Source of the DNA: Saprospiraceae bacterium
GTDB lineage: Bacteria > Bacteroidota > Bacteroidia > Chitinophagales > Saprospiraceae
Direction: 5' to 3'
Assembly (NCBI GenBank): GCA_013214355.1
Contig: JABSSL010000043.1
Location: 1 to 64,000 of the forward strand
DNA length: 64,000 bases
The notes beneath the pieces are model-generated. The model was not told where the DNA came from. It made no database searches and saw nothing but the letters and a program-made list of their open reading frames with translations. Below are positions 1 through 64,000 of the stretch, in pieces; the stretch's first letter is position 1; each line of letters opens with the position of its first letter. The position numbers and the translations under genes are program-made.

Positions 1-24
1 CAAAAACTGGTGCCATAGAACAGG

Positions 25-56
25 AGAGCGGTACCGATCTGTATCGATACCGCTCT
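25..56. other. Intergenic hairpin
   Basis: A 9-bp perfect stem (25-33 with 48-56) continues after one mismatch into a 4-bp inner stem (35-38 with 43-46), with a 4-nt loop. There is no T-tract on either side, so it is not a classical intrinsic terminator. It may end or stabilise a transcript from a gene lying left of the window. I see no gene in 1-321; the remainder holds only this hairpin and the operator at 259-312. Confidence 0.4.
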
Positions 57-258
57 ACAGGCTTAGAATGGCCATCCATCATTGCCTCTTTTTCTTAATG
101 GCTAAAAATTCGGGATGACTCATGTTCTGTTTTCACTCAGTGGAAGGGGAAAGGCTTGCTAAACCTATTCGAGGAAATACGGATTTCAATAGATGTATCA
201 TTAAACAGAGGAGCGGCTAATTACTTGACGTTTATTACCTCCAAAAGATTAATTATCC

Positions 259-312
259 ATTTACTTACCAAAAGTGAAATAAATTGATTACTTTCACTTT
301 TGGTAAGTAAAT
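259..312. promoter_or_regulatory. Perfect 21-bp inverted repeat, probable PadR operator
   Basis: Positions 259-279 and 292-312 are perfect reverse complements of 21 bp, separated by a 12-bp AT-rich spacer, ending 9 bp before the PadR start codon. Each arm holds an imperfect internal dyad of the form ACTT-N5-AAGT, so the site may be two PadR dimer sites in opposite orientation. Known PadR-family proteins bind dyads over their own promoters. That this is an autoregulatory operator is inferred from its position; it would also control the permease downstream. Confidence 0.75.
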
Positions 313-321
313 ATTGGACTT

Positions 322-648
322 ATGTTAAACCACTCTCTTGGGGAATTCCAAGAATTAGTATTACTGATCGTAGCGACCTTAAAGGATGAAGCCTATGGCG
401 TGTCTATACTTAAAAACTTGGAAAAAGAAACGGGAAAAAAGTTCAATATAAGTGCCATTCATATGGCTTTGAAGCGAATGGAAGAAAAAGGATTTGTAGA
501 ATCAACTTTTGGGGGCATTACCAATGAACGAGAGGGTAGAAGAAAAAAGTACTACGTGATCACTTCACTTGGTAGGAGTGTACTTGATCAGCAATATGAA
601 ATACGTACAAAGCTCTATCATAAAATTCCTAACACCTCAATTAATTAG
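322..648 (+). CDS. PadR family transcriptional regulator
   Basis: A 108-residue winged-helix protein. The N-terminal segment LGEFQELVLLIVATLKDEAYG, the ISAIHMALKRMEEKGF recognition-helix region and the REGRRKKYYVIT wing are typical of PadR-like regulators found next to permeases in Bacteroidota. The family usually represses its own operon and is released by a ligand or membrane stress signal. The gene stops immediately before the ATG of the large permease (TAG then ATG, no gap), so the two are surely co-transcribed and probably translationally coupled. The 21-bp inverted repeat just upstream is the likely operator. A paralogous pair lies at 9243-12199 on the other strand. Confidence 0.9.
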   Translation: MLNHSLGEFQELVLLIVATLKDEAYGVSILKNLEKETGKKFNISAIHMALKRMEEKGFVESTFGGITNEREGRRKKYYVITSLGRSVLDQQYEIRTKLYHKIPNTSIN

Positions 649-3267
649 ATGAAGTCCAATCCTCCCAGACTCCCATTAAAATTTCTTCGCTGGTTTTGCC
701 GAGAAGATTACCTGGAAGAATTTGAAGGGGATCTCATTGAAATGTTTGAGGAGCTTCACGAACAATCTCCGGCAAAAGCTAGACTAAAATTCACTTGGGA
801 TGTACTTCGCCATGTCAGATGGAAATTTATTAAATCCATCAGTACTAAGTTACCCGTAAATAAAGGAGCGATGTTCCGACACCATTTATTACTTACCTAT
901 CGAAATGCTAGGCGCCACAAAAGTTCTTTTATCATTAATTTGATTGGCTTATCTACGGGTTTAGCTGCTGCATTGTTAATCTATTTATGGGTTTATGATG
1001 AAGTAAGTATTGATCAATTCCATGGAAAGCAAGATCGTTTGTACCAGGTAATGAGAAATATCAGTTCCCAACCAGGTGAACTTACCTCAAGCGAGTACAA
1101 TTCCGACTTGTTGGCACCTGCATTACGAGAGGAGGTGCCGGAGATAGAATATGTTGTACCGGTTGATTTCGAAGATTGTGGTGGCATTTTGACCGTCGAT
1201 AATAATAATGTTCAAGCAACGGGTGCGATTGCAGGAAAGGATTTTTTCAAGGTGTTCTCTTTTCCACTGATTCGGGGTGATCGGGATCAGGTACTTAAAG
1301 GTACCAATAGTATAGTCATCTCTGAACAGCTGGCCTTGCTGTTCTTTGGGTCGGTTGAGGATGCGATTAATAAGCCGATTTTATTTGACCAGGAGGATTA
1401 TGAGGGCCTTTATAACGTCTCTGGAGTCTTCAGCACAACCGGCTACAAATCTTCAGAGCAATTTGATTTCTTAATTACTTATGACCTATTTCTTGCTCGC
1501 CGCAATCCCGAATATATCAATTGGGGTAGTAACAGTATGCATGTTTATTTGACCTTGCAGGAAGGTACAGAGTTAGCTCGATTTAATGATAAAATTAAAG
1601 GTTTCGTAAGGGAAAGGTTTCAAGTAGACAATGAGCCACAAGGTGCAGATTGGGTCGGCCGGCTATTTCTACGGCCTTATTCGAGGAAGTACTTGTATTC
1701 TCATTATGAGAATGGGGTGCAGGCTGGAGGCCGGATTGATTACATACGACTTTTCTCAATCATTGCCTTGCTTATTCTACTGATCGCTTGCATTAATTTC
1801 ATGAATTTATCGACTGCACAGGCTTCAAGAAAACTCAAGCAGGTAGGCATCAAGAAAGTCATTGGTGCCAACCGGAGAACACTTATCTATCAGCATGTGG
1901 GTGAAGCCTTGATTCTAACGTTTTTGGCCTCATGCCTTGCCATCATTTTGGTTTACCTCTTGATCCCTGGTTTCAATTCCATGACGGACAAGCAATTAGG
2001 TCTAACACTAGAGGGCAATTTCATATTTGGAGTATTGATAATCACCCTTTTTACGGGATTGCTCTCAGGCAGTTATCCCGCTTTCTATCTTTCCAGGTTC
2101 AAACCGATGGAGATTTTAAAAGGCAAATTTAGTAGTTCAATAGGAGAATTATGGACTCGAAAGGGATTAGTAGTTTTTCAGTTTTGCATTTCTATCCTAC
2201 TTATTGTATCGGTATCGGTGATGTATCAACAGATCGATTTTGTTCAATCGGAAAATCTTGGGTATAAAAAAGATAACGTCATTGTATTTGACCGACAGCA
2301 AAAATTATATGATAACCTGGAGGTGTTTTTGGCGGAAGTAAATAATTTGCCAGGGGTGGAATCCAGCTCAGTGATCGAAGACCAAGTGACCGATATCTCC
2401 GGTAACACTGGAGTTTATTCTGTTCAAGGGCATACTTCCAACGAAATACCCCCTAGAATGTACGAGGCAGTAGTTGGTTATGACTTCATTGAAACGCTTT
2501 CGATAGAGATGAGTGATGGCAGGTCTTTTTCTAGACAATTTAGCGATGAATCATCAAAAATCATATTGAACGAAATGGCGGTAGAAGTCTTAGGAATAAC
2601 AGACCCTGTTGGCACTGTGATCCGCTGGAAAAGACAAGATAAAGAGGTGATAGGTGTGACGAAGAATTTCCATGGTCAATCCCTTTATGAGGAAATAAAA
2701 CCGATGGCAATATTGCATGCACCAGATGAAACGACAAAGATTTTGGTCAGAATTCAGTCCGGTACGGAGCGAGCGACTATTTCAGAATTGCAGGATGTTT
2801 ACAATAGCTACTACCCTGGTCTTCCTTTCGAATTTCAATTTCTTGATGATGAATATCGGGCGCTATATGTCTCTGAACAACGGATTGCAATGCTTTTCCG
2901 ATATTTTGCCGGAATCGCCATCATTATTTCTTGTTTAGGTTTATTTGGTTTGGCAAGTTTCTCCGCCGAACGAAGATTGAAGGAAATAGGGATTCGCAAA
3001 ATCTTGGGCTCCACTAATTTCGGTATTGTTTCGCTGCTTTCAAGGGATTTCTTTTTAATGATAATAATGGCAAATGCTATTACATTGCCGGTTAGCTATT
3101 TATTATCAAGAAAGTGGTTGAACAACTTTGCGTACAGCATTGATTTGACGTGGTGGTATTTTATTGGGGCGGGACTTTCTGCGCTCTTGATCGGCCTGCT
3201 AACAGTTGGTTTACAGACCTATAAGGCCGCCTATGTCAATCCTGTAAAGTGTTTACGAGATGAATAA
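649..3267 (+). CDS. FtsX/MacB-like ABC transporter permease with N-terminal prefix domain
   Basis: An 872-residue inner-membrane protein. Residues ~1-70 form the permease-prefix domain seen in PadR-linked permeases (LRWFCREDYLEEFEGDLIEM). There follows a membrane segment at ~98-118, a MacB-type periplasmic core, an FtsX core with TM helices at ~370-490 (motif ACINFMNLSTAQASRK), a second TM segment and periplasmic core from ~510, and a final FtsX unit at ~770-872 (EIGIRKILGS). Such type VII ABC permeases transmit mechanical force to the periplasm or export peptides and drugs rather than acting as channels. No ATPase partner is encoded next to it, which is usual for this PadR-linked group; the ATPase must come from elsewhere. 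It closely resembles the permease at 9243-11870. Confidence 0.9.
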   Translation: MKSNPPRLPLKFLRWFCREDYLEEFEGDLIEMFEELHEQSPAKARLKFTWDVLRHVRWKFIKSISTKLPVNKGAMFRHHLLLTYRNARRHKSSFIINLIGLSTGLAAALLIYLWVYDEVSIDQFHGKQDRLYQVMRNISSQPGELTSSEYNSDLLAPALREEVPEIEYVVPVDFEDCGGILTVDNNNVQATGAIAGKDFFKVFSFPLIRGDRDQVLKGTNSIVISEQLALLFFGSVEDAINKPILFDQEDYEGLYNVSGVFSTTGYKSSEQFDFLITYDLFLARRNPEYINWGSNSMHVYLTLQEGTELARFNDKIKGFVRERFQVDNEPQGADWVGRLFLRPYSRKYLYSHYENGVQAGGRIDYIRLFSIIALLILLIACINFMNLSTAQASRKLKQVGIKKVIGANRRTLIYQHVGEALILTFLASCLAIILVYLLIPGFNSMTDKQLGLTLEGNFIFGVLIITLFTGLLSGSYPAFYLSRFKPMEILKGKFSSSIGELWTRKGLVVFQFCISILLIVSVSVMYQQIDFVQSENLGYKKDNVIVFDRQQKLYDNLEVFLAEVNNLPGVESSSVIEDQVTDISGNTGVYSVQGHTSNEIPPRMYEAVVGYDFIETLSIEMSDGRSFSRQFSDESSKIILNEMAVEVLGITDPVGTVIRWKRQDKEVIGVTKNFHGQSLYEEIKPMAILHAPDETTKILVRIQSGTERATISELQDVYNSYYPGLPFEFQFLDDEYRALYVSEQRIAMLFRYFAGIAIIISCLGLFGLASFSAERRLKEIGIRKILGSTNFGIVSLLSRDFFLMIIMANAITLPVSYLLSRKWLNNFAYSIDLTWWYFIGAGLSALLIGLLTVGLQTYKAAYVNPVKCLRDE

Positions 3268-3451
3268 AGTTAGATGTTTGTATTTCGTAAAGGTACTGAA
3301 GTTAACTTCCTTCAGTTCCCAGTAGTGTCCGGTTAAGCAATGTTAGTTGCTAAATAATCGTCTAAAAGAGAGTGATTTAGCTCCATTTTTATTTGTGACG
3401 GATTTGAAATAACTAGGATCCTAAAAGAGGGTATGGAAGCATCACCCATTT

Positions 3452-3532
3452 ATGAGCTTCGGTCAACTGATTCATCGTGAAAGTTTGCGTGATATCGTTA
3501 CTTACCTAAATGCTCATCGGAGGAAGTTATAG
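3452..3532 (+). pseudogene. Relic of an IS4-type (DUF4372) transposase N-terminus
   Basis: The forward frame gives a 26-residue stretch with FGQLIHRESLRDIV followed by LNAHRRKL and then a stop. This matches the pattern of the N-terminal domain of IS4-family transposases (FxQLxxRESLRDIxxxLxAHxxKxYHLG). Downstream sequence to about 3600 still shows faint similarity in shifting frames, and the rest of the transposase is missing. The 14-mer AGTGTCCGGTTAAG at 3324-3337 may be a remnant of the element's end; that part is a guess. The rest of the 435-bp gap between 3267 and 3702 holds nothing else I can identify. Confidence 0.5.
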
Positions 3533-3701
3533 TCACCGGCTATGCTAATTTTGGCTTCCGCTGAAGGAAAGATAAAATAGATATCTTTGGTAATACTTTT
3601 CTGTTCACCGCTTGCTTGTATCCTAAAAAGTCTTTTTTTGTTGTAAAACTAAGATGCCTATAAGGCTTCACGCTACATAACTCCTACTACTTAAGAGCCA
3701 T

Positions 3702-4406
3702 ATGAATAAAGAAGCATTAGCTGATAGATATCGTGCCATGAATGACACTCAGCTTGAAAAACTGGCAAAAGAATCGTACAAGTTAACTCCACTTGCAATT
3801 CATGTATTAATCGAAGAAGTCCAAAAGAGAGGTTTAGATTTATCCATTTCAGCTATAGTAAATAGAGAAGAACCCCAAAATAATAAGCGCCCTGAAAGAG
3901 CCGTATTCAGTGGTGATATAACGATAGCAGCAGAAGAGTACCAGGATGCGTTGAAGGTGTTTTATATCAAGAAGAAAACCTTAGCATGGAGATCTTATCT
4001 ACTCTATACTTTTGGGGTAGCTCTATTAGCTGTCCAAATAATAGACTACAATAAACTCCTATTATTTATTGGATTCTCTTTGATTTTTGTTGGGTACCTC
4101 CTAATGAGTAGTGCAGATAAAATACCTCAATTGGTACTTTATCCAGATTACCTACTGTTTATTCCATCAAGTAATAAAGTCAAACATCAATACGCTGATG
4201 TATACAACATGTTCATCAATCCAAATTTTTCTCAAGTAAGTAAAGAAGACATCCTGGACGTAATAAAGCTAGATGAATTTACGAATAGTGCAGCAATCGC
4301 AATTCAGGTTGCAGCTCAGAAAAAAATGATACCACTTTTATTAATAATAAAGCGAAGTGAGGTCAATGACATCTACAACCTTTTGAAAGAAACTTACCTT
4401 AATTGA
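3702..4406 (+). CDS. Hypothetical protein with two membrane helices
   Basis: A 234-residue protein I do not recognise. Residues 1-50 are predicted helical and soluble (NKEALADRYRAMNDTQLEKLAKESYKL, here split across a charged helix). Two hydrophobic helices lie at ~100-118 and ~122-138, and a C-terminal soluble part of ~95 residues resembles in layout the membrane-distal half of YcxB-like or PH-like proteins (a short hairpin of two TM helices followed by a beta-rich domain). That resemblance is by architecture only. The gene stands alone, with about 170 bp of decayed sequence before it and no obvious operon partner. Codon use looks like that of its neighbours. Confidence 0.65.
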   Translation: MNKEALADRYRAMNDTQLEKLAKESYKLTPLAIHVLIEEVQKRGLDLSISAIVNREEPQNNKRPERAVFSGDITIAAEEYQDALKVFYIKKKTLAWRSYLLYTFGVALLAVQIIDYNKLLLFIGFSLIFVGYLLMSSADKIPQLVLYPDYLLFIPSSNKVKHQYADVYNMFINPNFSQVSKEDILDVIKLDEFTNSAAIAIQVAAQKKMIPLLLIIKRSEVNDIYNLLKETYLN

Positions 4407-4534
4407 GTATCCCATCTTATTCAGCTCACCTGCTAGCGACTGGTGTAGATAGCTCATTCGATTAGAATCTATAAGACGGCCCTCTCATGAATTCCTACAA
4501 GCAAGAACTTTGAACGATTGAAGACCTTGATCCA

Positions 4535-4720
4535 TTACACTTGGCTAGCAAAGGCTTTTTCAAGGCTTTTAGGGTCCTCGAAATAGAGCTTGCGAATACG
4601 CTGAGATTGACTGTCTGGGAAAATAACGGTTATACCGCCCTCAACCCAATTCAAGCTGTTTTGCACCACCGAGGTCGTCTTCGCTTTATCCAAATCCCAT
4701 CCATCAATGAAAATTATCAT
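4535..4720 (-). CDS. Possible small hypothetical protein
   Basis: A 61-codon reverse-strand frame beginning at an ATG and ending LEKAFASQV. It is overlapped almost exactly by an open frame on the opposite strand, so coding on this strand is uncertain. I favour the reverse strand slightly because the product has a balanced composition and alternating hydrophobic residues (MIIFIDGWDLDK, ITVIFPD). No family is recognised. The surrounding 4407-4858 region has no other gene candidate. Confidence 0.25.
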   Translation of the reverse strand: MIIFIDGWDLDKAKTTSVVQNSLNWVEGGITVIFPDSQSQRIRKLYFEDPKSLEKAFASQV

Positions 4721-4858
4721 TAATACCTGTTCCTGTTTACAGCAAAAAAATACAAAGCTAGTTTACATCATAATCTTTCAAGTTAGCAGCATCTAGTACA
4801 CCACTATAGGGTTAAACTGCATCTAAATGAGGTGTACTATACCATCAAAAAAGTCAAC

Positions 4859-6076
4859 ATGAAATACGCCTATAAACAGCTATTTGGTATTACCCTATCA
4901 GCGGTATTATTTCTTGGTGCTAATGATAAAACTGGAGTCGACCCTCAGCATTCCTTTCTCCAGGAAGTTTTGAAAGAGCTCGCAAAAATTCAATCAGCCA
5001 CCTATTTTTCTCATTCAGAGACTTGGGCTCCCGGTGATACAGTACCCCAATTTTCGGCCCATCAATATATCGAATCCTATAATAATCCTGCTGACACCAC
5101 TATTGGGGTCAATTGGGTCTGTCTAGATTCAGCGGATAAGGGTCACCTAGCGTTTGCTTACGACGGGAAGATGCGAGCAGTAGTTTATGACGAAAGCCAG
5201 GAAATAGTTATTGATAGCTTCAAAGTCCGACAGCTGCCCTTTAGACCCGTTCGCGTTCCATTTTATAAATACACAGAAGACATTGTCAAGTATACCCAAA
5301 ATACCCAGGATAGCATTGCTGTAGAACTAAGTGAAGTAGGAGATACCTTGTACCTGAAGTTAACGATTCATGAAGATAGGCAAGTCGAATTTTTTGGTAG
5401 GGCCTATCATATGCCGCTTCCCCCATACACTATAGGAGATCCAACTTCAAAATATGAATTATGGATTAACAAATTAACTAAGCTGCCTTTCAAAGTAAGG
5501 CGAGAGCTGTCCCATAATATCTCGGTACAAACCGTTTCTAATCCTACATTTAACCTCAAAGAGAACAAGGACTTCACGGCAGCAGCCTATTTCCCAGCAA
5601 AGTACAAGATCCGGCAGTACCGAGAAAAACGGCGTCCAGAAGGCCCACATCAACTGTTAGGAAAGAAGGCCCCCGCTTGGCTATTAGCTGATAAAAATGG
5701 TGAAAAAATCGGTTTAAACGATCTAGATAGCAAAGTAGTATTGGTACAATTTACGAGTGTTAATTGCGGCCCTTGTCATGCCTCCATTCCCTTACTCAAG
5801 CGTTTATCGGCACAATATGACAGATCAGACTTTGATTTGGTAGCCATTGAAAGTTTTAATCGCAATACCAATGTATTAGCCAGCTATATGAGCAGATACA
5901 ACTTTGACTACAAGTTTCTTCTGTCAGAAAAAGGGCTCAATGAGCGCTATTTCATTAACGCCACTCCGATATTCTTTATACTGGATCAAGATCGAATTGT
6001 CAGAGAAGTATTCCGTGGATACGGTGGTACAGCAACCGATCAGAAAATTACTCAGGCCATCAATAAAAGGCTCTAG
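4859..6076 (+). CDS. TlpA-like thioredoxin-domain protein, secreted
   Basis: A protein of 405 residues from the ATG at 4859; a GTG 27 bases upstream would add nine residues before the signal peptide and is less likely. The N-terminus (KYAYKQLFGITLSAVLFLGA) is a signal peptide. Residues ~30-250 form a beta-rich domain resembling a lipoprotein-localisation-factor fold with phrases such as ELWINKLTKLPFKVRREL. Residues ~265-400 are a TlpA/AhpC-type thioredoxin fold with the active site C303-G-P-C306. The expected role is periplasmic thiol-disulfide exchange, coupled through the N-terminal domain to an unknown ligand or client. It stands alone, so no partner can be named from context. Confidence 0.8.
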   Translation: MKYAYKQLFGITLSAVLFLGANDKTGVDPQHSFLQEVLKELAKIQSATYFSHSETWAPGDTVPQFSAHQYIESYNNPADTTIGVNWVCLDSADKGHLAFAYDGKMRAVVYDESQEIVIDSFKVRQLPFRPVRVPFYKYTEDIVKYTQNTQDSIAVELSEVGDTLYLKLTIHEDRQVEFFGRAYHMPLPPYTIGDPTSKYELWINKLTKLPFKVRRELSHNISVQTVSNPTFNLKENKDFTAAAYFPAKYKIRQYREKRRPEGPHQLLGKKAPAWLLADKNGEKIGLNDLDSKVVLVQFTSVNCGPCHASIPLLKRLSAQYDRSDFDLVAIESFNRNTNVLASYMSRYNFDYKFLLSEKGLNERYFINATPIFFILDQDRIVREVFRGYGGTATDQKITQAINKRL

Positions 6077-6092
6077 GTAGTTTCTGCTTGTT

Positions 6093-6136
6093 GGCCAAAA
6101 TCTATCTGTTCAGCTAGACAACGACGCAAAAACCGG
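6093..6136. repeat. Copy of a 44-bp dispersed intergenic repeat
   Basis: This stretch shares ATCTATCTG, GCTAGACA and CGCAA, in the same order and spacing, with the reverse complement of sequences at 53727-53770 and 55824-55867. It lies between the convergent 3' ends of the thioredoxin-domain gene and the lipoprotein gene. The position at gene ends suggests a role in transcript ending or a small mobile repeat. The match is imperfect, about three quarters identity by eye. Confidence 0.55.
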
Positions 6137-6152
6137 ACTGGGAAAATCAGTC

Positions 6153-6845
6153 TCAATTGTAAACATCAATCCGAGTCTGAAACAATCCATTGTTGATGTC
6201 CATGCGCTCCCCAGCGGCATTGTACAGCCTAGCATTGAATTCAATATCCACTTGTCGAGCCCAGGCGTGAGCAGCTTGAGGTTCAATTCTCTTGGAAGAA
6301 GTGATCGAAAAGCGGCTATCGGTCTGAAATTGTGAGGCCTCTGGAAGGACATCCAGGCTTAGGTTGACCCCTTCCGTATAGGAAAACTCTCCAATTGTAC
6401 TACCAGAAGACCAAACCTCTTGCTGATCATCTATCCAAATCAAACCAATCCCCGTCTCCATATTACCATCACGAACAAAATCCCGGAGCCCTGTCCTGGT
6501 CCAGTCTTGCAACTGATCAAAAGAAATATAGAAACCATTAGAGAAGATATTGAAAGAAATATATAAGGCATTGCGCGGCATTTGGCCATTAGGTGCCGCC
6601 TCGCCTAAGCCTTTACGTATATTGATTCGAGCAGAGTCTGGACCTCCGATTTGAGCCTTACTGGTGTAAGTGACATCATACTGGTCTTGTCCTTCTTGAA
6701 CGAAGGCATAACGCTCTCCATCAAGATCAAAAGTAAGTTCAGAACGAAAATCATCCCCATCGATATTGTTGGAGGATTTATCACAAGCAGAGAAGGCGAT
6801 AAGTAACAAAAACAACGCGGCAGGAAAGATATGGAGACTACGCAT
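6153..6845 (-). CDS. Hypothetical lipoprotein
   Basis: About 230 residues. The ATG at 6845 is preferred over a TTG two codons upstream because it starts the signal peptide RSLHIFPAALFLLLIAFSAC directly; the lipobox FSAC puts the mature N-terminus at the cysteine followed by DKSSNN. The mature part is beta-rich and has a repeated 'Y-I-S-F' style (LYISFNIFSNGFYISF), consistent with a surface or periplasmic beta-sandwich. No enzyme motif is visible. It is convergent with the thioredoxin-domain gene and is followed at its 3' side by the dispersed repeat. Confidence 0.7.
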   Translation of the reverse strand: MRSLHIFPAALFLLLIAFSACDKSSNNIDGDDFRSELTFDLDGERYAFVQEGQDQYDVTYTSKAQIGGPDSARINIRKGLGEAAPNGQMPRNALYISFNIFSNGFYISFDQLQDWTRTGLRDFVRDGNMETGIGLIWIDDQQEVWSSGSTIGEFSYTEGVNLSLDVLPEASQFQTDSRFSITSSKRIEPQAAHAWARQVDIEFNARLYNAAGERMDINNGLFQTRIDVYN

Positions 6846-6987
6846 GGACAATAGTTTTAGGAGTACAAATAGCTTTTGATAGAAGATACGTAAAATAGAA
6901 ATCGGAATCTAGATGTAGAGAAAGATAAATGGAGCCTAGCATGGAATCTTAATAATGGCTATCTTTTGATATTAACTCAGAAAATAG

Positions 6988-7905
6988 TTGAAAAAGCAGA
7001 ATCACATACCACATTTAAGATCTATTGGCGACTTTTACCAACAGCTACAGATCGGGGAGCCTCAAGGTGAGGACTTCTCTATGATGAGAATTGAGGAGCA
7101 ACCCAAAACAAAGCGCTTGGAAATGCCCTTATTCAGGTGTGATTTCTACCGCTTGGTTTTCATTCGCAGCAAAGGAGTGGAGTGGCTACTTCCGGAAAAG
7201 CAATTTGAATCCACTGAAAACTGTATCTATTTTTCCTATCCTGGTAAATTAGAAAGTTGGCACTCAGGCGAGAAGATCCACGGATACCTCTTATGTTTTA
7301 CCCAAGACTTTTTTCACGCCAACCACTTGCGAATAAGTGAATTCCCCTTTTTTTCACTCGGAAAATCAAGGCTACTATATCTTCAGGAAGTGGAGGCTGC
7401 GGAGCTAGCCAAACAGCAAGAGGAAATATTGGAAGAGATAAGCCATCCACAACACGATACCAAAGACATGCTAGCTGCCCTGCTCTGGAGGTATCTATTA
7501 AGTCTCAAACGCTTGTACACTAAGTCTGACGACCTGATTCCCGAAAGCCAGCGCAACGATTTGCTCATCTATCAGAAATTCAGGGAGGCCCTAGACGAAT
7601 ATTTTGCAGCATTGGCTTCCAACAAACAAGATAAACATCCCAATGTAAGTGCCATTGCCGATCAGATTCTTTTAAACCCAAGTTATCTCAACACGGTGGT
7701 CAAGCGTATCAGCGGAAAAACAGCATCCGTGCTCATACAGGAAAAGACCATACTGGAAGCCAAGAGTTATCTGATGCATACGGATCTACACATCACAGAA
7801 ATAGCTTTTCAATTGGGGTTTGATAATGTTTCCTATTTCAATCGCTTGTTTAAGAAGTGGACCACTTTATCCCCTTCCGCCTTCAAAAAAGCCCACCTAC
7901 AATAG
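6988..7905 (+). CDS. AraC family transcriptional regulator, TTG start
   Basis: A 305-residue protein with an N-terminal cupin-like ligand domain and a C-terminal double helix-turn-helix (LNPSYLNTVVKRISGKT and ITEIAFQLGFDNVSYFNRLFKKW). The start is a TTG at 6988, directly preceded in frame by a TAG stop. The next ATG (7081) would delete conserved N-terminal sequence (HLRSIGDFYQQL), so TTG is preferred. It lies directly upstream of a small membrane protein and an aldo/keto reductase on the same strand. Two 21-bp-spaced direct repeats in front of those genes are its probable binding sites. Confidence 0.85.
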   Translation: MKKQNHIPHLRSIGDFYQQLQIGEPQGEDFSMMRIEEQPKTKRLEMPLFRCDFYRLVFIRSKGVEWLLPEKQFESTENCIYFSYPGKLESWHSGEKIHGYLLCFTQDFFHANHLRISEFPFFSLGKSRLLYLQEVEAAELAKQQEEILEEISHPQHDTKDMLAALLWRYLLSLKRLYTKSDDLIPESQRNDLLIYQKFREALDEYFAALASNKQDKHPNVSAIADQILLNPSYLNTVVKRISGKTASVLIQEKTILEAKSYLMHTDLHITEIAFQLGFDNVSYFNRLFKKWTTLSPSAFKKAHLQ

Positions 7906-7914
7906 CTATCTATA

Positions 7915-7975
7915 AAAAGTGCAAGTCTGGCTTTGAAAAGTGCAAGATATCAGGTCTGACTTGCCTTTACCTTTG
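7915..7975 (+). promoter_or_regulatory. AraC-type activator sites and -7 box
   Basis: The 11-mer AAAAGTGCAAG occurs at 7915-7925 and again at 7936-7946, 21 bp (two helical turns) apart. A perfect Bacteroidota -7 box TACCTTTG lies at 7968-7975, and no good -33 element is present. The repeats would be centred near -40 and -61 from a start at about 7981, the standard layout for activation by an AraC protein on a promoter with a weak upstream element. The regulator is probably the one encoded immediately upstream. Confidence 0.65.
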
Positions 7976-8005
7976 TGTTGTATTCAAAAAACAACATAAA
8001 GTACC

Positions 8006-8200
8006 ATGCAAAAATTCAAGAAAGTTTTAACCATTTGGGGTATCGTTTATCTGTTAATAACTGCCCTAATCTATTTCCTACAAGCGTGGCTAGCTAGCCA
8101 ACCATTTTACGTGAGAACACTCATCCTTTCTGCCATCATGGTCTTTGGACTACAGTACCTAGTGTTTCCAATTCTATACAAATTTCAAACCATAAAATAA
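8006..8200 (+). CDS. Small membrane protein
   Basis: A 64-residue protein with two predicted TM helices (~8-28, WGIVYLLITALIYFLQAW; ~35-57, YVRTLILSAIMVFGLQYLVF) and short charged ends. It is the first gene behind the AraC-type promoter, 8 bp ahead of the aldo/keto reductase, so the two form an operon. Small two-helix proteins of this kind often accompany oxidoreductases in AraC-controlled operons of this phylum, but no function is known to me. Confidence 0.75.
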   Translation: MQKFKKVLTIWGIVYLLITALIYFLQAWLASQPFYVRTLILSAIMVFGLQYLVFPILYKFQTIK

Positions 8201-8208
8201 GCTCCCTC

Positions 8209-9048
8209 ATGCAAAATTCGATTGAAATTCAACCAGCAACCCTGACCCTCAATAATCAGGTGACCATGCCTCAGATTGGTCTGGGCGTACTCAAAGCCCA
8301 AGCGAACGGAGAGGTAGAAGCCGCCGTACTATCCGCCTTACAGAGTGGATATCGAAAAATTGATACGGCCGCTGCCTACAGAAATGAAAGTGGGGTGGGA
8401 CGGGCCATCCTGCAAAGCCAGATTCCTCGCGAAGAAATATTTTTAACTACAAAGGTGTGGAATACGGATCAGGGATATGATAAGACCCTCTCGGCTTTTG
8501 AACAAAGTTTAGAACGACTACAAACCGACTACGTAGATCTGTATTTAGTACATTGGCCAGTAGCCGGAAAATACAAAGACACCTACCGAGCTTTAGAAAA
8601 AATATACAGAGAGGGTAGGGCAAAGGCTATTGGCGTCAGCAACTTTCAAATCCATCATTTGGAGGATTTACTGGCGCATAGCCAAATCGTCCCGGCCGTC
8701 AACCAAATCGAACTGCATCCACATTTGCAACAAGATGAACTGATTGCTTTTGCGCAGCAAAACAGGATCCAAATAGAGGCGTGGAGACCTATTATGATGG
8801 GACAAGTCTTGAGCATACCCGAACTCGTGCAAATTGGGGAAAAGCATGGTAAGTCAGCCGTGCAGATTACCTTGAGATGGTTGCTACAACGAAAAGTTTC
8901 GATTATCCCGAAATCAGTGCACCCGCAAAGGATCGCTGACAACTTCGATGTTTTTGACTTTGAATTAAGTAGAGAAGAGATGAAAAGCATCTCTGCCTTG
9001 AATGAAAATAGACGTCTGGGACCAGATCCTGATAATTTCAACTTTTGA
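8209..9048 (+). CDS. Aldo/keto reductase (2,5-diketogluconate-reductase-like)
   Basis: A 279-residue cytoplasmic (beta/alpha)8 NADPH-dependent reductase. The catalytic tetrad is complete: D52 and Y57 in KIDTAAAYRNE, K82 in TTKVW and H115 in DLYLVHWPV. The family signature VDLYLVHWP and the cofactor-binding stretch IIPKSVHPQRIADNF near residue 235 are present. Length matches prokaryotic AKR5-type enzymes, which reduce small aldehydes and keto-sugars. It is the second gene of an operon behind the AraC regulator, suggesting induction by a carbonyl compound or electrophile. The exact substrate cannot be told from sequence. Confidence 0.92.
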   Translation: MQNSIEIQPATLTLNNQVTMPQIGLGVLKAQANGEVEAAVLSALQSGYRKIDTAAAYRNESGVGRAILQSQIPREEIFLTTKVWNTDQGYDKTLSAFEQSLERLQTDYVDLYLVHWPVAGKYKDTYRALEKIYREGRAKAIGVSNFQIHHLEDLLAHSQIVPAVNQIELHPHLQQDELIAFAQQNRIQIEAWRPIMMGQVLSIPELVQIGEKHGKSAVQITLRWLLQRKVSIIPKSVHPQRIADNFDVFDFELSREEMKSISALNENRRLGPDPDNFNF

Positions 9049-9072
9049 ATTCAAAAATGAAGCTGAACGTAC

Positions 9073-9105
9073 GATTGCCTTCTGGATCTAATTCAGAAGG
9101 CAATC
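9073..9105. terminator. Hairpin between convergent genes
   Basis: A perfect 12-bp stem (9073-9084 with 9094-9105) and a 9-nt loop sit just after the aldo/keto reductase stop. There is no T-tract in either direction. Position and strength suggest it ends or protects the reductase transcript. The stop of the opposing permease lies 138 bp further. Confidence 0.5.
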
Positions 9106-9242
9106 AAGTAGTAGGAAGAAGAGAAATTCGAACCTACCTCAAAACGCTACTTCAGGCCTGTCTCCAGGCAAGGGATAGGTAGGCTGCAATTATTGCACTT
9201 TCCACATGTCCCCATTCCCCGTCCTTTCCTCCAGGTCCTCTA

Positions 9243-11870
9243 TCACTCATGCCTTAGGAATTGTCCCGGATGCGTTCTCGCCGCACGGATCGTTTGAGAA
9301 CTGACTGTCAACCAAGCTACTAGCAAGGCGATTAGAGCCGCTCCGACGAAAAACCACCATTCTAATTCGATATGGTAGGCAAAGTTTTTGAGCCATTGGG
9401 TGGATATCAAGAAGCTGATTGGGATGGCTATGCCAATGCCGATGACCACCAACTTGACGAATTCTGAAGAAAGCAAATGGACGATGCCCCAAACACTGGA
9501 GCCTAGTATTTTACGAATGCCAATCTCCTTTACTCGCCTTTCCGTTGTGTAAGAGGCTAGCCCCAGCAAACCAAGGCAGGAAATGATGATGGCAATGATT
9601 GCCGCATACTTTGATAGACTGGAAACTCTTTGCTCAGAGATATATAGTGCCTGATAATCTTCATCGAGAAATTGGTACTCGAACTCTAAGCCTGGATAAT
9701 GTTTCGAATAGCCTTTCTCCAGTGCTTCGATGGCCGCTTTTTCATTGCCAGACTCAATTTTTACTACTACATTCTCCGCTCCGGGCCACACCTGAATGAC
9801 ACAGGGTTTGACGGATTCATACAGAGATTCAAAGTGGAAGCTCTTTGCTACGCCAATGATTTTTCGGTCCTCTCCCCAAAATCGGACGCTTTGGCCAATG
9901 GGGTCGTCGAAACCCATCAAATTTGCAGCTTCCTCATTAATGATGATGGCATTCAATTCGCTCTCGCCGCGATCCCTTGAAAAAGCTCTACCCTCACGCA
10001 TCTCAATACCTAAAGTCTCCAAAAAGCCGAATCCAATCTCTAGATTTCTAAACCCTATCTTGCTGTCCTCTTTGCCTTCCTTCCAGTCAAGACCCCTAAA
10101 CGTACCGTGATCTCCCATCAAATCATGGGAGAAGTTACCGACGGAAGAAATGCTCGGGATTCTTCCTAATTCATCAATAAAGACTTGAACCTTTTCGTCA
10201 CTTTCCTCATCATCTGTAACCTGGACGGGAAAATGAACAATATTGTCGCGTTTATATCCGAGGTTTTTCGTCTGGACATAGGAGATCTGTTGATAGATGA
10301 CGAACACGAATACCAAAAATACAGTCGATAACACAAATTGAAATACTACTAGTCCTTTGCGGGTCCATTGTTCTCCAAAGCCGCCCAACAATTTTCCAGA
10401 AAGGCCCCCTCCTTTTAATATCGAAATAGGTTGAAAGCCAGAGAGATAAATGGCAGGATAACTACCCGCAAAAAGTCCCGTCAAAGCGGTGATAGCCAAG
10501 GTGCCTAAGACTAATTTGAGGTTGAATGCCAAGGCGATTTCTTTTCCCGTGATCATATTGAACTGTGGGAGCAAAATGAAGACGAGTAGATAGGCAGTGA
10601 GCATGGCGAATAGAGCCATTAACAAAGATTCGCTGAGGTATTGAATCGCCAGCATCCGTCGGTTGGCACCAAAGGTTTTTTTAACCCCAATTTCTTTCAA
10701 TCGCCTAGAAGCCCTGGCCGTAGACAAGTTCATGAAATTGATGCAGGCTATCAGCAAGATGAAAAAAGCGATCACGGAGAATAAACGTACGTACTCGATT
10801 CTCCCACCGGCTTGCACGCCATTTTCGAAGCGATTATACAAATAGCGATCTGAAAACTTTCTAACAAAAAGGCTGTGCTTAGTTTCAGGGACTTTATCCT
10901 GTAGTAAACCTGTAACTTTAGCACTGAATTCCTGGATGTCTGTTCCTTCTCTTAAGGTCAGATAGGTACTTGGATCACTGTTTCCCCAATCCTTCAAAAA
11001 GAGTCGCTTTTCAAAAAATAGCTCATAATGGAAAAGTACATCGAACGGATCTGTCAGGTGATCCGGTAGGGCTACAAAGGTTGCTGCCACTTCGAATTCC
11101 CCACTTAGATTACCCAGATTCCAATAAAAGGATTTCCCAATAGCTTCCTCCTTGGAGTTGAACAGTCTTTGGGCCAGATTATCCGAGATAACAACCGCTT
11201 GTTTTTTACTCAGAAAATTAGCTTTAGAGCCAGCCGAAAAATGACAAGTGAATACGTCAAAGTAACTTTCTCCGACATACTGGGCCTTAGCTTTTAGGCG
11301 CTCATCTTCATTAGAAATAATGCCCGCTTCACTAAACCAAGAAGGGGGGACTACAGAAACAGCATGCTCTACTTCAGGTAGTTCTTCAGCCAAAGCTTCC
11401 GCTAACAAACCTTGTGTAGTCTCAGTTGTTTGGATACCCTCTTGGGTCGGAATATTGTGCATCACCTGATACAAACGCTCGTCCTTTTCATGAAACTTAT
11501 CCATGTGTAGTTCATCAGCTACCCATAGATAGATCAATAAGACACAAGCGAGTCCGGTGGAAAGTCCGATTAGATTGATTAGAAAAGAGCTTTTATAACG
11601 TTGAAAGCTCCTAAACGTGATGAGCATATTGTGTTTAAACATATCGGCGTGATTTTGTCGAGTTCGTCTAACGTAAAAGAAGCCTAACAAAAGATGCATA
11701 GCATCCATCCAATACATGAACCTGGCCCTAGTCCTGCCTTGCATGGCAACCCGATCTTGATAAATCTCTTGCAGATCACCCAAGAATTCTTCATGGTATT
11801 GACGCTTGACCAACCTGCAAAGTAGCCAAGTAGCAATCTTTGGCACCTGCTCCTCTTTATGCTCTCTCAT
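9243..11870 (-). CDS. FtsX/MacB-like ABC transporter permease, paralogue of the one at 649
   Basis: A protein of 875 residues from the ATG at 11870, which overlaps the PadR stop as ATGA; a start 36 bases upstream exists but lacks this coupling. The architecture equals that of the permease at 649-3267: prefix domain (RLVKRQYHEEFLGDLQEIY), first TM near residue 100 (SSFLINLIGLSTGLACVLL), MacB-like core, FtsX core with ACINFMNLSTARASRR, second core, and the C-terminal FtsX unit with EIGIRKILGS. Both share phrases such as RYLYNRFENGVQAGGRIEYVRLFS. The likely role is an inner-membrane force-transducing permease needing a separately encoded ATPase. The pair probably arose by duplication and divergence. 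Confidence 0.9.
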   Translation of the reverse strand: MREHKEEQVPKIATWLLCRLVKRQYHEEFLGDLQEIYQDRVAMQGRTRARFMYWMDAMHLLLGFFYVRRTRQNHADMFKHNMLITFRSFQRYKSSFLINLIGLSTGLACVLLIYLWVADELHMDKFHEKDERLYQVMHNIPTQEGIQTTETTQGLLAEALAEELPEVEHAVSVVPPSWFSEAGIISNEDERLKAKAQYVGESYFDVFTCHFSAGSKANFLSKKQAVVISDNLAQRLFNSKEEAIGKSFYWNLGNLSGEFEVAATFVALPDHLTDPFDVLFHYELFFEKRLFLKDWGNSDPSTYLTLREGTDIQEFSAKVTGLLQDKVPETKHSLFVRKFSDRYLYNRFENGVQAGGRIEYVRLFSVIAFFILLIACINFMNLSTARASRRLKEIGVKKTFGANRRMLAIQYLSESLLMALFAMLTAYLLVFILLPQFNMITGKEIALAFNLKLVLGTLAITALTGLFAGSYPAIYLSGFQPISILKGGGLSGKLLGGFGEQWTRKGLVVFQFVLSTVFLVFVFVIYQQISYVQTKNLGYKRDNIVHFPVQVTDDEESDEKVQVFIDELGRIPSISSVGNFSHDLMGDHGTFRGLDWKEGKEDSKIGFRNLEIGFGFLETLGIEMREGRAFSRDRGESELNAIIINEEAANLMGFDDPIGQSVRFWGEDRKIIGVAKSFHFESLYESVKPCVIQVWPGAENVVVKIESGNEKAAIEALEKGYSKHYPGLEFEYQFLDEDYQALYISEQRVSSLSKYAAIIAIIISCLGLLGLASYTTERRVKEIGIRKILGSSVWGIVHLLSSEFVKLVVIGIGIAIPISFLISTQWLKNFAYHIELEWWFFVGAALIALLVAWLTVSSQTIRAARTHPGQFLRHE

Positions 11871-12199
11871 GATCTGCTTAAGTTTAGGAATGGAATCAGC
11901 TCCCACATCTTTTGACGAACCTGTTGGGATTGTTGCAATTGTCGAACCCCTATGTCCGTGATGGTGAAGAGGCGTTTTCTTCGATCTCCACGTTTGGCCG
12001 TATTGCCGCCCAACTCTGAGCTTAACAAGCCTTTATCTTGCAAGCGATAAAGCGTAATGTGAACAGCACCTAGCAGTATTGAGCGCCCCGTATGCTTTTC
12101 CACTTCCTCTTTCACAGAAATACCGTAGGCTTGCCCTTCCAAAATGCATACTGCTAGGAGTACCAATTCTTCAAACTCACCTAGACCTTTCTTTTTAAT
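11867..12199 (-). CDS. PadR family transcriptional regulator, apparent ATT start
   Basis: A winged-helix PadR protein of 110 residues if begun at ATT 12199. The conserved N-terminal phrase LGEFEELVLLAV is in frame upstream of the only conventional candidate, a TTG at 12166, and a TAA stop lies two codons before the ATT. No ATG, GTG or TTG occurs between. Aligned to the paralogue at 322, ATT falls exactly where that protein has its ATG (five residues before LGEF). The recognition region (LLGAVHITLYRLQDKG) and wing (KRGDRRKRLFTITDIG) are intact. Its stop overlaps the permease start by four bases (ATGA). It should repress this operon from the palindrome that covers its own start. Confidence 0.85.
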   Translation of the reverse strand: MKKKGLGEFEELVLLAVCILEGQAYGISVKEEVEKHTGRSILLGAVHITLYRLQDKGLLSSELGGNTAKRGDRRKRLFTITDIGVRQLQQSQQVRQKMWELIPFLNLSRS

Positions 12200-12238
12200 T
12201 AGTTACAATTTTGTATATATACAAAGTTATAACTAATT
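12197..12238 (-). promoter_or_regulatory. 42-bp palindromic operator over the PadR promoter
   Basis: A near-perfect dyad centred between 12217 and 12218, with only two mismatched pairs across 21 pairs and a 16-bp perfect core TTTGTATATATACAAA. On the reverse strand a perfect -7 box TAACTTTG (12229-12222) lies within it, and the left edge includes the ATT start codon at 12199. A repressor bound here would occlude the polymerase; the transcript would have a leader of only about 16-18 nt. Autoregulation by the PadR protein is inferred. Confidence 0.75.
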
Positions 12239-12500
12239 CCCAAAATCTCTAATGGAGCCTAAAAGAATTGTAAATTATTTCTTCACCTATTCAATGAAAA
12301 GAGAAATCATAAGCACCTAAGGAGAGTGCTCGGAGCGCCGGAGAGACAGAATTCAAGAACGCAAACACCTAGAATATGGCTGCCAGATGGCAAGAATAAT
12401 TCCATCCCTTTCATTACAGTCTTAAAAGTCTTATCTTAATAGGGAGCTATAACAATGGAAATTGGAAGTACAATCTTTAACAAGTACCAAAACCACGCGC

Positions 12501-13751
12501 ATGAAAATCCAACACCTATTGCTCTTATCCATTCTTCCCTTGTTGACAGGCTGTCAATTAGAAGAACCCTTTCCTGCTGGGCAATTCTCTTCCCTCCAAG
12601 ACACTTTAGTATTATCTTCTATTAAGCACCGTGGAACAGGCCTCTTCATGGTTGGGGCAGGAAGTTTTGACTTTCGAGATACAGCTCATGAGTTTTCGCA
12701 GGAATGGCTGAACTACCCCATACAGTATCCAGATGGAATTGATAGCCTGAAAGTGGGATCTAGACTTATTGCCTTTAAACCTTTCCGGTATTGGGACGAT
12801 CCAATGCCTCTAGAGGATTCTTCGTTTCAAATTAAAGACAAATCTAACACCATACTTGCAATGTCAGGTAAACGTGGAGGAGAAGAGGTCTATATTTTTG
12901 ATCAAAACAACAACCAGGACTTTCGAGACGATTCAATTCGAACCATGGGTATTCTAGATTGGAAGCCCAGCGAGGATTTGATTGCTTGTTATTATTCGAT
13001 AGAAAGAGGTAATGGAGAGATGGTGCCAGATACCAGCTGGTTTAGGGTTGGAAAGAGGAGAGGTTCACCCTGGTCATATGTCACCCAACATGTGACTTCG
13101 ATCTTTTCTATTGATGATTACGAATACGAGATCGGAGTTGTCGATTATAATTCAAGTAGCTTTGATTTCGTAAGGCCCCAAATCTCTATACTAGCGGAGG
13201 GCAATCTTAAAAGAGATACTTTACTCTTGAGAGATTACTACGATATAGGAGAACATATAAAACTGGGTCAATATTTCTATAAGTTTGCCGACTTCTACTC
13301 AGGTGATGGTACGGTGGTGCTAGTAAGAGATCCCGACTTTGATAAAAAGGTAGCTGTACAAATCGATGCCCTAGCTCCTGACTTTGAGTTTGTATCCCTA
13401 AACGGAGACACCCTGACCAAGGATAGCATTAAAGAAGATTTCCTCTTAATTACCAACTTTTCCGGCTGTACACCGAGATCTTATGATGTGTATCAAGACA
13501 TTTTGGATGCGGATCTCAAGAACTTCTTTGTGGTTGGCATAGAATCAGGATTAAGTGTAGACCTGGGTGGGATTACGCTAGATGTGGAAGACCCTTTCAA
13601 TGAAGATATGTACAATAAGTATAGAAGCTGGTACAGCTCCTATGATTCCTATCTAATTGAAAAAAACGGCCGTATCGTGGATAAGTTTTCCATTTTTGAT
13701 TGGGAAGACCATTTAAAGGGGTTTCTAGATCCGGAGGTATTTAAGAATTAG
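12501..13751 (+). CDS. Lipoprotein with a degenerate thioredoxin-like C-terminal domain
   Basis: Using the ATG at 12501 (a start 39 bases upstream would bury the signal peptide), the product has 416 residues. A lipoprotein signal ends in LLTGC. Residues ~30-290 are a beta-rich domain with no motif I know. Residues ~295-416 begin APDFEFVSLNGDTLT, the usual opening of TlpA/AhpC redoxin domains, then ITNFSGCTPRSYDVY where a CxxC motif is expected; only one cysteine remains (CTPR). It could be a one-cysteine redox or a purely binding domain. It stands alone, starting 260 bp after the PadR module and ending 9 bp before the opposing MutS-like gene. Confidence 0.7.
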   Translation: MKIQHLLLLSILPLLTGCQLEEPFPAGQFSSLQDTLVLSSIKHRGTGLFMVGAGSFDFRDTAHEFSQEWLNYPIQYPDGIDSLKVGSRLIAFKPFRYWDDPMPLEDSSFQIKDKSNTILAMSGKRGGEEVYIFDQNNNQDFRDDSIRTMGILDWKPSEDLIACYYSIERGNGEMVPDTSWFRVGKRRGSPWSYVTQHVTSIFSIDDYEYEIGVVDYNSSSFDFVRPQISILAEGNLKRDTLLLRDYYDIGEHIKLGQYFYKFADFYSGDGTVVLVRDPDFDKKVAVQIDALAPDFEFVSLNGDTLTKDSIKEDFLLITNFSGCTPRSYDVYQDILDADLKNFFVVGIESGLSVDLGGITLDVEDPFNEDMYNKYRSWYSSYDSYLIEKNGRIVDKFSIFDWEDHLKGFLDPEVFKN

Positions 13752-13760
13752 GACAGGAGC

Positions 13761-15380
13761 TTACTCCTTTAGCGTCTTGACCTTTTCCCCCTCCAGCCTT
13801 TCAGAAATTCGTCTGGCCTCGGTAATGATTGTGGTAGGATAGCCGGCAATTTCTAAAATAGATATGGCATTCCTTTTGGTCAGCGCACCAGGTCGGAGCT
13901 TATAGTCAAAGGAGAGCTGCTGATCCTCGATCTGCTCTTGAAAGCAATGTAATTGGAAACCACTTTCAAGGAGTTGAGTGAGCTCGATATCATGCGTGGA
14001 CACTAAGACCACATGCTGACCCTGGTTAAGATGCTCCAAGATGGCTTTGGCAGAACTAACGCGTTCAATGGTATTGGTGCCCTTGAATACTTCGTCAATG
14101 GTAAATAGGGTAGGACGCTCGCTCTTTTCGGCTTTTTCTAGGAGTTCACCGATGGCGTTCACCTCCTCCATGTAGTAACTTTTTTCATCGAGCAAATCAT
14201 CGCTAATCCGAATGGAACTAGCAATAGCAAATTTTGGTGCAGTATAACGTTGGGCAAAGACTGTATTCAAGGATTGCGCAGCAATAACGTTGAGGTTGAG
14301 GGCGCGAATGAAGGTGGATTTGCCAGACATATTGGAGCCCGTTAAGAGCAAACTATTGCCCTGAAGTGTGAGGTCGTTTGGAACGCAGTTCTTGACCAGC
14401 GGGTGGATCAACTCCTGAACTTCGAGTTGCTTGCGAGGAGAGACAAAATTAGGTTGGCAATAGTAGGGTAAGCCTGCCCGTAAGGCGGCGATAGATAAAG
14501 CAACATCTACTTCTGCGACGTAAAGGTACACTCCTTCAATTTCAGGCCGGATTCTGGCAATATCATCAATGACTTGGTAAAAAGTGAGTACTTCTGATAA
14601 AGTTGCGATTTTGAGCAACTCGAGCGCATACCAGCCTACTGCAGCTACCTCACTATCTTGTAGTTGATCCGTGCTCAGGAAACTAATCTTCTTTACCACT
14701 TGGTGGATCTTTTTCCTTTTTTCTCTGAGCACTTTTTCGTCTCCTTTCCCTATTGGAGAAAAGGGAATGAGTTTGTGAGCCAAGTTATTTAGACGACCAA
14801 GTCGAGCAAAGACCCTAGATAAGACACCTATCTGGGCTTTTTCGCGATAGTGTAGCATCAGATTAATGGCAAAAACCAACACCAAGCCCAAGACAAAAAT
14901 TCTATCGATGAAGGCTGCGAATAGCCCTAAGAAGAAAAGTACCTGAAGTACTCGGAGTAAGATGTAATATTTCGGTCGGTCGGGTAATTTCCCGAAAAGC
15001 ATATACGGAAAGTAGTAATCGTCAGGGTCAGCCAGTTTATCTAATAGCAACTGGGATTCCCAGCGGGCATGTTCATTTTGGGTGAAATGATGTATCCATT
15101 TCTCCTGCTTGTCTAGATCGATTCGACTTGGAGACAGCTGTCGAATGTTACGATAGAGAACCTGTTGACCTGGAGCAGAACGGGTTCGGTCAAGGAATTC
15201 AAAGAATGGATGGACATCTAGATCATTTACTGATCGATCATTTAGCTGCGCTTGTGGATTGATGGAGGGTTTTAAATCGAAGTATTCCCGAATTAAGCTA
15301 AAGTTGAAGCCAAATCTCTTGGTTTTACCCCACTGCGCTTGCAAAGCTTCTAGCTGCTTCTTCTTGGTTTTTAAGATCAT
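13761..15380 (-). CDS. MutS-like ATPase with membrane helices
   Basis: A 539-residue protein carrying the MutS ATPase domain: Walker A GSNMSGKST at ~348-356, Walker B region TLFTIDEVFKGTN, and the downstream STHDIEL. The N-terminal mismatch-binding domain of true MutS is missing. Instead, residues ~135-180 hold two hydrophobic helices (VLQVLFFLGLFAAF; VLGLVLVFAINLML), so this member of the MutS-related family is probably anchored in the inner membrane with the ATPase in the cytoplasm. Its function is unknown; a role in mismatch repair should not be assumed. It is convergent with the lipoprotein gene at 12501-13751. Confidence 0.85.
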   Translation of the reverse strand: MILKTKKKQLEALQAQWGKTKRFGFNFSLIREYFDLKPSINPQAQLNDRSVNDLDVHPFFEFLDRTRSAPGQQVLYRNIRQLSPSRIDLDKQEKWIHHFTQNEHARWESQLLLDKLADPDDYYFPYMLFGKLPDRPKYYILLRVLQVLFFLGLFAAFIDRIFVLGLVLVFAINLMLHYREKAQIGVLSRVFARLGRLNNLAHKLIPFSPIGKGDEKVLREKRKKIHQVVKKISFLSTDQLQDSEVAAVGWYALELLKIATLSEVLTFYQVIDDIARIRPEIEGVYLYVAEVDVALSIAALRAGLPYYCQPNFVSPRKQLEVQELIHPLVKNCVPNDLTLQGNSLLLTGSNMSGKSTFIRALNLNVIAAQSLNTVFAQRYTAPKFAIASSIRISDDLLDEKSYYMEEVNAIGELLEKAEKSERPTLFTIDEVFKGTNTIERVSSAKAILEHLNQGQHVVLVSTHDIELTQLLESGFQLHCFQEQIEDQQLSFDYKLRPGALTKRNAISILEIAGYPTTIITEARRISERLEGEKVKTLKE

Positions 15381-15489
15381 CGTGTGGGCGTTTTGGTGTT
15401 GATCAGTAAGCTATATCCATCAAAGAACTGGGATTTTTATTCTGCTTCAGATTAGCATCACCATTGCTAGAATAGAAACAAGGGATGGC

Positions 15490-16230
15490 TTACTGCAAAA
15501 TCTTAGCTACATTTTCCTTCAATTGCTTGGCATCTCGGCGCGTTTCCAGGTATGGATCTATCCTAGTTTCCCCCATATTCTGTACGCGGTAATCTGGCAA
15601 CCACTTCGTACAATAGACTACCACCAATTGATCTACTATTCGCTCCTTAAAAGCATGTGGCACAGTAAGCGCCTGAATGATGGATTCCTCAATACCAATG
15701 TGGACCATTTCGTGAATGATAACATGCGCCGCATTGTCAGAGGTTTTAAATCGTCCATCGGAAGTTGTGAAAACAAGAATCCGACCCGTATCTGGATCAT
15801 AACTTCCTCCGGGACCATACAGGGTCAGCACAATGGGATAGGTGTCATAGACCTTAAAGGACCAATCTCGTTTATGGCGTTTAATGCGCTTGGTCATCTT
15901 ATTGAGAAGATCTAATTGTTCAGCAATTTTCTGGTATCCAGCCTGATAATCAGCCTTATTGTAAACCTTTGTAGCAATAAACGTTCTTAGGCGCTGCTGG
16001 TCCTCATCGGAGAGTTGCTTCTTTCGACTTTTGGCTTTGAGTTCTTCTATTAAAGGCCCCCGCGGTAAACTAAGCTGGTAGTTGTACTCCTCGAAAAAGC
16101 TAATATCGATGATCGTTCGCCAGATATAATCCGCTTCTTGTTCAGCAGTTGGGATCTGGATATCGTAGTATTTTTGACCAATGAGTGGGGAGCTTAGTAC
16201 AGTAAAAATTAGCAGTAAAGAAAGGCGCAT
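15490..16230 (-). CDS. Secreted protein with an HExxH zinc-peptidase motif
   Basis: A 246-residue protein with a clear signal peptide (RLSLLLIFTVLSSPLIGQ). The motif H173-E-M-V-H177 within NAAHVIIHEMVHIGIEE is the standard zincin active-site helix, and the following IEESIIQALTVPHAFKERIVD may supply the third ligand (E182 or E183). Residues ~50-100 are a charged helical segment. This fits a small periplasmic or exported metallopeptidase, or a protein that keeps the fold. It stands alone, 110 bp from the MutS-like gene. Confidence 0.7.
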   Translation of the reverse strand: MRLSLLLIFTVLSSPLIGQKYYDIQIPTAEQEADYIWRTIIDISFFEEYNYQLSLPRGPLIEELKAKSRKKQLSDEDQQRLRTFIATKVYNKADYQAGYQKIAEQLDLLNKMTKRIKRHKRDWSFKVYDTYPIVLTLYGPGGSYDPDTGRILVFTTSDGRFKTSDNAAHVIIHEMVHIGIEESIIQALTVPHAFKERIVDQLVVVYCTKWLPDYRVQNMGETRIDPYLETRRDAKQLKENVAKILQ

Positions 16231-16477
16231 ACGGTTTAGATTAGATTTATTCTCCTGTAAATTACTGGATTAAAGCAGTTGGAGCAATGTGTCAGGTGCT
16301 TATTTAGACCAGCAACCTAAGCTGATCTTTGAAAGTCTCGATTGCCTAGATTAGGGAGAATATCAGGGGAATGATAAATTTCTCGTCAATTTCTGTCACA
16401 CTGGCTTCCTTGGAAAAGTCCAAATAATAGAAGCCCCAAATAAGTTTATAGGTTTCAGTATATTAATTAGAGAAGCT

Positions 16478-17290
16478 ATGGCAGATCATGAACTAGAAGA
16501 TTGGGTAAATAAGGCTAAGGAGGGCGATCGCGAAGCCCTAGAGCAAATAGTCTTACGGGTGAAAGACCGGGTATATCATCTTTCTCTAAAGATGTTACTA
16601 TACCCGGAAGAGGCCAAAGATGCGACCCAGGATATTCTCATCAGGATTATCACACATTTGGGCACTTTCAGGGGAGAAAGCCAGTTTACGACTTGGGTTT
16701 ATCGAGTGGCTACGAATATGCTTCTTAGTCGGAAAGGTAAGCAGACGCAGGCCTTTCGCTTGTCCTTTGAAGAATATGCAGAACTGATTGATCGTGGACA
16801 GAGTGACGAAGTACACTATACGCAAAATGAAGGAGAACTCTCGCTCTTAGAGGAAGAGGTAAAGATGAGCTGCACCCAAGGTTTATTACTTTGTTTAGAC
16901 GATAAGGCACGCCTAGTGTATATTTTAGGAGAGTTACTAGAATTAACCAGCCAACAAGGAGGAGAAATTCTGGACTTAAGCCCAGCGAACTTCCGAAAGA
17001 TCCTTTCTCGTTCCCGCCTAAAGATTAGGGGGTTCTTACAGCAGAAATGTGGCTTAGTTGAGTCTTCAAATAGTTGCCGATGTAAGAAGAAGATTGATTT
17101 TCTGATTTCGGATCAGGTCATCGATCCGAGACGACTGCGTTTTGCTCCCCATTCTCACCGTAGCATCGACTTGGTCAAACAGTTAGCAGAATTAGAGAAA
17201 ACAGCTGCCATATACCAGACACCACCTAGTCGATTGGCACCTCCTGAATTAGTGGAAAAAATCAAAGAAACCTTAAGCTTAGTTCGATGA
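16478..17290 (+). CDS. ECF-type RNA polymerase sigma factor with C-terminal extension
   Basis: A 270-residue protein, longer than the ~190 residues of simple ECF factors. Region 2 is at ~20-85 (EEAKDATQDILIRIITHLGTFRGES then FTTWVYRVATN) and region 4 at ~135-185 (DDKARLVYILGELLELTSQQGGEILDLSPANFRKILSRSR, abbreviated here). The extra C-terminus contains CRCKKKIDFLI, a cysteine-rich pattern known from an ECF group with a regulatory tail. Its stop overlaps by four bases (ATGA) the start of a membrane-protein gene that is now disrupted, so the two were once coupled; membrane partners of ECF factors are often anti-sigma or signal proteins, but that is inference. Confidence 0.9.
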   Translation: MADHELEDWVNKAKEGDREALEQIVLRVKDRVYHLSLKMLLYPEEAKDATQDILIRIITHLGTFRGESQFTTWVYRVATNMLLSRKGKQTQAFRLSFEEYAELIDRGQSDEVHYTQNEGELSLLEEEVKMSCTQGLLLCLDDKARLVYILGELLELTSQQGGEILDLSPANFRKILSRSRLKIRGFLQQKCGLVESSNSCRCKKKIDFLISDQVIDPRRLRFAPHSHRSIDLVKQLAELEKTAAIYQTPPSRLAPPELVEKIKETLSLVR

Positions 17291-17744
17291 ATTTAAGCCT
17301 TTTTGTGCGGTCCTTTGTGCGGATCGTACTATTAACTAGTCTTTGGATTAATCTTTCCGAAGTGCTGAGGTACTTCCTTTGGGTTCGTCCAATACCCAGG
17401 CCCATTTTGTGGATCGGGTAGGGGTAGCAGAAATGGATGCCTTAATCTTCTCCATTTGGGGGATCTGGGATATGCTGTTGACGGCCAGCTTGGTATTCGC
17501 GCTTTGGTTATGCACCAGGCTGTTTGGTAGCAATCGTAAAGCCATCTGGATCGCGGCCACGCATACCTGGATTACCCTCTTTGTTCTCTTTTGGATCGCC
17601 ACGGCCAATATGGGCTTAGCCTCCTGATCTTCCATTGGGATCACACTGGCCTGGGCATGGCTAGAGATGTTCGTTGGTGCCTGGATCGCTTCAAGATTAT
17701 TCACACATTATCAAACCGACAAATACTTGAATTATGAAATATAA
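17287..17744 (+). pseudogene. Disrupted small membrane protein gene
   Basis: Frame 1 starts with ATG 17287 (overlapping the sigma stop) and reads NLSLFVRSFVRIVLLTSLWI on to a tryptophan/arginine-rich turn, then hits a stop at ~17419. The continuation of the same protein is one frame over: after a net -1 shift near 17380-17392 it reads AEMDALIFSIWGIWDMLL and LWLCTRLFGSNRKAIWIAAT, then meets an in-frame TGA at 17625-17627, then resumes in the same frame with ITLAWAWLEMFVGAWIAS up to TAA 17744. Together this is a four-TM protein of ~150 residues. Two lesions make it a pseudogene unless recoded; I saw no slippery site. Confidence 0.75.
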
Positions 17745-18120
17745 GATTGTAGATATTCCACCCAAGATGGAACGCTATTATGGTGTAGGTAAAATGCTAC
17801 ACCCGCATCGCGAAATGATTATTGAGCTCATAGAAGCTATTCCGCCTGGGCAAATTATGACAATGGATCAATTTTGCCAGCAATTAGCTAAACAAGCCGG
17901 GACAGAGGCTGCCTGCCCCATGCGCACTAGTCATCAACTCAAGAAAATGGCCGAAGTTGCAGAGATCAGATTAGAAGAACTACAGATACCCTTTTGGAGA
18001 GTGGTGAGAAAAAACCGTAGTCTGCTGAATACCACCAACAAGGTTTTTGCGGCAGCAAAGTTGGAAGAGGAGGGGATACAGCTCCGCTATGGATCAAAAG
18101 GAGAAATCTTTTGCGAGTAG
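17734..18120 (+). CDS. Alkyltransferase-like (MGMT-fold) DNA-binding protein
   Basis: A 128-residue protein. The segment IPPGQIMTMDQFCQQLA, then LQIPFWRVVRKNRSL and AAKLEEEGIQL follow the layout of the O6-alkylguanine-DNA alkyltransferase C-terminal domain: a helix-turn-helix, a P-[WF]-x-R-V-V motif, and the final LLxxEGV helix. The active-site cysteine motif PCHR is not present, so it would act as a binder like alkyltransferase-like proteins or be a distant member only. It starts within the end of the disrupted membrane gene (11-bp overlap) and may have shared its transcript with the sigma factor. Confidence 0.55.
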   Translation: MKYKIVDIPPKMERYYGVGKMLHPHREMIIELIEAIPPGQIMTMDQFCQQLAKQAGTEAACPMRTSHQLKKMAEVAEIRLEELQIPFWRVVRKNRSLLNTTNKVFAAAKLEEEGIQLRYGSKGEIFCE

Positions 18121-18172
18121 TACCTGGAACGGCTTTAAAGATTTTAGATTATTCGATTTTCTCTAAAAAATG

Positions 18173-18214
18173 GAGGTACTTTCGGACGGTATCATTCTAC
18201 CGCGAAAGTACCTC
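18173..18214. terminator. Long hairpin between convergent genes
   Basis: A perfect 12-bp stem (18173-18184 with 18203-18214) encloses, after a 2-nt bulge, a 5-bp inner stem (18187-18191 with 18198-18202). An A-run (18165-18170) lies on the left, so read on the reverse strand the hairpin is followed by TTTTTT and would serve as an intrinsic terminator for the gene at 18238-18594; for the forward gene there is no T-run. Confidence 0.65.
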
Positions 18215-18237
18215 GCTCTCCCAAATTATTCTTAACC

Positions 18238-18594
18238 CTATTTTTTTACTATTGCTGGTGTTTTACGTTTGTCTGTAGCGACAGAGGGAGCACCCTTCTT
18301 TTGGGGGCTTTTCTTTTTGTCTCCCATTTTGGAAGCCTGTTGCTGCACTTTGCCCTTCATTGTCAATGGGCTGGATTGGGCTTTCCCTCGCAGCGCATGA
18401 TTCCTACTTTTTTCCATCTTCTTTAGATACTTCTTCGCTACTGAAGTAAGTTTATTACTCTGCTCTGATCGCGCTTTTGTTTTTACCTCTTGTTTGGGTA
18501 CTGAAGCAGCTTGACTTTGACGCTGGCCCATGGCTGATGTATAGCCAAGCAGGAAAAAGACCAGTAAATGAACGAACACCTTGTTTTTTTTCAT
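18238..18594 (-). CDS. Small secreted lysine-rich protein
   Basis: A 118-residue protein with a signal peptide (NKVFVHLLVFFLLGYTSAMG) and a very basic, low-complexity mature part rich in K, Q, S and A (KSPQKKGAPSVATDKRK). No family is recognised. Such exported polybasic proteins may bind nucleic acid or anionic envelope polymers, but nothing in the context supports one role. A strong hairpin with a reverse-strand T-run follows it. Confidence 0.6.
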   Translation of the reverse strand: MKKNKVFVHLLVFFLLGYTSAMGQRQSQAASVPKQEVKTKARSEQSNKLTSVAKKYLKKMEKSRNHALRGKAQSSPLTMKGKVQQQASKMGDKKKSPQKKGAPSVATDKRKTPAIVKK

Positions 18595-19097
18595 TTTGTA
18601 AAGATTTGCTTTAAGTGCTGTAGAATTAGACTATGAATGTTTGGTCTTTTGGGGAATACACAGCAAATCTATACGGTTTGGTCTTTTTGGACTTTCGCTA
18701 TTTCAGCATAGGCCTTCGTTATTGTTGCAAAAGGCTTGAAACCTTTGATATTCTTACCTTTGACACCATCTTTTGAAGAATTACGACTGTTTTAAAGGTG
18801 TAATTAATGTGACAACAGCAATGGGGAAATTTCTAGAATAGAGTCTTTTGGCGTTATACTTAGGCAAATCTAGGACCAACGGGCTTATGACGCTTTAGTT
18901 ATTTTAGCATCCTCTTTATGTATTGTTGCATATCACTAGAATTTGGGACTGATGACTGGGTGTGGATCTGGATTTTAATGGAGATTGGGCGATTACTCAG
19001 CTAAGTGAAAAAGGAATGCTCATGCTGGCCTGAATCAAATAGCTTGGAACTTAGGAATGCACTCATGGCATAGCTAATGTCCACTCAACTGACAAAC

Positions 19098-19170
19098 TTA
19101 ACCGGTTAACCGTTTTCATACCCCGCTGATTGAATAGCTGTGTTTTGGATGGTTCAACTTCCTAATTTTG
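19098..19170 (+). promoter_or_regulatory. 12-bp palindrome and -7 box before the amine oxidase gene
   Basis: TTAACCGGTTAA (19098-19109) is a perfect 12-bp palindrome and could be a repressor site. A perfect -7 box TAATTTTG is at 19163-19170, with TTTG at 19144-19147 as a possible but closely spaced -33 element. Transcription would start near 19176, leaving a ~68-nt leader. Apart from these, the 650-bp gap between 18594 and 19244 shows no gene or clear repeat. Confidence 0.45.
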
Positions 19171-19243
19171 GAGTATTGAATTTCCCAAACAGCATCATGT
19201 CTATGTACTCAACTTCATCCGACTACCTTCAGAAAACTTAACT

Positions 19244-20407
19244 ATGACCAGAAGTGAATTTTTAAAGACCTGTGGACTCCTTGGAATCAGTTTACCCTTC
19301 CAGGCAAGTCTTAGTGCTTGTGAAAAGCAAAGCGCAGTGCCCCGTTCTGACGAGAAAGTAATCATTATTGGTGCGGGTGCGGCGGGCTTATCAGCAGCCT
19401 ACTTACTTAATCAGCAAGGGATCGAATTCGAGATACTGGAAGCCTCCGGGGTATACGGCGGGCGGATGAAGAGAACTACGGACTTTGCTGACTTTCCCAT
19501 ACCCTTGGGAGCAGAGTGGCTACATGTGGAGAAAGGGGTCTTAGCTGAAATTGTTAATGACAATTCGACCACCATTGATATAAAGACTACTTTCTACGAT
19601 CCAGATAAGGATTTTGGTTTATTGGATGGCGTACAGCTGTCCCTACAGGATATAGATTTTACGGAAGATCAGAAATTTGTCAATGCCAGCTGGTTTGACT
19701 TTTTTGAACAATATATTGTTCCTAGTGTAGAGGATCGGATTCGTTACAATACGGTGGTACAAGCTATTGACTATTCGGGCGATCAAGTTCGAGTTACTAC
19801 AGACGGAGGTGAGCTGGTGGCCACAAAAATTATTGTGACCGCACCCTTGAAAATGCTACAAAACAAGTCCATCAGTTTTTCACCAGCATTACCTGCTGCT
19901 AAACAGGCAGCCATTGATGAAACTACGGTTTGGGATGGCTGCAAGGCATTTATTGAATTCTCAGAAAAATTCTATCCCGCCTTTACCGTCTACGAGACTG
20001 TACCCGAAACTGCGGGGCAAAAACTATACTACGATGCTGCCTATGGACAAGATTCTAATCAGCATGTTCTAGGCCTATTTGCGGTAGGCGTAGAAGCCAA
20101 GCGCTACAACGATCTGACAGCAGGTGAACGCATAAGCTTTATGCTAGCTGAATTGGATCAAGCTTACGACGGAAAGGCTTCCGCTGCGTATCTTAAACAT
20201 ACCTTCCAAAACTGGAATGCAGAACCCTTCATCAACGGGGCTTATTTGACGGATTACGAAGATTGGAGGAAGGTGAGAACTTTAGGTGAACCAGTCGGTG
20301 ATAAATTGTTTTTTGCCGGAGCAGCCTATTCGGATGGTACGGACTGGGGAAGTGTCCATAGTTCTGCTCGTGCGGCTAAAAGGGCAGTAGAAGAATTGGT
20401 AGGCTGA
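19244..20407 (+). CDS. FAD-dependent amine oxidase, exported
   Basis: A 387-residue protein. The N-terminus (SEFLKTCGLLGISLPFQASLSAC) looks like an export signal with an LSAC lipobox-like end. The FAD-binding dinucleotide motif IIIGAGAAGLSAAYLL follows at ~39-55, then LEASGVYGGRMKRT typical of flavin monoamine oxidases, and the C-terminal FAD contact region FFAGAAYSDGTDWGSVHSS at ~355-375. At under 400 residues it is shorter than most monoamine oxidases (~450), with a reduced substrate domain. Expected activity is oxidative deamination of an amine with H2O2 formation in the periplasm. It stands alone. Confidence 0.85.
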   Translation: MTRSEFLKTCGLLGISLPFQASLSACEKQSAVPRSDEKVIIIGAGAAGLSAAYLLNQQGIEFEILEASGVYGGRMKRTTDFADFPIPLGAEWLHVEKGVLAEIVNDNSTTIDIKTTFYDPDKDFGLLDGVQLSLQDIDFTEDQKFVNASWFDFFEQYIVPSVEDRIRYNTVVQAIDYSGDQVRVTTDGGELVATKIIVTAPLKMLQNKSISFSPALPAAKQAAIDETTVWDGCKAFIEFSEKFYPAFTVYETVPETAGQKLYYDAAYGQDSNQHVLGLFAVGVEAKRYNDLTAGERISFMLAELDQAYDGKASAAYLKHTFQNWNAEPFINGAYLTDYEDWRKVRTLGEPVGDKLFFAGAAYSDGTDWGSVHSSARAAKRAVEELVG

Positions 20408-20547
20408 GATGGCATCCATCATTTTAAGCGGTGATGAAAGCCAAACAGAACGGTTGTACCGGGCCTTTACAAGTCCTTGACAATCTTTTACAGTGGGAAA
20501 TCGGGTCGGATGTTTCAACCTCCTACCTTTGGCAAAAACTTTGACCA

Positions 20548-21636
20548 ATGAATTTTCATTTTTCCGTTTTCTCATTGACCTTAGTACTGCTAATACCTGT
20601 GGCTTGTACAGGCCAACCTACCGCTGATGAAATAGATGCTCCCCACCCGAAACTCACGACTGATCTTGATCCTATCCCACAAATAGGGAAGTACCTGGTG
20701 GAGATATTTGAGGACACCAAAGGCGGGCTCTGGTTTGGGACGATGTCGAAAGGCGTGGCCCGGTATGACGGTCAAGCCTTGTCTTATCTCACTACTCAGG
20801 ACGGTCTATCCAACAATGCAGTAGTAAGTATAGTAGAGGATGCAGCTGGGAATATCTGGTTGGGCACGCAAGCTGGCCTGAGCAAGTATGATGGCGAGTC
20901 CATAACGCGTTACACGGTCAAGAATGACTTGGATCATAATAGAATTTCCAAACTCCTCATCGACAGCAAAGGCAACTTCTGGGTGGGGACTTGGGGAGGA
21001 GTGTATTTGTTTAATGGCAGTTTATTCTCCAAGTTTGATCTACCCAAACCAGAGGTTAGCTTGCATTGGTATCAAAATACGATGAACTGGGTAACGGATA
21101 TTAAGGAAGACAGCAACGGCAATATCTGGTTTGCCCGAGATGGCTATGGCGCTTGCCGTTACGATGGAAAAACATTTACTCACTTCACGAAAAAGGAAGG
21201 ACTTCCTTCTAACAATGTGACGGCCATCCAGGAAGATGCGCGCGGTAATGTGTGGTTTACCTCTAGAGTAGCGGAAAAAGATGCTCCAGTGGCGGAATCT
21301 CGTGCCGGGGAAGGCGGACTTAGTAAGTTTGATGGCGAATCCATCACGCAGTTTACTGAGGTTAAGGGCTTGAGTAAAAATGATAGCTATTTTCTCTATT
21401 GTGACCAGCGCGGGGACCTCTGGATAGGTGCCAATGGCCTTGGGGTGTATCGTCATGATGGAGATACCTTCCAATTGTTTGAAGGAACGGATCGCATGGA
21501 CCTAAGTACTGGTATGGGAGTACAAAGTATATTAGAGGATCAGCAAGGGAGGTTTTGGTTTGGTTTGTCTGGGGGATTATTTAGGTTAAAGGAAGATAAG
21601 ATCATTAATGTTAATCAGAAAGGGCCATGGGAATAG
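20548..21636 (+). CDS. Beta-propeller (Reg_prop) lipoprotein without kinase domain
   Basis: A 362-residue lipoprotein (signal NFHFSVFSLTLVLLIPVAC). The mature part is built of about seven repeats of the two-component-regulator propeller type, e.g. IVEDAAGNIWLGTQAGLSKY, LIDSKGNFWVGTWGGVYLF and IQEDARGNVWFTSR. In hybrid two-component systems such propellers form the periplasmic sensor; here it is a free lipoprotein with no TM or kinase portion. It could be a solute-binding or accessory sensor protein. It is followed by a hydrolase gene on the same strand after about 150 bp. Confidence 0.85.
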   Translation: MNFHFSVFSLTLVLLIPVACTGQPTADEIDAPHPKLTTDLDPIPQIGKYLVEIFEDTKGGLWFGTMSKGVARYDGQALSYLTTQDGLSNNAVVSIVEDAAGNIWLGTQAGLSKYDGESITRYTVKNDLDHNRISKLLIDSKGNFWVGTWGGVYLFNGSLFSKFDLPKPEVSLHWYQNTMNWVTDIKEDSNGNIWFARDGYGACRYDGKTFTHFTKKEGLPSNNVTAIQEDARGNVWFTSRVAEKDAPVAESRAGEGGLSKFDGESITQFTEVKGLSKNDSYFLYCDQRGDLWIGANGLGVYRHDGDTFQLFEGTDRMDLSTGMGVQSILEDQQGRFWFGLSGGLFRLKEDKIINVNQKGPWE

Positions 21637-21783
21637 ATGCAGTTCGATTGAGCGGTACTCTGTTCGATTCAATTGGTATCGACCCATCTTTTCCTAAGAT
21701 TTACAAAGGCTTTACATTGTTTTACAGTCCATTCCGATATGCCGGAGGATCATCACTTTTCTTTGGGCAAAACAATTATCGTA

Positions 21784-23544
21784 ATGGACAGAATACCAAA
21801 AATCAACAGGGGCGTGGCCTACGCCAGCCTGACGCTCCTCTTTCTTAGTTTTGGCCTAAGCAGTACCTTTAGCCAAACAAAAGTGCAGAAAATTGACCAA
21901 CTTTTGCGCACCTATCACGACTATGGACGCTTCAATGGAAGTGTATTAGTTGCCGACGAAAGTGGCATTCTCTATCAGAACGGCTTCGGTTGGGCCAATG
22001 TGGAGTGGGATAGGCCCAATGAGACGGATACTAAATTTCGTTTGGCTTCCATTAGCAAGCAATTTACAGCGATGCTAATTATGCAGCTAGTGGAGGCGGG
22101 CAAACTTTCCTTAGAAGCGCCCATCTCCACTTACTTGCCAGACTTTCCCAAGGATAAGGCACAGCAAATCACCGTTCATCACCTGCTAACCCACACCTCT
22201 GGCATCCCCAACTACACCTCCTTCTCCAACTACTGGGAGATCATGCGAAGACCCAATTCGCCGGAGGATCTGGTACGCCTTTTTGCAGATTCCTCCCTGG
22301 TATTCACGCCAGGGGAAAGACATTCCTACAGTAATTCGGCCTATGTTTTATTGGGGCAAATTATCTCGAAGCTATCGGGCAAATCTTATGAACAAGCTTT
22401 ACAAGACCAGATTTTCTCCCCACTACAAATGGACAATACTGGCTATGATCATCACCGAAGCATCCTCAAGAAGAGAGCAGCTGGATACTATGTAAATGGC
22501 CGATCCTTTGTCAATGCCAACTACATTGATATGTCCACGCCATACGCTGCAGGAGGCATCTATTCCACGGTAGAAGATCTTTATCTCTGGGATCGCGCCC
22601 TCTATACAGAAAAGCTCGTGTCTCAGAAGTATCGAGAGCTGCTGTTTGAGAAACATTCGCAATTGGGCAGAATGTACTATGGATACGGATGGGAATTAGG
22701 GCAAATGCCGGTTGGCAACTCAGGAGAGCGATTACCCGCTACCAGTCACAGCGGTGGTATCAATGGCTTTAATACTTTCATTACGCGAATTCCGAGTAAT
22801 AAGTCCTTGATCGTACTCTTAAGTAATACGGGCAACGCGCCGCTATTTGAGATGACTGCGAGTATCAACGGGATTCTAAATGAGAAGGACTTTGATCCGC
22901 CACAGAAATCTTTGGCCTATGATCTAGTAGACTGGATCAAGGAAGATGGGGTAGAAGAGGCCAGGCGAAAATTTATTGCTAGTAAGGGCGGAGTTGACCA
23001 TTACCTCAACGAGCATGAGATGAATATGGCGGGCTACGAACTGCTACAAGCGAACCATGCAAAGGGGGCCGCCACCATTTTTTTGTTGAATATAGAGTCC
23101 TATCCTAAATCATCTAATGTTTATGATAGTTATGGAGAGGCCTTGCTTGCCTTAGGTAAGAAAGAGGAAGCCATTGCCAATTACAAAAAATCAATCCGAC
23201 TCAACCCAAAGAACGAGCATGGCTTGCAGGTCCTGGAGGACCTTGGCGTGTCTACAGCATCCTTGGTCTATACAGTGCCACTAGAACACATGCAGGTGCT
23301 ATCCGGCGAGTATCTGGCTATCCGCCCTGCGGGCTCCTCCGGAAAGGAATGGAAGATCGCCATCGAAGAAGAAGGAGGGCGCTTATTTGCCAACGATCGA
23401 GGGTATCGTTTTGAGTTGATTCCCATTGGGAAAGATCAATTCATTAATCCTAATGACGGAGCTACTATTGACTTTGATAGCAGCGACGAAAAAGCCATCA
23501 CTTTTAGCCTGTTTGGGAAATATAATTTCAAAAAGCTCGAATAG
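21784..23544 (+). CDS. Serine hydrolase, class C beta-lactamase/DD-peptidase fold, with TPR-like tail
   Basis: A protein of 586 residues from the ATG at 21784; starts at 21673 or 21739 would put soluble sequence before the signal peptide (ASLTLLFLSFGLSSTFSQ). The catalytic SxxK is S89-I-S-K92 (LASISKQFTAML), the YxN motif is in HSYSNSAYVLLGQ, and the HTSGIPNY phrase is typical. Family members hydrolyse D-amino peptides, esters or beta-lactams in the periplasm. Residues ~405-495 contain a TPR-like pair (SYGEALLALGKKEEAIANYKK) and the last ~85 residues form a beta-rich domain. Substrate is unknown. Confidence 0.87.
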   Translation: MDRIPKINRGVAYASLTLLFLSFGLSSTFSQTKVQKIDQLLRTYHDYGRFNGSVLVADESGILYQNGFGWANVEWDRPNETDTKFRLASISKQFTAMLIMQLVEAGKLSLEAPISTYLPDFPKDKAQQITVHHLLTHTSGIPNYTSFSNYWEIMRRPNSPEDLVRLFADSSLVFTPGERHSYSNSAYVLLGQIISKLSGKSYEQALQDQIFSPLQMDNTGYDHHRSILKKRAAGYYVNGRSFVNANYIDMSTPYAAGGIYSTVEDLYLWDRALYTEKLVSQKYRELLFEKHSQLGRMYYGYGWELGQMPVGNSGERLPATSHSGGINGFNTFITRIPSNKSLIVLLSNTGNAPLFEMTASINGILNEKDFDPPQKSLAYDLVDWIKEDGVEEARRKFIASKGGVDHYLNEHEMNMAGYELLQANHAKGAATIFLLNIESYPKSSNVYDSYGEALLALGKKEEAIANYKKSIRLNPKNEHGLQVLEDLGVSTASLVYTVPLEHMQVLSGEYLAIRPAGSSGKEWKIAIEEEGGRLFANDRGYRFELIPIGKDQFINPNDGATIDFDSSDEKAITFSLFGKYNFKKLE

Positions 23545-23761
23545 AGGCGCTTTCACGATTTTTTTACAAAAAAATAATACGAGTAAGCATAAAAAATTTT
23601 GCTGAGCTGAAATGCCAATTTCGTTTCTTGATCGGTCGCCCTTTCAAATATAATTTGGATTAGTTCGGCAAACACTGCATTAAATTGGTAGTTGTGCTTT
23701 AGGATATAAAGCCCTTTTACGGGAATAAGATCCGCTTCCGGCTCGCCTTTGTTCTCTCGAC

Positions 23762-23791
23762 TTTTTTGAGTCGAAAAAAAACTTACATTTG
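23762..23791 (+). promoter_or_regulatory. Promoter of the SulP gene
   Basis: A perfect Bacteroidota -7 box TACATTTG at 23784-23791 is preceded by TTTTTTG at about 23762-23767 as a -33-like element. The start codon of the transporter at 23815 lies 24 bp after the box, giving a leader of ~18 nt. The region 23545-23760 shows no gene on the forward strand. Confidence 0.55.
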
Positions 23792-23814
23792 CCACCTTTT
23801 TAAAGGAAATAATC

Positions 23815-25404
23815 ATGGCAGAGTTTATAAGAAAGAGAGCAAAGAACGATATCCTAAGCGGACTGACGGTAGCCTTGGCCTTGGTGCCTGAAGCAGTGGC
23901 CTTTGCTTTTGTGGCCGGGGTAGATCCATTGGTGGGTTTATACGCGGCTTTCATGATCGGCTTAATCACCGCCGTATTTGGAGGTCGTCCAGGAATGATT
24001 AGTGGCGCAACCGGTGCCTTGGCTGTTGTGATGGTGAGCTTGGTAGCGACAGGAAATGATATGGGAGCGGAAGGAGAAAATCTGGGCCTCTACTATCTTT
24101 TTGCCACCGTCATATTGATGGGCTTCATTCAAATGGGTGTTGGCTTATTGAAACTTGGGAAATTCGTAAGATTGATACCGCATCCAGTAATGATGGGATT
24201 TGTGAATGGCTTAGCCATTGTCATCTTTCTTTCTCAGGTGGGCATGTTTAAGGGGGTAGTAAACGGCGAATCTCAATGGCTGCAGGGCATGGAATTATAT
24301 ACGATGCTAGGCTTAGTCGCTTTAACGATGGGGATCATGTATTTTCTGCCGATGTTGAATAAGAAACTACCTGAGGCCTTGATTGCGATTGGGGTAGTTT
24401 CTGCCATTGTGATCCTAGGTGGACTGGACGTGGCGACGGTAGGAAGCTTTATTCGCGATGGTGGTGGAGAAGGGCTAAAAGGTGGTTTGCCCCAGTTTCA
24501 AATGGCGATCTTCTCGAAGGTGCCAATGACCTGGGAAACCTTAGCCTTTATCGGGCCTTATGCGCTGATTCTAGCCGCTATCGGTTTGATTGAATCTCTG
24601 ATGACATTGAATCTGGTAGATGAATTGACGGAAACAAGAGGGAATTCCAATCAGGAGTGCATTGCGCAAGGTGGTGCTAACATCATAACCGGTTTGTTTG
24701 GCGGAATGGGGGGATGTGCCATGATTGGCCAGTCCATCATCAACATTAAATCGGGAGGACGAACGAGACTCTCTGGAATCGTAGCTGCGGTTACCTTATT
24801 GTTTTTTATCCTTTTTGCTTCCTCCTTGATTGAACGAGTACCTATCTCTGCCTTAGTGGGAGTGATGTTTATGGTGGTCATCGGCACATTTGCTTGGAGT
24901 AGTTTTAGGATTCTTAATAAGATTCCGCTCAGTGATGCTTTGGTGCTCATTTCCGTATCGGTACTAACCGTGATCTTTGACCTGGCGATCGCTGTAATTG
25001 TTGGGATCATCATGAGCGCCCTGGTTTTCGCCTGGGAAAATGCAAAACGCATTCGTGCACGCAAGCGCTTCTTGGAAGATGGGACGAAAGTATATGAAAT
25101 CTGGGGTCCACTGTTCTTTGGCAGCATTCAAACCTTCAAGAGTAAGTTTGATGTAAATGGCGATCCAGATGAAATCATCATTGATTTCATGGAATCTCGC
25201 GTTTGCGACCACTCCGCTTTAGAGGCTTTGTTCCAGATGGTAGAGAAGTACGAGGCGGCCGGGAAGAAGGTTCATGTGAGACACCTCAGCGAGGAATGTC
25301 AATACTTGATGGTGAAAGCTTCACCTACTTTGGCCAATGTGATTGAGCAGGATGTGGATGATCCCCGCTATCATGTGATGGCTATGGTTAATCAATTGAC
25401 TTAG
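23815..25404 (+). CDS. SulP family inorganic anion transporter with STAS domain
   Basis: A 529-residue inner-membrane transporter. The N-terminal signature DILSGLTVALALVPEAVAFAF is the SulP opening helix. About 10-12 hydrophobic segments run to residue ~405 (e.g. NIITGLFGGMGGCAMIGQS, which includes the conserved substrate-site region). A cytoplasmic STAS domain occupies ~420-520 (DPDEIIIDFMESRVCDHSALEAL). SulP proteins carry sulfate, bicarbonate or dicarboxylates, mostly with Na+ or H+. Which anion cannot be read from sequence; the absence of carbonic anhydrase or sulfate genes nearby leaves it open. Confidence 0.93.
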   Translation: MAEFIRKRAKNDILSGLTVALALVPEAVAFAFVAGVDPLVGLYAAFMIGLITAVFGGRPGMISGATGALAVVMVSLVATGNDMGAEGENLGLYYLFATVILMGFIQMGVGLLKLGKFVRLIPHPVMMGFVNGLAIVIFLSQVGMFKGVVNGESQWLQGMELYTMLGLVALTMGIMYFLPMLNKKLPEALIAIGVVSAIVILGGLDVATVGSFIRDGGGEGLKGGLPQFQMAIFSKVPMTWETLAFIGPYALILAAIGLIESLMTLNLVDELTETRGNSNQECIAQGGANIITGLFGGMGGCAMIGQSIINIKSGGRTRLSGIVAAVTLLFFILFASSLIERVPISALVGVMFMVVIGTFAWSSFRILNKIPLSDALVLISVSVLTVIFDLAIAVIVGIIMSALVFAWENAKRIRARKRFLEDGTKVYEIWGPLFFGSIQTFKSKFDVNGDPDEIIIDFMESRVCDHSALEALFQMVEKYEAAGKKVHVRHLSEECQYLMVKASPTLANVIEQDVDDPRYHVMAMVNQLT

Positions 25405-25429
25405 TTAGAGCCGCTGTAGAGCTTAGACC

Positions 25430-25474
25430 TAAAAAAAGACCCTTTCCCCAATATTTCGGCAAATGGGGAAAGGG
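25430..25474 (-). terminator. Intrinsic terminator of the YceI gene
   Basis: A 10-bp perfect stem CCCTTTCCCC/GGGGAAAGGG (25440-25449 with 25465-25474) has, on the reverse strand, a TCTTTTTTT run right after it. It sits 37 bp past the stop of the YceI gene and reads in its direction. On the forward strand the run precedes the stem, so it does not serve the SulP gene in the same way. Confidence 0.8.
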
Positions 25475-25510
25475 ATTCTCAATATAATACTCTGTTGTTA
25501 GTTTGCTCCT

Positions 25511-26056
25511 TTACTGTTGTATCAATTGGACATTAAGTACTAGGCGCACCTCATCACTAACCACTACACCTCCTGCCTCAGTCAAGGCACTCCACTTCAA
25601 ACCGAAATCTTTGCGGTTAATTCTTCCTATGATCTCGAAGCCAGCTTTGGTCTGACCATATGGGTCAACGGCCGTTCCGTTGTATTCCACCGCTAGCTTC
25701 ACTTGATGCGTTTGATCTCTGATGCTGAGATCGCCAATCAACTCGTATTCACTTTCTGATCGCTTGTTAAAGCTAGTGGACTTGAAGCTTAGGTTTGGAT
25801 AGGCAGCGGCATTGAAAAAATCATCCGATTTCAAATGTTCATCGCGCTGCGCATTGTTGGTGCTGATGCTGTCTACCTTCGCTTCGAAAGAGATCTCTGC
25901 ATCTTGGAAATCATCACCTTCGTTGGCTAGCGTTCCACTAAATTCATTGAAGGCACCGGTTACGGTAGAGACCATCATATGCTTTACTTTGAAATGGATC
26001 TCTGAATGCGCTGGGTCAATCGCCCATTTAGTTGCGGTTGCGGTTGTAGTACTCAT
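25511..26056 (-). CDS. YceI-like lipocalin-fold protein
   Basis: A 181-residue protein with the YceI layout: WAIDPAHSEIHFKVKHMMVSTVTG at the N-terminus, FKSTSFNKRSESEYELIGDLSIRD mid-protein, and FGLKWSALTEAGGVVVSDEVRL at the C-terminus. The fold is a beta-barrel that binds isoprenoid-like or amide lipids. No signal peptide is seen, so this one is probably cytoplasmic, unlike E. coli YceI. It is followed by an intrinsic terminator. YceI and pirin genes often appear together in stress or quinone-related settings; here the pirin gene lies ~290 bp upstream on the same strand. Confidence 0.9.
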   Translation of the reverse strand: MSTTTATATKWAIDPAHSEIHFKVKHMMVSTVTGAFNEFSGTLANEGDDFQDAEISFEAKVDSISTNNAQRDEHLKSDDFFNAAAYPNLSFKSTSFNKRSESEYELIGDLSIRDQTHQVKLAVEYNGTAVDPYGQTKAGFEIIGRINRKDFGLKWSALTEAGGVVVSDEVRLVLNVQLIQQ

Positions 26057-26103
26057 GTGATATATCTTTTAAAAGGGTGAAATATTGGCGTGCGGGACCA
26101 GCC

Positions 26104-26128
26104 CCATCGGGTGTCAAACACCCGATGG
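26104..26128. terminator. Hairpin between pirin and YceI genes
   Basis: A perfect 11-bp GC-rich stem (26104-26114 with 26118-26128) has a 3-nt loop. It lies upstream of the YceI start and ~220 bp after the pirin stop, both on the reverse strand. It lacks a strong T-run, so it may limit read-through or be a leader structure of the YceI transcript. Confidence 0.45.
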
Positions 26129-26349
26129 AGAAGCGTAAGCAGTGTGACAATAGATATTCCTAATTTTTAGCTGCGTCTTTCGGGACCATGCTTCGTTAGT
26201 AAAATTCTTACTTAGCCTACGGCTTTGCTCGATTTTACTGCCTCGCCTGGCCTCGAAATTCACTACCTAAAATTTCATGACTACTTTTGTTACACTACTT
26301 TTGCTCACACGAACTTATGTTATTGAATTACTGGATAGAGAAGGGAGGA

Positions 26350-27234
26350 TTAGTTCAAGGCCATCGGTACGTCCATTAGTAGGACTTTGGCGTTTGCATC
26401 GGCTTTGATGGAAATCTTATCGGTATCCCATACACCGAAGCCATCTCTCTTTTCCAGTGATTGACCATTGATGCTGACTTCACCTTCCAAGACGAAGGCA
26501 TATACACCATTATTGCGGTCTCTGATATCGTAATTGGTCTCTGTACCTTTTTCTAGTTCGCCCATATGGAACCAAGCGTTCTGATGGATCCATACACCAT
26601 CATCATTAGCATTGGGAGAAAGAATCTGCTTAAAATTGTTTTTAAGTTGACCCTTATCCAATGTGATCTGGTCGTATCTTGGCTCTACATTTTTCTTGTT
26701 GGGAAATACCCATATCTGTAGGAAACGTACTTCTTTATCGGACTGCTTATTGTATTCGCTGTGGTACACACCGGTACCGGCGCTCATTGCTTGGACATCA
26801 CCGGATTTAATCACAGCGGTGTTACCCATGCTATCTTTGTGCTCTAGATCCCCTTCCAAAGGAATGGAGATAATTTCCATGTTATCGTGTGGATGGGTGC
26901 CGAATCCTCTTCCGCCCGCTACGACATCGTCATTTAGGACTCTGAGTACACCAAAGTGCATCCGATCAGGATTGTAGTAGTTAGCGAAGCTAAAGGTGTG
27001 ATGGCTATCTAGCCAGCCGTGATTGGCGTGGCCTCTGGTTTTGGCTTTATGCAATACAGTTTTCATTGTTCTAATCTCCTTATTTGGTATATGATTAAAT
27101 CCGACTTGGTCCATTAATTTGTCGTAAGTCGAGTTACTTTCTTTTTTCGTTTCTTCCGCCTTTAATTTAGAAGTTCCAGCGGCTATTCCAGCTGCTCCTA
27201 ATAGGCCTTTCTTGAGGAAGTTCTTTCTGTTCAT
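26350..27234 (-). CDS. Pirin family protein with N-terminal leader
   Basis: A 294-residue protein. Residues 57-294 are a pirin bicupin: KTRGHANHGWLDSHHTFSFANY, the metal site in GTHPHDNMEIISIPLEG (two His and a Glu), and VQAMSAGTGVYHSEYN. Residues 1-26 (NRKNFLKKGLLGAAGIAAG) resemble a Tat-type signal with an RK in place of RR and the FLK hallmark. Pirins are usually cytoplasmic quercetinase or redox regulators. An internal ATG at 27066 is preceded by a GGAG Shine-Dalgarno-like stretch and is the usual pirin start, so two forms could be made. Confidence 0.88.
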   Translation of the reverse strand: MNRKNFLKKGLLGAAGIAAGTSKLKAEETKKESNSTYDKLMDQVGFNHIPNKEIRTMKTVLHKAKTRGHANHGWLDSHHTFSFANYYNPDRMHFGVLRVLNDDVVAGGRGFGTHPHDNMEIISIPLEGDLEHKDSMGNTAVIKSGDVQAMSAGTGVYHSEYNKQSDKEVRFLQIWVFPNKKNVEPRYDQITLDKGQLKNNFKQILSPNANDDGVWIHQNAWFHMGELEKGTETNYDIRDRNNGVYAFVLEGEVSINGQSLEKRDGFGVWDTDKISIKADANAKVLLMDVPMALN

Positions 27235-27335
27235 TGGTTGTATTTTTTTATGCTGATGGATTCGTTTTGATTACACTACAAAATTGCAGCAAAATGGATC
27301 ATGAAGGAATATAAAAAAGGAGGTAGGCTATATAA

Positions 27336-27548
27336 AAATGGCGGATTGGATAGGAATTTTGGGTTTTTTGGCCCTTCTAAGCTGTAGAAATGGCGGATTG
27401 AAGGGGAGGAAGAGGGCTGATTTCAATCCTGGTTGATAGTTTGTCAGTCCATAGTCCATAGTTATTGTTGCACTTGTTAATCTAGGGCTCCCCTATCTGC
27501 TTGCCGATCTGATAGAAACTAGCAACCATGGACTATTAACTATCGACC
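27336..27548. repeat. Direct and inverted repeats between pirin and AraC genes
   Basis: The 13-mer AAATGGCGGATTG occurs at 27336-27348 and 27388-27400, 52 bp apart. Further on, a 22-nt stretch at 27431-27452 pairs imperfectly with 27528-27548, with the shared words ATGGACT, AACTATC and ACC; the left arm is followed by the short tandem CCATAGTCCATAG. Such TAGTCCATAG-type repeats appear in intergenic DNA of this phylum. No gene was found in the 374-bp gap 27235-27608. Confidence 0.5.
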
Positions 27549-27608
27549 CACATCAGCCATGAAAAAGCCGCTTCCTACCTCTGTCCTCTTCTATCTGTCT
27601 TCTATTTC

Positions 27609-28508
27609 CTACTGTCTCCCCTGGCGGTACTGCGAGGGTGATTCCCCTGCCTGTTTCTTAAAGAAACTACTGAAATGTAAAGGCTCTTCATATCCTAAGC
27701 GGTAAGCAATTTCCTTGATGGTGAGGTCGGTGTGAAAAAGTAAGCGCTTGGCCTCTAAGGTGAGGCGATCCTGGATGAGTTCCTTGGCTGTTTTTCCGGT
27801 AAGTGATTTGACGGTGTGACTGAGGTGCTTGGGTGTAATGTGTAGAGTAGGGGCGTATTCCGCTACCTTATGCCATTTGTTGTAGTTTTGATTAACGAGG
27901 TCTTTGAAATCTCGCAGCATACAGACACCACTGTGCTCTTCGTCCAATTGGGTAGTATCGAGTAAGCGACTATTGTTGCAATAGATTAGGAACAATTGTA
28001 GCAATGCACCTAAGGCACGAGTCCGGTAATGTAAGTCTAGCGGAAGGCATTCCTCCATTTCTCCCAATATACGAGAAAGACGCCCAAAGGTGGTTTCATC
28101 TATATCCAAGGGGGGCGTTTCGCCGAATTGGCGAAAGAGATTGATATTAGAGATAAAACTTTCTGGGATATTGTTTTCCACAAGAAAGTCTTGGGAGAAA
28201 GTGAATACCGATCCTTTGGGTCTGGAAAGGGTAACTACTTGGTGCACTTGTCCTGGACTAACAAAATGCACTTGAAAAGGGGTAAAATCGTAGGATTTGT
28301 AATCGATGACATGTCGCCCTTCCGCATTTTCTACGATAAGCACGGTGTAGTAATCATGTCGATGAGGTACATCCACCTTGCCTTTGGCCTGGTCGTAGAT
28401 CACCTCCATGCGTTGCAGGTTGAAATCTACGTGATGTTTTCGTTGCGTTAGCTGCGTGTTGGAAGTAAGCGTTTCGATGACAAATCGTTTTGAAGGTAGT
28501 TTTTCAAT
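27609..28508 (-). CDS. AraC family transcriptional regulator, apparent ATT start
   Basis: From ATT 28508 the product has 299 residues; the first ATG (28409) would give only 266 and cut conserved N-terminal sequence. The open frame above that ATG encodes EKLPSKRFVIETL, in keeping with family members, and has no ATG, GTG or TTG. GGAG at 28518-28515 lies six bases before the ATT, an ideal ribosome-binding distance. An N-terminal cupin (VPHRHDYYTVLIVENAEGRH) is followed by the two helix-turn-helix units (ITPKHLSHTVKSLTGKTAKE; IKEIAYRLGYEEPLHFSSFF). It begins 32 bp after the nucleotide-cyclase gene and likely shares its transcript. Confidence 0.85.
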   Translation of the reverse strand: MEKLPSKRFVIETLTSNTQLTQRKHHVDFNLQRMEVIYDQAKGKVDVPHRHDYYTVLIVENAEGRHVIDYKSYDFTPFQVHFVSPGQVHQVVTLSRPKGSVFTFSQDFLVENNIPESFISNINLFRQFGETPPLDIDETTFGRLSRILGEMEECLPLDLHYRTRALGALLQLFLIYCNNSRLLDTTQLDEEHSGVCMLRDFKDLVNQNYNKWHKVAEYAPTLHITPKHLSHTVKSLTGKTAKELIQDRLTLEAKRLLFHTDLTIKEIAYRLGYEEPLHFSSFFKKQAGESPSQYRQGRQ

Positions 28509-28540
28509 AAATGACTCCGTTAAGTTTGTAACACTGGAGC

Positions 28541-29611
28541 TTATGCATTGTTTTGTACGGTGAAGAGCTGCAAGGGCTTAGCTTTCCCCCTCAATTCAAC
28601 TTCTCCGATTGATTGGAACTGGAATTTCCCTTGCGATTCCTGCTGTACGGCTTCCAGTAACTGATTGGAAATCAATATATCTACACCAAATTCGTTGCAC
28701 TTGGATTGAATACGAGCCGTGGTATTGAGTACATCTCCCGAAAAGGCAATGTCCCGCTTTACTAGGCCAATTTCACCTACAATCACACTGCCGTAATGTA
28801 GCCCAACTTTAAAGGAGGGTACTACCCCAAAGTTTTCTTGGTAGGTATCGGCAAGGGATTCCAACTTTGCTTTAGCATCAAAAAAGGATTGTAAGCAGTT
28901 TTGTTGATGTAAGCCTTGTTCCAGCTTCCAGCTGACCACGATTTCATCTCCCACGTATTGGTAGATTTCGCCTTTATTTTCTAGGAGGGCCGGGGTAACA
29001 TCTTGGAAGAAGCGCCGGATGAAGCTGAAGTATTGTAGTTCTCCGAGCTTTTCCGCAATCGTGGTGGAGGAACGTAGGTCTAGGAACATGAATATTCGAT
29101 CCACCCGAGTGGGTTTAAAGTATTTGCCTAGCAGAAATGCCTGAAAGTTTCCCGGGCCGTATTTATCATTAACCTGTAAGAGTAGTGTGGTCAGCAATGT
29201 TACTATCAACCAAAACATGTAGTTCTTCAGATTCTCTGAACTAGTCAGGTGTTCAATGGCCTTCACCCAGGAGTCTTGGCTACCAAAGCCGTAAGTTAGA
29301 CTATTATAGATAAAGGATCCCATGGTACCTACGACCAGGTAGAAGCCTGAAAAAGTTAGAAATATCAACCAAAGGGTTTTGCCGTAGGGCAGGGTGCGTA
29401 ACCATATGTTCGCCTTTGGAAAGAAGAAGTAGCCCATAAAAAAGCCGGCGATTATGGCGACCAACTGACTGGTAGAGAGTAATACCCAGAAATTGATCCT
29501 TTCTGCAGAAACCCCATAGTTAGACAGGAGCGCACTTTCATAGATGGACTGTACAGTGGCAACGATAAGCCACATGAGTATGATGCCAATGGTGGTCCGT
29601 GTTTTATTCAT
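28541..29611 (-). CDS. Membrane class III adenylate/guanylate cyclase
   Basis: A 356-residue protein. Residues ~1-155 hold four TM helices (e.g. GIILMWLIVATVQSIY, TLWLIFLTFSGFYLVVG). The cyclase catalytic domain at ~170-340 has IFMFLDLRSSTTIAEKLG (the first metal aspartate), KGEIYQYVGDEIVVSW (second metal aspartate), FKVGLHYGSVIVGEIG and DVLNTTARIQSKC. It should make cAMP or cGMP at the inner membrane. The next gene downstream on the same strand is an AraC regulator, hinting at a shared signal. Substrate choice (ATP or GTP) cannot be told with confidence. Confidence 0.9.
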   Translation of the reverse strand: MNKTRTTIGIILMWLIVATVQSIYESALLSNYGVSAERINFWVLLSTSQLVAIIAGFFMGYFFFPKANIWLRTLPYGKTLWLIFLTFSGFYLVVGTMGSFIYNSLTYGFGSQDSWVKAIEHLTSSENLKNYMFWLIVTLLTTLLLQVNDKYGPGNFQAFLLGKYFKPTRVDRIFMFLDLRSSTTIAEKLGELQYFSFIRRFFQDVTPALLENKGEIYQYVGDEIVVSWKLEQGLHQQNCLQSFFDAKAKLESLADTYQENFGVVPSFKVGLHYGSVIVGEIGLVKRDIAFSGDVLNTTARIQSKCNEFGVDILISNQLLEAVQQESQGKFQFQSIGEVELRGKAKPLQLFTVQNNA

Positions 29612-29723
29612 ATGTAGTAGATCGTTCCTTCGGTTTCAAGATATCAATTCTTGCTTGGACCCTCCATCAAACGCGCGCTACAAAGGATAATTATCCCTGA
29701 TTCTGTACTAACTCTTCCAGCCC

Positions 29724-31460
29724 TTACCATTTAACGAATTTGCCAACTTGTTGTTCACCTGGTTTCTTCAAGGTGATGAGGTATAGACCAGCCGGTAACC
29801 ATTCGATATTTAACCACTGCTGACCGGCTTCCTGATAGAGTAATTCACCTTGTACATTGTGGATCTGTACTGTGTATGATTCTCCGTTCTCCAAGGGGAG
29901 GTTTAAGTAAGCCTGAGCTGGATTTGGAGTAGGGGTGAAGTAGGTGAGGTGCTCCCTGAAGGAATTGGTGCTGGAAATAGCTCTCTCCACGATTTCTACC
30001 TTAATCAGACTGCCTCCTCCGGGGAAGTAAATGTTACCTTTTTCATCAATAATATTGGCATTTCCGGCATCATAGAAGGGGTCATCTAAGAAAGTACCTT
30101 CGGGCCCTAATAATTGTCTTATTGCTAAATCTCCTGTATTCCAGTCGAACCCATAGTAGTAGTAATTGCAATCTTCCTCTTTGCCACTTCCATACAAGAG
30201 ATTTGCCCCTGAAGAGTAGGTAAGCACACCGTTCATATTAAGCTGATCATTCGTCCAATCCAGCTGAAACCGATTCAAAGTCTGATCCCAAGTAAACTTC
30301 TGCACGCCTTTGACATTGTCACAGTCATAACCCAGAAAGCCATTAAATTGGGCTATGGCTACGGAATAATCATGTACGGTAGGCGAATTTTCGATGGATT
30401 GAAAGGTATTATTAAAGCTAGAAGCATTTGGAATTTGGATTTTTCCTGCCAGGCGAATATCCTCACCCGGAATGCCCGTCCAATCTGAAGGTAGGTTCCG
30501 CCAAAAGGCCACCAGGTTATTTTGCGTATGACCATCAGCTAGCACCACCAACTGATCCTTTCCTTCTCCCCATCCCATTAAACTAGGCGTGGTTCCACTC
30601 CCCTCAGCGAAGGAGCCGGTAGGTCCGTCGTTCACAAAGTCGTAGGCCGCCTCCCACGCCTTGGATAAGCTTGCCCCATCCCAGTTGAAGCAAATGAGTC
30701 GCGAAGTGGTAACGATATAAATTGAATTGTTTTCATCAATTGGAAAAGCATTGTGATGGACGATTTCACCAGGAGCTGTGGGATAGCGCAAGGTATCTAC
30801 TAATTCTAGATCAGAACTAATGATACCTATCGTAGCGTAGCATTTAGATTCGTCGGTTTCGCTATTGAAGACAATCTGGCCACTGTAATTTAAGCTGAAA
30901 TGCTGTACCCTATTAATCCCATAATCATCAAAATCGAAGCGATCCAATTCGATGATTTCCGAATAAGGATCATTCGGATCGGCATCGGTCAATTTGATCA
31001 ATTTGGTACTCTGTCCAGCCTCTGGGTTGTACTTGGGGTCATAAGTATACCAGGTTCTATCCTTGCTGAGGAGGAAATTCCAGCCAAAGGAAGCAATTGG
31101 GTCGAAATCGATCCGCAGGCTATCGGCAGTGACGATTTTATCTCCTTCGTCAATGAGTTTGAATACATGGGTAGCGTTGGAATAAAGTAACACACGTTCC
31201 CCTCCAGGGTAAGTGTCACTTAGGTAAACCCAGGGCGAGGTCCCTCCTTGTATCTCGGTCTTAGCACTGATCCGAAGGGAGTCGCCCGGGAGCGGACCAG
31301 TTAGGCAAGTGGAGGCTTGAGCGTAATTATTTCGGTGGTAAATAGGCCATGGACTGTCTACTAGGAATGGGTTGATGGGAGGATCTTCCGAACAGAAGCT
31401 GGTCTGGGCCGATAATTCGATAGTTAAGAGGAATAGGAAGAAAAAGAGTAGCTGTTTCAT
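29724..31460 (-). CDS. Secreted protein with type IX sorting domain
   Basis: A protein of 578 residues from the ATG at 31460, which begins the signal peptide KQLLFFFLFLLTIELSAQ; an upstream start adds 13 unlikely residues. The body has beta-propeller-like repeats with PQQ/WD-like phrases (IYIVTTSRLICFNWDGASLS) and lists of short strands. The last ~75 residues are a type A C-terminal sorting domain: FTPTPNPAQAYLNLPLENG, YTVQIHNVQGELLYQE, LPAGLYLITLKKPGEQQVG and the terminal KFVKW. It is thus expected to leave through the type IX system and be attached or released at the cell surface. Ligand unknown. Confidence 0.85.
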   Translation of the reverse strand: MKQLLFFFLFLLTIELSAQTSFCSEDPPINPFLVDSPWPIYHRNNYAQASTCLTGPLPGDSLRISAKTEIQGGTSPWVYLSDTYPGGERVLLYSNATHVFKLIDEGDKIVTADSLRIDFDPIASFGWNFLLSKDRTWYTYDPKYNPEAGQSTKLIKLTDADPNDPYSEIIELDRFDFDDYGINRVQHFSLNYSGQIVFNSETDESKCYATIGIISSDLELVDTLRYPTAPGEIVHHNAFPIDENNSIYIVTTSRLICFNWDGASLSKAWEAAYDFVNDGPTGSFAEGSGTTPSLMGWGEGKDQLVVLADGHTQNNLVAFWRNLPSDWTGIPGEDIRLAGKIQIPNASSFNNTFQSIENSPTVHDYSVAIAQFNGFLGYDCDNVKGVQKFTWDQTLNRFQLDWTNDQLNMNGVLTYSSGANLLYGSGKEEDCNYYYYGFDWNTGDLAIRQLLGPEGTFLDDPFYDAGNANIIDEKGNIYFPGGGSLIKVEIVERAISSTNSFREHLTYFTPTPNPAQAYLNLPLENGESYTVQIHNVQGELLYQEAGQQWLNIEWLPAGLYLITLKKPGEQQVGKFVKW

Positions 31461-31578
31461 GGTGTAAGTTGAATGATAAATATATCTACTATACCCCACT
31501 ACATTCCAATACCCTTAGTGCTTTTCGACACTTTTTTGGTATCCAGTAAATTTCAGAAAAGATGAATGATGAACTCAG

Positions 31579-31968
31579 CTATTGTATCCTAGCGGTAATT
31601 CTGGCAATCATCCCCTCCTTATCCATTTTAGCCTGCTCGATAAACACTTGGGGTACTGCCAGGCTATCGTCATAGCGGGCAGACCACAGAATCATTTCTA
31701 CCAATACTGGGATCAGATGCTTGCCTTTTTCCGTTAAAGAGTACTCCTTCTTGGTCTTGAGCTTTTCGTAGACCTTTGACTCGATCACGCCATTCTGCTC
31801 CAGCTTCTTCAAGCGGTCGGACAAGATATTAGTCGCTATTTTTTCTTTGGAATTAAGGAATTCAGAATAAAACCTTTTGCCTTCAAAGACTAGATCTCGA
31901 ATTATCAAAAAGGTCCATTTATCTCCAAAAAAATCTAAGGCATAACTGATTGGGCAGTCTGATCTCAT
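31579..31968 (-). CDS. HxlR family transcriptional regulator
   Basis: A 129-residue winged-helix protein starting MRSDCPISYALDFFGDKWTF, the usual HxlR opening with the single conserved cysteine at position 5. The recognition region is KIATNILSDRLKKLEQNGVI and the wing KKEYSLTEKGKHLIPVL. HxlR proteins sense electrophiles or redox changes through that cysteine. It is divergent from the SnoaL-like gene, with two palindromic sites in the shared promoter. Confidence 0.9.
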   Translation of the reverse strand: MRSDCPISYALDFFGDKWTFLIIRDLVFEGKRFYSEFLNSKEKIATNILSDRLKKLEQNGVIESKVYEKLKTKKEYSLTEKGKHLIPVLVEMILWSARYDDSLAVPQVFIEQAKMDKEGMIARITARIQ

Positions 31969-31985
31969 AATTTTTTCAATTGCTC

Positions 31986-32038
31986 ACTTGCATTTTGCAA
32001 GAGAATGTTTAATTTTGCTTTGCTTGCAAAATGCAAGT
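31986..32038. promoter_or_regulatory. Two palindromic HxlR sites flanking a -7 box
   Basis: CTTGCATTTTGCAAG (31987-32001) and CTTGCAAAATGCAAG (32023-32037) are each palindromic (6-bp arms, 3-bp centre) and are reverse complements of each other; as a whole, 31986-32001 and 32023-32038 form a perfect 16-bp inverted repeat. Centres are 36 bp apart. Exactly between them is a perfect forward -7 box TAATTTTG at 32010-32017. Repression of the SnoaL-like gene by the divergent HxlR protein is the natural reading. Confidence 0.8.
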
Positions 32039-32068
32039 TATTTGTTTTCTCGCTTAAATATCTTAAAA

Positions 32069-32548
32069 ATGAATATTATCCAGCTAAATTTTGAGGAACT
32101 AAAGAAGGACCACTGGTCTGAGCAAGAAGTAAAGAATGTGAAACTGATCCTCGATTTTGTTCAACACCTAATGAATAGCCACGACTTTGATTATGTAGGG
32201 AAAAAGTTTGGTAATCAATCCTACACTCAACATAACCGAGGTATTGCCGATGGGATGGATGCTATTATCAAGTACGTAGGCGATTTCGCTAAGTCAAACC
32301 CAGAATATACCTATGATGTCAAACATGTCTACGCAGATGGTAGCTTTGTGATCTTCCAATCACATGCGACGATTCGCGCTAAACATCGTGGTAATGATCA
32401 TAAAGGTCTTAACATAATTGATATCTGGCGGGTAGAAAATGATCAAATTGTTGAACACTGGGATGCACTCCAACCAATGGATGGATTTATGCGCTTTTAC
32501 AATTTGTTGGCTGGTGGGAAAGTTCGGAATACCAATGGCGTTTACTAA
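32069..32548 (+). CDS. SnoaL-like/NTF2-fold protein
   Basis: A protein of 159 residues from the ATG at 32069; an upstream in-frame ATG lies inside the operator and is unlikely. The pattern VKLILDFVQHLMNSHDFDYVGKKF (split here), then YTQHNRGIADGMDAI and the ending IDIWRVENDQIVEHWDALQP is typical of SnoaL-like polyketide-cyclase/dehydratase relatives of the NTF2 fold. Enzyme activity is unproven for most of the family. It is controlled from the HxlR operators and followed after ~80 bp by a small membrane protein. Confidence 0.85.
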   Translation: MNIIQLNFEELKKDHWSEQEVKNVKLILDFVQHLMNSHDFDYVGKKFGNQSYTQHNRGIADGMDAIIKYVGDFAKSNPEYTYDVKHVYADGSFVIFQSHATIRAKHRGNDHKGLNIIDIWRVENDQIVEHWDALQPMDGFMRFYNLLAGGKVRNTNGVY

Positions 32549-32625
32549 TTTTGTGTGGACAAAATTGATCAGGGAATGATTTTGAGGACAAAGCTGCTTT
32601 ACCTGCTTGTCCTGTAATACAGCGC

Positions 32626-32910
32626 ATGAAAAAGAACTATATTATTTCAATAGAGAAGCTACACCTAACTGCCGGATTTTCTCTAGTCTTATCCGGTATT
32701 TTAGCTTACTTTCTAGATGGTTTTGAAATGGCATTGTCTTGGATCATATTTGGGGCGATGTACATCTCCATGTCTGATATTGGTGAAGATGAGATGAGTG
32801 TAGAAAAGCTACAACACCCAAGGCATATGATTAGGCGTTCGTTTGGTTACGTTGGTGCTGTTTTTAGTATAGTTTTAGCGCTTTTTTACCTCCATCAGCT
32901 ACTGTTCTGA
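32626..32910 (+). CDS. Small membrane protein
   Basis: A 94-residue protein with hydrophobic segments at ~13-31 (TAGFSLVLSGILAYFLDGF), ~35-48 (LSWIIFGAMYISMS) and ~73-92 (YVGAVFSIVLALFYLHQLL), with an acidic loop between (DIGEDEMSVEKL). No family is recognised. It lies on the same strand 78 bp after the SnoaL-like gene and may share its HxlR control. Confidence 0.65.
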   Translation: MKKNYIISIEKLHLTAGFSLVLSGILAYFLDGFEMALSWIIFGAMYISMSDIGEDEMSVEKLQHPRHMIRRSFGYVGAVFSIVLALFYLHQLLF

Positions 32911-33066
32911 AAAGGCTTATTCCTTAGTACTTTCCATTATTTGCCCATTTTTTCTAAAAATGTTTGGATCACTTGCCCATCAACCTGATTACCAACGGTC
33001 AATCCCACCTCATTGTCGGTGCGAAAATGGGCTCCTCCTTTGACGCGAGATTCAGAAAGGTACATC

Positions 33067-33133
33067 TTGGCTTAAAGTGTCAAAACATTGGCTTAAGATG
33101 TCAAGCCTTGGGTGTCGCATGCCTGTAATTTTA
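33067..33133 (+). promoter_or_regulatory. 21-bp-spaced direct repeats before the NmrA-type gene
   Basis: TTGGCTTAAAGTGTCAA (33067-33083) and TTGGCTTAAGATGTCAA (33088-33104) differ at only two of 17 positions and are offset by exactly 21 bp. A near-consensus -7 box TAATTTTA lies at 33126-33133. The geometry matches that at 7915-7975, including an AAAGTG core, so this is most likely another AraC-type activator site. Its regulator is not adjacent. Confidence 0.6.
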
Positions 33134-33169
33134 CACTCGTAATTAGTTCACAACTAAAACGAAAATAAA

Positions 33170-34012
33170 ATGAAACAGAACATCTTAGTAATTGGAGGAA
33201 CCGGTAAAACAGGCCGACTAGTAGTTGAAAGTTTAACACAGCTTGGACACCAGGTAAGAATTGGTTCTCGCGGGCATTCCCCTAGCTTTGATTGGGATAA
33301 GCCTTCTACTTATGCGCAAGCGTTGAAAGGTATGGATCGAGCATACATTGTATACTATCCGGACCTTGCTGTACCGGGTGCTAGAGATGCTATCAAAGCG
33401 CTGACAGAAGCGGCGATACATGAAGGGCTAAAGAAAGTAGTCCTGCTCTCTGGCAAGGGGGAAACTGAAGCAGAAGCTTGCGAAGAAATTGTCGCAAATT
33501 CCGGTCTTGACTACACCTTAGTAAGAGCATCTTGGTTTAATCAAAACTTCAGCGAAGGAGCCTTTAAAGATTATATCCTAGCGGGGCACATGGCATTGCC
33601 GATGCCGGAAGCGCGTATTCCCTATACCGACACCCGTGACATTGCGGATATGGTTACAAAAGTACTGTTGGACGACACCTTCAATGGTAAGACCCTTACG
33701 GTAACAGGTCCGAAGAAATTGACTTTTGCGGAAGTTGCTGAAATCATTAGCGGGAAGCTAGGAAGAAGCATACTGTATCAACCAATTTCCATGGAGGAAT
33801 TCAAGGCTGGATTGGTACAAGCCGGGCTCCCAGAATCTGTTATTTGGCTATTAAGTTACCTATTTACTGAAGTGTTGGGGCATTCTGAAAATCAGACTAT
33901 TTCAGACGATGTCGAAAAAGTACTTAATCGCAAGCCGATTCCTTTCGAAGAATATGTGGAAACAACTGTGGCATCCGGAGTCTGGAATCAACAGATACCT
34001 CAATCCATTTAA
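33170..34012 (+). CDS. NmrA-type NAD(P)-binding reductase
   Basis: A 280-residue short-chain-dehydrogenase-related protein. The cofactor motif is NILVIGGTGKTGRLVVESL (GGTGKTG at 9-15), followed by VRIGSRG that often selects NADP. YTLVRASWFNQNF and IPYTDTRDIADM are typical of the NmrA/QOR2 group, which lacks the usual YxxxK catalytic pair in some members; no such pair is obvious here. It could be a quinone or carbonyl reductase or a redox sensor. An AraC-type double site lies in front and a hairpin terminator after. Confidence 0.85.
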   Translation: MKQNILVIGGTGKTGRLVVESLTQLGHQVRIGSRGHSPSFDWDKPSTYAQALKGMDRAYIVYYPDLAVPGARDAIKALTEAAIHEGLKKVVLLSGKGETEAEACEEIVANSGLDYTLVRASWFNQNFSEGAFKDYILAGHMALPMPEARIPYTDTRDIADMVTKVLLDDTFNGKTLTVTGPKKLTFAEVAEIISGKLGRSILYQPISMEEFKAGLVQAGLPESVIWLLSYLFTEVLGHSENQTISDDVEKVLNRKPIPFEEYVETTVASGVWNQQIPQSI

Positions 34013-34056
34013 AACGGATCGCTTAGCGGTAAAGTAAGCAATGGTGAAATCTCAAG

Positions 34057-34078
34057 GCTGCTCCGATCAAGGAGCAGC
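34057..34078 (+). terminator. Hairpin terminator after the NmrA-type gene
   Basis: An 8-bp GC-rich perfect stem GCTGCTCC/GGAGCAGC with a 6-nt loop is followed by TTTC, 45 bp after the stop codon at 34012. The T-run is short, so termination may be partial. Confidence 0.6.
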
Positions 34079-34262
34079 TTTCATCACCTTCCACCAATCG
34101 TTCCTGCCCATCCTTTTGGTAGGAAGCGAAAACAACTATCCTCAGACCGCCCCTGCAGAATCTATCGCAGGGCCTTCCCAATCTTCTATCATCTACCGTT
34201 GAAGTTATTATGGGATAACCGGTTTTTCCGACTCCTTATTCTGTTCTAAAAGTTTAGGAATA

Positions 34263-35354
34263 ATGAAAAAGATATTGATCGTATCCTTAATGCTTATTTT
34301 TTTTAAAAGCATTAACAAGGCAGGTATTGATTTGCCTGGACAATTCAACATCGGCCCCTTACCAACCGCCGCTCCGGCCCCGGCAGACAATCCAGTAACT
34401 GGCGAAAAGGTAGCCTTGGGGAGGCAGCTCTTTTTTGATCCGATACTTTCTGCTAACAATAAGATTTCTTGTGCATCCTGCCACTCACCCAAGAAAGGGT
34501 TTGCAGATGGACGGGATAGATCAAATGGATTTTCGGAAGGTATAAAAACCAAGAGAAATTCCCCGACTGTATTAAATGCCGCATTTAATGGCATCGATTT
34601 GCATGGAAATCTAGACCCAAAGGATAGCCCACAATTTTATGATAATCGAGCTCACTCTTTGGAACAGCAATGCTTGGAGCCTTTACTAAATCCGGATGAA
34701 ATGAAAGGCTCAGCCGTATCTGCTAGTGTTTACATGGAGCAACTTGAGGAAAAAGTTACGAGTATAAAAGCCTATCGTACGCTCTTCTACCGCGCATTCT
34801 CTGACTCTACGGCTTCCATAGCGAACATCACCAAAGCCATAGCGACCTACGAACGCACCTTAATCACCCCCAACACGCCTTTCGATCGTTATATGAGAGG
34901 AGATCTCAATGCTATGACTGAAAAGCAGATCAGGGGAATGGAAGCATTTATCTCAACGGGATGCAATAATTGTCATTCCGGTCCCATGTTTAGCGACTAC
35001 AAGCTACATGTACTTGGCGTGGACGAGCATCCCGGGCTCCAGCGATTCGATGAAGGGGGTGGAAACTATGCCTTCAGAACCACCACGCTAAGAAACCTTG
35101 CTTATACCGCGCCCTATATGCACAATGGTACAGCATCCTCTCTTACCGAGGTGATGCGCTTCTATGAACGAAAAAGAAGCAAGCACACCGAAGTCTCCAA
35201 TCGGGATCTCGCGCCGGAATTTAGAGCGCTTAAACTCAATCCCTTCAATAGAGTACGCGTCAATGAAATCATCGCTTTTCTAGAGGCTTTGAACGATCCC
35301 AAGTTTGATCAATCTATTCCGGAAAGTGTACCAAGTGGGTTGCCGATTGAATGA
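34263..35354 (+). CDS. Diheme cytochrome c peroxidase (MauG/CCP family)
   Basis: A 363-residue exported protein with a signal peptide (KKILIVSLMLIFFKSINKAG). Two c-type heme sites are visible: C70-A-S-C73-H74 and C234-N-N-C237-H238. The phrases GRQLFFDPILSANNKISCASC, KRNSPTVLNAAFNG and FRTTTLRNLAYTAPYMHNG are typical of bacterial diheme peroxidases. The reaction is reduction of H2O2 to water using periplasmic electron donors. It is convergent with the DUF1801 gene, with just 3 bp between stops. Confidence 0.92.
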   Translation: MKKILIVSLMLIFFKSINKAGIDLPGQFNIGPLPTAAPAPADNPVTGEKVALGRQLFFDPILSANNKISCASCHSPKKGFADGRDRSNGFSEGIKTKRNSPTVLNAAFNGIDLHGNLDPKDSPQFYDNRAHSLEQQCLEPLLNPDEMKGSAVSASVYMEQLEEKVTSIKAYRTLFYRAFSDSTASIANITKAIATYERTLITPNTPFDRYMRGDLNAMTEKQIRGMEAFISTGCNNCHSGPMFSDYKLHVLGVDEHPGLQRFDEGGGNYAFRTTTLRNLAYTAPYMHNGTASSLTEVMRFYERKRSKHTEVSNRDLAPEFRALKLNPFNRVRVNEIIAFLEALNDPKFDQSIPESVPSGLPIE

Positions 35355-35357
35355 TGG

Positions 35358-35735
35358 TTACTGGCGCTTCTGCCTTTTTGAGGCATAAGGAACGGTTTCG
35401 TCCAACAGAAGGGCTTCTTGCCAAATCTCGAGGAGCATAGGATCATGAATTTGTTCCAATTCCTCGATGTGGATGGACATGACCTGCTTTCTTCCTTTGC
35501 TGTCCAGTAGTCCTTGATCATTGGATAATTCATTGCCGCGGGGGAAGGCGAGTTCTACACTGCCATCCTTCTGTGCGTTTAGATAGCAGATCCAGCTGTG
35601 GTTAAAGTAGAATGGGATCTTATATCTTAATTTCGCTTCTAAATTGAGCTCTTCGGTAAGCAATTCATGTAGCTGCTGTAATAGCTCTCTCTGCTTTCCT
35701 TCATGGCGGTAGATATAGTCTTCAATCAATGGCAT
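35358..35735 (-). CDS. DUF1801 family protein
   Basis: A 125-residue cytoplasmic protein. LEAKLRYKIPFYFNHSWICYLNAQKDGSVELAFPRG (split: LEAKLRYKIPFYF, then SWICYLNAQKDGSVELAF) has the pattern of DUF1801/YdhG-like proteins. The structural fold is known but no biochemical function. It is transcribed away from the outer-membrane pair, and its stop nearly abuts that of the peroxidase. Confidence 0.8.
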   Translation of the reverse strand: MPLIEDYIYRHEGKQRELLQQLHELLTEELNLEAKLRYKIPFYFNHSWICYLNAQKDGSVELAFPRGNELSNDQGLLDSKGRKQVMSIHIEELEQIHDPMLLEIWQEALLLDETVPYASKRQKRQ

Positions 35736-35772
35736 AGCCGAAGTTTTGGGCCGAAGTTAATTGTTTTGATGA

Positions 35773-36570
35773 TTAATGATTAAGACGTGGATTGTAGATG
35801 ATGGGAGCGGGCCTTGTTTTGCCCCAACGCATCCACCTAAACGCACTTTGTGGTAACATAAATGCTACATTAGCGGAGAGGTAGCTGCCCCCGTAGCGAA
35901 TATCGTTGTTTTGTGTTATTCCATTGGCACCGGTATAGCTAATACGGCCGGCTGCTGTTCTTAATAAAGCCAAATTAATCGCCAATTCGAAGAAGGATCT
36001 ATTTCCATTTTTACGATTGTGGACGAGTCCTAAACCATAACTAGCCAGTAATTGGATGGGTCGCTGTTGTAGCTCTTCAACGACCATTTCTCCATTTTGG
36101 AAACGCTCTTTGTTCAGTTGGCGATTGGTACTAAAGCCTACTTTAACACCTCCTCGGACAAAGGTCGTTAGCCCCCGGCTCAACATTTTGCGTGGGAGAA
36201 AGATGTTTCGGGTATCATATAGGCAAACCAATAGAGGAACTTCGAGGTAAAGACCTTCCGTCGTGGACTGCACCGCTCCCAATTGATAATGGTAACCACT
36301 GAAAACCATTTGCAATCCATAATCCAAGGTCAAAACACCACGACGCACACCCGCTAGGATATCAATTTTGATGTCCTCCTTCAATACGGTTCGACCCAGG
36401 ATCCCAGCAGAGTAGCGTAGTAGCCATTGTCCCTGGAAAGCCTCGTTGCTGCTTTGACTTGGTAGGGAGAGGTGATTGCCTAGTTGTAAGCCAATGGTGG
36501 TATTTCCTACTTGCCCTACGAGGGACCAACTAGCTGTTAGAAAGAATAGTAGTAGATATAATCGGCACAT
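35773..36570 (-). CDS. Hypothetical outer-membrane beta-barrel protein
   Basis: A protein of 265 residues from ATG 36570 (a GTG three codons upstream is the alternative). A signal peptide (CRLYLLLFFLTASWSLVG) is followed by alternating hydrophobic strands (LLRYSAGILG, GLQMVFSGYHYQLG, FFELAINLALL, GGSYLSANVAFML), consistent with an 8-12-strand barrel. No motif for enzyme activity. It lies 36 bp downstream of another small barrel gene on the same strand, so the two are likely an operon. Confidence 0.65.
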   Translation of the reverse strand: MCRLYLLLFFLTASWSLVGQVGNTTIGLQLGNHLSLPSQSSNEAFQGQWLLRYSAGILGRTVLKEDIKIDILAGVRRGVLTLDYGLQMVFSGYHYQLGAVQSTTEGLYLEVPLLVCLYDTRNIFLPRKMLSRGLTTFVRGGVKVGFSTNRQLNKERFQNGEMVVEELQQRPIQLLASYGLGLVHNRKNGNRSFFELAINLALLRTAAGRISYTGANGITQNNDIRYGGSYLSANVAFMLPQSAFRWMRWGKTRPAPIIYNPRLNH

Positions 36571-36606
36571 TTTTACCACATGTATTGAACTTAAGGTGAC
36601 TCGGAC

Positions 36607-37191
36607 TTAAATATAGTATAATAAGCGCAGCGCTACCGTCCATTCACCAAAGGTAGATAAGGTTCCTCTTCCATTTAAGGCTAAGGATTTGTGGAAGAAG
36701 GAAGTGGCTGCGATATTAAAGAGTAAGGCGTCGTCTCGGTCAAATCGAATGGCATCCGTCAAATTAGTTCCATCAATGGCTAGCACTCTATGTCTAAACA
36801 ATCGGGCATAAGCGATGCCAGCGCTAATCCTGCGCTTATAGAAGTTCACTTGCTTATCTTTTTCAAGGTTAAAGCGATAACCAAGGGTCAAAGGCACCTC
36901 GATATAGTGCAACCTAATTCTATTCAAGGCAAGGGAAGGCGTTTCAATGATTCTTGCATAATAGCCGTTTTGGCTATATAACATTTCCAGGTTTACGGTC
37001 AATCGTTTACTGATTAAGCTCGAAACTCCTGGTCCGAGATTAAGTCCTATACGCGTACCTACTTGACGATTTCCAGATTGCGTAAGATTGGCATCCGATA
37101 AGTTAGATCCCAAGGCCAGATATCCTTCGAATCTTTGGGCATTAAGTTGAAAGGCCAGCAGAAGAAAAATTAGAATAGGAACTCCGTTCAT
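36607..37191 (-). CDS. Hypothetical outer-membrane beta-barrel protein (OmpW/PorT-like)
   Basis: A 194-residue protein with signal peptide NGVPILIFLLLAFQLNAQ. The mature part begins RFEGYLALGSNLSDANLTQS and continues with typical barrel strands (LTVNLEMLYSQNGYY, LHYIEVPLTLGYRFN, RISAGIAYARLF), ending in an aromatic residue pattern (WTVALRLLYYI) that resembles the BAM recognition end. This is the layout of the PorT/beta-barrel domain found across Bacteroidota. Function unknown. It is the first gene of a pair with the following barrel protein. Confidence 0.7.
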   Translation of the reverse strand: MNGVPILIFLLLAFQLNAQRFEGYLALGSNLSDANLTQSGNRQVGTRIGLNLGPGVSSLISKRLTVNLEMLYSQNGYYARIIETPSLALNRIRLHYIEVPLTLGYRFNLEKDKQVNFYKRRISAGIAYARLFRHRVLAIDGTNLTDAIRFDRDDALLFNIAATSFFHKSLALNGRGTLSTFGEWTVALRLLYYI

Positions 37192-37316
37192 ACTATATAA
37201 ACGGGCTTTTACAATTTAGCTGGGGGTATTCGCAATTTTAACATTATCCGTTCCAGGATTAGACTGTCTCCAGCATCCCTAAGGCTTTAGATTAACTTAT
37301 GCTCTGAAGTTGCTTA

Positions 37317-38450
37317 TTATTTTTTCATTTCCTTCTTGATCAATTCAATTTCTTCATCCCACATCCCACCACCAAATCTCTCATTCGAGAGTTCATTGGC
37401 TTCTACTAAGAAATCCAGTGCCCGTTGCAAATCCTTTTCCACTCCCAGCCCTTTGAAGTAGTAGAAGCTGAGATCTGCCTTTGCATTTAGGTTTCCTAGG
37501 TCGGAACTACGCATGGCCAGTTGAATCCCTTGCTTCAAATCTCTATAATCCCCTTCATCCCGCATGTAGAGTCTAGATAGCTTCAGCGCTGCCCGCCCAG
37601 CGTAGCCCCGATGGTCCAGTAAGACCTCTAGCGCTGCGACGGCCTGCGTCTTAAGATCTGGCCGGTAGTCAAGGATGAAATCTGCTAGCTCATAATTATC
37701 TTCTACGTTTCCCCAGCGGATTGCTTTTTCTCGCCAAGCAATCACACTATCAGATTCTACCTCCTCCTGAAACTCGTAATGTGAGGCAATGGACGCAGCT
37801 GCGGTCGGATGACCCTGCGGGGCTAGATCCCGATAAATGGCTAATGCCCGCTCAGCTCTCTCCTTCATGAAGAAATCTTCATATTTGTCATCTTCCAAGG
37901 AGAGGGCGTAGACATACATACAGTCAAGACAATCTTCTATTTCACTGAGATCTTGATTTTCAAATCCAACGGTATCAATATTCGCGATTAGTTCAGCTGC
38001 TATTTCATAGGGTTGGGTATACTGAATAGAGTACAGATGAAAGTACCAACCAAATGTTTCATCCCAGAGGAAGACCCTAGAGGACCATTGCTCCTCCACA
38101 CGGCGGTAGAGTAATATTTGACCCGAACCGTTATCTCCAAAAGCTAATTGGTCTTGGTTAAATACCCCCGCCTTTCGCAGAGAATCAGTGATGGTCTGTA
38201 TTTTATCAGCAGTCCAAAGATAATGAGGATTTCTTCCCTCTTGATCGGTTGATTGGGCTGCGATGCCCTTTTCCGGGGTAGTAGGCCCTTGGTAGGATAG
38301 GAGGTACTCCTTGTAATCTGAGGGAAGCGGTCCGCCATAAGTTTTTTCTAGATTGGCTAGGTCTGATGCGGAGAAACCAGACTGCCCAACGACTGTAGTG
38401 GTCGCTAATAGTAGGAAAGCCAGTAGCCCTAAGGTACTTTTGCGCAGCAT
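37317..38450 (-). CDS. Secreted SMI1/KNR4 (SUKH) domain protein with Sel1-like repeats
   Basis: A protein of 377 residues from ATG 38450, which opens the signal peptide LRKSTLGLLAFLLLATTTVVGQ; an upstream ATG adds 8 residues. Residues ~25-160 fit the SUKH fold (LANLEKTYGGPLPSDYKEYL, then LLYRRVEEQWSSRVFLWDE). The second half has Sel1/TPR-like helical repeats (YELADFILDY, AALKLSRLYMRDEGDYRDL, KADLSFYYFKGLGVEKDLQ). SUKH proteins are best known as cytoplasmic immunity proteins against nuclease toxins; an exported one joined to Sel1 repeats is unusual. Here no toxin gene is adjacent. Confidence 0.75.
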   Translation of the reverse strand: MLRKSTLGLLAFLLLATTTVVGQSGFSASDLANLEKTYGGPLPSDYKEYLLSYQGPTTPEKGIAAQSTDQEGRNPHYLWTADKIQTITDSLRKAGVFNQDQLAFGDNGSGQILLYRRVEEQWSSRVFLWDETFGWYFHLYSIQYTQPYEIAAELIANIDTVGFENQDLSEIEDCLDCMYVYALSLEDDKYEDFFMKERAERALAIYRDLAPQGHPTAAASIASHYEFQEEVESDSVIAWREKAIRWGNVEDNYELADFILDYRPDLKTQAVAALEVLLDHRGYAGRAALKLSRLYMRDEGDYRDLKQGIQLAMRSSDLGNLNAKADLSFYYFKGLGVEKDLQRALDFLVEANELSNERFGGGMWDEEIELIKKEMKK

Positions 38451-38579
38451 ATATAGTATGGGTAGTTTGATCAAATATAATACACCCTATCATAACGGGA
38501 AAACGGCTGCATCTTGTATGACTTCTCCCTTTGGAAAAACCGAGGTGAGTATGTAGATCATTGACTCGCTTTACAGCTG

Positions 38580-39488
38580 CTAGATTAGTTCTTTCACTTT
38601 GTTCTCTTTTACCAGGTCCTGGGGAGCGTAGTCGGGGTAGGGGATGGGTAGATACTCGATGAAGCTGACCTGCTCTCGAAGGTACCTTACGATTTCATTT
38701 TCGTTCCCTTCCTCTTTCTTGAAAAATACGGTCTCCAATTGGTTGAAATCATCTAAAGAACTAAAGTTTCCGACCCTGTGCAGGAGCATCTTTCTAGCAA
38801 TCGGCAGGTTTGAATTGGACATGGAGATGGAGATACCTTTCAGCATTTCCATCGTCTCGGCATAGAGAGGAGGTAGATGGAAGTGTGCCATGAAGTTATC
38901 GATGGCTAAGGTGTTCTTCTCCGCAATCTGTATGGTGAATAGGTGGTTGTTGGACATGTATCCAAACCCTTCGTACCAGGCTGGACTCTTCTTGTTGCCT
39001 TTCCTGACCCGGTAAGTCTGTTGGCGCGCATCGTAGTAGATCAGGAAGGGTTCCCGTTTTACCCGGTAGCCGAAGGAGGAAATATAATAGCAATGGTAGA
39101 CGCCTTCCAGCAAGCGTAGAATCTCTCCTGGTGAGCCATTGATGAGATTGTCAATATACTTCAGGGGTTTGTGCTCGCGTACTTCGAACAGTTGCAGCTT
39201 TAGGGTTTCAAGTTTCTGTAGGTATTCCTGAATTCTCCGACGAGTCTTCAACTCTGAAACATTATTGACTTGATGGAATACAGCTTTGATCTCTTGCTCC
39301 GTTAAAGGTCCCTGCTGACCGTTCTGTACCAGTTCACTCAGAACATTATTGATTAGCGCGGAAAAAGCGGAAGGATACATGTCTAGAGCATGGGCAATTT
39401 CCTTGTTCTTAATGCCAGCCTCCTTCAGGAAGCGAGTTAACTGAAGCATGCGCCGGGCCTGATCGATGAAAGAAGGGGTTGCAGACAT
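38580..39488 (-). CDS. Predicted HTH protein divergent from SusC
   Basis: A 302-residue cytoplasmic protein that I do not recognise by name. Residues ~8-50 (RMLQLTRFLKEAGIKNKEIA, then LDMYPSAFSALINNVL) look like a helix-turn-helix of the Cro/C1 style, with ~65-105 a coiled-coil stretch (KTRRRIQEYLQKLETLKLQL). The C-terminal 180 residues are a mixed alpha/beta domain with HCYYISSFGYRVKREPFLIY, which may sense a ligand. It is divergent from SusC across a 379-bp gap, the usual place for a regulator of a SusCD locus. Confidence 0.55.
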   Translation of the reverse strand: MSATPSFIDQARRMLQLTRFLKEAGIKNKEIAHALDMYPSAFSALINNVLSELVQNGQQGPLTEQEIKAVFHQVNNVSELKTRRRIQEYLQKLETLKLQLFEVREHKPLKYIDNLINGSPGEILRLLEGVYHCYYISSFGYRVKREPFLIYYDARQQTYRVRKGNKKSPAWYEGFGYMSNNHLFTIQIAEKNTLAIDNFMAHFHLPPLYAETMEMLKGISISMSNSNLPIARKMLLHRVGNFSSLDDFNQLETVFFKKEEGNENEIVRYLREQVSFIEYLPIPYPDYAPQDLVKENKVKELI

Positions 39489-39721
39489 AGGTAGGTGATT
39501 ATGGTGTTCCTAATGAATCGCAAAAGTCAATTCCAAGTGCACAGTTTGAAAATTTGGCGCTATTTGTCTGGGGTGGGCAGAGGGTGTTTGGGTTGCTTCC
39601 TCTGCATCTTTTGTATGCTAGCAAAGGTCCTGGTCACGTATTAATTAATATGAATAATGGGATTAATTAATTATTAAAAGACACTTAACCTCCTCAACAC
39701 TTTCTCAACATATCCCGCCGC

Positions 39722-39729
39722 TACTTTTG
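39722..39729 (+). promoter_or_regulatory. -7 box of the SusC promoter
   Basis: TACTTTTG matches the TAnnTTTG consensus, and no TTG lies at the expected -33 distance, suggesting that an activator or an alternative sigma factor is needed. Transcription from ~39736 would give a ~130-nt leader, common for susC transcripts and a target for small-RNA control. In 39489-39867 I see nothing else definite. Confidence 0.5.
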
Positions 39730-39867
39730 CTCCCAATTCCAGAGCGCTACAAATGATCAAATCCCAAAACAACAGTCAACACAACTTGAATCTTTCAACA
39801 GCTCAGTTCTAGCCCTTTAAGCTTCTGGATTTACTGTATCATTCATTAATCTAAAACTTGCTTAGTT

Positions 39868-42800
39868 ATGAACGTTAACCTTCGAAAAGGAAAAAAGGTA
39901 TCCTACCTAAAAGGTATGGCTACACTTTTAGCCTTGTGCTTTATTACCACACAAGCTTGGTCACAGCTTACCGTGACTGGAAAGGTGACAGATGCTGGCA
40001 CTGCCGAACCTTTGATTGGTGTCAATATCTTAGTTAAAGGAACTGCTCAAGGGACAGTTACGGACATTGATGGTGCCTACGAGCTTGAATTGAAAGAAGG
40101 TACAGAAACCTTGGTTTTTTCCTTCATCGGTTATGCCAACCAAGAAATTGCGGTAAACGGTCAGTCGACCTTAGATATCGCTCTAGCCGAAGGTTTGGCT
40201 TTGTCCGAAGCAGTAGTCACTGCACTCGGTATCAAGCGGGATGAAAAATCACTGGGATATGCTGTGCAAAAGTTGGATGGTGACGAATTCACACAAGCTA
40301 AAGAACCTAACTTTGTTAACGCCCTATCTGGTAAAGTTGCAGGTGTGAATATTACCAATGGTGGTTCTGGTGTGGGTTCTTCTTCTCGTATCGTGATCCG
40401 GGGTGAATCTTCTTTATCCGGTAACAACCAGCCTTTATTCGTAGTAAATGGTATTCCAATTAACAACAGCATTGGTGGAAATAATCGTGCAGAAGGAAAC
40501 CTAGAAACGGATTATGGTAATGGGGCAGGAGAGATCAACGCGGACGATATTGAGTCTATCTCCGTATTGAAAGGTGCAAACGCAACGGCTCTTTACGGTT
40601 CTCGTGCCGCTAATGGTGTAATCTTGATTACCACCAAATCAGGGGCGGCTACGAAGGGAATTGGAGTAAGCTTCAATTCGACTACTACTCTTGAAAACCC
40701 CCTGAGAATTCCTGAATACCAAAACCGATACGGACAAGGATCTAACTTCCAGTTCGAATTCGTAAACGGATTTGGTGGCGGTACCGCAGATGGGGTTGAT
40801 GAAAGCTGGGGCCCAGCTTTCAGAGGCCAGTCCATCAATCAACACGATAGCCCTACTTCTAGTGGTGTTAGAGCGGGTGATTTCGCTGCCCGTCCATTAA
40901 ATCCAGACGGTACTTTTGCCGATCAAATCAATGCTACTCCTTGGACAGCTGCTCCAACGAATATTGAAGATTTTTTCGAAACGGGTGTGACGACTTCTAA
41001 CAACATCGCCTTATCAGGAGGAGATGCAAACCGTAACTTCCGTTTGTCTTACACCAATCTGTATTCTGAAGGTATTCTTCCGAATACCAACTTGAAGCGT
41101 AACACTTTGGCTTTTGATGCTTCTCAGAAATTCTTGGATAACAAGTTGAAAATTACCACGAATATCAACTATGTAAATTCAGGTTCTGATAACCGTCCCA
41201 ATAACTCCTATGGTACAGAAAACGTGATGTACTTATGGGTTTGGTTTGGACGCCATATCGATATGAATTCTTTGAGAAACTACTGGCAGCCAGGCTTGGA
41301 AGGTGTTCAACAGTACAACTATAATTATAACTGGCATGATAATCCTTACTTCACGATGTTCGAAAACACGAACGCATTTGATAAGGATAGAATTTATGGT
41401 AACGTAAATGCAACTTACGAGATCTCTCCAAAACTGAATCTAATGGTTCGTTACGGCTTGGATCTGTTCAATGATCTAAGAGTGGGTAAGCGTGCCTTCA
41501 GTACGCAACGTTTTCCACAAGGGCAATACCGTGAAGATCGAATCTTCTTCGAGGAAAGAAATGCTGATTTCCTTTTGTCCTACAACGACAACTTTGCGGA
41601 CAACATCACCTTCACAGCCAACGTGGGGGCTAACCAGATGAATCAGACGAATCGTTTCAACCGAATTTCTGCTAACGAATTGGCTATTCCAGCGGTATAT
41701 TCTTTAAATAACTCTGCCATTCCTTTATCCAATAGCCAATTCAACTCCGAGCGACGAATCAACAGTTTGTATGGGGCATTCCAGGTAGGAATTAACAATG
41801 CCATTTACTTAGACTTCGCCGGTAGAAATGACTGGTCTTCTACACTTCCTGATGGTAACAATTCTTATTTCTATCCATCGGCCTCTGTTTCTTTTATCCT
41901 GTCTGAGCTGTTAGACATGTCAAACGGAACATTCTTGAAGTTACGTGGCGGATGGGGACAAGTAGGTAACGATACAGATCCTTACTCATTGAACAGTTTC
42001 GTTGAATTCTTGACGAACCCGTTCGGTGGTCAGTTATTGGCAACAGAGAGTAACACCCTTCCAAACGCTAATCTACTTCCGGAGCGTGCTTCTACCTTTG
42101 AAATCGGTGCTGATCTGCGCTTATTCAATGGAAGAATGAACTTAGATGTTACTTACTACAATACCGAGACCAAGAACCAGATTCTTCAAATTCCAGTATC
42201 TCAAACTACTGGCTACTCACAGCAATTCATCAATGCCGGTGCCATCAGAAGTCAAGGTGTTGAGGCCTTATTAAGCTTCTCTCCAGTACGTACAAGAGAC
42301 TTCAACTGGGAAGTTAATGTGAATTTCACACTGAACAGATCTAAGGTGTTGAGTCTTGCGGAAGGTTTACAGACGCAACAACTTAATGGCAACTACCTCC
42401 AGGTCTTAGCTAAGGTGGGTGAAAGAATGGGGGATGTGTACGGAACCGGTTTCGTATTAGTAGATACAGAAACCAACCAGAGAGTAACAGTTGAAGATGT
42501 AGAAGATATCAAACCAACTTACGCTAACCTATATGATGCAAGTGGATTCCCCGTTCGTGATCCAAATCTACGTCGCTTAGGTAACTATAATCCAGATTGG
42601 CTCGGCGGTATTTACAATACCCTTTCTTACAAAGGACTAAGCCTTGGCTTCTTGTTAGATGGTCGGGTTGGAGGTGTGGTGATGTCAAGAACACTATTGA
42701 TTGGTGGTACCTCAGGAATGATGGCTGAAACAGCACAATTCGATCGTGAGACGGGTACTTTCATTGGTGGTGTTACTAGAGTTGACGGAGTAAGCGAATT

Positions 42801-43188
42801 GGACAGAGCTGGTGTTAAAGAAGTAGTAGATGGTGAAGGTAATGGAACAGGCACTTATGTCGCCAATGACACGGAACTTTCTGCACGTGACTTCTACTGG
42901 TCACACTTCAACCGTGGCAATGAGCAAGTAGGCATGTATGATGCCTCTTTCTTGAAATTACGCGAGGTAAGATTAGGCTACAATTTTCCTAAATCAATAG
43001 TATCTAAGATTGGTGCACAGCGAATTTCACTTTCTGTAGTAGGACGAAATTTATTGTTGTGGACCGAGAACCCACACTTTGATCCAGAAGTATTCTCTTT
43101 CAATAGAAATGCAATTGTTCCGGGTGTTGAAGATATGGCAACACCTTCTTCTAGAAGTTACGGGGTGAACCTAAACGTAACCTTCTAA
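39868..43188 (+). CDS. SusC/RagA-type TonB-dependent outer-membrane transporter
   Basis: A 1106-residue transporter. A signal peptide (residues ~15-32, GMATLLALCFITTQAWSQ) is followed by a carboxypeptidase-regulatory-like domain (TVTGKVTDAGTAEPLIGVNI), the plug with the TIGR-type SusC motif (SISVLKGANATALYGSRAAN, near 230), and the ~22-strand barrel ending in YGVNLNVTF. It imports a SusD-bound ligand using TonB energy. With the SusD gene 73 bp after, and phosphonate-type enzymes downstream, the ligand may be a phosphonate-bearing molecule rather than a plain glycan; that is inference. No TonB box or sigma-interacting secretin domain stood out. Confidence 0.95.
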   Translation: MNVNLRKGKKVSYLKGMATLLALCFITTQAWSQLTVTGKVTDAGTAEPLIGVNILVKGTAQGTVTDIDGAYELELKEGTETLVFSFIGYANQEIAVNGQSTLDIALAEGLALSEAVVTALGIKRDEKSLGYAVQKLDGDEFTQAKEPNFVNALSGKVAGVNITNGGSGVGSSSRIVIRGESSLSGNNQPLFVVNGIPINNSIGGNNRAEGNLETDYGNGAGEINADDIESISVLKGANATALYGSRAANGVILITTKSGAATKGIGVSFNSTTTLENPLRIPEYQNRYGQGSNFQFEFVNGFGGGTADGVDESWGPAFRGQSINQHDSPTSSGVRAGDFAARPLNPDGTFADQINATPWTAAPTNIEDFFETGVTTSNNIALSGGDANRNFRLSYTNLYSEGILPNTNLKRNTLAFDASQKFLDNKLKITTNINYVNSGSDNRPNNSYGTENVMYLWVWFGRHIDMNSLRNYWQPGLEGVQQYNYNYNWHDNPYFTMFENTNAFDKDRIYGNVNATYEISPKLNLMVRYGLDLFNDLRVGKRAFSTQRFPQGQYREDRIFFEERNADFLLSYNDNFADNITFTANVGANQMNQTNRFNRISANELAIPAVYSLNNSAIPLSNSQFNSERRINSLYGAFQVGINNAIYLDFAGRNDWSSTLPDGNNSYFYPSASVSFILSELLDMSNGTFLKLRGGWGQVGNDTDPYSLNSFVEFLTNPFGGQLLATESNTLPNANLLPERASTFEIGADLRLFNGRMNLDVTYYNTETKNQILQIPVSQTTGYSQQFINAGAIRSQGVEALLSFSPVRTRDFNWEVNVNFTLNRSKVLSLAEGLQTQQLNGNYLQVLAKVGERMGDVYGTGFVLVDTETNQRVTVEDVEDIKPTYANLYDASGFPVRDPNLRRLGNYNPDWLGGIYNTLSYKGLSLGFLLDGRVGGVVMSRTLLIGGTSGMMAETAQFDRETGTFIGGVTRVDGVSELDRAGVKEVVDGEGNGTGTYVANDTELSARDFYWSHFNRGNEQVGMYDASFLKLREVRLGYNFPKSIVSKIGAQRISLSVVGRNLLLWTENPHFDPEVFSFNRNAIVPGVEDMATPSSRSYGVNLNVTF

Positions 43189-43211
43189 GAAAGCTCATTC
43201 ATTAACCTGCC

Positions 43212-43240
43212 GTTTGTGAGACTTCGGAAGTCTCACAAAC
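43212..43240. promoter_or_regulatory. Strong hairpin between SusC and SusD genes
   Basis: GTTTGTGAGACTTC (43212-43225) and its perfect complement (43227-43240) form a stem of 13 bp with a 3-nt loop, 23 bp after the SusC stop. It lacks a T-run and may act as an mRNA processing or 3'-protection element, tuning SusC above SusD. The SusD start lies 21 bp beyond. Confidence 0.6.
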
Positions 43241-43261
43241 AGCGGCGGCAAAATTTCGACC

Positions 43262-44743
43262 ATGAAGTCATTAAATATAAAAGCACTATTTATCCTTTTG
43301 GGTCTACTAGCCATGCAAGCCTGTACAGCAGGCTTCGAAGAGCTGAATACCAATCCAAACCAGCCTACGGTAGATAAAGCTAACCCAGATTTGATCTTAC
43401 CAAAAGTTATTTCGGAAGTAGGCAATGAGTTGACGGCTGGTATTGCTTGGGGATTCGGTAACGTCGTTTCTCAGGCGGTAGCTACCAATAACTTTACCAG
43501 TGTTGATATCTACGCTTGGGGCACTTACAGTGGTACCTGGAACTCCATGTACAGAAATGCTAGAGATGCACAGAACTTGATCATCATCGCCGAAGAGCGG
43601 GGAAATGATAACTTAAAAGCTGTGGCATTAGTCCTGAAGTCTTACATCTTTTCTTTCTTAACGGATATGTGGGGGGATGTACCTTACGCCCAAGCTTTGA
43701 ATGGTAAAGGCGTAAATGGCGATGCAGTTTTTGAACCTGCATACGATTCACAGGCTGATATTTACAAAGGGATTTTGGCTGATTACGAGATGGCAAATAG
43801 CCTTTTTGGTGGAACAGGATCTATCGGTGGCGACATCATGTTTGGTGGAGACGTAGAGAAATGGCGTAAATTATGTAATGCGCTTCGTATCCGTACCATC
43901 ATGCGTTTAGAGCATAAATGGGGAGAGCTGGGTTTAAGCGCCAATTCTTTGCAGCAAATCGTTGATAATGAGCCATTAATGGAGTCAAACGCAGACAATG
44001 GTGTTTTGGGGTATTTAGCTACTTCTCCAAACCAATGGCCACGCCAAACCGGTCGTGTTGGTGGTTTTGATGAAAAACGAATGAGTCAGCGTATTGAAAG
44101 TGTTTTGAAAAGCACGAATGATCCACGCTTGTTCGTGATGTTCCGCCCCCTTGATAACCAAGATAGCTTAGGTGTTTACCGTGGTATTCCAAATGGTTTA
44201 TCTGAGGATAACGCTATTAACTTCAATGGTGGTCCTAAAAATCAATCCCGCCTAGGGCTACGCTACCGTGATACCGATAATCCATCAAATGTCGATGTCG
44301 ATATGACTTATATGCAGTACAATGAATTGATGTTCATTTTAGCCGAAGCTGCAGTTAAGGGATATATCTCGGGTGATGCAGAAGCTTATTACTTGAATGG
44401 ATTAAATGCAACTTTGGAGTACTTTAAAGTGGCGCCTGAAGCCTCTTTCTTTGCCCAGTCAGCCATTGACCTGAAGTCCGCTGCAACTACAGAAGGACAA
44501 TTGGAAATCATTGGGACCCAAAAGTGGTTAGGACTTTTCATGGTGGGCGCTGAAGCATGGTTTGATTTCCGTAGAACAGGCCTTCCTAGATTGACTCCTG
44601 GTGAAAATGCCATTTTCAATCAAGTACCTGTACGTATTCAGTACCCAAGTGATGAGCAAGTATTGAATGCTACAAACTACGATGCAGTGATTAGCCGCCA
44701 GGGACCAGATGAAATCTTGACAAAACCTTGGTTACTGCAATAA
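43262..44743 (+). CDS. SusD/RagB-type nutrient-binding lipoprotein
   Basis: A 493-residue outer-membrane lipoprotein (signal KSLNIKALFILLGLLAMQAC). The N-terminal FEELNTNPNQPTVDKANPDLIL is typical of the SusD-like group 2 (SusD/RagB with NTNPN). TPR-like helices (VALVLKSYIFSFLTDMWGDVPY) and the C-terminal half (MYNELMFILAEAAVKGYI style, here MQYNELMFILAEAAVKG) match. It forms the lid of the SusC channel and captures the ligand. Together with SusC and the downstream enzymes it defines a utilisation locus. Confidence 0.95.
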   Translation: MKSLNIKALFILLGLLAMQACTAGFEELNTNPNQPTVDKANPDLILPKVISEVGNELTAGIAWGFGNVVSQAVATNNFTSVDIYAWGTYSGTWNSMYRNARDAQNLIIIAEERGNDNLKAVALVLKSYIFSFLTDMWGDVPYAQALNGKGVNGDAVFEPAYDSQADIYKGILADYEMANSLFGGTGSIGGDIMFGGDVEKWRKLCNALRIRTIMRLEHKWGELGLSANSLQQIVDNEPLMESNADNGVLGYLATSPNQWPRQTGRVGGFDEKRMSQRIESVLKSTNDPRLFVMFRPLDNQDSLGVYRGIPNGLSEDNAINFNGGPKNQSRLGLRYRDTDNPSNVDVDMTYMQYNELMFILAEAAVKGYISGDAEAYYLNGLNATLEYFKVAPEASFFAQSAIDLKSAATTEGQLEIIGTQKWLGLFMVGAEAWFDFRRTGLPRLTPGENAIFNQVPVRIQYPSDEQVLNATNYDAVISRQGPDEILTKPWLLQ

Positions 44744-44792
44744 ATGAAGGATGAGTAAGCTATGCATTTACCTAGCGTAGCCGTATAGGGAG

Positions 44793-44826
44793 GGAGGACG
44801 ATTAGAACTACTGCTAATCTTTCCTC
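44793..44826 (+). terminator. Imperfect hairpin after SusD
   Basis: GAGGA-C-GATTAG pairs with CTAATC-TT-TCCTC, about 11 pairs with a small internal loop, followed by a T/C-rich run (TTTCCC). It sits 50 bp past the SusD stop and may partly end the SusCD transcript before the enzyme genes. The leader 44827-44974 before the next gene contains a short GCACA/TGTGC dyad at 44885-44898 and nothing else clear. Confidence 0.5.
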
Positions 44827-44974
44827 TTTCCCATTTTATTTGCAACTTCACCGTTTGAGCATGCTAAGAATATTGAACCTTATATGCACAGCATTGTGCT
44901 CAATTTGCTTAGGATAAGGTATCTTGTACCAGACCCGGAATGGGACAAGATTTGTGATCACCGAAAACTTTCCT

Positions 44975-46066
44975 ATGTCCAAAAAGTATAACTTTCTTTT
45001 CACTAGTATTCTAGTGATTAGTACACAGCTAGTATTGGCCCAACCAGTAGAAAATGTAGTATTGGTAACCTTTGATGGATTGCGCTGGCAGGAATTATTT
45101 GGAGGGGCCGTAGATAGCATGATGAATAATCCCGAACTAACTAAGGATAAAGACCAAGTACTAGCCGCATTTCATGCCGATAGCCCCAAAGAAGCTAGAA
45201 AGAAACTGATGCCTTGGATGTGGTCGACGGTGGTGAAAGAGGGGCAATTGTATGGAAATCGCTGGTTGGGGAATTTGGTGAACTGTACCAACCGATTCTG
45301 GTTTTCCTATCCGGGCTACAATGAAATTTTGACCGGATTTAGTGATCCTGAAATCGATAGTAACGCTAAGAAGTACAATCAAAATAAAACCGTGCTAGAG
45401 TGGTTTGCAGAAAAACCTGAATTTAGCGGAAAAGTAGCTGCCTTTGGATCTTGGGATGTTTTTCCCTATATCATCAATGACCAGCGCAGTGGAATCCCCG
45501 TCAATGCTGGCTTTCGCAAGGCGGAAGATGAATACTTATCCTATAAAGAACAGTTTCTCAACGACCTTCAGGACCAAATTCCAAGCCCTTGGGCTACGGT
45601 GCGCCTTGATGCTTTTACGCATAACTATATGCTAGAGCACATGAAAAAGCATCATCCTCGAATTGTATATATCTCCTATGGGGAGACTGATGATTTTGCG
45701 CACGATGGTCGTTATGATCACTATCTGAAATCTGCTCATCAGACGGACAAATGGCTAGCTGCCCTTTGGGACTACCTGCAAAATGATCCCTTTTACAAAG
45801 GTAAAACTAGCCTATTGATCACTACGGATCATGGGCGGGGGCATTCACCTATGACCCAATGGAAAAGCCACAGAACGATATACCGAGGATCTGATCAAAT
45901 CTGGATTGCAGCTATTGGTCCTAATATTGCAGCCCTTGGTGAAGTGGCCGTGGATCAAAGACTTTTTCAGTACCAAATAGCCAAAACCATGGCCAAGTTA
46001 CTGGGCTATGACTACCAAAACGAAAGAGAAGAGGTGGGCCCAGTGATAGAATCCATCATAAAATAA
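44975..46066 (+). CDS. Alkaline-phosphatase-superfamily hydrolase, secreted
   Basis: A protein of 363 residues from the ATG at 44975, which opens a signal peptide (SKKYNFLFTSILVISTQLVLA); an upstream start 51 bases earlier adds charged residues. Metal-binding and catalytic positions of the nucleotide-pyrophosphatase/phosphonoacetate-hydrolase group are visible: the aspartate in VLVTFDGLRWQELFGGA, a probable Ser nucleophile in RFWFSYPGYNEILTG, YGETDDFAHDGRYDHY, and TTDHGRGHSP. It should cleave a phosphomonoester, diester or a phosphonate ester in the periplasm. It is followed 6 bp later by the FAD oxidoreductase gene. Confidence 0.85.
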   Translation: MSKKYNFLFTSILVISTQLVLAQPVENVVLVTFDGLRWQELFGGAVDSMMNNPELTKDKDQVLAAFHADSPKEARKKLMPWMWSTVVKEGQLYGNRWLGNLVNCTNRFWFSYPGYNEILTGFSDPEIDSNAKKYNQNKTVLEWFAEKPEFSGKVAAFGSWDVFPYIINDQRSGIPVNAGFRKAEDEYLSYKEQFLNDLQDQIPSPWATVRLDAFTHNYMLEHMKKHHPRIVYISYGETDDFAHDGRYDHYLKSAHQTDKWLAALWDYLQNDPFYKGKTSLLITTDHGRGHSPMTQWKSHRTIYRGSDQIWIAAIGPNIAALGEVAVDQRLFQYQIAKTMAKLLGYDYQNEREEVGPVIESIIK

Positions 46067-46072
46067 CCTTTG

Positions 46073-47242
46073 ATGAACGAGTATGATATCATAGTAATTG
46101 GTGGCGGTATCTTGGGCATTGCCCATGCCTATCATTGTTTACAGGCTGGTATGAAAGTGGCCTTGATCGAACGCGATGCCTATCCCAATGGAGCGACTAT
46201 TCGAAACTTTGGCCAAGTTGTCCCTTCTGGTATGGATCGCAAATGGCAGCAATATGGCCTTGAAAGCTTGAGAGTGTACAAAGAGATTCAATCCAAGACT
46301 GATATTTCTGTACGAGAAGAAGGAAGTATTTATCTAGCCAGTAATGACGAAGAGTTGCAATTGCTGGAGGAACTGGCTGCTATCAACCGCAAGCATGGTT
46401 ATCGCTCGGTGCTGTGGACTAAGCAACAGTGTCTAGAGCGTTATCCTGGTTTAAAAGAGGGATATGTTAAGGCAGGCTTGTTCTTTCCGGAAGAGGTCAA
46501 GGTGGATCCACGATTAGCGGCTAAACGTATCATTCAATACTGCGTTTCAGCCTTGGGCCTCACCTATATTTCAAGGCGAACGATCATAGATACAGCTACT
46601 TTACCAGATAAACAGATATTGACCGACAACTTAGGGCAGACCTACCGTTGTAAGAAGACCTTTCTTTGTGGCGGAACGGAATTTCAGTTGCTGTTTCCTG
46701 AAATTTTTAATCAAAGTGACTTGGTGAAGGTCAAATTGCAAATGATGGAAACGGTGCCGCAGAAGCGACAGGTCATTCCCGGTTCTGTGCTTTCTGGATG
46801 GACTATTCGGAGATATGAAAGCTTCCATGAATGTCCTTCCTTCGCAGCCATAAAAGCACGGGAAGATAGGGAGGCTTATCACCTCAAACAGGGGATTCAT
46901 ATCCTCTTTAAGCAGTCTCCGGATGGTGGGGTGATTATAGGTGATTCCCACGAATATGCAACGGTCAAAGACGGCGAGACCTTGTCGATGGGGACGGACA
47001 ATGAGATCAATTGCTTTATCCTATCCCAAGCCCAACGAATCTTTCAACTAGAAGATTGGCAGATTTCACGAACTTGGGTCGGACAATACAGTCAGTGTCA
47101 AGAACAGGATATCTTCAATGAGACGATTGAAGATGACATACATATCGTGACAGGCATTGGGGGTAAGGGAATGACAGGATCTTTGGGGTATGCCAAAGAA
47201 AATGTGCGCAATCTACTTTCTTTAAATCTTGAAACAATCTAG
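46073..47242 (+). CDS. TIGR03364-type FAD-dependent oxidoreductase (phosphonate-linked)
   Basis: A protein of 389 residues from ATG 46073 (a TTG just before is the alternative). The N-terminal EYDIIVIGGGILGIAHAYHC is the FAD-binding motif of DAO-family enzymes; GATIRNFGQVVPSGMDRKWQ and RTWVGQYSQCQEQDIF are characteristic of the TIGR03364 group, known mostly from phosphonate gene clusters where members oxidise N-methylated or hydroxylated 2-aminoethylphosphonate. It is cytoplasmic (no signal). It starts 6 bp after the phosphatase-like gene and ends 2 bp before the HAD hydrolase, so they are one operon. Confidence 0.87.
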   Translation: MNEYDIIVIGGGILGIAHAYHCLQAGMKVALIERDAYPNGATIRNFGQVVPSGMDRKWQQYGLESLRVYKEIQSKTDISVREEGSIYLASNDEELQLLEELAAINRKHGYRSVLWTKQQCLERYPGLKEGYVKAGLFFPEEVKVDPRLAAKRIIQYCVSALGLTYISRRTIIDTATLPDKQILTDNLGQTYRCKKTFLCGGTEFQLLFPEIFNQSDLVKVKLQMMETVPQKRQVIPGSVLSGWTIRRYESFHECPSFAAIKAREDREAYHLKQGIHILFKQSPDGGVIIGDSHEYATVKDGETLSMGTDNEINCFILSQAQRIFQLEDWQISRTWVGQYSQCQEQDIFNETIEDDIHIVTGIGGKGMTGSLGYAKENVRNLLSLNLETI

Positions 47243-47244
47243 CC

Positions 47245-47928
47245 ATGGTAAAACTGGTAATCTTTGATATGGCAGGAACCTCTATCAATGAGGATAACCT
47301 GGTCTATAAAACCATCCAGCGAATGATGACCCTGCACGGCGTAGCAGTCTCCTTGGATACAGTCTTGGAATTAGGGGCAGGAAAGGAAAAACGTACGGCT
47401 ATCGCTGATATTGCGGAGGTAGTAGTAGGAAGTAAGGGGGTTTCAAGTGATTGGGTTGATAATGTGCATCAAGCTTTTAAAGAAGCCCTTGATCAAGCTT
47501 ATGAGACGGAGCATATGGAAGTTTTTCCTAGTGTCCACAAGGTGGTGAAAAAATTGCGCACTGAAGGGATAAAGGTGGGCTTTAACACAGGCTACAGTAG
47601 GCCCGTTGCGGAGCGGATTTTGGCTAGGTGTGGTGTGAAAGTCGGTGAGGATATCGATGCCCTAGCAACTGCAGATGACGCTGCAAATGGTCGACCTGCT
47701 CCTGATATGATTGACTTTATTTGCCATCAACTGGATATCCCTGCCAAACACTCCGTAAAGATTGGAGACAGCGCCATTGATATTGAGGAAGGTAGGAGTG
47801 CTGGTGTGAAATTAGCCATTGGCGTTACCACTGGCGCACAAACTCGTGAATTGATTGCCAAAGCGGAGCCAGATCATATTTTGGATGATATGCTGGAACT
47901 GTTACCCATTCTTGGGCTTGAGGAATAA
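47245..47928 (+). CDS. Phosphonatase-like HAD hydrolase
   Basis: A 227-residue HAD-superfamily enzyme of the TIGR03351 (phosphonatase-like) kind. Motif I D8-M-A-G-T12 carries the nucleophile Asp8; the threonine of motif II is in GFNTGYSRPVAERIL; motif IV is IGDSAIDIEEGRSAG. The cap retains Lys47 in LGAGKEKR, aligned with the Schiff-base lysine of phosphonoacetaldehyde hydrolase (MGxxKxxH), although the histidine three residues on is arginine. The likely reaction is cleavage of the C-P bond of phosphonoacetaldehyde produced by the preceding oxidoreductase. It is the last gene of the cassette. Confidence 0.87.
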   Translation: MVKLVIFDMAGTSINEDNLVYKTIQRMMTLHGVAVSLDTVLELGAGKEKRTAIADIAEVVVGSKGVSSDWVDNVHQAFKEALDQAYETEHMEVFPSVHKVVKKLRTEGIKVGFNTGYSRPVAERILARCGVKVGEDIDALATADDAANGRPAPDMIDFICHQLDIPAKHSVKIGDSAIDIEEGRSAGVKLAIGVTTGAQTRELIAKAEPDHILDDMLELLPILGLEE

Positions 47929-47968
47929 GGTCCCAGGTAAGTGTGCAAATGAGAAAGGATCAACCTTC

Positions 47969-49318
47969 CTACTCAATGAATTCATATTCCCGGAGGAAGA
48001 CTATAATATCATCAAAGGCTCCGGCCGCCACCCGATCATATTTGAAGTAGCTATACCATTTTCGCAAATCTGAATTAAATCCTAGATCTCGCATGCGATG
48101 ACCATGCTCCAATCCGTGATTCGCACTTGGAACAATGGCAATGCGATAGTTAATCTTGTCTACTTCTTTGAATAATTGCTTTAGATAGCTACTGTTCTCC
48201 CGATAGGGGACCACAAAGTCATCACCCCCCAAGATTGATAGAAATGGGCCCTTGAAGGCTTTTAGGTCATCGCTTGGATCATAATCATTCCGGCGAACCC
48301 ATATCTCATCCAATTTCTCGGCGGAGACGGGGATATCGTCCTGCTCCAACACATCAATCCAAGCATGCGCTCTTGCCGAATCCAATAAGGCTACCATCGA
48401 CTCATAGATCTCGTTGGGGTTTCCCTGGGCAAATGATAGCTCTGTGTAGGCCAAGGCCTCCTTGATAGCTTGATCGTTTAAGCCTAATTGGTCCCGAAGG
48501 TAGTATACACTACAGTCTAGTTGCTGTTGTTTGACGCTGGTCGATGGGCCTACCAAGGAAACGATGAAGTCTACCGTAGTTTTGGTCTGTGCGGCGGCCT
48601 TCGGGGCTACCCATCCCCCAGCGCTATACGCCAAGTAACCTATGGGGCCGGTATAATCTAAGCTGGCAATTTGGTCGGTGAGGGTTGCGAGGTCCTGGGC
48701 GTGCATATCCATGGTAGTCTTTTCACATGGGAAATTGGTATTACTGTGACCTCTTTTATCAAAGGTAACCACGGCCAATCCGTATTGCGATAGAACTTCC
48801 GGACGAGCATCCCAGTCATTTTTACTGCCACATCCACGGCCATGTACAATAATCATGGTTGGCCATGGGCCCTCTCCTACAGGTTTGGTGATCCGCACAG
48901 CGATGGAGATATCTCCTAGGTTGACATCCCCCGCCATGTATTCTATCTCCCTTCTTGGCGGCCTGAGCGCACGTTTAATATGAACCTTAGCAAAGTTGCA
49001 CTCGCCGACCATTTCGGCATAGAGGGAATCCCAAACCACTTTGACAACTCCATAATAGCTTTCAAAACTTACGCTTTTACCCTTAACCCTAAGCGTAGAA
49101 TTTACTGGTTTATAATAGATCCAATCTGTGATTTTAAAGGAGACTTCGAGGCTATCTCCCAGCGGATGAATATCCAATGTGAAGGCTTGAGTACTATTCC
49201 CATGGCGAATGAATGTCCCGGTCCAATAGCCTTCTAATTGACTGTGGATAGAGGATTCTTGTGCACACAAGTGGGCGGAAGAACAGCAAATAATGATTAG
49301 GAGTAATAATCGATTCAT
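47969..49318 (-). CDS. Secreted alpha/beta hydrolase
   Basis: A 449-residue protein with signal peptide NRLLLLIIICCSSAHLCAQ. Residues ~25-120 are a beta-rich N-terminal domain. The hydrolase domain has the oxyanion region MIIVHGRGCGSKNDWD, the nucleophile elbow YLAYSAGGW with its serine, FLSILGGDDFVVPYR (acid) and SANHGLEHG (catalytic histidine). This fits an S9-like or xylan-esterase-like enzyme. It is convergent with the phosphonate operon, with 40 bp between stops, and not evidently part of it. Confidence 0.87.
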   Translation of the reverse strand: MNRLLLLIIICCSSAHLCAQESSIHSQLEGYWTGTFIRHGNSTQAFTLDIHPLGDSLEVSFKITDWIYYKPVNSTLRVKGKSVSFESYYGVVKVVWDSLYAEMVGECNFAKVHIKRALRPPRREIEYMAGDVNLGDISIAVRITKPVGEGPWPTMIIVHGRGCGSKNDWDARPEVLSQYGLAVVTFDKRGHSNTNFPCEKTTMDMHAQDLATLTDQIASLDYTGPIGYLAYSAGGWVAPKAAAQTKTTVDFIVSLVGPSTSVKQQQLDCSVYYLRDQLGLNDQAIKEALAYTELSFAQGNPNEIYESMVALLDSARAHAWIDVLEQDDIPVSAEKLDEIWVRRNDYDPSDDLKAFKGPFLSILGGDDFVVPYRENSSYLKQLFKEVDKINYRIAIVPSANHGLEHGHRMRDLGFNSDLRKWYSYFKYDRVAAGAFDDIIVFLREYEFIE

Positions 49319-49372
49319 AGTGATGGATTGTTACTCCTAATGTACGACTTGACTTCGACTTCAGATCTTCAA

Positions 49373-49567
49373 TTACCGTTCAAAGTATAGATAAAAGTAA
49401 ACGGCAAACCCAAAATCAGTCGCGTCGGTTGAGATCAGACGCCAGCCGTCTCTTGCCATCTCATCAAGCTTGGTCTGAATGTCCTTAGTTGAGTCCTTAA
49501 GGATGTGTTCCTTGTCTAAAGTAATCTTAGTGTAATAGATCAAGGATTCTACTTTGTATTCTTTCAT
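49373..49567 (-). CDS. Small DUF4177-like protein
   Basis: A 64-residue cytoplasmic protein with the DUF4177 pattern: KEYKVESLIYYTKITLDKEH at the start, LDEMARDGWRLISTDATD in the middle and a FYLYFER end. The family is a small beta-alpha-beta fold of unknown role. It lies between reverse-strand genes, 54 bp upstream of the alpha/beta hydrolase start. Confidence 0.7.
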   Translation of the reverse strand: MKEYKVESLIYYTKITLDKEHILKDSTKDIQTKLDEMARDGWRLISTDATDFGFAVYFYLYFER

Positions 49568-49606
49568 ACTAATCTAGAGCTGTTTAGAGAGAGTTGTTAA
49601 ATGGTA

Positions 49607-50269
49607 TTAGAAATTGGCAAAGGACGCAATCTGCAATTGTCCTCTACTCCTTTTTTCGAAAACTTGAGACATAAATCCTAGCTCTACCTTCAGCTGGGGA
49701 GATACTCGGTAACCCAAGGCTGCGTACATGCGATTCCGGTCGAATACGGCATTTTGTCCATTTAGGAAGACTTCATCATACAGCGAAAGATACCAGGTGT
49801 CGGCCACCAATTCTTTATTATTCAAGGCAATGTTCAGCGCTAGGAAGTATCGGAAACGCCACTTAAAATCACTATTCTCTACCCAACGTTCTTCTATCCG
49901 ATAGCGGTGCTGGATAGAAACGCGCCCAAAATTCTGTTTGGTTATGAATTGCTGAAAAATCCGGTGCTCTCCGATGCTCAGTTTATCGTCAGTCCCGGCT
50001 ATGTAATTCTCCGATAGGATATAACCGTATCCCAGGAGTAGATTATTATTGCCAGGTGTTAGATTCACGCCAAAACCGGTACGGAGTAGCAATTGTTCCA
50101 AATCACCGATGAAGTTGTAGTTTCGATATTGTACTTCATGATGCCAGTTCCACTTATCATTGATCTTCTTACTACCAATATAAATAATCCAGTTCCCAGT
50201 TTCCGAATCCTGTGCTTGTAGCGAAAAGCAAAAGGACAGACTAAAGCATAAAATCAGTAATTTTTTCAT
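49607..50269 (-). CDS. DUF2490 outer-membrane protein
   Basis: A protein of 220 residues from ATG 50269. Signal peptide KKLLILCFSLSFCFSLQAQ is followed by GNWIIYIGSKKINDKWNWHH, and then the DUF2490 pattern of paired strands (EHRIFQQFITKQNFGRVSIQ, FKWRFRYFLALNIALNNK, DRNRMYAALGYRVSPQLKVE). These are beta-barrel proteins with no known transport substrate. It stands alone downstream of the sulfatase gene. Confidence 0.85.
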   Translation of the reverse strand: MKKLLILCFSLSFCFSLQAQDSETGNWIIYIGSKKINDKWNWHHEVQYRNYNFIGDLEQLLLRTGFGVNLTPGNNNLLLGYGYILSENYIAGTDDKLSIGEHRIFQQFITKQNFGRVSIQHRYRIEERWVENSDFKWRFRYFLALNIALNNKELVADTWYLSLYDEVFLNGQNAVFDRNRMYAALGYRVSPQLKVELGFMSQVFEKRSRGQLQIASFANF

Positions 50270-50353
50270 AGATAGGTTGAAGTCTTCGTTATCAGCAATG
50301 TACAACGTTGCGATTAAATTATTGTTTTCACGCCTAAAGTTAAGAGCTCTGAT

Positions 50354-52114
50354 CTACTTTTTAAGCAGAACCACATGAAAGAGAGCGGAAATGGGACCTT
50401 CCTCGGTAGAAACGCTCCCGCTCAAATCCAACTCGCCTGGAGGGAGGGATACATTTTCAAACCTAAGCCTACTTTCTTCAGCACCAAAGGATTGCGTCAA
50501 CTCTTGATCGGCAAATGTAAGCCTAGCTTCTGCATTCGGCGAGGATTCCTGAAGAATGACTTCAATGTCAAAATCAGCAGCTTTATCTACCTTAAGCCGC
50601 CAAGAACCAGATTTTCCCCAGCCATTACCAGAACGCTTTGTCCAGTCCTGAGCGCTTAGGACTGTCCTTGTCTCTTTTTCCGTCCCAATGATAATAGGAG
50701 GTTTAGCGTAGTTGTTGGGTCTTGTGGAGGAAACATCATCAAACCAGGCCTCATAAGCCTTCAAGAGGCGATCCTTTTCGCTGGATAGTGAGTCAGCTAG
50801 GTTGATGGTTTCTCCGGGATCTTCTTCCAAATTGTACAATTCATAGGGGACCCCCGCTGGCATTTCCTCCCTCCCGAAACCCGTCGGGTGAACCAATTTG
50901 TAGGTCTGGCCGATTGCTGCAAAGTGATGGTACTTCACGGGAGTATCCCCTCGATGTACTTGCAAAAAAAGCTGTCGATCTTCCCACTTAGCTTCCTCTC
51001 CCTTCAGTAAAGGCAGTATACTCTTGCCATCTAATTTAAGTCCAGCAGGTAGTTCCACCTGGGCCACATCGAGAAAGGTAGGCAATAGATCGATGTGCGC
51101 ACTAATACGACTGCTGCTTGTACCTGCCTTTAGCTGTGCTGGCCAATGGGCAAAAAATGGAGAGCGAATCCCGCCTTCATGTACCTCGGACTTCATTCCT
51201 CTTAGATCCATGACATAGCGCCGGCTATTGGGGCCATTGTCTACCATGAAGATAACCAGCGTGTTTTCGGTTAGCCCCCATTCATCCAATTGGGAGAAAA
51301 GCTTTCCAACATTCTGGTCTACATTCTCGATCATCGCTAAGACACCCGCCACATTGTCTAGTAGTTGTTCACCAGTGTCGCCGATGGAGATTGATAAAAT
51401 ATCCTTGTTCTTATATTTGGTTTTCAGTTCCGCTGGTACATCATGATAAGGGCCGTGTGGAGCGTTTAAGGCGATATAGCTAAAGAAGGGTTTATTATTG
51501 GCCACGGAATTTTCTATGAAATCCAAGGCGCCATCAAAGTACACATCGGTGCAGTAGCCCTTTGTCTGAATTGGCTCATTATTATGGAAAAGAATCGGAT
51601 CTGTATATCTTCTTTGGTTCTCAAAGGGTTCAGAGGGTTGGGCAAGTCCGCCGCCTTTATGGACCAATGCCTCTTGGAATCCCTGGTCACTGGGTCGCAT
51701 GGGGTAGCAGTCCCCCAGATGCCACTTGCCGAAAATTCCGGTAGCATAGCCCGCCTCACCCAGTAATTCGGCCATTGTTATCTCCTCGGTATCCATCATG
51801 GATCTTCCGATCCAAGTGTCTACTACTCGAGTCCGATAATTATAGCGACCCGTCATAAGACAAGCACGTGTAGGGCTGCAGACAGGACTTACATAGAATC
51901 GGCTTAAAGAGGCACTGCGGCTCGCCATGGCATCGATATTCGGCGTTTCAAGGAGGGGATTGCCGGCTACTCCAAGATCTCCGATGCCCTGGTCATCCGT
52001 CATAATCAGGATAATGTTCGGACGCGCGGTTTCAGTGGGCTGTTCTTCTCTGCTACAAGATGAAAAACATATGAAGCAGCATAGGAGTAGGATAAGAGAA
52101 CGTAGTTGGTACAT
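50354..52114 (-). CDS. Sulfatase (arylsulfatase family), lipoprotein
   Basis: A protein of 586 residues from ATG 52114, which starts a lipoprotein signal ending FSSC; an upstream start would add 22 residues. The sulfatase signature C79-S-P-T-R83 directs conversion of Cys79 to formylglycine. Metal ligands D40 and D41 lie in MTDDQGIGD, and VHEGGIRSPFFAHWP and the IVFMVDNGPNS region (here LVIFMVDNGPNS) complete the site. A C-terminal beta-sandwich of ~110 residues follows. It should desulfate a glycan or aryl compound. The modifying enzyme (FGE or anSME) is not in this window. Confidence 0.92.
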   Translation of the reverse strand: MYQLRSLILLLCCFICFSSCSREEQPTETARPNIILIMTDDQGIGDLGVAGNPLLETPNIDAMASRSASLSRFYVSPVCSPTRACLMTGRYNYRTRVVDTWIGRSMMDTEEITMAELLGEAGYATGIFGKWHLGDCYPMRPSDQGFQEALVHKGGGLAQPSEPFENQRRYTDPILFHNNEPIQTKGYCTDVYFDGALDFIENSVANNKPFFSYIALNAPHGPYHDVPAELKTKYKNKDILSISIGDTGEQLLDNVAGVLAMIENVDQNVGKLFSQLDEWGLTENTLVIFMVDNGPNSRRYVMDLRGMKSEVHEGGIRSPFFAHWPAQLKAGTSSSRISAHIDLLPTFLDVAQVELPAGLKLDGKSILPLLKGEEAKWEDRQLFLQVHRGDTPVKYHHFAAIGQTYKLVHPTGFGREEMPAGVPYELYNLEEDPGETINLADSLSSEKDRLLKAYEAWFDDVSSTRPNNYAKPPIIIGTEKETRTVLSAQDWTKRSGNGWGKSGSWRLKVDKAADFDIEVILQESSPNAEARLTFADQELTQSFGAEESRLRFENVSLPPGELDLSGSVSTEEGPISALFHVVLLKK

Positions 52115-52194
52115 GATTCCCAGGTTTTTCGTTTGTTGATTATCTAGCAATATAACAAAGCCTGGGAAACTTCGGGCCAATCTTTAGGACTGCA

Positions 52195-53541
52195 TCATTT
52201 CAAACTACTGGCATTGGCTTCATCAAAATGGATAAGTACATCGAAGAGTCTTGACAACTTAACATTGATGATGTAATTGTCAATGTAGGTATAATTGAAA
52301 CCTGCTCCAAACTGTACAAATGAGTTCGTAGTATTGAAGTAGGTGAAAACCTCATTTCTGAGCTCTTCTACGATCAGGTAGAGCTGATCTCCCTCAACAG
52401 CACTTAGTACTTGATTTACAGTATGACATTGTAACTCGGGAATGAGTTGCCGCTGTACGCCAGATTGGAACTCGCGGTTCTTGCCAGCTAGGAAGGCCAT
52501 AGCGGAGCCGGTGCCAAAGCTAAAGCCGACGGTTTTGTAAGTGTCGGCGTGGCGTTGTCGTAGTACGGTGCCCATGAATTGACCGCCAAAATCTGCACCA
52601 TCTGCCACATGGAAATTATGCGCCCAAATAGCAACTTTCGAATCTTGGCCCAATATCCGTTGCCACCACTCTGCGTAGAAGGCCATCAACTGATCCCGTT
52701 TTGCTCCGAAGTTGTTAGTGCGGTAAATCAACTCGCGTTGCTGGATAAGGTGGGCAGCCATCAGGGCAATCTCATATTCTTTACTGCTGCTGCCAGCCAC
52801 TAATTCTTGCTTATTTGCTACCAAATAATCATACACCTTTTGAGATCCTTCGATATTGGCTTGATGAATGGCCTCCGACTTACTGCTGTAGTCCATTAGT
52901 TCATTCGGTAGGTTTGCATAGTGCGACAGCACCCTTGCCGTGGAGTCCGGTTGCACTTTACCGATTAACTGAGCCACAAAACGCCTTTCTTCCTGGAAGT
53001 CCTTCCCTTGCGGATCACAGCCTACAAATAGTATTTTATCATCATCGGCTAAACTGCCATTATAATCAAACATCCATTGGGCGAGGTCGCGAACTTCTTG
53101 GGTATCGTAGGTCCAGTAATAGGTTTGATTCACAGCCGCATCTGCAGAGCCTAATCCCTCGGTAACAAAATCATTCACGACCATCGCATTGCCCCAAGGA
53201 ATCTCAAAGATGATCGCCTGGAAACCTTTCTCCTGTACCAAGCGACGAAAGATCTTATCTTTTAGTTGATAAAACTCCTTGGTACCATGCGTTGATTCCC
53301 CAAGGCCAACGAAATTTGCTTCTCCCAGATATTCGATTAGCGGATCTAAAGCAGGATCAGCAATTAGCGGATTAGCCCCATCAAACAAGTAGGTGTACTG
53401 TTCATTGAGTTGGTCAATGACGATCTGCTCCGCCTCGAAAGGAATACATTCCGAGGCCCCCTCGCTAGGGACAGTATTGTTTTTTTTACAACTAGAAAGG
53501 AAAACAAGGAAGAGGAATAAGCAAAGAGGTATTCTTGGCAT
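52195..53541 (-). CDS. Erythromycin-esterase-family lipoprotein
   Basis: A protein of 448 residues from ATG 53541, with lipoprotein signal PRIPLCLFLFLVFLSSC. The conserved GLGESTHGTKEFYQLKDKIF, IIFEIPWGNAMVVNDFV and IAMWAHNFHVAD-type region (KVAIWAHNFHVADGADFGG) hold the metal/catalytic Glu and His residues of the EreA/EreB/PfbA-like family. Despite the name, most members have unknown substrates and are not antibiotic-resistance proteins. It lies on the same strand upstream of the sulfatase, with 80 bp between. Confidence 0.87.
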   Translation of the reverse strand: MPRIPLCLFLFLVFLSSCKKNNTVPSEGASECIPFEAEQIVIDQLNEQYTYLFDGANPLIADPALDPLIEYLGEANFVGLGESTHGTKEFYQLKDKIFRRLVQEKGFQAIIFEIPWGNAMVVNDFVTEGLGSADAAVNQTYYWTYDTQEVRDLAQWMFDYNGSLADDDKILFVGCDPQGKDFQEERRFVAQLIGKVQPDSTARVLSHYANLPNELMDYSSKSEAIHQANIEGSQKVYDYLVANKQELVAGSSSKEYEIALMAAHLIQQRELIYRTNNFGAKRDQLMAFYAEWWQRILGQDSKVAIWAHNFHVADGADFGGQFMGTVLRQRHADTYKTVGFSFGTGSAMAFLAGKNREFQSGVQRQLIPELQCHTVNQVLSAVEGDQLYLIVEELRNEVFTYFNTTNSFVQFGAGFNYTYIDNYIINVKLSRLFDVLIHFDEANASSLK

Positions 53542-53668
53542 GAGTCGGGTGTTACCGGGTAATGAATTGGCTTGGTGAAGATAGCCCAAATTTGGCAAGT
53601 AGCTAGCGCATTGGATGGTTAAGAAAGGCATCGCACCGACACATATGGCCTTGCGTGGATATGTCGGT

Positions 53669-53770
53669 GGTGAAAATCTATCTGGCTCCTAAAGGGGCAC
53701 ACAACGACAGCTTTGGAGCCCCCCCCGCCGTTGTTTTGTGCCTGTCTAGCGGTCAGATAGATTTCCCACC
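53669..53770. repeat. Inverted pair of the 44-bp dispersed repeat
   Basis: Positions 53669-53708 and 53727-53770 are copies of the dispersed repeat in opposite orientation, giving a long imperfect hairpin (shared words ATCTATCTG/CAGATAGAT, GGGCAC/GTGCC, CAACG/CGTTG) around an 18-nt C-rich loop. It lies downstream of the HEGRH-protein gene (which ends at 53798 on the reverse strand) and upstream of the esterase-family gene, so it probably folds at that transcript's 3' end. Confidence 0.65.
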
Positions 53771-53797
53771 CACAACCACCCCCGACTCCCCAGCCTT

Positions 53798-55657
53798 CTA
53801 CTTATTCAAAGGATCTGCGTGCCTATAACATTCCCTGATCTGATCATTAGTCAATAGATAAATCTGGGCGAAGGCTGTCTTCTGATCGGAATATCCTGCA
53901 ATGTCTTCTTTGTTCTCCTTTATCCATGCTATTGCCACATCTACGATCCTTTTATTGGCTTTAATATGCCCATAATCGCCGACAAGACTTGTTACCATTC
54001 CCGGCAGCTCTAATCTGGGTTCTGGGGCAAAGATGATTTGCGAGAGTTTCCCTCGAAATTCTCGTGTTTCCTGGCTCCAACCATCAAACTCTTCTGGCAT
54101 ATATCTTTGGTCAATGCTGTGCCGGCCTTCGTGTGCAAGCAGGGAAGCTTCCGTACGATATTGCTCGTATTTCGACAGGAAGGCTAATTTTAAATCGTTG
54201 CCTGAAAGTCCTCTGGAGGCAAGCTGGTGATATAGATCATTAATCGCATCGTATCTCAATTTTGCAGCTAAGCCTTTTGCAGTTTCTAACTGATTTTCAG
54301 TTGAACTCCCCAGAAACCCCTGAATTACTTTTTCTGTTTTACGTCGCTCAATAGAATCCGTAGCCATTTTCCAGGCATTAATGGGGCCACTCAAATATAC
54401 CTCCCTTACTCGTATTATCTCCTTATCTGTGGCCCATCCACCTATGGCTTTATTTTCCCAAAACCAGCTTGAGAAACCATTTGAAACCATCATATCTATT
54501 TGAGTGTAGGTGAATTCCGGCTGGTAGCCATATTGTTCCACGCTAGCTTTTTCCTGATTGACGATGTGTCCAAGTGCTAGGACAAAGCCACTGTAATTTC
54601 CCGTGCTACCGGTAAATCCTCTGGTCCCAAAATGTTCTTCTGTTTCTTTTAAAAAATCATTTCCACTATAGCTACGATGCCTCGTAAACGAGAGACTTTT
54701 CCAAAGTTCTTTTCTTTTATTATTCAACCAAGCTATGTAAGCCGTTTCATTTTCTTGCTCAATAGCAATTAAGCGATAGTATTCATTGGTCTCTTCTTCA
54801 ACTTCCTTTAGAAATCGGGCGTAGGTAATGTTATCTCTGGTTGTTGGATGATAGCTCGATTCATTGGAGTTTTTTTGGGCATAGGCTGGTATAAATTCAT
54901 AAAATCTTGATGATGCAAGGGCATCGATTAGCAGCTCTTGATTCGAAACAGATAATTTATTTCCACTCCAATTTCTACAAACCTGATATAGCTTCTCAGC
55001 CGAGTCTTTCAAGTATGGACTAATCTTTTGGATATCCTGAATTTGGAAGTAGGATTGCCAGGCCTTCAGTACCTGAGCCCCATCATTATCTAATAAAGCT
55101 ATACCCAATAGGAGTTTGGAGGGTATAGGTAAACCTGCATCAACTTCTAAGACCCTAGAAAGGACTTTAGAAGTTTTCCTTAGCAAGTTGGTATCTATCG
55201 CCTCCCCCTTAGTTAGCTTATCTACTGAAGAAGCGTATACTCCTTTGGCATATTCGGTATTGGCCTGATTTACCTCATTTTCTGATTGCGCAAGTTCTCT
55301 AGCTTTTAATGCTGCTTGTAAGGCTTCATTTGAATGTTGAGCTTCTCTTTCGATTCTGCTGATGAGCATCCAAGTTTCGAATGGTTCACTGCCAATTGAA
55401 TCGGCCTTTGATAATCTTTCTTTTGCTAAAGCATAGTCTTGATAATATTTCCAGTCCTGATGGGCCAGTCTTCTCAATGCTTCACACTTTTGTGCCCGCT
55501 GAATCGTGTCATTGATTAGTATGGATGCTAATATGGAATGTGATGCTTTCAAGTTGAATTGGTCATAGGCTGCATCTGAAGATGCTATAGTATGCTCTTG
55601 CCCTCTAGCGGTCGAATAGGTTGAAAATAAGAGTATTAGAAAGAATAATCGCCTCAT
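53798..55657 (-). CDS. Secreted protein with an HEGRH zincin motif
   Basis: A protein of 619 residues from ATG 55657 with signal peptide RRLFFLILLFSTYSTARG. The N-terminal half is helical with repeats like TPR (LAKERLSKADSIG, ALQAALKARELAQSE). In the C-terminal part LLAHEGRHSIDQRY carries an HExxH motif at residues 509-513, and the glutamates in QETREFRGKLSQI, about 28 residues further on, may supply a third zinc ligand. This suggests a periplasmic metallopeptidase of a group I cannot name. Its 3' side holds the inverted repeat; its 5' side is the second repeat cluster. Confidence 0.75.
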   Translation of the reverse strand: MRRLFFLILLFSTYSTARGQEHTIASSDAAYDQFNLKASHSILASILINDTIQRAQKCEALRRLAHQDWKYYQDYALAKERLSKADSIGSEPFETWMLISRIEREAQHSNEALQAALKARELAQSENEVNQANTEYAKGVYASSVDKLTKGEAIDTNLLRKTSKVLSRVLEVDAGLPIPSKLLLGIALLDNDGAQVLKAWQSYFQIQDIQKISPYLKDSAEKLYQVCRNWSGNKLSVSNQELLIDALASSRFYEFIPAYAQKNSNESSYHPTTRDNITYARFLKEVEEETNEYYRLIAIEQENETAYIAWLNNKRKELWKSLSFTRHRSYSGNDFLKETEEHFGTRGFTGSTGNYSGFVLALGHIVNQEKASVEQYGYQPEFTYTQIDMMVSNGFSSWFWENKAIGGWATDKEIIRVREVYLSGPINAWKMATDSIERRKTEKVIQGFLGSSTENQLETAKGLAAKLRYDAINDLYHQLASRGLSGNDLKLAFLSKYEQYRTEASLLAHEGRHSIDQRYMPEEFDGWSQETREFRGKLSQIIFAPEPRLELPGMVTSLVGDYGHIKANKRIVDVAIAWIKENKEDIAGYSDQKTAFAQIYLLTNDQIRECYRHADPLNK

Positions 55658-55787
55658 CTTACTTGTGTTAGGTTGAATGTTCCATGCTTGAATAGTTGAC
55701 AAACTTAAACCGGATTGACAGTTTAAAATTGTATCAGATTAACTATTTCAAGAACCTCCCAAATTGATGTGGCATAACCTTATCCAG

Positions 55788-55867
55788 CCAGATGGATTTT
55801 CCACCAAGCTCACCTCGGTCCCAGCCGTTGTTGCGTGCCTGTCTAGCGATCAGATAGATTTCCCACC
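55788..55867. repeat. Second cluster of the dispersed repeat
   Basis: Positions 55824-55867 repeat 53727-53770 with about 41 of 44 bases alike. Just before it, 55788-55806 holds a partial copy (CAGATGGATTTTCCACC). It lies between the S41 peptidase gene's 3' end and the HEGRH-protein gene's 5' end, both reverse strand, and may serve as a 3'-end structure for the peptidase transcript. Confidence 0.65.
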
Positions 55868-55903
55868 AACAACAACCCCTCAATTCCTCGGCCCCGTGCC
55901 CAA

Positions 55904-56953
55904 TTACTCAATCCCAAACTCCTCATACAAAAAAGCGATTGCCCTTTCCAAAACTAAGTCCCGCCCCGCAGCAATATCTTCTGGAGTATTATTGATTTCT
56001 ATATCTGGAATGACCCCAATACCTTCTAAACTTTCCCCATTCGCATCCAGATTCATCTCAATCGGATATTGGTACTCCCAGCCATTGGGCAAAAATCGAC
56101 GATTTCCTGTGGTGGAAAATGCGCCGGCAGTGGTTCCACCAATATGGGTGACATGGCTATTGCTTTTCAGGTATAGCGCGATGTGTTCTGCGCCGCTGAC
56201 CGAGAAGCGATCGGTCAACAGCACTACAGGTTTTGTAAATTGATTCAGATTGTCATTCTCCGTGTACAGTTCAACCTTGGGTTCAAAAGCATCGTGGGCC
56301 GGCCCGTTTCTGACCTGCTCGGTCATGACCAAGCGGTTGGCCTCGGCGAAGGCATTGGTGATTAGTCGAGCAAATTCTCCTCTACCTCCGCCATTGTTGC
56401 GGACATCAAAGATAATGGCTTGATATTGGCCAATTTCAGCTAGCACATCATCCATGATCTTTGCAGGTTGATACCCGTCTACATCGCTCAGATAAATGTA
56501 CCCAATGGATTTTTCCTTCAATTGACCATATTCAAGATCCTCTGCCCAGGGGTGTAAGGTGCTATGGGATAGGTATTCCTCCTTAATGAGTTCCCGGCTG
56601 AAGGATTGGATCGCGTAGTCAATCCCCGTACTGCCGGAGACATGTAATTGCTTGTCTTGCTCGTCGCTGATAAACGTATGCTCATCGTCAAGTTCCTCTA
56701 ACATTTGGGTTAAAACATTCCATAATTCGCCTTCTGTTGTGGCAGGGCCTACTTGTGGACGATAGACAGAATAGAGGGAATCCCAGTTGATTCTTTTAGG
56801 ATGAAGAATGCCACAGTGTAAATCAAAATCAGTCCAAATCTGCTCAAAGATGCTTTCCGGCGAAGAGTCCATACCAGGACCCAATACGGTCTTTTGGCAG
56901 CTGATAAAAAGACCTAATAATAGCAGTAGGATATAATAAGTATTCGATCTCAT
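55904..56953 (-). CDS. S41 family peptidase (tail-specific-protease-like), lipoprotein
   Basis: A 349-residue protein with lipoprotein signal RSNTYYILLLLLGLFISC. The S41 catalytic core is at ~170-300: IIFDVRNNGGGRGEFARLI, then DRFSVSGAEH with the catalytic Ser253, and IGGTTAGAFSTTGNRRF. The N-terminal helical domain (SIFEQIWTDFDLHC) is typical; no PDZ domain is obvious. It starts 2 bp after the stop of the barrel-protein gene upstream, so the two form an operon. Confidence 0.9.
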   Translation of the reverse strand: MRSNTYYILLLLLGLFISCQKTVLGPGMDSSPESIFEQIWTDFDLHCGILHPKRINWDSLYSVYRPQVGPATTEGELWNVLTQMLEELDDEHTFISDEQDKQLHVSGSTGIDYAIQSFSRELIKEEYLSHSTLHPWAEDLEYGQLKEKSIGYIYLSDVDGYQPAKIMDDVLAEIGQYQAIIFDVRNNGGGRGEFARLITNAFAEANRLVMTEQVRNGPAHDAFEPKVELYTENDNLNQFTKPVVLLTDRFSVSGAEHIALYLKSNSHVTHIGGTTAGAFSTTGNRRFLPNGWEYQYPIEMNLDANGESLEGIGVIPDIEINNTPEDIAAGRDLVLERAIAFLYEEFGIE

Positions 56954-56955
56954 AA

Positions 56956-57762
56956 CTAAAGTTTTAATTGTAATCCGGTAGAAAGTTGATGCTGTAAATG
57001 GATGAGTTGGTTTTGTCCCTTCAGATTCTGGTATCGAGCCTGATATCGGACTAGCAGATTCCAGCGTCGATTGATTTTGTATTGATAACTTGCATCGATT
57101 TGAAAGGCTAGCAAGCGTTCGAAGGAACCGCCGACCCCATCCGTGATCAGGCGGACAGGATCATTTTCATTATTGTATTCTAGCTCTGGATCAGTTCCAT
57201 TATAAGGGGGACGGACGATAAGCGACCATAACGGAACATGCAGCTGTGTAGAAAAGAGATGCCGATTTTGTATCCGATGACTGAAGGAAGCGGAAAAATC
57301 CAAACTATGATTGGCAAAGAAGCTGAAGGCATCTTGTTGATTCCAATCCAGGTAGTTAAGGTAAAAATGATACCGCGCTCCGATGGCCCAGTCCGTAATC
57401 TTGACGCCAGCTAGATTAAATCGGCGCAGGTAGCCCAGGCTGAAATTTCCTCGTATGTAGTCAGTGGTGAAAGTTTCTGAAGCATTAGTATGAAGTTGGC
57501 CGGTGCCATAATCGGCTAGGAAGGTGAATTGGTTGAGACTAGAAGCATCCTGCCAATTGTATCCCAGCGTATAGGTTTTACCCTGCTCTTCGTAATGCAA
57601 GGGGGAAAAATTCAGATCTTTCAGGTATCCATGGTCAAAGCCAATGGTTCCTTGGAGCGTATTGGATTGGGCAAAGGCTCCAGCTAGTGCCAGCAAGCAT
57701 TCACCGATAAGTATGAGGCGTTTAAACCAGGAGTTCTGCAATCGCTCCTTCAGCCCCTCCAT
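56956..57762 (-). CDS. Hypothetical outer-membrane protein
   Basis: A protein of 268 residues from ATG 57762 (further in-frame starts exist upstream to 57831, but they lack a signal). A hydrophobic segment KRLILIGECLLALAGAFAQ is followed by repeated amphipathic strands (IGFDHGYLKDLNF, FTFLADYGTGQLH, IGARYHFYLNYLDW, LVRYQARYQNLKG) ending LSTGLQLKL, consistent with a beta-barrel. It is the first gene of an operon with the S41 peptidase (2-bp gap). Confidence 0.7.
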   Translation of the reverse strand: MEGLKERLQNSWFKRLILIGECLLALAGAFAQSNTLQGTIGFDHGYLKDLNFSPLHYEEQGKTYTLGYNWQDASSLNQFTFLADYGTGQLHTNASETFTTDYIRGNFSLGYLRRFNLAGVKITDWAIGARYHFYLNYLDWNQQDAFSFFANHSLDFSASFSHRIQNRHLFSTQLHVPLWSLIVRPPYNGTDPELEYNNENDPVRLITDGVGGSFERLLAFQIDASYQYKINRRWNLLVRYQARYQNLKGQNQLIHLQHQLSTGLQLKL

Positions 57763-58061
57763 TTGATTACTATTGGTTAAAGTCCACATAACATTGAGTT
57801 GAATGATGGAAATAAATGTTTGACGATCCAAAACTATATCGCCCCATTACCAAAGCCTACTAGAAAAAGGTAGGACATGTGGATTTCCCCATGAAGTCAA
57901 ATAATTGAGCGGTTAATCAAAAACTAAAGCCAATAGGAGTCCGACCGGAATTCAGCGGAGTATTGGCGGCATTCACCTTGACTTTTATCGAGTTTAGCCT
58001 ATTTTTTCAGCTTTTTAGCGAGAGGAATAGTAGGTTTGAGTATCGAATAAATCGATTTGGT

Positions 58062-60164
58062 ATGAAATGGAACGGATTCTTATATAGCCTACTTTTCCTC
58101 ATTGGTTGCCAGACTACGACCTTGGCCCAGTATTCTGCTGCCAAGGAGAAAACACTGACAGACCTGATAGATACACTGAAGAAGCAGTTGGATACACGCG
58201 ACGTGCGTGAAATTTTGCAGGAGATTTCACAAGTGCAGGCTGATGGGATAGAGGATTATCCAGAGCTAGATGTACGTTATAAACACCTCCAGGCGAATCA
58301 GTTAAAACGCTTGGGCTTAATCGACTCTGCCTTGCAGGTCATGGATCGTGCTCGCCTGCTTATCGAAGAACATAAGCTCGATCATCGAATGCCGGGCAAT
58401 CACCTTTTCACCGCGGGTATTTTAAAGGCCGTTTATCGTTCCAGGGAAGCGTTGGATCACTATCGCATTGCAGAAGCCCATTACCGAGAACAAAAGGATG
58501 AGCGCAATCTCGCCCCCTGCTTAACGCAGATAGCTGCCACTTTAGCTTCCTTGGGTAGGTACGATGAGGCTAAGGAGAAAGGAAAAGAGGCGATCGAACT
58601 AGGGGAGAAGTTGCAGGTACCGAAAGTCTCAATTCAGATCTATAACAATATTGGATTGGTATACCGCAACTCCAATGATTTGTTGAATTGCGCGCGCATG
58701 TACTTTAAAGGATATGAACTGGCTAAGGTGGAAAAGCTTCCCACTTACGCTACCGCGCTGGCAGTAAACCTCTCCACCATTTATGAACGCCTTTGCCAAT
58801 ATGAAAAAGCTTTACAATACAGTAAGGAAGCAGTGTATTGGAGCGAACAGATCAACTATAAGATTGGAAAATACAAGGCCTTGATTATTAATGCGAATAT
58901 GGCCCTATTCCTGCAGCAAGTGGATTCTGCAGAAGTGTACGTCCAAGCGCTAGAAGCGGAGGCATTGGAGGGCAAGAACAATGTCTGGGAACCGGCCATC
59001 GAAAACCTGAAAGGTAAAATAGCGCTACAAAGAGGAGAATTGGAGGAAGCCATCCAACACCACAATACAGCGAAAAAACTGGCAGAACAGGTGGACGCGC
59101 GTGGTGAGGTCTTGACTTCATTGCTTGGGGCCATTGACTATCTCTATGAAAAGGAGGCCTACATTCAGTGTCTTATCTACATGGATAAAGCGCTAAGTTT
59201 CAAGTTGCTCCCCAAAAACGAGCAACATATCCTGGAAATGAAGCATGTGATTCATGAAAAACTAGGTAATCTTGATTTCGCCTACGAAACACTGCAGCGG
59301 AGCAAGGTCATTCAAGACTCCATTCACTCCCTAGAACGACTAGGGCTTCTGGCTTCCATAGAAGCAGATTATGAATTGCGAGATAAGGAATTGAAAATTG
59401 AACGACTGGAGTTTCAAAACCAGCTTTCGGAGCAAAAAAATCAGAGAAATCAGCTGATTATTGCCGCATTGGCCATCTTCTTACTCCTACTTGGCGGACT
59501 AGGCTATTACTTCTCGCGCCACGAAAGGTTGAAATTAGAAAAAGGGCTAGCTGAGGTGAAACAGGCCCTGCTACGATTGCAAATCAATCCACATTTTATC
59601 TTTAATACCCTCAACTCTATCCAATCTTCCTTCTTACAGCAAAATGAGGAGAAAACGATTTATTTATTTGGGAAGTTTTCTAGCTTAATGCGGCAGGTAT
59701 TGCAAAATTCTACATCCGCTTTCGTACCGCTCAGTGATGAAATCGAGTTGTTGATCAATTACCTGGAACTAGAGAAAATCCGTTCCAATAATAAGTTCGA
59801 TTACCAAGTGGATATTGAGGAGGGAATAGATATTTATGAAGCACAGGTGCCAAGTATGATTTTGCAGATCTTTATTGAAAACGCCATCTGGCATGGCGTA
59901 GGGCCAAAGGAAAGTCGAGGTAATATTCGAATTCTAGTCGGTCAGGAAAAAGGGCGGCATAAAATTACGGTAGAAGATGATGGTGTAGGGCGGTCTTTCT
60001 CTTTACGACACAAATCAAAAGACCAGAAGAATAAAAAGTCTTTGGGGACAGATCTCGTATATCAACGTATCCAGCAATTGAATAGAAAATTTGGTCGCGG
60101 TATGCAGCTGAATATCCGAGATCGAGTTTCACAATCGGGAACAAGAGTAGAATTACTGGCCTAG
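58062..60164 (+). CDS. LytS-type sensor histidine kinase with TPRs
   Basis: A protein of 700 residues from ATG 58062; an upstream TTG start would put 33 residues before the signal peptide (KWNGFLYSLLFLIGC). Residues ~30-430 are TPR repeats in the periplasm (ALQYSKEAVYWSEQINYKIG, GNLDFAYETLQRSKVIQDS), a TM helix lies at ~465-485 (LIIAALAIFLLLLGGLGYYF), then the HisKA_3-like LytS module LRLQINPHFIFNTLNSIQSS with His511, and the ATPase core (FIENAIWHGVGPKES, EDDGVGR). It pairs with the LytTR regulator starting 18 bp after its stop. Confidence 0.93.
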   Translation: MKWNGFLYSLLFLIGCQTTTLAQYSAAKEKTLTDLIDTLKKQLDTRDVREILQEISQVQADGIEDYPELDVRYKHLQANQLKRLGLIDSALQVMDRARLLIEEHKLDHRMPGNHLFTAGILKAVYRSREALDHYRIAEAHYREQKDERNLAPCLTQIAATLASLGRYDEAKEKGKEAIELGEKLQVPKVSIQIYNNIGLVYRNSNDLLNCARMYFKGYELAKVEKLPTYATALAVNLSTIYERLCQYEKALQYSKEAVYWSEQINYKIGKYKALIINANMALFLQQVDSAEVYVQALEAEALEGKNNVWEPAIENLKGKIALQRGELEEAIQHHNTAKKLAEQVDARGEVLTSLLGAIDYLYEKEAYIQCLIYMDKALSFKLLPKNEQHILEMKHVIHEKLGNLDFAYETLQRSKVIQDSIHSLERLGLLASIEADYELRDKELKIERLEFQNQLSEQKNQRNQLIIAALAIFLLLLGGLGYYFSRHERLKLEKGLAEVKQALLRLQINPHFIFNTLNSIQSSFLQQNEEKTIYLFGKFSSLMRQVLQNSTSAFVPLSDEIELLINYLELEKIRSNNKFDYQVDIEEGIDIYEAQVPSMILQIFIENAIWHGVGPKESRGNIRILVGQEKGRHKITVEDDGVGRSFSLRHKSKDQKNKKSLGTDLVYQRIQQLNRKFGRGMQLNIRDRVSQSGTRVELLA

Positions 60165-60182
60165 GGCAATAATACAGGAACT

Positions 60183-60995
60183 ATGTTAAAAACACTGATC
60201 ATTGATGACGAAAAGGACGCTAGAGATGCCTTCCGAATTTTGATTGATAAATTCGTGACTGATATCGAGATTATCGGAGAAGCAGATGGAGTGAAGAGTG
60301 GCGTACAGCAAATTGAAGCGCTACAACCGGAGGTTGTGTTTTTGGATATCAATATGCAGGACGGAACGGGCTTTGATCTATTGGATCAACTGGATGAAAT
60401 GAATTTTCACCTGGTCTTCGTCACTGCCTATGATCAATATGCCATCAAAGCCTTCAAATATGCTGCCCTGGATTATCTCCTCAAGCCGATCGATTTGCAG
60501 GAATTAAGAAAGTGTGTAGCAAGGATTATGGATCTAGGTACCAAAGTGGAGACAGAGGCTCGACTCACCTACTTGCAAGAATCCCTGCAAGCTCCCTTGA
60601 AGGACCAACTGATGGAAGAGTTTCGCTCGCTAATCCTAAGCTCCCAAAAGGAATATAAGCGTCGTTTTGCCATCAAGAAAACCGCGGGGATCTTTTTACT
60701 CAATACGACGGACATTGCTTACTTCTACGCCGATAATGATTTGGTTTTTGCCGTGGATAAAGATCGAAAAAAGCACGTGGTGAATTTTCGAATGACGGAG
60801 CTGGAAAAGATACTGGATCCTACGGTTTTTTTTCGGATCAATCGAAGTGAAATGGTTAACCTTCAATACATCCAGAAAATGGAGCCGTATTTTGGCAACA
60901 GACTAGTGGTACATCTCAAAAATCAGACCGAAGGGCTAAAAACCAGCGGTGCCAAAACAGCTACTTTTCGCAAGTGGGTGGAAGGGATTTCCTAA
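60183..60995 (+). CDS. LytTR family response regulator
   Basis: A 270-residue protein. The receiver domain has D8-D9 in TLIIDDEKDARDA, the phospho-acceptor D55 in VVFLDINMQDGTG, and LKP in DYLLKPIDLQEL. The C-terminal LytTR DNA-binding domain is at ~165-268 (YFYADNDLVFAVDKDRKK, FFRINRSEMVNLQYIQKMEP). It acts downstream of the neighbouring LytS-type kinase and probably regulates envelope genes. No LytTR site was found in the window by eye. Confidence 0.95.
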   Translation: MLKTLIIDDEKDARDAFRILIDKFVTDIEIIGEADGVKSGVQQIEALQPEVVFLDINMQDGTGFDLLDQLDEMNFHLVFVTAYDQYAIKAFKYAALDYLLKPIDLQELRKCVARIMDLGTKVETEARLTYLQESLQAPLKDQLMEEFRSLILSSQKEYKRRFAIKKTAGIFLLNTTDIAYFYADNDLVFAVDKDRKKHVVNFRMTELEKILDPTVFFRINRSEMVNLQYIQKMEPYFGNRLVVHLKNQTEGLKTSGAKTATFRKWVEGIS

Positions 60996-61173
60996 TTCCC
61001 ATTAGCCAAGACCGAAGGCTTCCCATCCTGCTTGTCAGTTGGCTGACAATCTCCTCGTCAATCGAGCAAAAAGCTGTAAAAAACAATTATTCTTTACCGA
61101 TTCAAGCCCTAGAAACTCGCTATTCCGCCCTGAGGAGACTCATTTTTGTGGTCGATCAAAATGACTTGTTGAG

Positions 61174-62853
61174 ATGTTGACCACCTTATTGCGATACGGA
61201 AAAGTAAGCTTGGAGTACTCTTGTATTAGCCTGCTGATGACAATCAGTTGGGCTGCGATTGTTCCTCCTACGATTTGGGAAGACTTAATTCCAACTGATG
61301 ATCTGGAAGCTTTTCAAAAACTGAGTTTACCGGCTCCTGATACCGCCAAATGTCTGAAAATGTGTATCGAAAAGGGGGCAGTTCGCATCGCACAACACCT
61401 TATTTCGAATCTAGAAAACCCTAATCAATTAGATAAGGCTGGGCAAGGGCCCATGCATTATGCCGTTTTGCATGATCAATTACTAGTAGTAGAATCACTT
61501 TTAAGCAGGTCCGCCGAGGTGGACCTGCGCACTAGCACAGCGTTGCAAGCTACACCCTTGATGTTTGCTTGCTCTAGAAATCACCCGGAAACATTCCAGC
61601 TACTTATTGAGCATGGAGCGGATATCAATGCCGTAGATGCCAAGGGCGATCCCGTGGCAAATTGGGCCGCCTACTACGGCAATCGCGCGGCCTTATCAAC
61701 CCTGGTTGGAAGGGGAGTGGACCTTAATATTCAAACCAAACATGGAGATGCCGCCGATGTGCTGTTGCGCCTCTGGCATGATCCGAAGGATCTGAATGTT
61801 TTTGACGGATCTATTTTGGAAAAGCTGGTATCAGAAAAACAAAAGGAGTTGTTTCATGCCATTAGCCATAAACAGGCATCTGAAGTGCGGAATTTGCTCG
61901 ATCAGGGTATTGATCCAAATACTACAGATGCCTATGGCTCTCCTTTGTTGCACCAAGTTGTTGCAAGGGGAAAGGTAGACATGTTAGAACTACTATTGAG
62001 CTATGATGAGCTTAAGATAGACGCCTACAATAGAGTGGGGCAGACCGCACTTAGCCTAGCGGCACGCTGGGAACGAGGGGATATGGTGGAGCTACTCCTG
62101 CAAGCAGGAGCTGAACCGAATGCTGCCGGCGAACGCTATCAGCTTACACCGCTGATTGGCAGTGTGATAGGACGGAATTTGGAAATCACTAATATTTTGG
62201 TTGAGGCAGGAGCATCCATAGATCATAAGGATAAGATCAACGATGCTGCTGCCCTTCATTGGGCTTTCTTTTATGGGAATGAAGCGGCGGTCATGGCTCT
62301 CTTAGAAGCTGGGGCAGACTATCGCACCCCAGCCCTTGGAAACACAAATAGCTTGTTGAGTTTAACGGAAGAGATGGGAACCCCGCAGGTGAAAGAAAAG
62401 GTAAGAGAGTATGAAAAAAACAGGGACGCCATAGTTGGCTCCTGGACACTCACCGAGATCCAATACATTTACTCGGATACAATCTACATAGTGGAAAATC
62501 CTGCGGGGGGCATCTTTATGGGGAACCCAGAACGCTACCTAATCATGTACCACCCAACACAACAAGCACGCCCCGTCTTTAAAGACTTCAGCCAACCTAC
62601 TTGTGAAGAACTGCGTTCTGCCTTCCAGCATTTGGTTTTCAACACGGGTAAGTATCTTCTGACAGATAGTTTAATGACCGTAAGTCCGGATCTAGCTCGA
62701 GTACCTGGATTTGAGGGGGCTAAACAGCTTTACCGCTACTCGATCCAAGATAAACAGCTTACTTTGACATTGTTTGATGAAACTTATCCCAACGGGAAAA
62801 AACCAGAATGGTATGGCAAATTGCAGATTCAGTTGCAATTCCAACAAGAATAA
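61174..62853 (+). CDS. Exported ankyrin-repeat protein
   Basis: A 559-residue protein. An N-terminal hydrophobic stretch (SLEYSCISLLMTISWAAIVP) may be a signal peptide. At least ten ankyrin-type repeats run from ~75 to ~415, such as GQGPMHYAVLHDQLLVVESL, TPLMFACSRNHPETFQLLIE, GQTALSLAARWERGDMVELL and ALHWAFFYGNEAAVMALLEA. The last ~140 residues are a separate beta-rich domain (GSWTLTEIQYIYSDT). Repeats imply protein binding in the periplasm. It follows the LytTR gene after ~180 bp; its link to that system is unknown. Confidence 0.85.
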   Translation: MLTTLLRYGKVSLEYSCISLLMTISWAAIVPPTIWEDLIPTDDLEAFQKLSLPAPDTAKCLKMCIEKGAVRIAQHLISNLENPNQLDKAGQGPMHYAVLHDQLLVVESLLSRSAEVDLRTSTALQATPLMFACSRNHPETFQLLIEHGADINAVDAKGDPVANWAAYYGNRAALSTLVGRGVDLNIQTKHGDAADVLLRLWHDPKDLNVFDGSILEKLVSEKQKELFHAISHKQASEVRNLLDQGIDPNTTDAYGSPLLHQVVARGKVDMLELLLSYDELKIDAYNRVGQTALSLAARWERGDMVELLLQAGAEPNAAGERYQLTPLIGSVIGRNLEITNILVEAGASIDHKDKINDAAALHWAFFYGNEAAVMALLEAGADYRTPALGNTNSLLSLTEEMGTPQVKEKVREYEKNRDAIVGSWTLTEIQYIYSDTIYIVENPAGGIFMGNPERYLIMYHPTQQARPVFKDFSQPTCEELRSAFQHLVFNTGKYLLTDSLMTVSPDLARVPGFEGAKQLYRYSIQDKQLTLTLFDETYPNGKKPEWYGKLQIQLQFQQE

Positions 62854-62882
62854 AGTCAGCTGGGGCTGTAAATTGGTCTTTA

Positions 62883-63950
62883 ATGCCGTGGATTAAATTC
62901 ATACTACTTTGTTACGCTTTGCTGGCCATCTTTGTATCGGGTGGACTCTTCTTCAAGGACAGGCACTATGCTTCTAAGTTGTTGGCGTTATTTACCCTGC
63001 TGATGGGCCTAGAAATGATCAACTACGTGTATGCTACTACCGCTCTGCTAAGTATTTCCAAGGTCTTTGTAGCTAGGTACTATTTTTATGTTGGCTTTCT
63101 CTATGGACCAATACTCTGGTTTTATCTGCTCTTTCTATGGGATCAAAAGCGACAATTCAATTGGCGCGATTCGCTCCATTTGATCCCAATAATATTGGCC
63201 TTCTTGTATTTTTTCGACATCTTTATTTTACCAGGGGAGGAACGTATTGCCTTCATCCGAGCCCACTTTTTTGATCGGGTAATGCCACTCAATTACGCCC
63301 GTGCCCTTCACCTACTTATTTATGCCATTTTGATCGTCCGTTATTGCCTTAGGATGCCTGAAGATTTATCCAAAATCAAGCGAGTATTAAGTTCAGGTAT
63401 TGCGGCCATTTTCCTATTTACCTCTGTTTTGATGTTGGGCTTTACTTGTTTTGCCAGGGATTGGCATGACTTCGCTCCTTATTATCTCATCATCAGTACC
63501 ATCGTTTTTTCCATGGCCTACCTCCTTTATTTTCAACCCGATTTTATGGTGCGTTTAGGAGGGAAATATGTGCATTCTGGTATTGGAAAAGCGGATATGG
63601 AACGTATACGAGCCAAGATTGAGCAAAGCTTACAGCAGCATCAGCTTTTTCTACAGCGGAATTTGAATCTCAAAACCTTAGCTGTAAGTATAGATGAAAA
63701 ACCACACCATCTATCCCAAACCTTTTCCCGCCTAATCCAGGAGTCCTTCAATGAGCATGTCAATCGCTATCGCATTGATTATGCCAAGGAAATTCTCTTG
63801 GATCCTGCTTTTGCCCACCTTACCATAGAAGCGATAGCCCAAGAAGCTGGGTTCAACAATCGGGTTACCTTCAACAAGTTTTTCCAAAAGTTTACGGGAA
63901 TGAAGCCCTCAGCCTACAAAAGTATGGGCGTAAGCTTTGGATCCCCTTGA
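62883..63950 (+). CDS. Membrane-bound AraC family regulator
   Basis: A protein of 355 residues from ATG 62883; an in-frame start 75 bases upstream would overlap the ankyrin gene. Six to seven TM helices run to ~220 (WIKFILLCYALLAIFVSG, FYVGFLYGPILWFYLLFLW, IAAIFLFTSVLMLGFTCFA). The C-terminal AraC domain has LNLKTLAVSIDEKPHHLSQT and IEAIAQEAGFNNRVTFNKFF. Such TM-AraC proteins sense envelope or extracellular signals directly. It follows the ankyrin gene after 29 bp. The final 50 bases of the window hold no identifiable gene. Confidence 0.92.
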   Translation: MPWIKFILLCYALLAIFVSGGLFFKDRHYASKLLALFTLLMGLEMINYVYATTALLSISKVFVARYYFYVGFLYGPILWFYLLFLWDQKRQFNWRDSLHLIPIILAFLYFFDIFILPGEERIAFIRAHFFDRVMPLNYARALHLLIYAILIVRYCLRMPEDLSKIKRVLSSGIAAIFLFTSVLMLGFTCFARDWHDFAPYYLIISTIVFSMAYLLYFQPDFMVRLGGKYVHSGIGKADMERIRAKIEQSLQQHQLFLQRNLNLKTLAVSIDEKPHHLSQTFSRLIQESFNEHVNRYRIDYAKEILLDPAFAHLTIEAIAQEAGFNNRVTFNKFFQKFTGMKPSAYKSMGVSFGSP

Positions 63951-64000
63951 ATTTGCTTAATCGTAGACACTTCGGCTAATTTTTCCCCCTCAGCGTTCTG

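Follow-up and report, generated by a model that had tools for sequence, protein, structure and literature searches.

A SusCD-containing locus of a Saprospiraceae bacterium that probably serves phosphonate utilisation

What does a SusCD-type outer-membrane uptake system import when its genes lie directly ahead of enzymes typical of phosphonate metabolism? The question is raised by a locus of a Saprospiraceae bacterium (assembly GCA_013214355.1, contig JABSSL010000043.1), found within the 64,000-nt stretch analysed in this study (positions 1 to 64,000 of the forward strand), referred to below as the window. We consider this to be probably a Bacteroidota phosphonate utilisation locus, whose products lead from SusCD-mediated uptake to cleavage of the C-P bond. 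The open reading frames of the window confirm the order given in a preliminary description of this DNA, i.e. five genes on the same (+) strand encoding SusC, SusD, an alkaline phosphatase (AP)-superfamily enzyme, an oxidase and a HAD hydrolase. With ATG start codons at 46073 and 47245, the AP and oxidase genes are separated by 6 bp, and the oxidase and HAD genes by 2 bp. The spacing is larger upstream: 73 bp between susC and susD, and 231 bp between susD and the start of the AP gene.

SusC (39868..43188, + strand) matches TIGR04056 with 666 bits (cut-off 368) and contains the plug and barrel domains recognised by Pfam, while the following gene (43262..44743, +) encodes a PF12771 protein (282 bits). 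The pair thus consists of a SusC/RagA TonB-dependent transporter followed by a SusD-type outer-membrane lipoprotein.

The FAD amine oxidase (46073..47242, +) exceeds the curated cut-off of TIGR03364 (383 versus 285 bits) over the entire profile (1-365 of 365). This family includes the characterised PbfD oxidases, two members of which were assayed: purified PbfD converts both 2-aminoethylphosphonate (AEP) and its N-methyl form (N-methyl-AEP) into phosphonoacetaldehyde, and 2-hydroxyethylphosphonate is oxidised by neither PbfD nor PbfC (PMC10590968). By analogy with these family members, the window oxidase may act on N-methyl-AEP and AEP. The preliminary description had found no PhnW gene at the locus, and this holds for the whole genome, in which no PhnW match exceeds the cut-off. 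Since PbfD oxidases yield phosphonoacetaldehyde from N-methyl-AEP and AEP, such an absence would be expected: PbfD plus PhnX in the absence of PhnW is a described type of pathway (PMC10590968), and the missing gene would leave no gap. A PhnW-like gene located elsewhere in the genome (L148) was set aside; its highest score is for a pyridoxamine-pyruvate-type transaminase and likewise stays under the cut-off.

The HAD hydrolase (47245..47928, +) is termed here phosphonatase-like, rather than a family member, because its best-scoring family, TIGR03351 (191.2 bits), remains below the cut-off of 218.9; TIGR01422 (PhnX) is second, with 104 bits against a cut-off of 220. Its best solved relatives are PhnX enzymes, and residues D8, A10, G46 and K49 are conserved in the multiple alignment. 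D8, A10 and K49 correspond to the PhnX signature of a nucleophilic Asp, an Ala at +2 and a Schiff-base Lys, with the Lys placed at K49 by the multiple alignment and at K47 instead by pairwise alignment. The nucleophilic Asp and the Lys at the PhnX Schiff-base position are present in all 57 HAD sequences compared, and the Ala at +2 in 56 of them. An Ala, rather than an Asp, two residues past the nucleophile marks phosphonatases as opposed to phosphatases. The position three residues past the Lys, which we take to be that of His56 of PhnX, is occupied by Ala in the window protein (Ala in 46/57, His in 2/57).

The enzyme encoded between SusD and the oxidase (44975..46066, +) is more distant from known families, with weak matches to PF01676 (22.9 bits; cut-off 24.3) and TIGR01307 (18 bits). 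Reading from the ATG at 44975 reveals a signal-peptide-like N-terminus, and the protein is predicted to be secreted. Residues D34, S111, D239, H243, D285, H286 and H299 are invariant in all 19 alignment rows; by comparison with the motifs of the superfamily, they are candidate metal ligands and nucleophile. The structure prediction (mean pLDDT 39 for three close sequences) was unusable. The gene is present in a single copy in this genome. Its product may be a phosphonate-ester hydrolase that cuts the P-O bond, an activity for which a defined assay is available.

Is the association of these genes a peculiarity of one strain? TIGR03364 proteins above the cut-off were detected in 38 of 198 genomes of the order and 32 of 395 of the phylum, and the neighbourhoods of 71 loci were set against 40 control regions taken from those genomes, hand-placed at round coordinates rather than randomly drawn. 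A SusD of the window type was found in 32/71 loci versus 0/40 controls, and SusC, at the score thresholds used, in 32/71 versus 2/40 (34/71 versus 5/40 for SusC profile matches with E up to 1e-10 and no score threshold); the sequences for the SusC, SusD and other profiles came from these very loci, with window-like matches as seeds, so that SusDs of the PF07980 kind may have been missed in loci and controls alike, and Pfam was run on 10 of the 31 non-window SusDs. The window-type AP enzyme occurred in 18/71 loci (0/40 controls), a phosphonatase-like HAD in 53/71 (0/40) and a TIGR03276-type HD enzyme in 24/71 (1/40). Omitting the window and the six loci that had been retrieved because they resemble it left 64 regions, several of them cut by contig ends and four (G172, G021, G176, G408; one of two matching fragments used for G021) derived from sub-cut-off family matches; of the 64, 25 had SusC, 25 SusD, 15 AP, 46 HAD and 43 DUF5690. 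Kinship was accounted for by the oxidase tree alone (Fisher p-values ignore relatedness): on this tree, built with 69 of the 71 oxidases (those over 300 aa), the SusD label requires 13 changes, at least 10 of which are forced by well-supported branches. The pairing of SusD with the oxidase is therefore recurrent. The full locus is also present in the culturable relatives Euzebyella and Pseudozobellia (L011-L014). SusCD pairs, whose absence from homologous clusters was named in the preliminary description as the observation that would speak against it, are thus a recurrent component of such clusters. These neighbourhoods, together with what has been published on the reactions of oxidase family members (PMC10590968), provide good support for the core proposal of a SusCD locus that takes part in phosphonate breakdown.

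The proposed sequence of events is as follows. SusC and SusD would bind a molecule bearing an ester of AEP or N-methyl-AEP, the likeliest being a glycan or glycolipid decorated with phosphonate, and import it across the outer membrane. The secreted AP-superfamily enzyme would then cut the P-O ester in the periplasm, and the freed aminophosphonate would be transferred into the cytoplasm by an inner-membrane carrier, for which the single DUF5690 protein of the genome is a candidate. The PbfD-type oxidase would then produce phosphonoacetaldehyde and an amine, and the PhnX-like HAD would hydrolyse the C-P bond, releasing phosphate and acetaldehyde. The gene order, the recurrent association and the conserved residues are observed features, and the oxidase reaction is known from other members of its family, while the imported substrate, the AP and HAD reactions and the carrier are inferred. 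In one respect the preliminary description goes too far, in that the locus was considered to serve phosphonates rather than glycans: a glycan decorated with phosphonate would suit it no less well than a phosphonolipid. Both invertebrates and protists have glycans that carry AEP or N-methyl-AEP (PMC6994554). The fuller version of this proposal is a widespread and repeatedly assembled locus, in which a PF12771-type SusCD, a dedicated secreted phosphonate-ester hydrolase and a DUF5690 carrier together supply the PbfD-phosphonatase pair with AEP or N-methyl-AEP from intact phosphonate glycans; we advance it tentatively, as a reading with somewhat less than an even chance of being right in every part.

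The preliminary description left inner-membrane uptake unexplained. The genome and its relatives offer DUF5690, a many-helix membrane protein with about 12 hydrophobic segments, which we propose as an inner-membrane aminophosphonate carrier. DUF5690 genes were present in 47/71 TIGR03364 loci versus 0/40 controls (39 of these 47 have it no more than 200 bp from the oxidase ORF) and in 30 of 33 TIGR03364 genomes versus 12 of 362 others; three further places (G119:C11, G517:C294, G034:C8) lie outside the loci examined. Thirteen of 21 DUF5690 loci lacking TIGR03364 contained no recognisable phosphonate gene. The single DUF5690 gene of the window genome lies outside the window locus, on another contig, beside a phosphonate-type dehydrogenase and a phosphodiester glycosidase. 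We found no match for DUF5690 in a literature search of open PMC papers and no PDB profile match at E up to 1, and the structure prediction was unusable (mean pLDDT 41, four sequences). Kinship with GlpT/AepP was considered and set aside, being supported neither by the PDB search nor by hhalign, which gave a probability of 3.8% (local) or 1.7% (global) against a set of mostly general MFS proteins, one of which (L238) exceeds the GlpT-family cut-off; a visual resemblance of the first DUF5690 helix to GlpT-type sequence was given no weight. The DUF5690 alignment (A2) comprised 47 of the 67 listed sequences. DUF5690 is not the sole possible carrier, because AepP, a GlpT-related AEP permease, has been reported from one Bacteroidetes species (PMC8316502) and the window genome contains two sub-cut-off matches to the GlpT/AepP transporter-family model.

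Could the same genes serve another purpose? SusCD and the AP enzyme might act mainly on ordinary phosphate esters and diesters, in general scavenging of organic phosphorus, with the phosphonate enzymes as an accessory branch. The PusCD pairs of Flavobacterium are induced by low phosphate and adjoin phosphatases and diesterases (PMC8115612), and the best solved relative of the AP enzyme by profile, albeit a very weak one (E 0.0046), is an ectonucleotide pyrophosphatase/phosphodiesterase. The AP family, present in 22 of 33 TIGR03364 genomes, also occurs in 31 of 362 others; yet where both genes are present the AP gene lies within 15 kb of the oxidase gene in 14 of 22 genomes (farther away in 8), and in the window it is directly followed by both phosphonate enzymes, so that we regard scavenging of this kind as unlikely.

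A different objection concerns the SusCD pair itself, which may be an independent neighbour of three enzymes cooperating on a small, porin-entering substrate. A T-tailed hairpin and 231 bp indeed separate SusD from the AP start, and 39 of the 71 loci (some owing to contig ends) have no SusD of the window type. This possibility appears remote, as such SusDs are absent from the controls, the SusD label changes independently on the oxidase tree 10 times or more, and SusD and an AP-type enzyme occur together in 21 loci. Slightly less probable still is that the substrate is a different compound (e.g. 1-hydroxy-AEP or a non-phosphonate amine) for both the oxidase and the HAD, with the HAD being an ordinary phosphatase. 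The HAD does score below its family cut-off, and the description of TIGR03364, as quoted in PMC10590968, proposes an aminophosphonate slightly unlike AEP. Both PbfD enzymes assayed, however, act on N-methyl-AEP and AEP, and no tested enzyme was active on non-phosphonate analogues (PMC10590968). Moreover, PbfA, TIGR03276-type and PhnW genes recur in TIGR03364 or related loci, and the Ala at the +2 position of the HAD is that of a phosphonatase rather than a phosphatase.

The preferred reading, a SusCD-dependent phosphonate pathway, is not wholly new, since Flavobacterium SusCD clusters with phosphonate-degrading enzymes were already reported in 2020. Like PusCD, i.e. SusCD-like pairs beside phosphatases and diesterases, the window locus and its relatives combine, in gene content, SusCD with organophosphorus enzymes; the stress in PMC8115612 is on phosphodiesters, and the parts of it consulted do not name TIGR03364, a PhnX-like HAD, DUF5690 or a phosphonate pathway. 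The PbfD-PhnX pathway shares the TIGR03364-family oxidase, the phosphonatase and the lack of PhnW, whereas the window HAD is PhnX-like and below the PhnX cut-off; in the consulted text of PMC10590968, where 'TonB', 'outer membrane' and 'Bacteroid' have 0 occurrences, neither an esterase nor uptake across the outer membrane is mentioned. The transporters AepP, AepXVW and AepSTU likewise mediate inner-membrane 2-AEP uptake, handling the free small molecule; they differ in that AepP is GlpT-related, with no similarity detectable in DUF5690, and SusCD does not figure in the consulted part of PMC8316502. The HpnW/TIGR03351/HpnZ set of NCBIfam comprises the same oxidase and HAD families (an HpnZ-like dehydrogenase being encoded elsewhere in the window genome), under names that denote hypothetical equivalogs and carry no SusCD link.

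In the marine high-molecular-weight pool, phosphonates account for 20 to 25% of the dissolved organic phosphorus, and methyl- and 2-hydroxyethyl-phosphonate, not AEP, are described as the most abundant of them (PMC8931226). A SusCD route would serve AEP-type phosphonates rather than those said to dominate this pool. If correct, it would add the initial step that has been missing from the use of bound aminophosphonates by a phylum specialised in degrading polymers, and account for the feeding of Bacteroidota on bound phosphonates; DUF5690 would be a candidate carrier open to direct testing, and this family of unknown function would gain a role.

Some features of the locus bear on its expression. 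Scans for promoters (11 promoter-like sites versus 16 expected) and terminators (5 versus 7.3 expected) were uninformative; upstream of susC there is a single -7 box of the Bacteroidota type, with no match at -33. The hairpin 3' of susD (44788..44832, +; -24.5 kcal/mol, z -4.6) is terminator-like, with a T-rich tail, and is not among the sites listed by the consensus terminator scan; similar folds occur in two other loci (L009 and L010). This structure argues against one simple operon. Another RNA hairpin (43205..43250, +; -25.1 kcal/mol, z -4.95) occupies the susC-susD gap. The hairpin 3' of susD does not appear in the preliminary description, nor does a putative HTH regulator of 302 aa (38580..39488, - strand) divergent from susC, whose Pfam matches, HTH among them, are all sub-threshold. 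Relatives of this regulator were found in four other loci (L010, L188, L191, L192) among 132 searched, none of the four being one of the 40 controls; in L188, L191 and L192 they are divergently oriented upstream of DUF5690.

The five genes of the locus lie on the forward strand. susC (39868-43188) encodes a clear family member and susD (43262-44743) a protein of the PF12771 kind. They are followed by genes for a secreted alkaline phosphatase (AP)-superfamily enzyme with no good family match (from the ATG at 44975 to 46066), an FAD enzyme that clearly belongs to the TIGR03364 oxidases (46073-47242), and a HAD hydrolase (47245-47928) closest to TIGR03351, below the cut-off of that family. The 6 and 2 bp separating the three enzyme genes in the preliminary description are present in the window ORFs. 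All five genes were also found in the nearest named loci, those of a Lewinella MAG and a Saprospiraceae MAG, whose oxidases are respectively 91% and 85% identical to that of the window. Just past the locus, on the opposite strand, are genes for a sulfatase-family enzyme (50354-52180) and an erythromycin-esterase-family protein (52195-53631), for which no phosphonate link was seen.

The oxidase and the hydrolase together suggest a route of C-P breakdown. PbfD1 is annotated as TIGR03364, purified PbfD1 and PbfD2 convert N-methyl-2-aminoethylphosphonate (N-methyl-AEP) and AEP into phosphonoacetaldehyde, and a PbfD2-PhnX pathway without PhnW has been described (PMC10590968). The lack of PhnW, originally claimed for the window, extends to the entire genome (a Bacteroidota assembly of 11.2 Mb), in which the best match, at 153 bits, stayed below the cut-off (401); this fits the PbfD2-PhnX route. 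PhnX enzymes are the best solved relatives of the HAD. The 57 HADs from the loci all share three residues: the Asp nucleophile, a Lys where PhnX forms its Schiff base, and a Gly; 56 of them also have Ala at Asp +2. Pairwise alignment placed K47 opposite the Schiff-base Lys, and multiple alignment K49; the latter is preferred, since K47 occurs in only 21 of the 57. The His that follows this Lys in PhnX is Ala in the window HAD, whose substrate or rate, judged from this residue, may differ from that of PhnX.

Above its cut-off, TIGR03364 matched 38 of the 198 genomes searched within the order and 32 of the 395 searched within the phylum. A set of 71 loci, i.e. 64 regions (≤17 kb) around TIGR03364 matches, the window and six loci found through similarity to the window oxidase, was compared at fixed score thresholds with 40 control regions of 17.1 kb, placed in the same genomes at round coordinates set by hand. 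The SusCD pair indeed recurs around homologous oxidases: SusD was found in 32/71 loci versus 0/40 controls, and SusC in 32/71 versus 2/40. Absent from the controls were the phosphonatase-like HAD (53/71), an XRE-cupin regulator (23/71), the window-type AP (18/71) and a second AP-superfamily type (10/71), while a TIGR03276-type HD enzyme was present in 24/71 loci and 1/40 controls. Counted in the 64 regions only, with the window and the six similarity-derived loci excluded, SusC was present in 25, SusD in 25, AP in 15, HAD in 46 and the membrane protein DUF5690 in 43. Several loci (e.g. L088, L090) have the single-strand order SusC-SusD-AP-HD-HAD-DUF5690-oxidase. The distribution of SusD over the oxidase tree (n=69) requires 13 changes of state, of which well-supported branches demand 10 or more, with changes on either side of the deepest split; the pairing is clustered by descent, yet with many gains or losses. 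All 10 other SusDs checked against Pfam were PF12771, in a search biased towards this kind, which in the window's genome is the minority (10 loci versus 25 PF07980 matches). Three loci from the phylum (L109, L124, L127) carry the second AP type and PbfA-like genes alongside the oxidase; SusD and DUF5690 were not found in these regions. A large protein with beta-propeller and phosphoesterase domains, possibly a further secreted esterase, recurs in L073, L074, L078, L085, L087, L129, L182 and L197 and in 0/40 controls.

Inner-membrane uptake had been left unexplained. The commonest extra gene of the TIGR03364 loci (47/71, versus 0/40 controls) encodes DUF5690 (PF18943), with about 12 hydrophobic segments. 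In 39 of these 47 loci at most 200 bp separate it from the oxidase ORF, and in many the two overlap by a few bases; among the 395 phylum genomes it is present in 30/33 with TIGR03364 versus 12/362 without. We propose DUF5690 as a candidate aminophosphonate carrier. Of 21 DUF5690 loci without TIGR03364, 8 carry other phosphonate-type genes and 13 no recognisable one. Among these eight, PhnW exceeds its cut-off in L178, L182, L188, L192 (where PhnX does so too) and L194; L181 has a PbfA-like gene, and L195 an HpnZ-type dehydrogenase and a TIGR03351-type HAD just under the cut-off (215.7 bits); the eighth is L146 of the window's genome. L178 (G088:C56), also without TIGR03364, combines PhnW, another amine-oxidase-type flavoprotein, DUF5690, SusD, a window-type AP and an HD enzyme, and is perhaps a window-type system with another oxidase. 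The sole DUF5690 of the window's genome is on a different contig, in a small minus-strand run (L146, 9498-12817, G000:C2) where its neighbours are an HpnZ-type dehydrogenase, which scores 311 bits (cut-off 328) for TIGR03366 ("putative phosphonate catabolism associated"), and a NAGPA phosphodiester glycosidase (PF09992); this run may cut sugar phospho(no)diesters, aiding the window locus. AepP, a known AEP permease, is of the GlpT family, to which DUF5690, in contrast, showed no detectable kinship (PDB profile search, hhalign). Since AepP is reported from one Bacteroidetes species (PMC8316502) and the window's genome encodes two proteins of its transporter family, both under the cut-off, a carrier other than DUF5690 is possible. 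The general idea of SusCD clusters with phosphonate-degrading enzymes is already in print, in a 2020 Flavobacterium paper (PMC8115612); searches of open PMC papers turned up neither the specific PbfD-HAD-AP-SusCD locus nor its distribution nor the connection with DUF5690.

The window-type AP, single-copy in the window's genome, occurs in 22/33 TIGR03364 genomes versus 31/362 others, and 14 of the 22 genomes with both have it ≤15 kb from the oxidase. Its candidate metal ligands and candidate nucleophile are kept in 19/19 aligned rows. The one protein of the second AP type tested (L014) has PA14 and chitobiase-C-terminal-like domains, which hint at glycans as substrates. Invertebrate and protist glycans can carry AEP and N-methyl-AEP (PMC6994554), and glycan linkage has been proposed for phosphonates of the marine high-molecular-weight pool (PMC8931226). 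This bulk pool is not a likely substrate, because methyl- and hydroxyethyl-phosphonate are reportedly its commonest phosphonates (PMC8931226) and the latter, according to a passage of PMC10590968, is not oxidised by Pbf enzymes.

Upstream of susC, a divergent gene encodes a putative regulator of 302 aa, with relatives among 132 loci only in L010, L188, L191 and L192; in the last three it is divergent and upstream of DUF5690, and two of these (L188, L192) also carry PhnW. A strong hairpin between susC and susD (43205-43250; z -4.95) possibly sets the ratio of both products. Another, 3' of susD, has counterparts in L009 and L010 and was not listed by a consensus terminator scan; the enzyme genes may have their own promoter or be expressed by read-through past this hairpin.
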